Below, one piece after another: positions 1 to 32,351 of a stretch of DNA of 32,351 nucleotides. Source of the stretch: a virus. Position numbers and translations under genes: made by a program. The stretch's first letter is position 1; each line of letters starts with the position of its first letter. Under the pieces are notes generated by a model, which saw only the letters and a program-made list of their open reading frames with translations, was not told the origin of the DNA and made no database searches. The stretch is taken from the IMG/VR virus record IMGVR_UViG_3300030329_006456, positions 1 through 32,351 of that record, one strand, 5' to 3'.

Positions 1-3000
1 CTGCTATTTTTTGCTGGAGCTCTGCAATAAGGTCGTCGTTGCCACTTGTAAATGCTGCCATCACGTCCGCAGTGCTTTTAAATGTTTTCCCGCCCGCCGT
101 AATAGGCTTGCTTTGGAGAAGTTTACCCACACCACCCTTAACAAGAGAGGCTTTCATTTCTCTTTTGGCCGCAAGAGCCTTAACTTGGTCTCCTGCCCTA
201 ATAGCTTCTGTGTATTTGCTAGTGGCTGATGCAGTAACAGAAAGAGACTCAGATAGTCTTTTAAAATGGTCTGCATTTTTATCTAAATTTTTATTAATGC
301 TTATGGAAGCGTCATCGAATGCTGCATTGCGCCATGTTTTGTACATCTTGGCCCCCAAAACTGCCGCGCCACCAACCAGACCAGCACCCAACATTGCGCC
401 GCCCCCAACAACCCCACCAACGGCTCCTAACGCGCGACCTGCTGTTCCTGCAACTTTCCCTATTCCTCCTGAAATCTTCCCTACCCCTCTCTGCGCTGTC
501 CCCTTCCAGCCCCCCCCGAACTCCACTGGTTTCCTAAAACCTGACCTTGAAGCTAACCGTTGACCGGCCTTACCCCTACCCCCTGCCTGTAGAAACTCGG
601 TATTCATGATTGATCCGAAGTTGCTTTTCTGGAGTTTGGTTCCTATTGCTGCGAGTCCTCCAAAAGACTGTGTTATCATACCAAGTGTTGGTCCCCACAG
701 GGCCAGTGACCCTATAAGTTCTCCCATACTCCCCCCGAATCTTACTAGAAAGTTTTCACTCTCCCTAAGCTTTTCAGACCACGTTTCAACTTGTGCTCCT
801 GCCGTTGTCATCGCTATCATGAATCCGAAGCCCATCTCTTCACCTTTTCCACCTTCTCCACCCTTGGGGGGCTCTGTTGAAAATTTGGCATTGGGAGATG
901 ACTTTCCAACAGTGGGCCTTTGCAGGCCTACCATAAAATTAGGAACATAACCTTTTGCTGCCCCCATCGTTTGAATGGATTTTTTAGTGGCCCCAGAAGC
1001 AAGATGCATATCAATGGCATCCGAAAGACTACCCTCCGAAGTGTTATAAACCCCCACGCCGCTCTTCAGTCTTTTATCCATGCCAACGCGTATGTCGCGG
1101 CGGCTTATTCCTGCAGCATTTTCCCTATCAACAGCGGCTTTGATTCCTGCAAAATTTGGAACGAAACCTAAGCTTTTTAATTTATTTTCTGTGTCTGTTA
1201 CGGGGCTTTTTATACCACGTTTCACCGCCCACGATTTTCCAGCTATACTGCCTGCCCCTCCCCTTACATAGTCCACAAGTGGGAGGTCCCCAAAAGTACC
1301 CAGACCTTGTTCGAGAACCCCCGCATATGTTTTGGGAATTACCTCTTGTAGCGTATCTTTATTTATGGTTCTTTTGGCATCAGCCTTTATTAGTCTCGCG
1401 GAAAAGCCAAATCCCTCTCTAAATTCCTTGCTTACCCCTGTACCTTCCTCAAAATCCCAAGGGGCTCGGGTGTCAGCACCCAAAGATGCCATAAAGGCAG
1501 CGGGATTTTTTCCTCCCCCTAAATATAACTTAATAGCCTTTTCAAAAAAAATACCTTCTGCATCAGGAGAAAGGAGCTTATTTTCACTTGTCTTTAGAGC
1601 ATTTTTTATTTCCTTGGCATTTGTGGGACCTTGATTTTTTAAAATTGGCTTAAAAAACTCTTGAGCAAAATTAGATAATCCCTCAATCATATGACCGCTA
1701 AGGTTTTTGCTAAAAACCTGAGCTTGGTTCTTGGCCGCACCCCTTAAAGTTTCTAAAGGCTGTGTTTGAACACCCTGAAATTGAATAGATTTACTTAATA
1801 ATTTTTTTCTCCTGACTTCTGCGTCCTTCTTAGCTTCTTTAGTTGGTGCAGTCTTGACTTCGTCATCTAACTTGGTGTTTATAGCGTGCGACAAAGGTTT
1901 TATATTCTTTATTGGCATGGTAGTCTGTCCACTTAATTTCGAGAACCTCCCCGTTTGTGTTTTCTGAGCAAAAACTCCCACCAGTCCAACTCGGTCGGCA
2001 TTCTCCCATATCATATCCTCGGGTATCGCAGTGGGTGGTGTAACGTTTCCCTTTCTTGTCTCCCTTCTATTAAAATTTGGAACAAAACCATCTGCAGCAT
2101 TATAAGGATCAAAGCCGTGAGTATCTTTAAAGATTTTTCTGTAATTTGTACCCGCTTCAGAAAGGGCGGGCGGCATTATGGCCGGTTGTTGAAGGCCATC
2201 AAATTTTTTTATTTGTTCATTGCCATTGTAAGTAACAGAACCAACGCCCGGAATATTGGTTTTCCTTATCTTCCCGGGAGAATAGCCCCCTTGTGCGGCC
2301 CCTTGTCTTTCTGCCTCTGTATTACTGGCAAAATTAGGTACGAACCCCATTGATGCGCCGGGTACAAATCCTACGGGTGCCTTGACACCCTTTTTCCCCG
2401 CTCCCCCTTTCGCAGCACCCCCCACAACGACTGGAGCCATCTTGGCGGCAGTTGAGGTAATCGCAACCATTTGTCGGTTGGCTTCAGTAAGTTCTCTCGA
2501 CAAAGCTCGTGCCACGGCCACCATTCCTTCTTCGCTAGCTGTGGCCTGTGCAATAAGCTTGGGTCGTTGGGCTAAAACATTTTGAATTACATTTTGTGTT
2601 TGAGCAAGTTTTTCTGAAGCTGTATTAAGTCCCAAAAATCCCCCTGCTGCATCCTTGACGAACACTGCTAATCTTCCACCGATCTTTGCGAGAACAGTTC
2701 CCAACAGCAAAAGACCGGGGCCTGAGATAATTTTTCCTATACCTTCATAAACGCTTTTCCCTACCGTTTCTCCTAAACCAAAGAAATTTTCAGGTTTAAT
2801 AAGATTGACCAAATTATTGAGGGCCTTGACTATATTTTCTATAGCTGGCATTATGGTAATTTTACCAACCTCAGCGGCAAAACTGGTCAACTCGATTATG
2901 GCAGCATTCATTCTACCTTTGGTAGTATCTGTCAAGTCAGCCATTCTACGCGTGGCTTCGTCAGTAGCACTTCCCGCTACCTGTAAAGCTTGGGCGTATT

Positions 3001-4009
3001 TACCTGTTTGTTGAGCCAAATCAGGAAGAACGGCCTTTAGGACATTAACCTGAAAAACACCCGCCAACATTTCCGCAGTAGTGGATTTAAGCGCAGGGGT
3101 TAGGGATTCGTAGGTTTTTGCGTAACTTTTTAAAATTGTAACCGCCGGTAAAACTTCTCCGCTACTTTTTCTTACAGCTATTCCCAAGGCAGCAAGTTGA
3201 TTTAATACTTCGGGTCTTTGAATACGGGTAAAAATAGTCTTAAAGCTATTACCAATTACAGAACCACCACGAGCGGTTTTTTCTTGTGCCACAGTAACCA
3301 TGGCAATAAGTTCATCAAAACTTACCTTGGCACTTACAGCGGATGCGCCAGTTCTTTTAATAGCTTCGGCCAAGTCTCCAGAGCTCACGGCAAACTTAGC
3401 ATCTGCTTGAGCCATCTTGTTAACAATAGTTGTAGCATCAAGCCCCGCTTTGTTAAAAGTATTTAAAGCTGCTGTAAGGGATTCCGTAGCATTAACGGCG
3501 TTCATGCCAGAGAGCCTTGTAAGCATTAGAGCGGCATTCGTTCTTTTTAAGGTCTCCTCTACTGTCAAACCCTGACGTGCAAACTCTGTTGCTGACTCAG
3601 CTACTTCATTAAAGGCTGTACCTGTTTGCTTCGCCACCTTAAAGAGTCCGTCACCAAACCTTTTGAAGTTTTTTGCCGATAAATTAAATAAGACATTAAT
3701 TTCCCGAAATTGCTGTTCCACCTCGATGGCAGTTCTTACCAAAGACTGCATCGCTTTTTGAACAGCGAAGATGGCACCGGCAGACGCACCAAAAGCAATT
3801 ACACGAGCATTAGAAGCTTCAAGGGATTTATTAAACTCATTTGCAGCACCCGTTATTCTCCCAAGGGGCTGTGTGAAATTTTTGGCAACAATTGGATTTT
3901 TGTTAAAATTTTGAGTGGTCGAGAAAAGACTTCGAAGTTGGGCCTCGGCCTTCCTAACTTCCGCCTTAGGAATATTAACTCCAATATCAATATGTCCAGC
4001 TTTTGCCAT
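1..4009 (-). CDS. Tape measure protein with embedded GFVPNF modules (C-terminus beyond the window)
   Basis: This open frame runs from an ATG at 4009 through the left edge without a stop, giving at least 1336 residues. The first ~530 residues look like a tape measure protein: alternating coiled-coil and Ala/Gly-rich helical segments, including TKGRMNAAIIEL near residue 370. The protein would set tail length inside the tube and help DNA delivery. From about residue 545 to 1025 the character changes: GFVPNF or close variants occur at residues 547, 555, 641, 948 and 1020, and a PD-(D/E)XK-like signature lies at about 817-879. After that it returns to Gly/Ala-rich and hydrophobic sequence typical of tape measures. 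The start has a good GGTAAAAGG ribosome site and follows two putative chaperone genes, the normal place for a tape measure. Identification as tape measure rests on length, composition and position; the embedded block is unusual. Confidence 0.85.
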   Translation of the reverse strand, partial: MAKAGHIDIGVNIPKAEVRKAEAQLRSLFSTTQNFNKNPIVAKNFTQPLGRITGAANEFNKSLEASNARVIAFGASAGAIFAVQKAMQSLVRTAIEVEQQFREINVLFNLSAKNFKRFGDGLFKVAKQTGTAFNEVAESATEFARQGLTVEETLKRTNAALMLTRLSGMNAVNATESLTAALNTFNKAGLDATTIVNKMAQADAKFAVSSGDLAEAIKRTGASAVSAKVSFDELIAMVTVAQEKTARGGSVIGNSFKTIFTRIQRPEVLNQLAALGIAVRKSSGEVLPAVTILKSYAKTYESLTPALKSTTAEMLAGVFQVNVLKAVLPDLAQQTGKYAQALQVAGSATDEATRRMADLTDTTKGRMNAAIIELTSFAAEVGKITIMPAIENIVKALNNLVNLIKPENFFGLGETVGKSVYEGIGKIISGPGLLLLGTVLAKIGGRLAVFVKDAAGGFLGLNTASEKLAQTQNVIQNVLAQRPKLIAQATASEEGMVAVARALSRELTEANRQMVAITSTAAKMAPVVVGGAAKGGAGKKGVKAPVGFVPGASMGFVPNFASNTEAERQGAAQGGYSPGKIRKTNIPGVGSVTYNGNEQIKKFDGLQQPAIMPPALSEAGTNYRKIFKDTHGFDPYNAADGFVPNFNRRETRKGNVTPPTAIPEDMIWENADRVGLVGVFAQKTQTGRFSKLSGQTTMPIKNIKPLSHAINTKLDDEVKTAPTKEAKKDAEVRRKKLLSKSIQFQGVQTQPLETLRGAAKNQAQVFSKNLSGHMIEGLSNFAQEFFKPILKNQGPTNAKEIKNALKTSENKLLSPDAEGIFFEKAIKLYLGGGKNPAAFMASLGADTRAPWDFEEGTGVSKEFREGFGFSARLIKADAKRTINKDTLQEVIPKTYAGVLEQGLGTFGDLPLVDYVRGGAGSIAGKSWAVKRGIKSPVTDTENKLKSLGFVPNFAGIKAAVDRENAAGISRRDIRVGMDKRLKSGVGVYNTSEGSLSDAIDMHLASGATKKSIQTMGAAKGYVPNFMVGLQRPTVGKSSPNAKFSTEPPKGGEGGKGEEMGFGFMIAMTTAGAQVETWSEKLRESENFLVRFGGSMGELIGSLALWGPTLGMITQSFGGLAAIGTKLQKSNFGSIMNTEFLQAGGRGKAGQRLASRSGFRKPVEFGGGWKGTAQRGVGKISGGIGKVAGTAGRALGAVGGVVGGGAMLGAGLVGGAAVLGAKMYKTWRNAAFDDASISINKNLDKNADHFKRLSESLSVTASATSKYTEAIRAGDQVKALAAKREMKASLVKGGVGKLLQSKPITAGGKTFKSTADVMAAFTSGNDDLIAELQQKIA
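935..2371 (-). repeat. GFVPNF protein-motif repeats inside the tape measure gene
   Basis: Read on the minus strand, the hexapeptide GFVPNF or a close variant occurs at 2354-2371 (GFVPGA, degenerate), 2330-2347, 2069-2089, 1151-1168 and 935-952 (GYVPNF). The first two are near-tandem (GFVPGASM then GFVPNFAS). Spacing between the others is 60-310 residues, so each motif seems to close or open a module. The module between residues 948 and 1020 contains DRENAAGI, IRVG and GVYNT; the one before residue 641 contains HGFDPY. My impression is that such motifs recur in proteins of large aquatic phages. I have no tool to confirm this. Confidence 0.75.
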
Positions 4010-4014
4010 ATAAT

Positions 4015-4023
4015 CCTTTTACC
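4015..4023 (-). promoter_or_regulatory. Ribosome binding site of the tape measure gene
   Basis: Minus strand reads GGTAAAAGG, five bases before the ATG at 4009. It matches the leader sequence of three other genes (10851, 6292 and 6057) and fixes the start. Confidence 0.6.
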
Positions 4024-4031
4024 ACCTTTAA

Positions 4032-4037
4032 TTACAC
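4032..4037 (-). promoter_or_regulatory. GTGTAA leader motif upstream of the tape measure gene
   Basis: Minus-strand GTGTAAT lies 22 nt upstream of the start codon at 4009, between the stop of the preceding gene (4049) and the ribosome binding site. A related GGGTGTATTTT lies just upstream. It is one instance of a motif found before most genes with a true leader; promoter function is inferred. Confidence 0.4.
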
Positions 4038-4048
4038 CAAAATACACC

Positions 4049-5050
4049 CTACTCGCCGTGTATTTTTATGAGGTCTTCCATATCAAGAGAACCGCCCTTC
4101 TTTGCGGCTTCTTTGGCAAGACTAACCCCTGTATCGTGGGAAGTAGCGGTTATTCCCATTCTTTGAAGGTCTTCTTGTGTGGCTCCGACAATGGTGGTAG
4201 CCGAAGATTGATCTATCTTTTCTTTTAGTTTTTCAGAATTTTTGCTTACGTTAAACAATTCAATAAGCTTATCAGGATCATCCATTACATCAGGAGTAGG
4301 TTCGTGTTTCAACTCTGAAAGTATATTTTTGAAGTATCTCCCATATGTAAAAAGCTCATTTTGATGAAATGTTAAATTTATTACAGGTTTTCCGTAAAAG
4401 GTAAAAGGGTTGTCTTTACACAGATAAAAAGAATTAAGAAAAAAACCAGAAAGTGCCACCCTTTTTATGTTTTCTTCGTTATACCGCTCATTTAAGTCAT
4501 TATAATTTTTTATAAGCACGCTTATTTCAAGCTCATGAAGTTCATCAAACTCTTCCTGTGTGAAAAGAGCCTCTGTTAATTCCTTATCCTTGAAAGAAGT
4601 TACATAAACATAAAATTCATTTATTTTTTTAAGGGCATACAAATCACTCGTAAATCCTACAAGGTTCATTCTTTCGGTGATTCGTTCGTCGAGTATTTTT
4701 TCAGCATCTGTAATTTGTTTTTGGATACTGTTTATATCAGCTTTAAGAACAAATTTTGACTTTGTAACCTTTAGCGTGGCAATCATTTTTCTTTCATCTT
4801 CGATTGCTCTTTCTTTTTCCGGTGACCAAAGACCTTCTTTTTCTAACTCTTTGAGCTTATCCTCGGTGGAGGGAAGCCCTTTGTTTGAAGCGTAGTGCTT
4901 GTATTCTGCATTTTTTTCATCAATCTCTTCTGAAGAATAAAGGTCTAAATGCTTAACATAAAACTTTCCATATTTAGGCAAAGAGCTTTGAGTTCTCCCC
5001 TGAATAATATCCATATAAGCTCTTCGAAGTAGATGTTTTTCAAGTTTCAT
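4049..5050 (-). CDS. Putative tail assembly protein upstream of tape measure (333 aa)
   Basis: I do not recognise a named family. The 333-residue protein is charged and largely helical, with no membrane segment or signal peptide. The middle (about 95-210) is rich in Glu/Lys and probably coiled-coil. The C-terminal 60 residues include a Ser/Thr-rich linker (SSATTIVGAT) and end in MEDLIKIHGE. It sits directly between another charged protein and the tape measure gene, where tailed phages encode tail assembly chaperones, so a chaperone role is plausible by position only. It is not obviously made by frameshifting, because it has its own ATG. That ATG (5050) lies just 3 bases after the T-tract of a strong hairpin, with no ribosome site other than the GGGG in the hairpin stem. 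Confidence 0.7.
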   Translation of the reverse strand: MKLEKHLLRRAYMDIIQGRTQSSLPKYGKFYVKHLDLYSSEEIDEKNAEYKHYASNKGLPSTEDKLKELEKEGLWSPEKERAIEDERKMIATLKVTKSKFVLKADINSIQKQITDAEKILDERITERMNLVGFTSDLYALKKINEFYVYVTSFKDKELTEALFTQEEFDELHELEISVLIKNYNDLNERYNEENIKRVALSGFFLNSFYLCKDNPFTFYGKPVINLTFHQNELFTYGRYFKNILSELKHEPTPDVMDDPDKLIELFNVSKNSEKLKEKIDQSSATTIVGATQEDLQRMGITATSHDTGVSLAKEAAKKGGSLDMEDLIKIHGE

Positions 5051-5053
5051 TAT

Positions 5054-5081
5054 AAAAAAAGCCCCATAAGTTATGGGGCTT
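5054..5081 (-). terminator. Rho-independent terminator abutting the 5050 start codon
   Basis: Minus-strand RNA would form AAAGCCCCAT pairing with ATGGGGCTTT around a very short loop, followed by seven U. It lies after the stop of the 318-aa gene (5101) and ends right before the ATG at 5050. Either it ends most transcripts there, or it works as an attenuator lowering expression of the downstream gene. Confidence 0.75.
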
Positions 5082-5100
5082 TATTTGTGTTTGGGTCGTA

Positions 5101-6057
5101 CTATGCTTTTTGCCCCTCCTCTGCTGGGGCTTTTTCTTCAGGCTTGGGATCGGGAGCCTTTTTTGGCTCTGGTTTAGCTTCCCCAGAAGCCTTTTGTGGC
5201 TCTGGTTTAACCTCAGAAGCCTTTTGTGGCTCTACTGAAGCCTCAGAGGCCTTCTGTTTATCATGATCCTTAGAAGCTTCGTCAATAGCTTCCATGGATT
5301 CTTCTTCTAAACCACTTTCCTCAAGGTCTTTGAGAAGGGCAGCAAATTCTTCTTCAGTTTGGGCATTTCCTACATACCAATAACTAATATAATAAACCAA
5401 CTTTCTCAAAAGCTCATCATGAAATGGGTCTTCAGATTCTTCCAAAGTGTCATAACTGTTAAGTTTCTCATCAAAAGAATTCCCGTCAAAAACTGGTGTG
5501 GTTTTATCAGTGTCGGGATCATTATGATAAGCCAAATTTAAAACCCACCAAAGGATAGTTTTGTTGCGAGCTCTATTTTCAGCGGTTTGTTCGAACAAAG
5601 AAGCTTGGGCTAATTCAAAATCTTGGATTTCTCTTTTAAGGGTTCCGTTATCTTTCATTAGGGAGGTAAGCCTTTTTTTCTCTTCTTCCGTGCGTGTGCC
5701 GCTTTCAATTAAAGAAATTCTTTCCAATTCATTTTGATTTTCGAACAACTTAAGATAAAGATCAGCATAGTCCTCTTTATCACGGTCACTCATCACGCCG
5801 CCATCATTGGAGAACCTTTTAGATAATAATGCTCGCGTAAGAAGTCCTGCTTTAATCCCCTCTGAAAGAATAACTCCATAATAGAGCTCTGCTTCATCAA
5901 AGAGAGAGCGCGTGGGTTTACGAAGAATAACATGACGGTCCACTTCCTTTTCGACATCTTTAGTAACCTCGATGTCTTTACCGTCTTTATCTTTCTTTTT
6001 TTCGGTTACCTTTTCGGTAGCTTTTTGCTTAAGTGTAAATTGGTATAGTTTCTTCAT
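5101..6057 (-). CDS. Putative tail assembly chaperone with repetitive acidic/Pro-Lys tail (318 aa)
   Basis: The first ~230 residues form a charged, probably globular and helical region. It begins MKKLYQFTLKQKATEK and contains PTRSLFDEAELYYGVI and SNDGGVMSDRDKEDY. The last ~85 residues are low-complexity, with repeated KAS.EP.PEPQ units ending in EEGQKA, and look disordered. There is no signal peptide or membrane segment. It lies two genes upstream of the tape measure, next to a 75-residue gene and followed by a terminator. Position suggests a tail assembly chaperone, perhaps the more abundant one, since a terminator separates it from the next gene. I cannot assign a family from motifs. The start is well supported by AAGGTAAAAGG four bases before the ATG. 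Confidence 0.75.
   Translation of the reverse strand: MKKLYQFTLKQKATEKVTEKKKDKDGKDIEVTKDVEKEVDRHVILRKPTRSLFDEAELYYGVILSEGIKAGLLTRALLSKRFSNDGGVMSDRDKEDYADLYLKLFENQNELERISLIESGTRTEEEKKRLTSLMKDNGTLKREIQDFELAQASLFEQTAENRARNKTILWWVLNLAYHNDPDTDKTTPVFDGNSFDEKLNSYDTLEESEDPFHDELLRKLVYYISYWYVGNAQTEEEFAALLKDLEESGLEEESMEAIDEASKDHDKQKASEASVEPQKASEVKPEPQKASGEAKPEPKKAPDPKPEEKAPAEEGQKA
5154..5255 (-). repeat. Imperfect ~30-bp tandem repeats in the 318-aa gene
   Basis: Three to four in-frame copies with a period of about 30 bp carry a GAAGCCTTTTGTGGCTCT-like core on the plus strand (for example near 5155, 5186, 5215 and 5247). They encode KASE/EPQ units in a disordered C-terminal tail. This arrangement can expand or contract by slippage. 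Confidence 0.65.
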
Positions 6058-6060
6058 AAT

Positions 6061-6071
6061 CCTTTTACCTT
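6061..6071 (-). promoter_or_regulatory. Ribosome binding site AAGGTAAAAGG of the 318-aa gene
   Basis: Minus-strand AAGGTAAAAGG sits three bases upstream of the ATG at 6057 and overlaps the end of the preceding gene. The same 11-mer precedes genes starting at 6292 and 10851. Confidence 0.55.
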
Positions 6072-6292
6072 AAATGAATATCAAAACTCTTTAAATAATC
6101 ATCTATTTCCCTGACGGTATCATTTCCATGATCAAGCACTCTTTTGCGACACTTTTGATAAGTCTCGTCATCAATATCATAACCATCACTTTTTAAATCT
6201 TCTAAAATAAAAAGAAAATTTTTATAAAGATTGGTTACTTTGCGAGTAATCTGGAACTTAAGGAAGTCCTTTTCCCTATCCTTTTCCGCCAT
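6065..6292 (-). CDS. Small charged protein upstream of tail chaperone candidates (75 aa)
   Basis: A 75-residue protein beginning MAEKDREKDFLKFQ and ending DDYLKSFDIHLR. It is very rich in charged residues and probably all-helical, with no membrane segment. I chose the ATG at 6292 because AAGGTAAAAGG lies six bases upstream. A longer in-frame reading to 6355 would start inside the terminator of the tail tube gene and is unlikely. It is the first gene after that terminator, seven bases before the 318-aa gene, so the two are probably co-expressed. By position it may belong to the tail assembly chaperone set; no family recognised. Confidence 0.65.
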   Translation of the reverse strand: MAEKDREKDFLKFQITRKVTNLYKNFLFILEDLKSDGYDIDDETYQKCRKRVLDHGNDTVREIDDYLKSFDIHLR

Positions 6293-6298
6293 AAAAAA

Positions 6299-6309
6299 CC
6301 TTTTACCTT
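6299..6309 (-). promoter_or_regulatory. Ribosome binding site AAGGTAAAAGG of the 75-aa gene
   Basis: Minus-strand AAGGTAAAAGG precedes the ATG at 6292 by six bases and decides this start over the upstream alternatives. Confidence 0.5.
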
Positions 6310-6318
6310 CATATCTCT

Positions 6319-6324
6319 TTACAC
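6319..6324 (-). promoter_or_regulatory. GTGTAA leader motif upstream of the chaperone genes
   Basis: Minus-strand AGTGTAAAG lies 26 nt upstream of the ATG at 6292 and about 20 nt downstream of the terminator that ends the tail tube transcript. A new transcript is expected to start here. Promoter role inferred. Confidence 0.4.
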
Positions 6325-6344
6325 TGTGACATGTGCATGAGAAC

Positions 6345-6370
6345 AAAAAAAGCACCCCTAATGGGGTGCT
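6345..6370 (-). terminator. Rho-independent terminator after the tail tube gene
   Basis: Minus-strand AGCACCCC, loop ATTA, GGGGTGCT, followed by a run of seven T. It lies 20 bases after the tail tube stop codon (6390) and separates the highly expressed tube gene from the chaperone genes. Confidence 0.9.
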
Positions 6371-6389
6371 GTGAGTTTATTTAATTTAA

Positions 6390-7589
6390 TTAGTGTGCAA
6401 GACCGCTAATAAACAGTCCGACGTCAGTTTGCGCTGGTCCACCAATCTGCGCCGAGAAGGTCATAGAAATGGCCTTGTTAGAACCGATATCCGAGGTGTA
6501 TTCTTGGCTATCAATTTTACACTTCTTGAGGACGTAACGCGCCATTACGTTATCGGATGCTGCAGCTGCAGCCGCGCCCGCAGTACCCGGAGCATTAAGT
6601 TTAAGGTTAATGTCATAAGCCGAATCCGCATCAAGAACATCGGCTAAACTACCGGTGTAAAGATCACCTAGGTTGGCATCTACTGTACACGTTACAGTTA
6701 CCGGGAAGGTAATTTCACGAGCAAATGCGAAACGTGAGCCCAGCTTCTGCAGCGGATCACGCGCAAGGTCAAAGGATAGACTATAACTTTGAATCTTGGC
6801 ATCCGTAATGCTAACACCCGTAAATCCACCCATCTCGGTAGTACTACCATTGGGATAGAAACTTAGGGTGATATCACCCGGGCGTAGCGCACTTACACCA
6901 GAAACATTATTATTACTTTGGCCAGAAGGCAACGCATAATAAATATCAGTAATTTTTGATCCGTCTGTTGGCGTAACTGCTGGAATATAATTACCCGAAA
7001 CACCCTTAGAGAAGGCCATATTCAGACCCTCAACACTAACAGAGGCAGTCGGGAAATCACCCACTGAAGCTTCAGTAGTATAAGAACTAATAAATCCATT
7101 ACCGATACCAATAACATTGGTATTTACAGTAGTACTTGGGTTTAAAACATCACTACCCCCTAAGGCGTCACTACCTTCAGGCACGGTCTTGATAAAGTAG
7201 TTTCTCTCGTCTTCAGTCTTATTCAAAATACCTGAAAGCGCAGCAAAAACAGCCGTGCTACCGCTAGGCGTAAGAGAAAAACCTAAAAGGCTTTCGTTTT
7301 CCAAAGAACCAAGGATATAAGATGTATCTAACGATACAGTGGGAGATTCGAGGATAACCCGGTCAATGGCGGCTAACTCACCAAACTGGTTAACATCCTG
7401 ACGAGCGATGTTAAAACTATAATTGGCGGTTTGTATTCGTTGAAGCTGTTTTACTCTTGATGTGTATCCAACGGTGTTAATCCCAACATTTGCAACCGGC
7501 GTGGTCCCAGACAAATAATGGTAACCCGTAGCAGGAGAAGGGCCAGCGTAGAGAGCTTCACTTTGATAAATAATTCTATTTCTTGGCAT
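6390..7589 (-). CDS. Major tail tube protein (399 aa)
   Basis: A beta-rich 399-residue protein with no signal peptide or membrane helix, predicted to polymerise into the tail tube. It lies after the neck genes and before the chaperone and tape measure genes, the standard slot for the major tail protein, and has its own strong terminator, as expected for an abundant structural gene. It is clearly paralogous to the 466-aa protein at 20095-21495. Matching blocks include QTANYSFNIARQDVNQFGE, a NESLLGFS block, SFDLARDPLQKLG and YTSDIGSNKAISMTF. The Gly/Ser/Thr-rich middle (about 130-250) is where the two differ most. The start has AAGGA eight to ten bases before the ATG. The family name is inferred; the paralogy is visible in the sequence. 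Confidence 0.8.
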   Translation of the reverse strand: MPRNRIIYQSEALYAGPSPATGYHYLSGTTPVANVGINTVGYTSRVKQLQRIQTANYSFNIARQDVNQFGELAAIDRVILESPTVSLDTSYILGSLENESLLGFSLTPSGSTAVFAALSGILNKTEDERNYFIKTVPEGSDALGGSDVLNPSTTVNTNVIGIGNGFISSYTTEASVGDFPTASVSVEGLNMAFSKGVSGNYIPAVTPTDGSKITDIYYALPSGQSNNNVSGVSALRPGDITLSFYPNGSTTEMGGFTGVSITDAKIQSYSLSFDLARDPLQKLGSRFAFAREITFPVTVTCTVDANLGDLYTGSLADVLDADSAYDINLKLNAPGTAGAAAAAASDNVMARYVLKKCKIDSQEYTSDIGSNKAISMTFSAQIGGPAQTDVGLFISGLAH

Positions 7590-7649
7590 AGGTACGTCCT
7601 TATGTTACGTCAATAATTACATGTTTTTTAGTTAAATGTGAAATATTTT

Positions 7650-8501
7650 TTATCTTATTTTTTGTATATCAAAATCTAGTAAAGCACTATAAACGTTGGG
7701 ATTTACGTTATTTACCCCCGCAAAAGATGCCCCACCTACTTTACTTACACTAATATTCTCAATAAAGCACGCATCATTTGTACTTTTTACATCTACGATC
7801 CCTGTATAATTATAATCACTATAATTGTTAAAATCCCCTAAATTATTAAAAGGCATCTCACTTTCCGAAAGAAGTCTTATATATTTCTCTTTTTCGTCTC
7901 TAAATATAGAACACACTGCATCTAAGTGAAATTGATTATCCGCCACAATAATGGACCTTATGTTCATATTGGTCGCCTGAGTGCCCCCAAATTCAAATGG
8001 GCTATTTTGACCCCCCATATTTTTGATGAAAATAGCAGGATAAGTTAAGGAGTCAGGAGGTAATCCCGTGGCAGTTAGTCCAATTTTGTTTTTCAAGGTA
8101 AACTGTGTTTCAAATAAAAGTTTCTCTTCTGTCTGATTTGTTAGGAAAATGTTGAAGTCTTTTACGGCATAATCTCCACTCATTGTAACACTCGTGGTAT
8201 CTACGTTAGAAACAAAATAAGCCTGACCTTGGTTATAATTAATACCCGTAAAATTAGATTCCGTACGGTTTTTGAATGACCCATCAAGATAAACCCCGCT
8301 AATTACAGTTGCGCCACTAATTGAAGAATCAGCTACAAACTGCCTAAATGGAGACCCATACGTATAATATCCTTGATACAAATTATTGACAGGATAAAAC
8401 TTAGAGCCGTAGTTTGTAAATGCCCTTCCCTTCCGCAGGAGGGTATGGTCAAACCACAAAAAGAAACTCGACATTACTTGATTGTCAAATTGTGCTATCA
8501 T
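7650..8501 (-). CDS. Putative neck or tail-terminator protein (283 aa)
   Basis: A beta-rich, Asn/Tyr/Ser-rich protein without a membrane segment. It begins MIAQFDNQVMSSFFLWFDHTL and ends SALLDFDIQKIR. Its ATG overlaps the TGA of the preceding gene (ATGA), so translation is probably coupled. It sits between the neck candidate at 8498-9151 and the tail tube gene, the place usually taken by a tail terminator or tail completion protein. I see no diagnostic motif, and at 283 residues it is larger than typical siphophage terminators. It could also be a second structural protein of the head-tail joint. Confidence 0.7.
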   Translation of the reverse strand: MIAQFDNQVMSSFFLWFDHTLLRKGRAFTNYGSKFYPVNNLYQGYYTYGSPFRQFVADSSISGATVISGVYLDGSFKNRTESNFTGINYNQGQAYFVSNVDTTSVTMSGDYAVKDFNIFLTNQTEEKLLFETQFTLKNKIGLTATGLPPDSLTYPAIFIKNMGGQNSPFEFGGTQATNMNIRSIIVADNQFHLDAVCSIFRDEKEKYIRLLSESEMPFNNLGDFNNYSDYNYTGIVDVKSTNDACFIENISVSKVGGASFAGVNNVNPNVYSALLDFDIQKIR

Positions 8502-9151
8502 ACAACAACCTTAGGTTGCCTCCCCTCTAATCGCTGAATAAAATTATTAGCAATAGCTGAGAAATATTTCGACGCTTTATAGGTAGCACCGGAAAAATAT
8601 TTATTAGTAATTTGGATACCTTGACCAGAGCGACTATTTACTCTGAACTTGGTAGCCATAAAGTAACTTAGTCCCGAAATTCCTCTTTCGATACCCCTTA
8701 TCCAACTTCTGCCCCCCTCCCACGGCATTGGGGTAAGGGGCGTGATTTCTGAAAGAACTGGCACTTCTACCTGAAAAATATATCTTCCTCCTGTTATACG
8801 TTTTGTGAATTTTCCTTTTTTAAAAACATAACCCATATCTTTGAGATATTCTCGTACAATTTCTGTGGGTTTAGCCCCCTCATCAAAACCAATAAATCCG
8901 AATAAGGAAGCTGCTCCGTAGGGTATCCCGGTCAAAGTTCTACTAATGTTCTTGGTGTTTGCTGCTCCTGCATCTAATTCTTGTGTTATTGCACTTTGAT
9001 TAAATTCTTTTATCATGGTTTTTTTAGCAACATTAGCTCGTTTTTCTGCTTCATCGTATGCTAAGGTTTCAACTTTTTTGGACGAAAGACCCCTATAGAG
9101 CTCGCTATTTAAAACTCTTTTGTTCAGCTTAAATTTTGATATATGAATCAT
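8498..9151 (-). CDS. Putative tail completion/neck protein (217 aa)
   Basis: A basic 217-residue protein with an N-terminal helical region (about 10-60, Lys/Arg/Ala-rich) and a beta-rich centre around GRYIFQVEVPVLSEITPLTP. The C-terminal half carries aromatic and basic residues (RSWIRGIERGISG, RLEGRQPKVVV). It overlaps its neighbours at both ends (TAATG at 9151, ATGA at 8498), so it belongs to a coupled neck operon. Size, charge and position resemble HK97 gp10-type tail completion proteins. This is a positional inference, not a motif match. Confidence 0.65.
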   Translation of the reverse strand: MIHISKFKLNKRVLNSELYRGLSSKKVETLAYDEAEKRANVAKKTMIKEFNQSAITQELDAGAANTKNISRTLTGIPYGAASLFGFIGFDEGAKPTEIVREYLKDMGYVFKKGKFTKRITGGRYIFQVEVPVLSEITPLTPMPWEGGRSWIRGIERGISGLSYFMATKFRVNSRSGQGIQITNKYFSGATYKASKYFSAIANNFIQRLEGRQPKVVV

Positions 9152-9600
9152 TAGTCAGTCTTTTCCAAATAAAATATATAATACTTTAAGCCAAGATAAT
9201 CTTGTATTTTTTCGTCAGAAATTTTATTAAATGTATTTCCATCAATATGTATAGCTTGTGTTGTAGCTCCGTTTAGCATGAAATCGCGGGCATCTTGTTC
9301 TATCTTAATTTTAACCGATCCCTTTCCAATCATAATATTTCCAAGTTCATCACCCAATTCAGACTCTTGGTTGCCATAGTAATTTACTATTCCTGAATAC
9401 ACGCCTGACACAGCAACATAATCAAATTCTACTTGGTTAGAATTTTCTCCATAACCCGCATAGCTATTATTAGAAACAACATTCTTAACTACCCTAATGG
9501 GCTCCTTAAAGACGACTATTTCTCTTTTGAATGTATCAAAATGATCGCTCAAGGTTGCCTTTAAGGCCGTCCTATCAGTTGATGAAACTAAATCTGCCAT
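9151..9600 (-). CDS. Putative head-tail stopper/connector protein (149 aa)
   Basis: A small, mostly beta-stranded protein of 149 residues. It has a DHFDTFKREIVVFKEP segment near the N-terminus and ends LGLKYYIFYLEKTD. The N-terminal lead-in and the run of strands with short turns resemble head completion stopper proteins of long-tailed phages, which close the portal after packaging. It is third in the neck cluster and its stop overlaps the next ATG. No catalytic motif is seen. Confidence 0.6.
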   Translation of the reverse strand: MADLVSSTDRTALKATLSDHFDTFKREIVVFKEPIRVVKNVVSNNSYAGYGENSNQVEFDYVAVSGVYSGIVNYYGNQESELGDELGNIMIGKGSVKIKIEQDARDFMLNGATTQAIHIDGNTFNKISDEKIQDYLGLKYYIFYLEKTD

Positions 9601-9602
9601 TA

Positions 9603-10106
9603 TTAAATATTATTAAAGTAAGTCCGATTAAGATAATCATCTAAGCGAGAATTATTTTTTTCAGAAATTGTATCGTCACCCGCAACTTGAATCGGGGAAC
9701 TCGCTGTAATGTTATAAGCTGTTACTAGCTTGCGTAACTCTTCTTCTTCCGCTTTGCGTGCTGAAAGCCATGTTCTGCTTAGTTCGTTTTTGTTTATTTT
9801 TCTTACGCGGGCTCCATCTGAAGAAACTTCTACCGTAGCATCTGTTGAAGCCGCTCCTAGCGTAGCTCTAATTTTCACATCATAGTAATGAACAAAATAA
9901 AGCTTTTTAAAAATTACAGACTGTTGACTGGTTAGTTCTGCATTAAGTTCTAGGGTGGTATCAATAATTTCTCTATCTAAATTAAGTAAATTGTTCAATT
10001 GCCCTATATTAGTTCTCAACCAAAAAGCAATAGAAGCAATAGATAAATCAGTGGGACTCGCTAATTCACGGTGTATCTCGTCTGCAATTGAAACAATTTT
10101 TGCCAT
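9603..10106 (-). CDS. Putative head-tail adaptor protein (167 aa)
   Basis: A predominantly helical 167-residue protein. The N-terminal half has amphipathic helices (SIADEIHRELASPTDLSI, AFWLRTNIGQLNNLL) and the C-terminal part has NELSRTWLSARKAEEEELRKL. All-helical small proteins just after the capsid genes are typically the adaptor (HK97 gp6 or T4 gp13-like) that attaches to the portal. It starts with a good AAGGAAAAATT leader before the ATG and is two bases from the next gene. The assignment is by position and predicted fold. Confidence 0.6.
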   Translation of the reverse strand: MAKIVSIADEIHRELASPTDLSIASIAFWLRTNIGQLNNLLNLDREIIDTTLELNAELTSQQSVIFKKLYFVHYYDVKIRATLGAASTDATVEVSSDGARVRKINKNELSRTWLSARKAEEEELRKLVTAYNITASSPIQVAGDDTISEKNNSRLDDYLNRTYFNNI

Positions 10107-10115
10107 AATTTTTCC

Positions 10116-10451
10116 TTATCTTATACTAGGATTAATGTTCAAGAAGCCCCTAAATACTCTTACACGACTTTCTCCACTGTGAAGTTGAATATTATATACA
10201 CCCTGCGTCGAGGCTAATCCTGTAGTACTTTCTCCGTTAATAGTTACATCTATGTAGCCACTAGCAATACCCGTGGCCACAGCTGTAGGGGAAAGGTCAA
10301 GAAGCACCCCCGAAGCTCCATAGGTGGATCGTGCGCGGCCACTAATAGAATAAGGTGCTAGACTAATAGGTAGTCCATCAGACCCCGTAGCAGCGAAACG
10401 GTGATAAAAATCATCCCCAGCTGTTAAATTTATATCATAAGAAGTAGCCAT
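10116..10451 (-). CDS. Small Ig-like/beta-sandwich virion protein (111 aa)
   Basis: A compact 111-residue all-beta protein beginning MATSYDINLTAGDDFYHRF and ending VFRGFLNINPSIR. The layout (polar strand, 'Y.I.GRAR' strand, short Ser/Gly/Thr turns, 'GVYNIQLHSG' strand, final 'RVFRGF..I.P') resembles a small protein I have seen in the head/neck region of marine phages, probably a beta-sandwich on the capsid or at the neck. Exact function unknown. The start lacks a clear ribosome site but has the GTGTAA motif 13 nt upstream. It opens the neck operon. Confidence 0.65.
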   Translation of the reverse strand: MATSYDINLTAGDDFYHRFAATGSDGLPISLAPYSISGRARSTYGASGVLLDLSPTAVATGIASGYIDVTINGESTTGLASTQGVYNIQLHSGESRVRVFRGFLNINPSIR

Positions 10452-10464
10452 AATACATTAAATA

Positions 10465-10470
10465 TTACAC
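10465..10470 (-). promoter_or_regulatory. GTGTAA leader motif upstream of the neck operon
   Basis: Minus-strand TAGTGTAAT, 13 nt upstream of the ATG at 10451, in the 40-bp gap after the 119-aa gene. The downstream gene has no evident Shine-Dalgarno sequence. Confidence 0.4.
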
Positions 10471-10491
10471 TACTAATTATGATTGTAGAAT

Positions 10492-10851
10492 TTATCTTCC
10501 CTCAGATAAAATATCTTTAGCTTCTTGAGATAAAGTCCGTGGATTAGATTTCACTTGAGGCACACGATAGTTAGCAACATATTTATTAAATTCTCCCTCC
10601 AACCTCTTGATGAGAATCTCCCGATTATCTACAGGAATTATACCCACCTCTGAAGCGTGGCGTTGCAAGTCTGTTTTATTCATGCCCTTTAAAGAACCGC
10701 GATATTCAGTAATCTCCATGGTTTTATATTTGCTCAAGCCCGTATCCCCCCAAATTTGATCTAGGGTAGTAGACTTGGGAGAAGCTTCATCTTTCCCATG
10801 GGTTTGCTTCAGTTCCTTAACCTTTTTAGTAGTTTTTCTAGAATTTGCCAT
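10492..10851 (-). CDS. Small basic protein with SAP-like motif (119 aa)
   Basis: A 119-residue charged protein. The N-terminal 30 residues are Lys/Thr/Ser-rich and probably disordered. Residues ~56-87 (GMNKTDLQRHASEVG followed by REILIKRLEGEF) resemble a SAP or LEM-like helix-turn-helix, a fold that binds DNA or protein. It lies just after the capsid gene's terminator and before the neck genes, so a virion or head-closing role is plausible. The start is fixed by AAGGTAAAAGG a single base from the ATG, unusually close. Confidence 0.65.
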   Translation of the reverse strand: MANSRKTTKKVKELKQTHGKDEASPKSTTLDQIWGDTGLSKYKTMEITEYRGSLKGMNKTDLQRHASEVGIIPVDNREILIKRLEGEFNKYVANYRVPQVKSNPRTLSQEAKDILSEGR

Positions 10852-10852
10852 A

Positions 10853-10863
10853 CCTTTTACCTT
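10853..10863 (-). promoter_or_regulatory. Ribosome binding site AAGGTAAAAGG of the SAP-like gene
   Basis: Minus-strand AAGGTAAAAGGT directly before the ATG at 10851; the same 11-mer occurs at 6061 and 6299. Confidence 0.5.
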
Positions 10864-10871
10864 AATTCAGC

Positions 10872-10877
10872 TTACAC
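10872..10877 (-). promoter_or_regulatory. GTGTAA leader motif upstream of the SAP-like gene
   Basis: Minus-strand TTGTGTAAGC, 20 nt upstream of the ATG at 10851 and about 30 nt past the capsid gene terminator, where a new transcript would have to begin. Confidence 0.4.
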
Positions 10878-10906
10878 AATTTTTGACCCTTTGGGAAGTT
10901 ATATAA

Positions 10907-10935
10907 CAAAAAAACCCAGTCTTTCGACTGGGTTT
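10907..10935 (-). terminator. Rho-independent terminator after the major capsid gene
   Basis: Minus-strand AAACCCAGTC, loop GAAA, GACTGGGTTT, then a run of T. The 10-bp stem with a GAAA tetraloop is strong. It lies 27 bases beyond the capsid stop codon (10962), as expected for the most abundant late transcript. Confidence 0.92.
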
Positions 10936-10961
10936 GATTGAGCTATGATTACAATTATATG

Positions 10962-12071
10962 TTACACCGCGATGCCCACAACGGCACGGGAGTCGATACA
11001 TACGCGACCCTCTTCCAAGTAACCATAGAAGCCTGTCTTTTCTTGACGGGCAACGAATTGGTCATCGGGAAGGGCGGTAAACGTCGCACCACCGTCGTCC
11101 TGACGGGCAACCGGGCGGATAAACGCTTCGCGTGACAGATCAACACCGACCAAAATTTGGTCATCACCGGTAACCCATGTGCCACCACCGCCACCGGGAA
11201 TGGTTACGGAAGAACCAGCAACCATTTCACCAAAGAGGGTGTTGTACTTCTTGCCATCGCCAAACTCGATCAACTCGTGCAACACGACACCAAAAAGCTC
11301 ACTCATTCCAGCATTCCTGAAGATATCTTCACGAATCGGATAAGGTAGCGAAACAGGACCAGTAGAAGTACTACCGATGCTATTCACGGGGTTATAAGCG
11401 AATCCACGTACCATTCCCATGATCTCGGGGCTAACAAAAAGATCGGTAAGACCCTTATTGTCCCAATTCGCGGGGGTTCCGTTAGCGAAAGAAGTGTTGA
11501 TTCTCTTAATGCGAGTCATTAAATTACTCAAGTCATTAACAGAGAACACATCCACCGTATCGGAAGCGATAACGTGGGCTAAACTGTTAGTGGTAGCCTC
11601 AGCAAGAGCCTTCAAAATAACAGCCCACGCATTACGTTCCTGCTTTACAAGAACTTCTTGGGCCATTCTCTCTACCGCCTTGCTTACTACGTCTAAACGT
11701 CCACGACGAGCGTAACGTTTGAGGAAACTCACCGCGCTGTCCAAGCGATAAGTGGCGATCTTTAACTCAGAAAGACCACTTACGTGACTGGTCGGCAAAC
11801 CCCCTGCAACACTTTGGGACCACACGCTGACGTAATCTACGCCTTGGTCGTACCAAAGGTCCAGTGGGATGCTTGGGCTGTCATCCTCATCATAAACGCT
11901 ATCGTTGAAGATCAAGCCAGCGGTGCCAGCTTGAGCTAATACTTTTTGTGCGACAGGTGCGATGAACGCCGCAAAAGCCTCTGCAGCCTGAGCTTGCTCA
12001 GTGGGGTTCTTGGAACCCAAGGCTTTTACAAGTTCTACCTGTTCTGGGGTATTCTTTAACTTTAATTTCAT
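10962..12071 (-). CDS. Major capsid protein, HK97-fold type (369 aa)
   Basis: A 369-residue protein beginning MKLKLKNTPEQVELVKALG. The N-terminal ~50 residues are helical; the remainder has the mixed pattern of an HK97-fold subunit: YDQGVDYVSVWSQSVAGG strand region, a spine-like helix (ARRGRLDVVSKAVERMAQE) and a late hydrophobic strand region ending RVCIDSRAVVGIAV. It has no long N-terminal delta domain, consistent with a separate scaffold fused to the protease upstream. It follows the protease/scaffold and decoration-like genes, has a strong TAGGAG ribosome site and is followed by a strong terminator. Codons here are visibly more G+C-rich than in the tail and packaging genes, in keeping with high expression. 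The family is inferred from order and pattern. Confidence 0.88.
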   Translation of the reverse strand: MKLKLKNTPEQVELVKALGSKNPTEQAQAAEAFAAFIAPVAQKVLAQAGTAGLIFNDSVYDEDDSPSIPLDLWYDQGVDYVSVWSQSVAGGLPTSHVSGLSELKIATYRLDSAVSFLKRYARRGRLDVVSKAVERMAQEVLVKQERNAWAVILKALAEATTNSLAHVIASDTVDVFSVNDLSNLMTRIKRINTSFANGTPANWDNKGLTDLFVSPEIMGMVRGFAYNPVNSIGSTSTGPVSLPYPIREDIFRNAGMSELFGVVLHELIEFGDGKKYNTLFGEMVAGSSVTIPGGGGGTWVTGDDQILVGVDLSREAFIRPVARQDDGGATFTALPDDQFVARQEKTGFYGYLEEGRVCIDSRAVVGIAV

Positions 12072-12097
12072 ATTAAACTCCTAATTTCTTAAAGGGT

Positions 12098-12655
12098 TTA
12101 CAGTTCGAGCTTGAGTAAGATGTGATTCCTCGCATCTGCCAATCCAAGCGTTTTACCAACAGCGGTTCCTAGCGTGGAAGCCGAAGTGAGCTCACCATCG
12201 GGGGACGTATACACGGCCTCACCGAGAGTTGGGGAATCACTAGCAAGCGTAGCGCCACTGTAAAGTACTACTCCGCGTGTAAGAACGGGGGCGGCTTGTC
12301 CGCTGATAACCCAATCATTTTCCGCAGCTTTGCGGGGATGATAGAGCAGCTTCTCGCCATTCTCGTCGGTTTCACGCACATCATAAAGCAGCATTCCCAA
12401 GGGGATATCTTTGGTGCCTGCTGATCCAGAACCGCATACGCCGATCTGGGCAGTGGTACGATACCGCTGGGATACTGTATTGTTGTAACTATTGCCAGCC
12501 GCAGAGAACATTTCTACGGGCTCGTCCTGACTACGCCAACCACTCGAAAGCATTTTTACCATTGTGCCCTTATAGGCAGGAACGGTACCACTCCACGAGA
12601 AAAGGTTAACGACATCATGAGGACTATAATCTTGTAATGGTCTTAATGTTGGCAT
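12098..12655 (-). CDS. Probable capsid decoration/stabilisation protein (185 aa)
   Basis: A 185-residue beta-rich protein that begins MPTLRPLQDYSPHDVVNLF and ends DARNHILLKLEL. It is Gly/Ser/Thr-rich, without signal or membrane segment. The run of short strands (VPAYKGTMVKML, TAQIGVCGSGSAG, DIPLGMLLYDV, ILLKLEL) resembles small beta-barrel proteins encoded directly before the major capsid gene in many large phages. Those decorate or stabilise the shell. It has an AGGAG ribosome site, like the capsid gene 26 bases downstream, and the same G+C-richer codon use. High expression is therefore likely. Confidence 0.72.
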   Translation of the reverse strand: MPTLRPLQDYSPHDVVNLFSWSGTVPAYKGTMVKMLSSGWRSQDEPVEMFSAAGNSYNNTVSQRYRTTAQIGVCGSGSAGTKDIPLGMLLYDVRETDENGEKLLYHPRKAAENDWVISGQAAPVLTRGVVLYSGATLASDSPTLGEAVYTSPDGELTSASTLGTAVGKTLGLADARNHILLKLEL

Positions 12656-12674
12656 AATTTCTCCTAATTATATA

Positions 12675-14168
12675 TTATTTATTAATTTCAAATTGGTCCA
12701 AAGAAAAGGCAGCTTTGTACCGATCAAAAATGGTGGGTTGAGAAGCCTCAATAGAATTGGGAACTTCATCTTCCTCAAGATCAGCATTTTCAATTGCCTC
12801 TTCAACTACTTCCTTCGGAGAGGCTTGAGCGAGCTTTTCGGCTTCTTCAGCCTCTTCTTGCGCCTTGGCCTCTTCCTCGGCCTTTTGCTTCTCAAAAGCC
12901 TCGACCACCTCACGCTTTTTATTTTTCATAAAAACGTTAAGTTTGTCGTGGTACTCCGAAAAGTTGTCTTCGGTCATGTCCTTAATGTCTGATGCAATAA
13001 GCTCGCGCTCTTCATCTTCGAGCACAAATTCTTCATCCAACACAGACATGCGATTAGTAAACCGCTCTTCAGCTTCCTTGGCGGCTTTTTCAGCTTCCAG
13101 CTTGTGAAGGGAGGTCTGTACTCTATCAAGCTGCTCTTTGACTTCTGTATGTTCTGCTACCAAGGCTTCATGCTTTTCAGTTGCCTCGGTAAGAGCAGTG
13201 TTAAGCTTTGACTTTTCAATGCTATATTGTTCAGAGGCCTGTTTAAGCTGGTCTTGAATGAAATCAGAAACGGCAGAAGCTTCAAGAAGCTTGACGCTTT
13301 CGCTATTGATATCTTCAATTTTTGTAATTTTCATAACAACACTCGTATTTTCTATTACATTATTATTTTGGGTTTGTGAAATGTTTTTTTCGCTAGAATT
13401 AACAATTTCTGTTTGGTTTTCCTGAGCCTTGGGCTTGGTATGAATACCAACCACCTCAGCTGCAGGCGTTTCTGTTAAGCCTATCCCCAAGGGAACGACC
13501 TCGTCTATAACTTGGCGGTAAACATTTCTGCCATCCTCAAGAACACCTGAGCCGCCAAAACTCTTCAAATTAGGCCCTAATTCTTCAATTGACTTTTCTT
13601 CATCAATGATAGTTGCATCTTCAAGGTTTTTACTGTCTCCTTCAATCAGGGCTAACTTGTAATCTGAAAAACCGAGCTCCCAACTAGCAGAAATACTATG
13701 GTAGTATTCACTTGCGGGGTCGGTAGAACTTTCAATTAAATCTGCGATTTTACTATTTACCACCTTCCAAATAACCCCTCCAAGCGTGATATTAAAAGGC
13801 CCCTTTATATCCTTCACCTGACTTTCGGTCAGTGGGCGATCTGTTCCAAACTCACTGAAGCCAGCAGTTAAAATGGTTCCCATCACCTTTTCCCTGTTGT
13901 GCTCAATGTTAATAGGTTTATTAATAAAATTTTTATGAATCGCTAACGCCGTCGCCGCATCAATTACGTCGCCATTTTTATTAACACGATTTGCAACAAA
14001 AGCATTAAACGCTATAGGCAATAAATCAATATTAGATTCTGTATCAATATCAGGGACAAAATCTCCAACATCCATTAAACTTGCCATCGCCAAGTACTTA
14101 TCTTTTTCTTCTGATACGATGGGTTTAATAACAGAACTAAAGCTAGTTTTATATTTAAATTCTTTCAT
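12675..14168 (-). CDS. Prohead protease fused to a coiled-coil scaffold (497 aa)
   Basis: Two parts are visible. Residues ~45-245 look like a capsid maturation serine protease: NKPINIEHNREKVMGTI supplies a candidate catalytic His90, and YYHSISASWELGFSDY a candidate Ser (158-162), followed by strands and PLGIGLTETPAAEVVGIH. Residues ~245-278 are an Asn/Gln/Ser-rich linker. From residue ~280 to 470 there is a long, highly charged Glu/Lys/Ala-rich coiled coil typical of scaffolds, then a short tail ending ALFSLDQFEINK-like (AAFSLDQFEINK). Such fusions are known in several phage groups; the protease cleaves the scaffold during maturation. An in-frame ATG at 13334 begins exactly at the scaffold part. 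It is placed right before the decoration and capsid genes. Confidence 0.82.
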   Translation of the reverse strand: MKEFKYKTSFSSVIKPIVSEEKDKYLAMASLMDVGDFVPDIDTESNIDLLPIAFNAFVANRVNKNGDVIDAATALAIHKNFINKPINIEHNREKVMGTILTAGFSEFGTDRPLTESQVKDIKGPFNITLGGVIWKVVNSKIADLIESSTDPASEYYHSISASWELGFSDYKLALIEGDSKNLEDATIIDEEKSIEELGPNLKSFGGSGVLEDGRNVYRQVIDEVVPLGIGLTETPAAEVVGIHTKPKAQENQTEIVNSSEKNISQTQNNNVIENTSVVMKITKIEDINSESVKLLEASAVSDFIQDQLKQASEQYSIEKSKLNTALTEATEKHEALVAEHTEVKEQLDRVQTSLHKLEAEKAAKEAEERFTNRMSVLDEEFVLEDEERELIASDIKDMTEDNFSEYHDKLNVFMKNKKREVVEAFEKQKAEEEAKAQEEAEEAEKLAQASPKEVVEEAIENADLEEDEVPNSIEASQPTIFDRYKAAFSLDQFEINK

Positions 14169-14172
14169 AAGG

Positions 14173-14757
14173 TTATTCCCACAAAAATCCTACTGGCTTA
14201 TAATCATCTAAATAGAGCTCATGGACATCTTGAAAGTCATAATCAAGCTTGTTATTATGGATATCTTCAGTAGCCAACGCAAAATCTTGTTTTGAAGGGG
14301 TGAGGTTGTCCGTTACATCAAAAATGGTTTTATCTTCTTGTTCTTCCTCTTCTAGTTGAAGTTCTGTCATGTGAGAAAATGAAGCTTGGGATAAATGTGT
14401 TAAATCATTTTTATAAGCATCTTTTTCATTCTTAAGCCGTAAAAACATGTTCACTCGTGCTAGCGCAACTTCTCCGCGTGTGTTATCTGGATAGCTTGAA
14501 GCTGAAAAGGCTGTGGCTCCAGACGTATAAACTTTTTTGAGTTCTGAAAGAGTTACTTTTTTATTGGGGTTTGCTTTGTTGTGTTTCCTCATTTTTTCCC
14601 GAAGCATACCGACGATTTTTGCAGAAAAAGCAATAGCCACATTTTCATCTGCTTGAGGAGCCTGTGGTGCCTCTTTTTTCGAAGAGGAAGAGTCAGGCTT
14701 TTTTTGAAAGCCTGAGACTTCGAAAATTTCAAATTCTAGTTTATTTACTTTATCCAC
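14173..14757 (-). CDS. Putative head-assembly associated protein, GTG start (194 aa)
   Basis: A 194-residue protein with an N-terminal Ser/Lys/Pro/Gln linker (about 15-40), a basic helical core KVTLSELKKVYTSGATAFS followed by RGEVALARVNMFLRL, and an acidic C-terminal half (LEEEEQEDKTIFD). The core resembles a short conserved block I associate with structural or portal-adjacent proteins of marine phages ('LKKVYRRGAGA...ARVN.FL'), recalled and unverified. The start is GTG, with AAAAGG about eight bases upstream. It ends four bases before the protease/scaffold gene and opens the head module; a role in capsid assembly or portal attachment is a guess from position. Confidence 0.65.
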   Translation of the reverse strand: MDKVNKLEFEIFEVSGFQKKPDSSSSKKEAPQAPQADENVAIAFSAKIVGMLREKMRKHNKANPNKKVTLSELKKVYTSGATAFSASSYPDNTRGEVALARVNMFLRLKNEKDAYKNDLTHLSQASFSHMTELQLEEEEQEDKTIFDVTDNLTPSKQDFALATEDIHNNKLDYDFQDVHELYLDDYKPVGFLWE

Positions 14758-14836
14758 AAAGACACCTTTTCAGTAGTAAATACACAAGAAATACGCAGTT
14801 TGGGAAGAAGATAGATAAAAAAAAGATTTACATTTT
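14758..14836 (-). promoter_or_regulatory. 79-bp gap ahead of the head module
   Basis: AT-rich gap between the lysis-associated lipoprotein gene and the head module. It holds minus-strand GTGTATTTACTACTG, a one-base variant of the GTGTAA leader motif, about 20 nt upstream of the GTG start at 14757, and the ribosome site AAAAGG. No clear hairpin terminator is visible. Confidence 0.3.
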
Positions 14837-15355
14837 TTAAGTAGTCTTGGGAGGAGGTTTTATTAAATAAATATCAGTGATCACCGTGGAACCCCTTCCA
14901 TAAAAAGTAAAAATATTTAAATCCACAGGATAACACATCCAATGGTACGAAATAGAATATTTCTTCTTTACAAGAATAAGTGCAACATCATTCTTTTTTA
15001 AATCTTTGAAATCTTTAATTTTATTTATAGTGAAATTTCTAGATTCAAAATACTCTATTATTTCCCCCGGAAAAGTAATACTTCTAGCGTGATGACTGAA
15101 TACTGATAAAAAAGACCTTAAAAAATTTCCCTTATCTTGGAGCTCTTTACTTATTAAAACTCTATCTACTGAACCTCCATAAAGTTCATGAGCTTTTTCC
15201 ATAGCTGTTGGGCCACAGCTATGAATGTGAAGGGGGTCCAAACCCGCACGCCTCTCCCGCCTGTCGTGCGCGTCCTCGGTAAGATTGTACAATGTCCCAC
15301 ATCCAACCGTAAACATAAAAATGTTTAAAAGAAAAATGTAGGTTATATTTTTCAT
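14837..15355 (-). CDS. Lipoprotein with papain/C39-like Cys-His signature (172 aa)
   Basis: Residues 1-19 form a signal peptide with a lipobox ending at Cys19 (FMFTVGC), so the protein should be anchored to a membrane on the periplasmic side. After it comes HIHSCGPTAMEKAHELYG; CGPTA with Cys47 is the hallmark of C39-like and related papain-fold peptidases. A likely partner His138 lies in SISYHWMCYPVD, followed by Asp145. The fold is therefore probably a cysteine peptidase or amidase. Its ATG overlaps the TGA of the upstream membrane-protein gene (ATGA). As last gene of the envelope cassette it might help break the envelope, cleave a bacteriocin or host protein, or act in superinfection exclusion. 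The family assignment rests on a short motif and spacing. Confidence 0.72.
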   Translation of the reverse strand: MKNITYIFLLNIFMFTVGCGTLYNLTEDAHDRRERRAGLDPLHIHSCGPTAMEKAHELYGGSVDRVLISKELQDKGNFLRSFLSVFSHHARSITFPGEIIEYFESRNFTINKIKDFKDLKKNDVALILVKKKYSISYHWMCYPVDLNIFTFYGRGSTVITDIYLIKPPPKTT

Positions 15356-15663
15356 TGCATACTATTAAGGAGGTCTAAATATGCCTTTAATTGCATGTGC
15401 TGATAAACATTGAAAGCCACACTGACTCCAAGGAGGGCAGCATAAAGCATCGCAAATGTATTATGGGGCTCAAAAAGAAACTTCAAGAAATTAATTTTTT
15501 TAGGATTTAAATTTTGCACCGGATTAATACAGGAGCTCATATTTTTTTTTCTTTTTACAGGCGGCACTGGGGGATCAAAGACACTGGCGTGACGAGTAGT
15601 AGCAGTTTTAGTATTTGTGATCCAAGTTCCACCCGATTGTTTATATAAGGTTCTGGTCTTCAT
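15352..15663 (-). CDS. Single-pass membrane protein of the envelope cassette (103 aa)
   Basis: A 103-residue protein with a polar, basic N-terminal half (about 1-65, with a PPVPPVKRKK stretch) and one hydrophobic segment near residues 70-92 (TFAMLYAALLGVSVAFNVY). A short tail (HMQLKAYLDLLNSMQ) follows. It is coupled to both neighbours by ATGA overlaps (15663, 15355), so it is co-translated with the coiled-coil membrane protein and the lipoprotein. No family recognised; role in lysis or envelope modification inferred from the cluster. Confidence 0.6.
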   Translation of the reverse strand: MKTRTLYKQSGGTWITNTKTATTRHASVFDPPVPPVKRKKNMSSCINPVQNLNPKKINFLKFLFEPHNTFAMLYAALLGVSVAFNVYQHMQLKAYLDLLNSMQ

Positions 15664-16031
15664 AACTTGTTCGTGATGTCATAAGGGCCATTAAATTTTT
15701 CAAATTGTTCTATTAGTTTTTTGATAGAATTTTTTTGTTTCTCCATGATACCCCGTTGATAGTTAATATGGTTAACTGCACTTTCTATCATTTTAGCCTG
15801 AGAATTAATAATAATTTGTTTTTGTAACAATTCTTGTTGATATATGTCTTTTTGTTTAATAATAATTTTCTCAGCTTCCGTCTCCACCTTTAAAAGGTGG
15901 GCGGCGTAAGAAATTTTCTGTGTAGTTAATATCAATAAAAATACAGCAGAAGTAACTAATATGCTCAAAAAAATAGGAGAACCTACGATATTTTTGAGAT
16001 TTTCTTTGGTTTTGTGAAGAAAAGTTTTCAT
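15660..16031 (-). CDS. Membrane-anchored coiled-coil protein, inner-spanin-like (123 aa)
   Basis: The protein has one N-terminal transmembrane segment (IFLSILVTSAVFLLILTT) and then a long, Lys/Glu/Gln-rich, probably coiled-coil periplasmic domain (EAEKIIIKQKDIYQQEL). That is the layout of an inner-membrane spanin, and the lipoproteins next to it could be the outer partner. I use the ATG at 16031 because the ATG at 16046 lies inside the GTGTAA motif, without a ribosome site; the longer form (128 aa) is possible. It lies directly after a terminator, at the head of a three-gene coupled block. Spanin function is an inference from topology only. Confidence 0.6.
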   Translation of the reverse strand: MKTFLHKTKENLKNIVGSPIFLSILVTSAVFLLILTTQKISYAAHLLKVETEAEKIIIKQKDIYQQELLQKQIIINSQAKMIESAVNHINYQRGIMEKQKNSIKKLIEQFEKFNGPYDITNKL

Positions 16032-16045
16032 GACTCTAATAGACA

Positions 16046-16051
16046 TTACAC
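16046..16051 (-). promoter_or_regulatory. GTGTAA leader motif upstream of the membrane/lipoprotein block
   Basis: Minus-strand TCTAAGTGTAATG, directly after the terminator's T-tract and 14 nt upstream of the preferred ATG at 16031. Confidence 0.4.
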
Positions 16052-16057
16052 TTAGAT

Positions 16058-16085
16058 AAAAAAAAGAGGAACCTTTTGGTCCCTC
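16058..16085 (-). terminator. Rho-independent terminator after the small lipoprotein gene
   Basis: Minus-strand GAGGGACC, loop AAAA, GGTTCCTC (one G-U pair), followed by eight T. It lies 28 bases after the stop at 16113 and separates the holin/lipoprotein genes from the next block. Confidence 0.85.
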
Positions 16086-16112
16086 GTGAATTGGCAGATT
16101 AGGATAATTTGG

Positions 16113-16337
16113 TCAGTCTTGTGGTAAACCACCCGCGTACCATCCTTCAGGTAATTTTACTTTATTTTTGGAGAGAATCCACTCTCCGTTTTTAAGTATG
16201 TATACCTTTCCTGCGGGAAAGTTGGGACCAATTCTCACTAAATTAGCTTTAGTATCCACAAATACCACCCGAGTGCTTCCGCACGAAACAAGTAATATAA
16301 GCGCACTAATCAGCGTCAGAATTTTTAAGGTCTTCAC
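16113..16337 (-). CDS. Small lipoprotein of the lysis cassette (74 aa)
   Basis: A 74-residue lipoprotein: basic N-terminus, hydrophobic core and lipobox LVSC with Cys19. The mature part is about 55 residues, with VVFVDTKANLVRIGPNFPAG and the closing motif LPEGWYAGGLPQD. Small lipoproteins with a 'VRxG...G.VYxL..G.W.LS...V.LPEGWY' core are common next to holin genes in tailed phages (recalled, not searched). They may act as an outer-membrane spanin-like or envelope factor. The gene overlaps the 59-residue gene upstream by 32 bases. No clear ribosome site is seen in the overlap; coupling to the upstream gene is likely. Confidence 0.75.
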   Translation of the reverse strand: MKTLKILTLISALILLVSCGSTRVVFVDTKANLVRIGPNFPAGKVYILKNGEWILSKNKVKLPEGWYAGGLPQD

Positions 16338-16485
16338 TTTTTTTTAGTTGGTCGTTGATGCGCTGCCGCCAGCGGTCTTTTAAGCTTTGGGGTGTAGCGT
16401 CAGCATCACTAGCTTTAGTATCCTGTTTGGCAAGTTCTGTTAGCCATTCTAAAATGGCTTTTACAACTGCTGTCAGCCAGAGCAT
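16306..16485 (-). CDS. Short protein embedded between holin-like and lipoprotein genes (59 aa)
   Basis: A 59-residue protein (start MLWLTAVVKAILEWLTELAKQ, end KKSEDLKNSDAD) that is easy to miss. The N-terminal 20 residues form a hydrophobic or amphipathic helix with two Trp; the remainder is strongly charged. The ATG overlaps the TAA of the holin-like gene (TAATG), and the stop lies inside the next gene, so all three are translationally coupled. Such a short membrane-associated protein could be a holin partner, antiholin or spanin-related component. No family recognised. Confidence 0.7.
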   Translation of the reverse strand: MLWLTAVVKAILEWLTELAKQDTKASDADATPQSLKDRWRQRINDQLKKSEDLKNSDAD

Positions 16486-16700
16486 TAGGTTCCTTTTTTG
16501 GCGAGACCCCTTGAGACCGTATATCCCACCGCGCTAAGTCCTGAAACTAGAAGTCCAAAAACTTTGTTCGCTGTTCCAGCCCCCTCAGGGTCGAGTACCC
16601 CAGCACCCCACAGCAATGAACTCAATGCGACCACAACTGTGATCCAGAATTCCGTTGTGAGATATCCGGGCTTAACATTATTACTTTTTTTAGTAGCCAT
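16485..16700 (-). CDS. Holin-like two-helix membrane protein (71 aa)
   Basis: A 71-residue protein with a basic N-terminus, two predicted transmembrane segments (about 19-35, WITVVVALSSLLWGAGVL, and 46-63, VFGLLVSGLSAVGYTV) and a short basic tail SRGLAKKGT. This size and topology, and the 'TEFW...GLxxSxLxxxGYTVSRGLAKK' pattern, match a common phage holin-like family. Holins make the inner-membrane hole that starts lysis. It has a clear AAAAAAAGGAAAC leader and is followed by coupled small envelope genes. No canonical endolysin is visible in the window. Confidence 0.75.
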   Translation of the reverse strand: MATKKSNNVKPGYLTTEFWITVVVALSSLLWGAGVLDPEGAGTANKVFGLLVSGLSAVGYTVSRGLAKKGT

Positions 16701-16723
16701 ATATGTTTCCTTTTTTTATAAAA

Positions 16724-17905
16724 TTAATTTAAATCTCCAAGCAATTTTAATTCCTCTAACTTTGCAAGGGGTTTTTGAATTCCGCCGATAGCGGTATAGA
16801 CCGTCAGGTCAGGTTTGTCACCACTATAGATTCCACGGTGAACGACGCTACCCTTTCTAAGAATGCGGGAGAACTGGTCGAAGGCTCTATCTAAATTCTG
16901 CTGGGGAACTTCATCCAAAACGTTTTTTCCACCAATAATTACGACACCTGCAGAGTTGCCAGTACTCAAATCAATACCCCCTGCCAACATATTGTTTTTC
17001 AAGTTATCCCTAACAGTTTTGCTAATACTGGATGGGCCACTTGTCCAATCCTCGATACTTGCCGCGCCGAAAACAATAAGACCAGTATCTAATATTTGTT
17101 TATAATCATTTGAATCAAAAGCAGAATAACTACTATCTTTTGACGCCGTATGGTTAAACAAATGGAATAATCCCGCGATGCTCATGTTAGCAGTTTCCCA
17201 GAAGGGCCCAACAGGTAATCCCGGATAAAGTTTATTTATCTTTTCATTATCTAATAAAATAAGAGGAGAAACAATTTCTTTCTCTACCAATTCCCACACC
17301 TTACAAAGAGTAGAAAAAGCATTAGCATTAACTTTCTTCCCCTCTGAATGCTTGGGTAGAGCAAGGACGACACCCACTTTATTAGTGGGTGCTTTAATTG
17401 ACCGTTGCATTTCCTGTGCGGTTTCTACTAACGGACAAAGCGTCCCTGCTCCTGAGCCTCCACCGGCCCCGGCACATATAAAAATTCTATCTACAGATTC
17501 TCCGAAAGAATCATACATGAAATCAAGAACATCTTCTTTTCTCTCGGCGTACAACTTTTCGGCCACCGATGGGTCTTTTCCTGCGCCGCCATCCCCGATG
17601 CATAATTTGTTGTCGAGTTTAATGGTATTTAAATCTTGCTGGGCAGTATTGATGGCAGAAATCTTTCTATAGCCAAGCGTGTGAAAAGCTTCAGCGATTC
17701 GTGAACCCCCTTGTCCTGCACCCACAAAAGCAAACTTAAAGGACACATCACACACATCTTTATTGACGTCTTCCTTTTTAGAGGGTTTGACTGCTGTGGG
17801 CAGCGGAATATTGGGTATAGAAATATCTACATCGTTTCCATGCATATAGGAAACAATATCATCTACAGGAGTTGGTTGCTCTGTGTTATCTTTGTTTTCG
17901 TTCAT
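16724..17905 (-). CDS. Phage FtsZ/tubulin-family GTPase (393 aa)
   Basis: The 393-residue protein has an N-terminal ~52-residue polar extension, then FKFAFVGAGQGGSRIAEAF (GTP-binding T1 loop, 62-69), AINTAQQDL (86-92), GGAGKDP (106-112) and the tubulin signature GAGGGSGAGT (146-155). LLDNEKI follows near 220. FDSNDYKQIL (263-272) fits the T7 loop, with Asp264 and Asp267 in the positions that complete GTP hydrolysis in FtsZ and tubulin. The C-terminal domain follows with VYTAIGGI. The protein should bind and hydrolyse GTP and form filaments. In known phages such filaments centre a replication structure or deliver capsids (PhuZ, TubZ); here the role is unknown. It lies between tail-fibre and lysis genes, 11 bases after a small acidic protein. 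Confidence 0.9.
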   Translation of the reverse strand: MNENKDNTEQPTPVDDIVSYMHGNDVDISIPNIPLPTAVKPSKKEDVNKDVCDVSFKFAFVGAGQGGSRIAEAFHTLGYRKISAINTAQQDLNTIKLDNKLCIGDGGAGKDPSVAEKLYAERKEDVLDFMYDSFGESVDRIFICAGAGGGSGAGTLCPLVETAQEMQRSIKAPTNKVGVVLALPKHSEGKKVNANAFSTLCKVWELVEKEIVSPLILLDNEKINKLYPGLPVGPFWETANMSIAGLFHLFNHTASKDSSYSAFDSNDYKQILDTGLIVFGAASIEDWTSGPSSISKTVRDNLKNNMLAGGIDLSTGNSAGVVIIGGKNVLDEVPQQNLDRAFDQFSRILRKGSVVHRGIYSGDKPDLTVYTAIGGIQKPLAKLEELKLLGDLN

Positions 17906-17916
17906 GTCGAAAACAA

Positions 17917-17922
17917 TTACAC
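17917..17922 (-). promoter_or_regulatory. GTGTAA leader motif upstream of the FtsZ-like gene
   Basis: Minus-strand AAAAGGTGTAATTG, 11 nt upstream of the ATG at 17905. Here the motif is also the last codon and stop (GTG TAA) of the 75-aa gene, so this case could be coincidence. Confidence 0.3.
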
Positions 17923-18144
17923 CTTTTCTGTTGACTCTGGCGCATTTTCCACTGGTGCGTTATTAAGAGCCTCTACCACCATCTGGATAGACCTCTCCAA
18001 AAGTGAGTGTTCTTGATAATTTAATCTAACTTCCCTCGCCGCACCCACAACATTATTTAGAGCCGTGTGAAGAGTCAGTTGCTGTGGAGCCTGTTCCTCT
18101 GCGGTTTCAGGGGTATTTTGAGGGGTATTTTCTTCAGTATTCAT
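17917..18144 (-). CDS. Small acidic protein before the FtsZ-like gene (75 aa)
   Basis: A 75-residue acidic protein: the first ~25 residues are Glu/Thr/Pro/Gln-rich and disordered (MNTEENTPQNTPETAEEQAP), the middle (LHTALNNVVGAAREVRLNYQ, then LLERSIQMVVEALNNA) is helical, and the end is acidic again. I start it at 18144; a longer reading to 18180 would add a hydrophobic Ile-rich stretch without a ribosome site. It lies 11 bases from the FtsZ-like gene and may be its partner, for example an adaptor or filament regulator. That link is inference. No family recognised. Confidence 0.65.
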   Translation of the reverse strand: MNTEENTPQNTPETAEEQAPQQLTLHTALNNVVGAAREVRLNYQEHSLLERSIQMVVEALNNAPVENAPESTEKV

Positions 18145-18187
18145 ATTGCTTATTATAATAGTTAGAAGAAAAAAAATCAAATAATAT

Positions 18188-20080
18188 TTAACCTATATAT
18201 TCAACCATACAGACACCATCCCTGCCGGTACCTTGACCGAAACCTCCACCGGCCCCGAAGGCGTCACCAAAAACTGACCCTACCCTTGGCGCTGGGGCTC
18301 GGATTTCCGACGCCCAGTCTCCCCCGGGGTTAATGCCATCCACCCCTGCTACATTAAGGTCGCCTCCGGTAGCAACACCCCCTTTGTGCCCCCGCCCTCC
18401 ACCGAAACCGCCTCCTGCTGTTATGTTAGCTTTGGAAGTAGTCCCCCCGGGGCCCTTAAAAGTTGAATTGGTTCCATTTGCTCCGGGGTTGCCACCACCA
18501 TACCCGCCACCCTTACCAACTACTACTGTATATTGTTCATTCTGGGTGGTGGCAATAACTTTTTCACAATATCCACCCGACCCGCCGCTTTCACCCAGCC
18601 CAGCGCCACTTCTCCAACTTTGTGAGTTTCGCGCGCCACCACCGCCACCCATGATTTTAATCCTTATGGATGTCACGCCTTTGGGCACCGTAAAGGTTCC
18701 ATTAGAGGTGAAATAAGTCGTCTGGATGCCTCCTCCTCCCGAAGCCCCTGTCATAACGGTTCCGTCAGTGAAGCGAACTTCCTTTGCCCGAACACTTCCA
18801 TTTACGTCGAGGAGATATTGAGGATTAGATAGGCCAATGCCAACATAACCATTGTTATCAATAGTCATTTTTTCAGCCCCACTGGTGGCATCTATAAATC
18901 TGAGACGGTTAGCATGAGACCCACTATTACCATGAACATCAATCGCCCATGCAGCAGCATCATCATTTGCCCGCGTCAGTCGAATCTCGCCACCTTCAGC
19001 ACTAGAGTCTTGTCTTCCGAACTGCGCGACACCAGCAACATGCAGTAAAGTCGTGGGCCCAGTGGTCCCAATACCAACTTTGCCATCTTTTAAAATGGTC
19101 ATTGCCGTGGTAGTTGAAGCGGCGTTTTGTACCCATAAGTCCAGCCTGCCCACGGAAGTATTGGCGGCTCCAGCAGTAATTATTTCTGCGGTTAATCCAC
19201 CCAGTAATCCACCGCTGGCATTTAAAATTGACAACCCACCCCTATTACCCACCGTGTCAGGAATAGAGGTTCTTAGAGCGGCAGACGTTGCAACAGTTTC
19301 GGCCCCAGCACGAACATCTAGCATCGCAGAAGGAGAAGAGGTGCCAATTCCCACAAGACCAGCAGCGGTAACCCTGAAGGTTTCACCCACGCCAGTTTTA
19401 GTTGAAGAAACATAAAAATCTCCACCCGCCGCTGTACCGTAAACCAAGCCACAAGTATTAGTTCCGCTGGGTGTTAATTTGAGTTCTACCCCTCCCCCTG
19501 CATTTTCAATAATAGCACCATCGGAAGCCGAGGCAGAATTATAATAAACATGGAATTTAACTGTGGGAGCAATTCCAATTCCAAATTTCCCGTCCTTGTC
19601 AATGGTTACGTGAGTAGCCCACGAGCCACCCTCGTAACTCAAGAACTTCATGCTTCCACCATCAACTAAATCAATAGTTCGCGAATCGTGATTATCATCA
19701 CCCTGATCCGAAACAAACTTAAGAGAAGCTGTCCCAGCTTCATCGGAAGCCTTAATTAATACGACAGGGCTTGCCCCTTCTACGTGAAGTAGCTGGGCTG
19801 GCGAAGTTGTACCAATACCAACGTTACCACTAGAATCAATTCGAAGACGCTCAGTATCAGCAGTAGCAACGGTTAAGTAATTCGACCCCGCATGGCCATA
19901 AATGTATTGGTGCGAATCACTTCCCAAAAAGAGGGTAGATGTTGCTGCGTTAAGAATGAGGTTGCCCCCCACATCTAACTTTTGACTTGGCGTAGTTGTT
20001 CCCACGCCAATATTCCCCGCGACATGAAGATTATAATCAAATTCTGCAGGGTCTAAATTTCTCAACGCAATCGTAGCCAT
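18188..20080 (-). CDS. Tail fibre/adhesin with GIGT repeats and glycine-rich tip (630 aa)
   Basis: A 630-residue protein. Residues 1-430 carry six copies of a ~16-residue motif G.VGIGT..P...L.V.G (about 23, 86, 165, 242, 334 and 412), separated by 60-95 residues of beta-rich sequence. This motif is typical of trimeric tail fibres. From ~450 on comes a TSNGTFTVPKGVTSIRIKI strand region followed by a glycine-rich domain (GGGGG, GGYGGGNPG, GGGFGGGRG) ending CMVEYIG. Such tips are receptor-binding domains with loops that vary between relatives. No chaperone domain of the S74 type is visible. It follows the tail-tube paralogue and precedes the FtsZ-like pair, with a GGAG ribosome site. Confidence 0.88.
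   Translation of the reverse strand: MATIALRNLDPAEFDYNLHVAGNIGVGTTTPSQKLDVGGNLILNAATSTLFLGSDSHQYIYGHAGSNYLTVATADTERLRIDSSGNVGIGTTSPAQLLHVEGASPVVLIKASDEAGTASLKFVSDQGDDNHDSRTIDLVDGGSMKFLSYEGGSWATHVTIDKDGKFGIGIAPTVKFHVYYNSASASDGAIIENAGGGVELKLTPSGTNTCGLVYGTAAGGDFYVSSTKTGVGETFRVTAAGLVGIGTSSPSAMLDVRAGAETVATSAALRTSIPDTVGNRGGLSILNASGGLLGGLTAEIITAGAANTSVGRLDLWVQNAASTTTAMTILKDGKVGIGTTGPTTLLHVAGVAQFGRQDSSAEGGEIRLTRANDDAAAWAIDVHGNSGSHANRLRFIDATSGAEKMTIDNNGYVGIGLSNPQYLLDVNGSVRAKEVRFTDGTVMTGASGGGGIQTTYFTSNGTFTVPKGVTSIRIKIMGGGGGARNSQSWRSGAGLGESGGSGGYCEKVIATTQNEQYTVVVGKGGGYGGGNPGANGTNSTFKGPGGTTSKANITAGGGFGGGRGHKGGVATGGDLNVAGVDGINPGGDWASEIRAPAPRVGSVFGDAFGAGGGFGQGTGRDGVCMVEYIG
18195..18730 (-). repeat. Glycine-codon-rich tip region of the tail fibre gene
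   Basis: About 180 codons with runs of Gly (GGN) codons broken by polar residues. The corresponding plus strand is rich in C-runs and codes on paper for a Pro-rich frame, which is a shadow. Low complexity and variable loops make this a place for recombination between related phages. Confidence 0.55.
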
Positions 20081-20089
20081 ATGTACTCC

Positions 20090-20095
20090 TTACAC
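20090..20095 (-). promoter_or_regulatory. GTGTAA leader motif upstream of the tail fibre gene
   Basis: Minus-strand TATTTTAGTGTAAGGAG, 9 nt upstream of the ATG at 20080. It partly overlaps the stop of the tail-tube paralogue (TAG) and runs directly into the GGAG ribosome site. Confidence 0.4.
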
Positions 20096-21495
20096 TAAAA
20101 TACAGGAAATAAGTCTGCCGTTCTTTCATTTATAAGGGCATTCCCAGAATCGTCCACCAAAGTAGGCCACGGTGCCCCTCCGCTTACCACATATTGATCG
20201 GCAAGTTGAAACCGCTTGCCACTTACATAAAGGTTTCTTGTAGGATCATCAAAATCAATATCTAGACCAAAATTTAAAGAAGTTGTTTTGTTAGTGCCAA
20301 TGGTGGAGGTATAGTCTGCCGCCAAAAGATCGGCACCAGAAATTTTATACTTTAATACATCTTCTACTATCTTGGCTCCCGTTATATTTTTATGACCCTT
20401 TAAATTAATATTTAAATTATATTTTGCATCATACTCAAAAGAACTTAAAAAATCTCCTGTCACATTTCCACTAGTTAATAACTCCATGGAAATTGTAGCT
20501 TTAACGGGCATTTTGACAGGTCTATCCGTGTATAATTTATACCCCAGATAAGGAACCGGGTCTCGTGCTAAGGTAAGAGAAATTTCACACGATTGAACAC
20601 TATCTATAATCCAATTAATTCCTGATGGATTATCTTGAGTTATAGAAAGATCAATATCCTTAGACGAAAATAAAAATGATTTATACTTAGGAATAGATGT
20701 TAGCTCATCAGGGTTGGATTCAAAAGCTCTAGGAATAAAAAATTTAACCCCCTCACTTTGATCTACTCGTGTGCCCGCTCTGTTTTTGTAGAAACTAGAA
20801 CCATCATACGCACTAAGATGGGGAATGCTTACTCCACTGGCGGTATTTAAAAAATTTCCTGCATCACCTATTAAACCCACATCTACGGTAGCTAATTCGC
20901 CCACCTGAAATTTCACTTGGTAACTATTAACATAACAATTTTGAATAATAAAAGTATTATAACTGGGGCTATTATTATCAATAAAATCATCTATATCGAA
21001 ATAAGGTAAAACACTACCTGTCTCTATAACAGGGTAAGCACCATACGTTACATCCCTTAATCCCCCTTCTCCCTCTTTGGTTGAAACCAAATATAGATTT
21101 CTTCCCCCCTGACAGTCAGGAGACGGGGGAAACATAAGTCCCGATACAAAAGGGACTTCTTGGGGGTCTAATTGATTTTGGGCAGAAAAACCAAGTCGTA
21201 GTTCATTATTTATACCCTCTAAATAATAAGATAAATTTGCTTGAATCGCAGGAGGAGCCTCTGAAATTCTGTCAGCGGGGGATGTCTTTCCCAGAACTTG
21301 GGCATCCGAACGAGGCATATCAAATGTATAATCAAAACTTTGAACTGTGTTTAATCTTTTTAGAATTTGAAATTGTTGACCTGTGAGAGCACCGTCGCCT
21401 GTGTATCCGGTAACAACAAAATTTGCTTCCCCGGAGCCCGGTGACCCCACGAAAATATCCTGAACTGCATAGCTTACTCTATTCCGTGACCCCAT
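20095..21495 (-). CDS. Tail-tube paralogue, putative minor tail tube/baseplate protein (466 aa)
   Basis: A 466-residue beta-rich protein clearly related to the tail tube protein at 6390-7589. Shared blocks include QSFDYTFDMPRSDAQVLGK near the N-terminus, NNELRLGFS, CEISLTLARDPVPYLGY, KYNLNINLKG and YTSTIGTNKTTSLNFGLDI near the C-terminus. The central part has its own insertion (about 130-240, with GVKFFIPRAF). There is no membrane segment. It lies between the portal and tail-fibre genes, away from its paralogue. It may form a distal or alternative tube ring, the tail tip adaptor for the fibre, or the main tube with the other as minor form. The start ATG at 21495 is 12 bases before the portal stop. 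Function beyond the tube fold is inference. Confidence 0.8.
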   Translation of the reverse strand: MGSRNRVSYAVQDIFVGSPGSGEANFVVTGYTGDGALTGQQFQILKRLNTVQSFDYTFDMPRSDAQVLGKTSPADRISEAPPAIQANLSYYLEGINNELRLGFSAQNQLDPQEVPFVSGLMFPPSPDCQGGRNLYLVSTKEGEGGLRDVTYGAYPVIETGSVLPYFDIDDFIDNNSPSYNTFIIQNCYVNSYQVKFQVGELATVDVGLIGDAGNFLNTASGVSIPHLSAYDGSSFYKNRAGTRVDQSEGVKFFIPRAFESNPDELTSIPKYKSFLFSSKDIDLSITQDNPSGINWIIDSVQSCEISLTLARDPVPYLGYKLYTDRPVKMPVKATISMELLTSGNVTGDFLSSFEYDAKYNLNINLKGHKNITGAKIVEDVLKYKISGADLLAADYTSTIGTNKTTSLNFGLDIDFDDPTRNLYVSGKRFQLADQYVVSGGAPWPTLVDDSGNALINERTADLFPVF

Positions 21496-21507
21496 ATCAC
21501 ACCGACC

Positions 21508-23481
21508 TTAGCCCTTACTAACATATAAAATACTAGCTAGATAATCATTAATTTGATGATGAGCAGCAATTTCTTGAATTTCTTTTATTCTTTCTTGATT
21601 GGTGTCCACTGGCTTTTTCACGTAAGACTCAATACACCTTCTCCAGTTGCTTGGGTTTTCATTGCTTACGATAACACCTACGATATCTTGCGCTATTCCT
21701 TTTTGTTTGCGGCTCAGTCTTTTTATTGCGTGAACTTTTCTTAAGGAAGCTTCTACCTGTTTAGTCAGGCTGCTCGCAAGAATCATATTCTCTGTAATCT
21801 TTTTAAGGCTATATTTTTCTTCCGCCTTACTTTGCTCACCCTGTCCGATAGGATTGGTTTGCTTGGTCTCTTGAGGTGTACCTGTACCGCTAGGGCGACC
21901 ACTTGGTTGTGCATCTTTTTTCTTAGATGGAGCACTCATGGGTTGGCTCCCCCCGATAAGAGGTTCATATAGACCTTCATCCCTAAGATGTTTAAACCTT
22001 CGTTGGGCTTCTTCAGATTCCTCAGGGGTAGGAAGTCTTCCGTTTTCAATAGCTGTAATTCCCTCTTCTGCAGTAAGCACCCCAAGTTCTACAAGGCGAT
22101 TAAAAATCCTAGACTTTGTAGGATCATCACTTAAGGAAGTCTGCTCAAAATAAGGTGTTGGATAATTCTTAAACCCCATCAAATGAGCAATTCGTTTAAT
22201 CTCTGGGAGTAAGAATTCATTTATAAAGGATTTACGAGCCTGTCTTAATCGTGCTAAAAATACTTCAATTTTAATTGATTGGTTTGCAAATTTTTCATTA
22301 CCAATAAGTATATTTTGTAATCCAGTTTGGATGTCACGGTCTACCACTTCATACTTTTCAGAACCCAGTAGGCTACCAATATCAGGAATTACAAATTTTG
22401 CATCAGTTGTATAATCAGCAATCAACACGCGTCCTACTGATTCGTTTTCAAATAAGCTTTGCATGGCGGAAAGATTTTTTTGATTAACACCACCCTTTTC
22501 AGGTTCAGTTCCCATGGTCACCAATAAAATAGCTTGCTGCATCGTACGTGCAATTGCCATGTCCATTTTTTTCATTTCAGCTTTCCAGTTTATATCTTCT
22601 AAAACTGGATAACCCATAGGCACTGAAAAAGGCTCATAATCTTGCTTCTTATAAAAGACAGCATTAATTTTATCAGCATCTAATGGAATCAAAATGGTAT
22701 TGCTTCTGGTTTTTTTAATTTGTTCTCTTATGTGCTCGGGGAGCGTTGAAAGAACCTCGCGGTCTTCTTCGGTTCGCGGATTTCTAAGCCGAGCTAATTC
22801 ATAGTCTGTAAGAATCTTATAATAGATTCCATTCACAAAATTTAAGCCACCTTGAATTTGTATGTCTGCAGGATTTAAAATGGAATACCTTACGGGAAGT
22901 TTCGTCTCAGCATTAGAAGTGCCAAAGGTTTTTGTAATTTTTCGTATATCCCCCTCCCTAAGGGAAGCATCGAATCTATATATAAAGACATTTCCAGAAC
23001 GATAATATTCCCTAAAAAACTTATCCATCACCGACCACAACCCGACCTTAGTAAAAAATGCTTCAAAAAAGTCACGCGACTTCTGACTCCCCCCACGGTA
23101 AAAAATATCAGATGAAGAAAACTCTGTCATCATATCAATTGTATTTCGAAAAATAGCAAAATTATAGTAAGCCTTTTGACACAGTATGACCGTATCTCTA
23201 ATATCTAGGTTGGATTTATTAGAAACACCATAAACATATTTAAAAGGAATAACCCCATCTTGAATATTTTTAAACCTATCAGTCCTATGAATATCTGCAG
23301 CTTTGTTACGCCGTGTAGCTGCTACCGCCTCATATGTAGATAAAGGAGTACCAGATGCCGCTACAGCTTCTTGAAGAGGCGTTTTAGGGGATGTTTTGGC
23401 CGAAGCAGTCTTTTTAGCCGCCGAAGGCTTCTTAGCGGTTGCTACTTTGGTCTTTTTTGTTTCTTTTTCTCCTTTTTTCAT
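21508..23481 (-). CDS. Portal protein (657 aa)
   Basis: A 657-residue protein. Residues 1-45 are a basic Lys/Ala/Thr-rich tail (AKKPSAAKKTASAKTSPK). The core has portal features: RNTIDMMTEFSSSDIF, a clip-like beta region with YRFDASLREGDI and PVRYSILNPADIQIQGG, the stem region EMKKMDMAIARTMQQAIL and a GLQNILIG-type helical wing. A Gln/Pro/Ser linker (~510-550) and a basic C-terminal helical domain follow. Twelve copies would form the DNA entry ring. It lies 25 bases after the large terminase, the standard arrangement for packaging genes. Confidence 0.85.
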   Translation of the reverse strand: MKKGEKETKKTKVATAKKPSAAKKTASAKTSPKTPLQEAVAASGTPLSTYEAVAATRRNKAADIHRTDRFKNIQDGVIPFKYVYGVSNKSNLDIRDTVILCQKAYYNFAIFRNTIDMMTEFSSSDIFYRGGSQKSRDFFEAFFTKVGLWSVMDKFFREYYRSGNVFIYRFDASLREGDIRKITKTFGTSNAETKLPVRYSILNPADIQIQGGLNFVNGIYYKILTDYELARLRNPRTEEDREVLSTLPEHIREQIKKTRSNTILIPLDADKINAVFYKKQDYEPFSVPMGYPVLEDINWKAEMKKMDMAIARTMQQAILLVTMGTEPEKGGVNQKNLSAMQSLFENESVGRVLIADYTTDAKFVIPDIGSLLGSEKYEVVDRDIQTGLQNILIGNEKFANQSIKIEVFLARLRQARKSFINEFLLPEIKRIAHLMGFKNYPTPYFEQTSLSDDPTKSRIFNRLVELGVLTAEEGITAIENGRLPTPEESEEAQRRFKHLRDEGLYEPLIGGSQPMSAPSKKKDAQPSGRPSGTGTPQETKQTNPIGQGEQSKAEEKYSLKKITENMILASSLTKQVEASLRKVHAIKRLSRKQKGIAQDIVGVIVSNENPSNWRRCIESYVKKPVDTNQERIKEIQEIAAHHQINDYLASILYVSKG

Positions 23482-23497
23482 AATTTTACAATAAAAT

Positions 23498-23503
23498 TTA
23501 CAC
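23498..23503 (-). promoter_or_regulatory. GTGTAA leader motif upstream of the portal gene
   Basis: Minus-strand AAAAAGTGTAAAT, 16 nt upstream of the ATG at 23481 and three bases after the terminase stop. The gap is 25 bp, so the motif fills much of it. Confidence 0.4.
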
Positions 23504-23506
23504 TTT

Positions 23507-25321
23507 TTAGACCATAATGGGACTAAAAGTCTCCTGCGGACCCGCTTCAGGAGCAGTCATAATATCATTATAACACTTTAAGGCCCACGCTGCAATCATT
23601 AAAGTCGTATAATTATCTCGTCGAGCCCGATTTGCCGAGGTATTCCTCTTAAGATGTTGGGGCAAATCAAAGGTCTGTGTTCCTCTTGCTGTACTTTTAA
23701 CTTCAATTAAAGCACATTGCTTTTTTGTTTGATAAATTAAATTATCTTGTTCTTCTATAAGGTCTAGGATAGTTTCTCCTGTATTAAATTTTAATTCAAT
23801 TTTTTGATTTACCATTCGATTAAAAGCTTGATTGTTAGCGGTTGCCCGAGAAGCAAACCACAGACGCTTGTGGTCTATACATGCCTGTAAATGTTCATTA
23901 GCTTTTCTCAACCAATTAGAGGTAAACACCTGTTTGAAACAAATTTTGTTATCTTGTTTGTTATATTCTCGGCGTGCGCTCTTTATTTCCTTGTCATAAT
24001 TAATCCCTTCCGCATCACTATTAAATTCAAAAAAACTTATCTTCTTTGTGAAAAGGGGAGACTCGTTACAACTGTCAATGAACTGAAAACCAGCATTGTC
24101 AATACATATCATTTCAAAGTCAAACGCGCTGCACAAATAATGAAAATATTCAATATGCTCCTTAAGGTCACCCCCCGCCACGGCATAACTGTGAACTAAC
24201 GTAGATATCTGTGTTTCGGGGTCAATCTCAATTACAGACATTGCAAAAAAGTCTGAACTTGGACTGTTGGAAAAGCTCGGGTCAATTGCACAAATATATT
24301 TTGAATCTGCTTTTCCCTTAATACGTGTAGTGGGATTTTCCCCGTCAGGCACCGTGCATTCGTGCATTTTTTTTGCACTGTAATATGAATCACTCCCGTC
24401 TGTAAATTGAGCACAGTATTCCCGCTGAAACGACGCGCTAGAAGTTCCACCATTTTTTGCCTCGTCAATAATAGTAGTATCAATCATTTCTTCAGGAAGA
24501 GCTTCGTACCCCAATTGAGAAACAAAATAAGTTGACTGTTCTTCTTCCTCGGCATAAATTTTAGTGACCCATTCTTTGTATGTTTTGTATAAATTTTCAA
24601 ATGTATAACTTGCCGAAGACAGGGCTATCATCTTAGAGGTGTTTTCAAATTGAATTCTGTCCTTGTCTTTCATCACCCCTTCTTCAATTAGTTTATCTTC
24701 GATTTCTCTAATCTCCAAGCGTTCTTTCATATTTTGTGGGGCTACTAAAAAGGGCATTAAGACGGTATTGATTATATCTTCAGGAAGAAGGAGGTACTCA
24801 TCTAGCACCAAAACATTTGCACGGAAGCCACGAATTTTTTCACCGTTCAAAGGAATGGCGGTTATGGTGCCCTCGTTAATTTGCCACTCAAATTGGTCGT
24901 TGCGTTTTACTTTAGCACCAAAAGCTTGAGCTAAAAGTTCGGCCCCCTTTGACTCTACCATCTTCTCTAAATTATTAAAAATAAATCGAGCAGTACGAAA
25001 AGTTGGCCCTGCTACAAGAATTTTTGTAGCGGGTTCAAATATACACTGCAAGAAACAAAATACAGAAGCAATAAAGGTTTTTCCACAGCCACGACCCAAA
25101 ACAAGCATACTAAAATTTTTATTGAGCATCCCCTTAAGAAGAATTTCTTGAAATGGTGCTAATTTTATTCCTGAAATAAGTTCAGTAGTAAGCCCGAGGT
25201 TAGCCCGTAAAAACTTGGCCAAAGTTATCTTTGCTTCTTTATCTTCGAGTGCCCCCTTCAAGGCTTTGAATTGGGCATTAATGTTCTCGGACTTTTGATC
25301 TATTTTTGGGGAGTACCACAT
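23507..25321 (-). CDS. Terminase large subunit (604 aa)
   Basis: A 604-residue packaging motor. The ATPase domain has Walker A LGRGCGKT (75-82), Walker B LVLDE (171-175) and coupling motif ALSSASY (233-239). The nuclease domain shows the first acidic motif in AIDPSF (Asp347), the second in ICIDNAG (Asp408) and a third region near residues 520-550 (LDLIEEQDNL, CALIEVKS). It cuts concatemeric DNA and pumps it through the portal. Length is normal for the family. The ATG overlaps the TAA of the ERCC4 nuclease gene (TAATG), so the two are coupled. It is followed by the portal gene. Confidence 0.95.
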   Translation of the reverse strand: MWYSPKIDQKSENINAQFKALKGALEDKEAKITLAKFLRANLGLTTELISGIKLAPFQEILLKGMLNKNFSMLVLGRGCGKTFIASVFCFLQCIFEPATKILVAGPTFRTARFIFNNLEKMVESKGAELLAQAFGAKVKRNDQFEWQINEGTITAIPLNGEKIRGFRANVLVLDEYLLLPEDIINTVLMPFLVAPQNMKERLEIREIEDKLIEEGVMKDKDRIQFENTSKMIALSSASYTFENLYKTYKEWVTKIYAEEEEQSTYFVSQLGYEALPEEMIDTTIIDEAKNGGTSSASFQREYCAQFTDGSDSYYSAKKMHECTVPDGENPTTRIKGKADSKYICAIDPSFSNSPSSDFFAMSVIEIDPETQISTLVHSYAVAGGDLKEHIEYFHYLCSAFDFEMICIDNAGFQFIDSCNESPLFTKKISFFEFNSDAEGINYDKEIKSARREYNKQDNKICFKQVFTSNWLRKANEHLQACIDHKRLWFASRATANNQAFNRMVNQKIELKFNTGETILDLIEEQDNLIYQTKKQCALIEVKSTARGTQTFDLPQHLKRNTSANRARRDNYTTLMIAAWALKCYNDIMTAPEAGPQETFSPIMV

Positions 25322-26289
25322 TATAAAACTTTATTATCATAGCAATATTGCAAATCTAAAAAAAGATGACGAGCATTACCTAAAAATATTTTTTCGATAA
25401 CCCTTGAAGCTTCTTTTCTGCCATTAACAAATAAAAATTGAACATGAGGATAAGCTTGTATCAAATATCGAACATTGTGAAAAATATATTCGGGAGTTGC
25501 TTTTATTTTTTTGGAAACTTGTGGTAAAAATTTAAATGATCGGCACTTATTTAAATTTTCTTCCACCAAAATAATTAAAGACGTTTGTGCTTCACCGGCT
25601 CGTTCAATTTCATTAGTTAACCTCTTAAAGCCACCACTTAACGTAGAAATAAAATCTGCTACAGACTTTCTTTCAATATGACACCCTTGTGAATAACCGG
25701 GGTGACTCAAGGCATAATCTCCAAATTTTAAATTTTTAATTTCAGTCTTTACGTTAAATTTCAAGGGCTGCTGTTCACGGGTGTCTACATAGATTTTAAA
25801 TTTTTCTTTTATAGCATCTTTTTCTAGTTCAAAATTATAATCTTCTGAATGAGGAACGTTATATTTAATATTTAAACCCATACTCTTGCATAGTTCATAA
25901 TAGTCTCCAAAAAGAGCATTGTAAATTTGTATAGCGGGCATCATCAAGGTACGTAGCTCAACTTGGGTAGGAGCAAAAATTAATTTCTTTTTTCTTTTTC
26001 TAATTTTCAAAAGCTCTCGACAATACTCTTGGGCATCTCGAGGGTCTTGGTTTTTTAACCACAGCCTAAGGTGTTCCCTAGAGTTAAAATCATTTTCAAA
26101 ATAATATTCTTTACTTTTAAATTTTATGATACTCCCATCGTGCTTGTCATAGCGGGGGTAATAAGTTTGATAATATTCCGCCATCCTCATCTTATGAGCT
26201 TTGAGGTGAGAATGCAATTGGCGGTCAGTATCAAACTCTTTTTTACAAGCTTTACATTTTGCCTTTTTAGCTTTCATCGTGGTAATCAT
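25321..26289 (-). CDS. C2H2 zinc finger-ERCC4 nuclease protein (322 aa)
   Basis: The 322-residue protein starts with a C2H2 zinc finger (Cys12, Cys15, His28, His32). Residues ~35-160 are basic and helical. The C-terminal half is an ERCC4/XPF-type nuclease: VDTREQ (168-173), LKFGDYAL (187-194), IERKSVADF (205-213), the GD...ERK...D pattern. Such nucleases cut branched or flap DNA. It lies directly before the large terminase, coupled by a one-base TAATG overlap. It could resolve branched DNA before packaging, as T4 endonuclease VII does, or take part in genome cutting. That role is inference. The start ATG at 26289 (or the next in-frame ATG at 26277) overlaps the sulfotransferase gene. Confidence 0.88.
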   Translation of the reverse strand: MITTMKAKKAKCKACKKEFDTDRQLHSHLKAHKMRMAEYYQTYYPRYDKHDGSIIKFKSKEYYFENDFNSREHLRLWLKNQDPRDAQEYCRELLKIRKRKKKLIFAPTQVELRTLMMPAIQIYNALFGDYYELCKSMGLNIKYNVPHSEDYNFELEKDAIKEKFKIYVDTREQQPLKFNVKTEIKNLKFGDYALSHPGYSQGCHIERKSVADFISTLSGGFKRLTNEIERAGEAQTSLIILVEENLNKCRSFKFLPQVSKKIKATPEYIFHNVRYLIQAYPHVQFLFVNGRKEASRVIEKIFLGNARHLFLDLQYCYDNKVL

Positions 26290-27025
26290 AATTAAAATAT
26301 TCTATGTCTTTTTTATATAATTTTTCTACAATTTTTCTAGTTTCGTCATCATAGAACTTGGAGTAATGGGGGCGTTTGTTTAGCTTTTTAACTTTCTTTA
26401 ATTTTTTATATTTAACACCCAAGTCTTCACACACCTTCTGAAAATCAGACTCAATATTTTCCACGCGCCCAATAAAATCTACACACACCTTACCAGACTT
26501 GTTCTTGAGCCATTCTACTTGGTTGGAAACCCACCTTCCCTTATGCCCATACTTGTAAATATCCTGATAAAGAGATAAATCATTAGCTGAGTCTATGTGC
26601 TCAAGAAAATTTTTAAAATTGTATTTCAGAGCTAAATACCACGCCGGTTTAACCTGAGGGTGACCGCCATGCAAATCCACGCCTCTCTTGTGGCTCTCTC
26701 CCCCCAAGAACATGGCGGGTGATAAAAAATCCACGTTCAGGCTATACCCACCTTCGTTCCATGATCCGCAATAAGAAGCATCGCTTGCATTGTACCAAAA
26801 AGCTGATCTATTAATCCATAAATACCACGAAACTATTCTGTCCCACGGGTTTCTTACAAAAGAAAAAGTATAGTATTTTTTCCAATCACCCTTTCCCATC
26901 TTGTCAATGTACTCGGAGGCAACTAAATGCTGATCGGCTGAATTAGCACCGAAAAACATTTCAATGCTACTACCTGCAGCTTTATTAACATGAACAAATA
27001 TAGTTTTTGGATTTTTTAATATCAT
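26267..27025 (-). CDS. Sulfotransferase-family protein inside the packaging operon (252 aa)
   Basis: A 252-residue protein with the PAPS-binding signatures of membrane-type sulfotransferases: 5'-phosphosulfate loop VHVNKAAGSSIEMF (11-24) and 3'-phosphate motif TFSFVRNPWDRIVSWY (53-68). Ser20 is a candidate binding residue and Arg58 lies in the RNP motif. It should transfer sulfate from PAPS to a sugar or protein. No signal peptide or membrane helix, so it would act in the cytoplasm. It overlaps the candidate small terminase (ATGA) and the zinc-finger nuclease gene by 23 bases, so its reading frame is embedded in a tightly coupled packaging operon. Possible roles: modifying a virion protein, host glycan or nucleotide pool; I cannot tell which. 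Confidence 0.83.
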   Translation of the reverse strand: MILKNPKTIFVHVNKAAGSSIEMFFGANSADQHLVASEYIDKMGKGDWKKYYTFSFVRNPWDRIVSWYLWINRSAFWYNASDASYCGSWNEGGYSLNVDFLSPAMFLGGESHKRGVDLHGGHPQVKPAWYLALKYNFKNFLEHIDSANDLSLYQDIYKYGHKGRWVSNQVEWLKNKSGKVCVDFIGRVENIESDFQKVCEDLGVKYKKLKKVKKLNKRPHYSKFYDDETRKIVEKLYKKDIEYFNYDYHDES

Positions 27026-28146
27026 CCGTTTAATATCTCATCGGGGCCTATACCTAAAATGCGAGCTTTCACTTCGTCCATAGAGGAAAGATTATCAATT
27101 TCACTTTTAACAACTTTTTTACGTAACTCGGCTAGCTGTATAAGTTTGTTGCGAGATTCTTCTTCCTTCCACATTTGAACAAGGTTAATTATACTAGCAT
27201 TTTCTTTAATTTGATTTTTAAGTCGGTCTGATCTTTTTTCCTTCAGGTCACTTAGTAATTTATTTTGCCGCCCTACAGACTGATGATAGTCATTCTGAGC
27301 TTTTCCGATTGCTTCAACTAACGACATGGAAATTCTTCTTCCCTCCGTGTCTTCTGCGACATCATCAAGTAGTCCCTGTAAATGTTCTACTCGACGCTGG
27401 ATATTGGAAGCAATGACCACTTCGGAAGCGAGAACGATATATTGATCTACTTCTTCTTGGGTTAGGTCGGATTTGTTATAGGTATAACGTACGAAACTAG
27501 ATTCGAATAAATCTCTATCTATTTGGTTTTCGTAATTAGATATTTGATGAAGAAATCTATAAGTGTGTATGTAGTTTATAAGACCTTCTATTTCCGCTCT
27601 TTGTCTAGAAGTAATTTTGTCTTTATGGATTCCATTAAGCACATATTTATTAATTCGTGCAATAGCCAAGTTCAAGGTACGAGGCGGCTTGTATTCTTCC
27701 ATTGGAACGTTATTAAGAGCAGCCGCAGGAATATTTGATTGTTGAATATTGTTTTCTTTTCGAAACTCAGCTACTACCCTCACTTCTTTGTGAAGGTTGG
27801 TGAGTGTTCTGTCATCAAAAAGAATCTTGGCCATTTCTAGGTCGTTCATAACGTGGCCGTTGTTCATTATAAATTCTTTCATCTCGTCGGTTAAAGATAC
27901 GTCTTCACGAGTAGCCACATATTCATGAGCGGGTTTTGCCTTAATATTTCTTGAAGCCAAAAAAGCCTTGAGACATTTGCCATATTTGCTTCTTCCATCC
28001 TGTAGCTTTTCTTCAACATCAGGGAAAGCCAACTTAACCATTTCCTTCAAGGAAGGAGGAGACTGTGGACGGCTATTCCATTCATCAATTATTAATTGTT
28101 GTCGGTTTTCTGATATGGATAAACCTTCGTGTTCAAACTCACTCAT
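27022..28146 (-). CDS. Candidate terminase small subunit (374 aa)
   Basis: A 374-residue, almost entirely helical and charged protein. Residues ~15-70 (RQQLIIDEWNSRPQSPPSLK, then KYGKCLKAFLASRNIKA) look like a DNA-binding helix-turn-helix module, followed by TREDVSLTDEMKEFIM and a second helical domain. Residues ~200-360 form long helices, probably oligomerisation coiled coils. It lies between the phage sigma factor and the packaging genes, within a set of ATGA-coupled genes. By position and fold a small terminase subunit is plausible, though 374 residues is longer than most. The alternative is a transcription accessory factor working with the sigma factor. Confidence 0.6.
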   Translation of the reverse strand: MSEFEHEGLSISENRQQLIIDEWNSRPQSPPSLKEMVKLAFPDVEEKLQDGRSKYGKCLKAFLASRNIKAKPAHEYVATREDVSLTDEMKEFIMNNGHVMNDLEMAKILFDDRTLTNLHKEVRVVAEFRKENNIQQSNIPAAALNNVPMEEYKPPRTLNLAIARINKYVLNGIHKDKITSRQRAEIEGLINYIHTYRFLHQISNYENQIDRDLFESSFVRYTYNKSDLTQEEVDQYIVLASEVVIASNIQRRVEHLQGLLDDVAEDTEGRRISMSLVEAIGKAQNDYHQSVGRQNKLLSDLKEKRSDRLKNQIKENASIINLVQMWKEEESRNKLIQLAELRKKVVKSEIDNLSSMDEVKARILGIGPDEILNG

Positions 28147-28910
28147 AAGTAGTCTATGTCCCCTCTGGATAAAACTTTTTTAACTTTTGTTATTATTGAT
28201 TTTTTTATATTTTTAATTTGCTTATAACCGGGTATTCTATTTTTTTCCGATGTTCTATAGCCCATTAATTTTGCAACCTCTTCTTCTGTTTTGTATTCCA
28301 TATAAAGATATTGGTATACTTTCCATTCTATTGGTTTTAAAATTTTTTTCATTTTGGTGTGGAGTTTGTCCGCAAGTTTTTCTATGTCTATAGTATCACT
28401 ATTCATCGAGAAAACCTCTTGAGGATGATCCTCAAGAGATACAGGCAGCTTGGCATCATGGGCGGATTTTTTCGTTTTTTCCCAATGTGCATAGAGGGGG
28501 CAAGTAGAATCTTGGTTTTTATAAATATAACAAGATTTATCAGCCTCGGCGGCGGCGCACTTCAAACAGGGGCGAGCATAATTGCCGTAATTGTTTCTTA
28601 TGAGGTTTTTAATCTGGTTTGAGATGATTCGGTTAATCCAAGGCCCAAGGGGTTTAGCTGAATCATATAATTCCCATTTTTTGTAAATATGAATACGAAG
28701 AATCTGGGCAACATCCTCGAAGTCCATCCATGCCAAGACGGTGAGGTTCCATTTGGGTCTCCTCTTAATTATTTCTGTGTTGATTTGGTCAATTGACTCT
28801 TCAAAAGAAGGCCCACTTTTTTTTTCTTTTTTCTCTTTTTTTTTGGATTTTCTAGGAGTAGTGGCTTTTCCTTGACCGGTCACAGATTTTTTGGGTCGGC
28901 CTCGTGGCAT
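28143..28910 (-). CDS. Phage sigma factor with AT-hook and Cys-rich insertion (255 aa)
   Basis: Residues 1-8 (MPRGRPKK) are an AT-hook, followed by a basic stretch. Residues ~60-105 match sigma region 2 (WMDFEDVAQILRIHIYKKWE, then PWINRIISNQIKNLIR). Next comes an insertion with four cysteines (115, 118, 127, 137), spacing CxxC-x8-C-x9-C, likely a zinc site. The C-terminal part has region 4 with a helix-turn-helix (IEWKVYQYLYMEYKTEEEVA). It should bind host RNA polymerase and direct it to phage promoters, similar in role to T4 gp55. I start at the ATG 28910, because GTG at 28916 adds only two residues. It is translated coupled with the zinc-ribbon gene upstream and the candidate TerS gene (ATGA). 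Confidence 0.82.
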   Translation of the reverse strand: MPRGRPKKSVTGQGKATTPRKSKKKEKKEKKSGPSFEESIDQINTEIIKRRPKWNLTVLAWMDFEDVAQILRIHIYKKWELYDSAKPLGPWINRIISNQIKNLIRNNYGNYARPCLKCAAAEADKSCYIYKNQDSTCPLYAHWEKTKKSAHDAKLPVSLEDHPQEVFSMNSDTIDIEKLADKLHTKMKKILKPIEWKVYQYLYMEYKTEEEVAKLMGYRTSEKNRIPGYKQIKNIKKSIITKVKKVLSRGDIDYL

Positions 28911-28915
28911 AATCA

Positions 28916-29362
28916 CTACTCTTTAGGTTTTTTACGAGCTCTGGGCTTTCGTGGGGCTTTAGCCTTTTTGGGGGCTCCTTTGGATGCTTTAGGAAATTCG
29001 GGCTTGGGACCTCGAATAGACCCAGCTTCTTTACTAAAATTTTGAAGAAATTCATTAGAAGTAACTGAAGGGTCTGGGTCACGCTGGAATGGCTCCTCGC
29101 CTTCAAGCGCAGTCCCTATTACTTCACCAAATTTAACACCCTGATCCCGTTCGGCTTCCACCTCCACGTCCAACCCACGCAGGGCACCAAAATCAGAAAC
29201 CTCTTCATCATAATAATCATCCTCCTCATCAACGGGTTCAGGGGGTGGTTTTGGTTTCTCAGGCGCACCCGCAAAAGCGTGCCCACAATTCATACAGAAA
29301 TTGGGTTTTTGGGCAACAAATTCCATTTTAGAGCCACAAGTGGGGCAATAAATTTTTCTCAT
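28916..29362 (-). CDS. Zinc-ribbon protein with acidic and basic regions (148 aa)
   Basis: A 148-residue protein. The N-terminal 30 residues form a zinc ribbon (CPTCGSK ... CMNCGHAF, two CxxC pairs). A Pro/Glu/Asp-rich acidic linker follows (PEPVDEEDDYYDEEVSD), then a Pro/Lys/Arg-rich basic tail (KAPRKPRARKKPKE). I choose the ATG at 29362 with AAGGACAATT upstream over a longer Ile-rich reading to 29401 that would begin inside the divergent regulatory region. It is first in the sigma/packaging operon and overlaps the leader of the sigma gene, so a role as transcription co-factor, DNA binder or sigma partner is possible. No specific family recognised. Confidence 0.72.
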   Translation of the reverse strand: MRKIYCPTCGSKMEFVAQKPNFCMNCGHAFAGAPEKPKPPPEPVDEEDDYYDEEVSDFGALRGLDVEVEAERDQGVKFGEVIGTALEGEEPFQRDPDPSVTSNEFLQNFSKEAGSIRGPKPEFPKASKGAPKKAKAPRKPRARKKPKE

Positions 29363-29440
29363 AATTGTCCTTATAATATATAAAATTACACTAAAATTCA
29401 ATTTTTTTTATAATCATTCATTTTAAGTGTAAATACAGAT
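29363..29440. promoter_or_regulatory. Divergent regulatory region with two opposed TTTTA(A)GTGTAA motifs
   Basis: The 78-bp gap between the minus-strand operon and the plus-strand islet holds one copy of the motif in each direction. Minus strand: ATTTTAGTGTAAT (hexamer 29386-29391), 23 nt before ATG 29362. Plus strand: TTTTAAGTGTAAAT (hexamer 29427-29432), 8 nt before GTG 29441. The two cores lie 35 bp apart with an AT-rich spacer. It is the best evidence that the motif is directional. Confidence 0.5.
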
Positions 29441-29752
29441 GTGAGAAGAGGTAAAAAAACACCTAAATTTACTTTTAAAAACACAGATGGTGTAGAATAC
29501 GAAGTACTCTTCCACAAACCCAACGAAAAGATATACGGGGAAGATTGTGACGGCCTTTGTCATGACCCTTCCAGCCTCCACCCCAAAATCTACATCAATC
29601 CCTACATCACGGATCAATCCGAACTTAACACGGCTATACATGAATTCGCGCACGCATTTTTTTGGGATAAGCCTGAATATCAAATATATGCCTTCGCTAA
29701 CAGCTTAAGTCGTTTCCTATATAATGAATGTAATTGGAGAAAAAAGAAATGA
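29441..29752 (+). CDS. HExxH metallopeptidase-like protein (103 aa)
   Basis: A 103-residue protein with the zinc-metallopeptidase core HEFAH (67-71), followed by AFFWDKPE with Glu79 as a possible third ligand. It starts with a basic MRRGKKTPK segment, contains three cysteines (two in DCDGLCHD at 36-40) and ends RFLYNECNWRKKK. The layout resembles short SprT/ImmA-like or gluzincin proteins of phages, which may cleave a host regulator or another protein. The start is GTG at 29441 and no ATG fits. It has no clear ribosome site but has the GTGTAA motif 8 nt upstream. It is coupled to the next gene by an ATGA overlap. Confidence 0.7.
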   Translation: MRRGKKTPKFTFKNTDGVEYEVLFHKPNEKIYGEDCDGLCHDPSSLHPKIYINPYITDQSELNTAIHEFAHAFFWDKPEYQIYAFANSLSRFLYNECNWRKKK

Positions 29753-29916
29753 CCGCCGAGATAAAACATTTAAAAAAAGAAATGAAGAAAATAGGAGAAT
29801 TAACACTCCCATTATGTAGAAATGAAAATACTCTCACCCGCGAAACCGCCATTAAGGTTAACTCAATTGCCCACGAGTGTTATCTCTTCATGGAAAGAAA
29901 GCTTCACTCAAAATAA
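29749..29916 (+). CDS. Small helical protein (55 aa)
   Basis: A 55-residue, largely helical and basic protein (MTAEIKHLKKEMKKIGELTL ... HECYLFMERKLHSK). The ATG at 29749 overlaps the TGA of the metallopeptidase gene (ATGA). A TTG upstream in the same frame would extend it by five residues, but the ATG has GGAGAAAAAAG before it. No family recognised. Coupled translation suggests it might be a regulator or partner of the metallopeptidase-like protein. Confidence 0.6.
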   Translation: MTAEIKHLKKEMKKIGELTLPLCRNENTLTRETAIKVNSIAHECYLFMERKLHSK

Positions 29917-29922
29917 TGCCCT

Positions 29923-30966
29923 ATGACCGACAGCCAACTAGAATCCAAGACTTTTTATGATAATTATTTTAGGGGTACCAAAAAAGAATATCTATTCGAA
30001 ACCACTGGTGAAATATCAGCAAGAATTGATAACATTATTTATATATACCTCGTTGGAGTGGTAGGAAGGTCTTACCGTATTCAATACGACCCCTGTGGGT
30101 CAAATGGCCTCGTTTGGACAAATCCAGAGTCAGCTACATATGAAGATGAAAAATGTGTAGAAACTAACATTTACTACGGCACCATAGACACTCATCCAGA
30201 CGACATAAACAAAATTATGATTCTAGGTTTTCCACACTCTGGAACAACCATATTAAGAGCTAAAATGGGTGACTGCCAAAATGCCATGGAAGTAACCAAT
30301 GAAATTTTTTATATTGACCCCGTATTAGCAGCCAATCACAAAGATTTAAAAGTAATTGGAAAATCTGTTACCCCCACCCTTCAGCCCTGCTACAGGGGGT
30401 CTTTCAATGAAAAAAACATACAAACCCCATATGGTGACGATAAATTTTGTTTTGATGTAAACACAGTACTTCTTATCAAAAATCCCTACCAAATTTTTAG
30501 TTCTATAAATAAAAGGTTTGGAGGCACCATACCAGAAGATAAAACATTTTCTTTTGACTACTACGAAAAATTTGCACGGCTTTGGTTAAAATATAGAAAC
30601 GAAAACGAAAAAAGAGTTACCTCCCTAAAATACGAAGAAATGTTTAATAATGATTTTAAAGTCTTAAGAAATCTTTTTAACAAGCTTGGGTTAGTTTATG
30701 ATGCTGACATTTTTACAGGTAAAAAATTTGATTACTCAGTTGAAGGTGCTTGGCTAGCAGGTAGGGCAGATGAATATCCTGATGCAGACCCAGAAAAGAG
30801 CCCGATCTATTACCGCATAAATCAAATGAATCGTGAGTTCAAAGACATGAGCAATCCCGAAGCTTACAAAAATATACACCCCGAGACTCTAGACAAAATA
30901 AACAACTCCCAAATAGTCAAAGAACTTGGATATAGTGCGAATCACACCAAGGATAACGAAGATTAG
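29923..30966 (+). CDS. Sulfotransferase-like protein with N-terminal extension (347 aa)
   Basis: The C-terminal ~250 residues show sulfotransferase motifs: a PAPS 5'-loop GFPHSGTTILR (102-112) and a 3'-phosphate motif LLIKNPYQIFSSI (183-195), with Lys187 and Ser193/194 as candidate binding residues. The N-terminal ~90 residues contain beta strands (IIYIYLVGVVGRSYRIQYDP) and a Cys-containing stretch, and may be a separate small domain. The end (INNSQIVKELGYSANHTK) resembles the C-terminal helix of such enzymes. No signal peptide. It follows the small coupled genes by six bases, and its 3' end overlaps a minus-strand gene by 50 bp. Substrate unknown; it differs in sequence from the second sulfotransferase at 26267-27025. 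Confidence 0.78.
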   Translation: MTDSQLESKTFYDNYFRGTKKEYLFETTGEISARIDNIIYIYLVGVVGRSYRIQYDPCGSNGLVWTNPESATYEDEKCVETNIYYGTIDTHPDDINKIMILGFPHSGTTILRAKMGDCQNAMEVTNEIFYIDPVLAANHKDLKVIGKSVTPTLQPCYRGSFNEKNIQTPYGDDKFCFDVNTVLLIKNPYQIFSSINKRFGGTIPEDKTFSFDYYEKFARLWLKYRNENEKRVTSLKYEEMFNNDFKVLRNLFNKLGLVYDADIFTGKKFDYSVEGAWLAGRADEYPDADPEKSPIYYRINQMNREFKDMSNPEAYKNIHPETLDKINNSQIVKELGYSANHTKDNED

Positions 30967-31114
30967 TAGTTCCACGCATCTTCTCTACCCATTGCATTTT
31001 ACCCGAGTCACAATAACCATTCAAAAAGGAACTAAGTTCCCTACCCGCCTCATGTGTCGTTAATTTAAGCGTCTCTGTTCTTCCATCACCATACTGTATG
31101 TTGACTTCTATCAT
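30917..31114 (-). CDS. Small hypothetical protein (65 aa)
   Basis: A 65-residue protein with beta strands at the N-terminus (MIEVNIQYGDGRTETLKL) and a helix (HEAGRELSSFLNGY); two cysteines near the end. The ATG overlaps the TGA of the beta-propeller gene (ATGA at 31111-31114), supporting a real, coupled gene. Its last 50 bases overlap the end of the plus-strand sulfotransferase gene, a tail-to-tail arrangement with no hairpin terminator between. Function unknown. Confidence 0.55.
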   Translation of the reverse strand: MIEVNIQYGDGRTETLKLTTHEAGRELSSFLNGYCDSGKMQWVEKMRGTTNLRYPWCDSHYIQVL

Positions 31115-31959
31115 AGTGCTAAAATTTCATTTACCTGTCCTACTTCCCCCAAAGATATTTCTTTATACCTTTTAAATTCTTTATCATAAAATCTTAGTAA
31201 ACCTGTGCCATAAGAATGCCTAGACTGACGCATAGAATGTTGAGACAGCCCCAGAACAAAATGATCTTTAAGTTCTATTAGCCCCCGAAGTAAAAGGTTT
31301 GAATTGATTTTATGATATTTCTTAATACACAGTTTCCTCAAAGGTAAAACTTTTTCAATTATTTCACCATTAAAGGAATTACACACCATGAACCCATTTT
31401 CCCGAGCCAGATAACTGTGACTGTGTTCACCTAAGTTAGTATCAATTTCCCTTATGGAGTTATTAGTATAATTATATTTAAAAAGAGTAGAGCATTCCGA
31501 GGATGGGCCTCTATGCCCTAAAAAAACAAAAGTTTCATCATATAAATGTTTAATTGTATTTAGGTGAGAACCTCGTCCCTCACCACACTCCGTAACTAAA
31601 GTAGGTAAATGCTTCTGTTCTATTTCACCCGTAAACACATTCAAACGAAAAATATCAGCAGTCCCCGTAGATATAATATAAGCAAAATTCCCCACCACAT
31701 CTATTCCATGAACGTCATGACAATTTTCAATAGTAAAGTTATCTACAGGTAAAAAATCAGACTTGCAGAATTTAACAACCACTGTAGGGTGGGCTTCTCC
31801 TTTGAGACCCTGTCTCCCAGCTACATAAAAAAACTTCTTATCTTGTGCAAGGCCATAATAACACCCTTTGCCAGAATGAATAGTGGACTGTATACCCTCC
31901 TTAATAGAAACAACTTTCAAAGATGTTGAAACCAACAAATTATTCGTAAACATATTCAT
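31111..31959 (-). CDS. Beta-propeller-like protein (282 aa)
   Basis: A 282-residue, almost all-beta protein. Repeating patterns of strands joined by turns, such as FFYVAGRQGLKGEAHPTVVV, NFAYIISTGTADIFRLNVFT, TFVFLGHRGPSSECSTLFKY and FMVCNSFNGEIIEKV, suggest 5-6 blades of about 40-50 residues. Conserved-looking His residues sit in CHDVHGID, RGSHLNTIKH and GEHSHSYLA. No signal peptide or transmembrane helix. It lies between PhoH and the small 65-aa gene, coupled to the latter. It may bind a glycan or cofactor; I cannot name a family. Confidence 0.7.
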   Translation of the reverse strand: MNMFTNNLLVSTSLKVVSIKEGIQSTIHSGKGCYYGLAQDKKFFYVAGRQGLKGEAHPTVVVKFCKSDFLPVDNFTIENCHDVHGIDVVGNFAYIISTGTADIFRLNVFTGEIEQKHLPTLVTECGEGRGSHLNTIKHLYDETFVFLGHRGPSSECSTLFKYNYTNNSIREIDTNLGEHSHSYLARENGFMVCNSFNGEIIEKVLPLRKLCIKKYHKINSNLLLRGLIELKDHFVLGLSQHSMRQSRHSYGTGLLRFYDKEFKRYKEISLGEVGQVNEILAL

Positions 31960-31961
31960 TA

Positions 31962-32351
31962 TTATGTTACATGTTTAAGTTTTTTAACAAGAAATTTAAC
32001 TAATTCCGAACGCATAATATCTTCTTCATTAAATTTAAAGGTATATACCCCGTGCTGAAGGCTTTCCTCATCACCAAAAAGTTCATACATTTTAGTAAAA
32101 CCACCTTTTGAACCATGAAGGTCTGTTTGCATTGGGTCGGCCAAGATATAACATTTTGAACCTTGCCCCAAGCGCGTTATGACGGTAGTAATTTCCTTAA
32201 TGGTACAATTTTGAACTTCGTCCATTATGACGCATTTGTTTGTCCAATTAAGTCCCCTTGTAAAATTAACAGGAAACATTGAAATACGTTTTTCCTTTTC
32301 AAGTCTTTCAGTCGTAGTTTCAGGAAGTAACTCATCTAGTTTCTCCAAAAG
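31962..32351 (-). CDS. phoH: PhoH-like ATPase, C-terminal part (continues beyond the window)
   Basis: The 3' part of a PhoH-family ATPase/RNA helicase-like gene, 129 codons to the right edge without a start. The motifs VIMDEVQNCTIKEI (Walker B with a DEVQN signature), TRLGQGSKCYILADPMQTDL and the following SKGGF are highly typical of PhoH. The Walker A region lies outside the window. The end (KFLVKKLKHVT) is normal. PhoH is widely found in phages of marine hosts, where it may act in RNA processing under phosphate stress; its role in phages is not settled. The next gene starts three bases after its stop (TAA). Confidence 0.9.
   Translation of the reverse strand, partial: LLEKLDELLPETTTERLEKEKRISMFPVNFTRGLNWTNKCVIMDEVQNCTIKEITTVITRLGQGSKCYILADPMQTDLHGSKGGFTKMYELFGDEESLQHGVYTFKFNEEDIMRSELVKFLVKKLKHVT

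Follow-up and report, generated by a model that had tools for sequence, protein, structure and literature searches.

Why does a phage carry a gene for a tubulin-like GTPase among its late genes, and what may the protein do there? Most of what is known of phage tubulins comes from jumbo phages that form a nucleus and from plasmid-like prophages with TubZ. The gene studied here lies in a stretch of 32,351 nucleotides, the whole of which is called the window (IMG/VR virus record IMGVR_UViG_3300030329_006456). Its features are listed in Table 1.

Table 1. Features of the window; residue numbers are those of the tubulin
Feature	Position	Strand	Basis or remark
Presumed major capsid protein	10962..12071	minus	Size and position; conserved family A3; no informative family or PDB match
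Capsid cement-like protein	12098..12655	minus	Relative L014 matches Phage_cement, E=1.3e-4, below cut-off
Probable prohead protease/scaffold	12675..14168	minus	Synteny; a relative weakly matches a head maturation protease, E=0.039
Holin-like small two-helix membrane protein	16485..16700	minus	Frequent downstream neighbour of tubulin (synteny)
FtsZ/tubulin-superfamily GTPase	16724..17905	minus	393 aa; Pfam Tubulin, AlphaFold2 model, TubZ fold matches, tree
T7 catalytic loop FDSNDYKQIL	17090..17119	minus	Residues 263-272; D264 and D267 invariant in A1
T4 signature loop GAGGGSGAGT	17441..17470	minus	Residues 146-155
T3 loop GGAGKDP	17570..17590	minus	G106, G107, G109 and K110 invariant
T1 loop GAGQGGSR	17699..17722	minus	Residues 62-69
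N-terminal motif DISIPNIPLP	17798..17827	minus	Residues 27-36; D27 and P36 invariant in A1
Small acidic protein	17917..18145	minus	pI 4.5; real ORF upstream of tubulin, at end of fibre gene
Tail fibre protein	18188..20080	minus	phrog_9942, E=6.5e-29
Portal protein	21508..23481	minus	Foldseek matches listed are portals; PHROG portal families; profile match to YonE of SPbeta
Terminase large subunit	23507..25321	minus	Pfam Terminase_6N; phrog_2, E=5e-25

The tubulin and its place in the superfamily

The ORF is complete within the limits first given for it, and it is read on the minus strand (17905..16724). In a profile search, Pfam Tubulin (PF00091) matched the protein at 46 bits (E=1e-11), above the curated cut-off of 33 bits, and there was a weak match to Pfam TubZ-like_C. 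The T1, T4, and T7 loops lie where the preliminary description had put them, and the T7 acidic residues that it had called intact are present; the pair recurs in 120 of 123 tubulin loci. The AlphaFold2 model, a check that had been proposed at the outset, is a confident FtsZ/tubulin fold (mean pLDDT 85, pTM 0.83). Its best PDB folds are TubZ (TM 0.73-0.74), followed by M. jannaschii FtsZ and CetZ, and a sequence-profile search of the PDB ranked B. cereus TubZ at the top. As judged from sequence and model, the window protein is a complete FtsZ/tubulin-superfamily GTPase fold with predicted GTPase activity. In this superfamily, the nucleotide loops and the T7 acidic pair give assembly-dependent GTP hydrolysis, which is by analogy predicted for the window tubulin as well, its nucleotide loops being invariant in the family.

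The N-terminal motif sits in a disordered tail of about 45-50 residues in the AlphaFold2 model. Across the family, it is of the type [DN]-hydrophobic-x-hydrophobic-P-[DE] with a P further downstream (also given as DISxPDIxxP). The strict pattern was found in 89 of 115 sequences, and the misses that were inspected are one-letter variants. Lying in a disordered tail, the motif looks like a putative docking peptide. At the other end, about 18 residues follow the last strand, and both the alignment and the model are devoid of a C-terminal linker and of the conserved FtsA/ZipA-binding peptide.

Is the gene peculiar to the window? A first scan of viral contigs revealed 57 relatives with 49-100% identity, and a profile-based second scan yielded at least 485 candidate viral loci. 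The carriers are uncultivated phage sequences, mostly marine, and the long phage records have exactly one tubulin each. The gene is estimated to be under strong purifying selection, with a dN/dS of 0.03-0.07 that is similar to that of the portal gene (computable pairs, several pairs being saturated). Since relatives are numerous, the T7 pair is retained, and dN/dS is low, the window tubulin is not a product of chance. In the cultured phage records scanned, no family member was found; the single weak match, MT835896 (E=0.2), was rejected, as the tree showed that this ORF, from an unverified gut contig, is of the canonical FtsZ-like kind. The plasmid records scanned gave TubZ-type matches at 23-31% identity. 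A 3.3-kb contig of an Anaerolineae MAG (L059) has a basal family member at 33% identity, and the same MAG also has a canonical FtsZ. This is possibly a phage contig binned with the MAG, and family tubulin was not found in 300 other genomes of the phylum to which Anaerolineae belongs.

To which branch of the superfamily does the family belong? A tree of 45 proteins was built with IQ-TREE (LG+C20), leaving out three Chloroflexota reference rows (wrong ORFs); it included FtsZ, PhuZ, TubZ, and CetZ, as had been recommended. The phage tubulins form a single clade (98/92) that takes in the basal Anaerolineae MAG sequence, which agrees with the earlier claim that the GTPase is the phages' own. This clade and six TubZ-type sequences join at 97/95, as sisters and not one nested in the other, while two TubZ-labelled rows are placed elsewhere. 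The FtsZ clade and the PhuZ clade (100/100 each) both stand apart. CetZ, represented by one partial sequence on a long branch, is not sister to the phage family. Sisterhood with TubZ is a working placement, the program having flagged long branches, whereas the tree is firm that the family is neither FtsZ nor PhuZ. The acquisition of a host FtsZ, recent and without conservation in related phages, had been named as the finding that would overturn the claim; it is ruled out by the position outside the FtsZ clade, and the gene is conserved in related phages.

How does the family compare with known systems? TubZ of type III plasmid partition (Bacillus plasmids; PDB 4ei7, 2xka) is nearest in sequence, fold (TM about 0.73), and tree, and the T7 acidic residues are common to both, at about 20-31% identity. 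However, TubZ has a long C-terminal tail, while the phage family lacks it and has a conserved N-terminal tail instead. Bacterial and archaeal FtsZ proteins have the same GTPase fold and T1-T7 loops but also the C-terminal linker and the FtsA/ZipA peptide, which the phage family lacks. PhuZ of nucleus-forming phages such as phiKZ is also a phage-encoded tubulin, with a proposed role in capsid/DNA positioning; in the present family, by contrast, the gene is portal-coupled and chimallin is missing. The PhuZ model phrog_4733 did not match the window protein (only phrog_17961 did), and chimallin was not found in 13 records of up to 211 kb (fragments), while the phiKZ positive control was detected. 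PhuZ membership and a phage nucleus were rejected on the PHROG search, the tree, and the chimallin search. FtsZl1 and FtsZl2 are also non-canonical FtsZ-like families, but FtsZl1 is without alignable T7 and C-terminal elements, both of which the phage family has (PMC2875224). FtsZ-like phage proteins are already in databases under automatic names; one of them, A0A6J5RW92 ("FtsZ Cell division GTPase" of an uncultured Caudovirales phage), is the top viral fold match (TMq 0.81, 27% identity), although its superposition on the window tubulin is uneven (rmsd 26.7). The best explanation of these comparisons would be a third lineage of phage-encoded tubulin/FtsZ GTPases, nearest to plasmid TubZ.

Gene neighbours and carrier phages

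The preliminary description had placed the gene amid late genes, in a setting unlike those of PhuZ and TubZRC, and the family supports this view. Of about 120 loci fetched via the tubulin, 85 have the portal gene as the next gene upstream of it. In these 85 loci, the gap is -29 to +11 nucleotides with a median of 2, which is on sequence grounds a translational-coupling distance. Since the portal gene usually precedes the tubulin gene by about 2 nucleotides, the late action that had been suggested for the tubulin is strengthened as an inference. The portal model of the window is of low confidence (pLDDT 58), and it is the agreement between fold and family matches that supports the portal label. 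Many genomes have a holin-like gene past the tubulin, and a head module with weak protease and cement matches comes next.

In the window, the portal and tubulin genes are separated by about 3.6 kb containing two tail/fibre genes and the small acidic ORF. The position between tail fibre and lysis genes is a local rearrangement and not the family norm. The tail fibre flank was correctly described, while the lysis label is without family-model support; the holin-like ORF was recognised by eye and matched no Pfam or PHROG family model. The small acidic protein had been taken for a partner of the tubulin, and this was rejected. Of about 120 tubulin loci, only 5 have its ORF, and it is not a tubulin partner because it recurs at the end of the fibre gene in tubulin-less relatives (such as L197, L208, L212, and L213), tracking the fibre gene. 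L197 has the same order as the window, fibre, small ORF, and holin-like gene, with no tubulin between.

Other ORFs of the window were also noted. Those at 6390-7589 and 20095-21495 are paralogues of one family (cluster 19); in most tubulin-less relatives, a member of this family is the gene right after the portal gene. An ERCC4-type nuclease gene (25321-26289, minus strand; phrog_3490, E=3.8e-15) adjoins the terminase gene and is conserved in the clade. Two sulfotransferase-like ORFs (26267-27025, minus strand; 29923-30966, plus strand) were recognised by eye only.

Could the protein be a TubZ-like filament that segregates or positions replicating phage DNA, for example in a plasmid-like or pseudolysogenic state? 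Plasmid TubZ is the nearest relative by sequence, fold, and tree, and the weak TubZ-like_C match points the same way, but I consider this unlikely. TubZ has TubR and tubC as neighbours, whereas the phage family has none adjoining. No TubR was found next to the tubulin in the family loci, where the tubulin is preceded by the portal gene or some other late gene; the ORFs adjoining the tubulin in the window gave no Pfam match to a DNA-binding domain; and the search for a tubC iteron array near the tubulin gave only short two-copy repeats. A TubZRC operon was rejected for the lack of an adaptor gene and iterons. Moreover, the TubZ-type C-terminal tail is missing, the gene is in the late head module, and the gene set is of the lytic type: in the main group, long records encode rIIA/rIIB, ribonucleotide reductase, a clamp loader, and a tape measure protein, and a search of 11 records for an integrase found none.

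Some of the carriers have other conspicuous genes. Rfam RF00023 confirmed tmRNA genes in a main-group phage (G009, L184:10829-11256) and a T4-like phage (G003, L164:235-652). On a 120-kb contig with a tubulin gene, 23 tRNA genes are packed into about 16 kb (L172:3268-19063). Very long ORFs were found in two main-group phages (L181:2-11950, 3983 aa; L188:5057-16084, 3676 aa).

A host-directed role, in which the tubulin would interfere with the Z ring or reshape or enlarge the cell before lysis for larger bursts, is slightly less probable again than DNA segregation. The superfamily includes host division proteins, and the tubulin adjoins the holin-like gene in the window and in many relatives. 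On the other hand, a division block by co-polymerisation with host FtsZ would be unlikely, because the identity is about 20-24% over fold-aligned structures and the clades are separate. Inhibition would need no conserved T7 catalytic loop, and phages usually inhibit host division via small peptides.

Inheritance, loss, and transfer

Is the tubulin a core gene of its phages? Tubulin identities track portal identities (r=0.77) and terminase identities (r=0.65; Mantel p=0.001), and co-inheritance with both genes is thereby shown at the sequence level. Loci were also sampled via the terminase to remove the ascertainment bias of tubulin-based sampling, and a locus was counted as tubulin-less when it had a complete portal and at least 900 nucleotides after it with no tubulin. 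In this sample, 21 loci have the tubulin and 24 are without it despite room, the remainder being uninformative, so that a universal core gene of the clade was rejected. No tubulin was found in 15 tubulin-less records searched at full length, all of which are fragments. On the terminase tree, the presence and absence of the tubulin need 5 changes with absences nested within presences, best read as an ancestral gene that was probably lost several times. The gene is old and useful yet dispensable, and head assembly does not depend on it, because several phages of the same clade are without it.

Several records have a family tubulin at 53-57% identity without the terminase or the capsid protein of the main clade. 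One of them, a contig of 211 kb, encodes a head protein, protease, portal, and tail sheath of the T4 type as well as UvsX. Four representatives of this T4-like group form a nested clade within the phage tubulin tree; therefore, the gene has moved between unrelated phage lineages. In this group, the tubulin gene does not adjoin head genes. Since the N-terminal motif is retained there, its putative binding partner may not be specific to one head type.

These phages also bear on the reading that the protein forms no filament but is an assembly factor or virion protein, such as a GTPase that serves as a chaperone at the portal/prohead vertex or is packaged there. Although the gene is coupled very tightly to that of the portal, this reading seems the least probable of all. 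The same protein is found in T4-like phages, whose head is unrelated and in which its gene does not adjoin the portal gene; the T7 acidic pair, which normally serves neighbouring subunits, is retained; and several clade members have no tubulin.

A possible role in virion assembly

What may the tubulin do, then? The reading that I favour, at somewhat less than even confidence, is a late GTPase filament that positions proheads or packaging sites, with the N-terminal motif docking. The tubulin would be produced late, together with head proteins. It would also polymerise, forming filaments driven by GTP, since the acidic residues of the T7 loop act on the nucleotide of the next subunit. The motif of the disordered tail would dock cargo or a cell structure, and in the infected cell, the filaments would bring proheads or packaging sites into place, raising the virus yield. 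The proposed role would resemble capsid transport by PhuZ, minus the phage nucleus. Absences within the same clade, the T4-like group in which the gene is not adjacent to head genes, and the 3.6-kb separation in the window all count against head positioning. More tentatively, the family may represent a third phage cytoskeleton: a TubZ-derived cytomotive filament made with the portal, whose N-terminal peptide would tether proheads or packaging sites in large lytic phages that form no nucleus, both siphovirus-like and T4-like.

Marine jumbo phages that have both chimallin and tubulin have been reported (PMC9123017), and a study of hot-spring viromes noted clusters of tubulin/FtsZ proteins (PMC8597652). 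A literature search, with most subscription journals outside its scope, found no description of a portal-coupled TubZ-sister family. The present results suggest that phages with a family tubulin build a cytoskeleton while assembling new particles. If this is true, the cytoskeletal organisation of virion assembly would be far commoner than thought, and the use of FtsZ as a cellular marker in metagenomes may take in viral genes.
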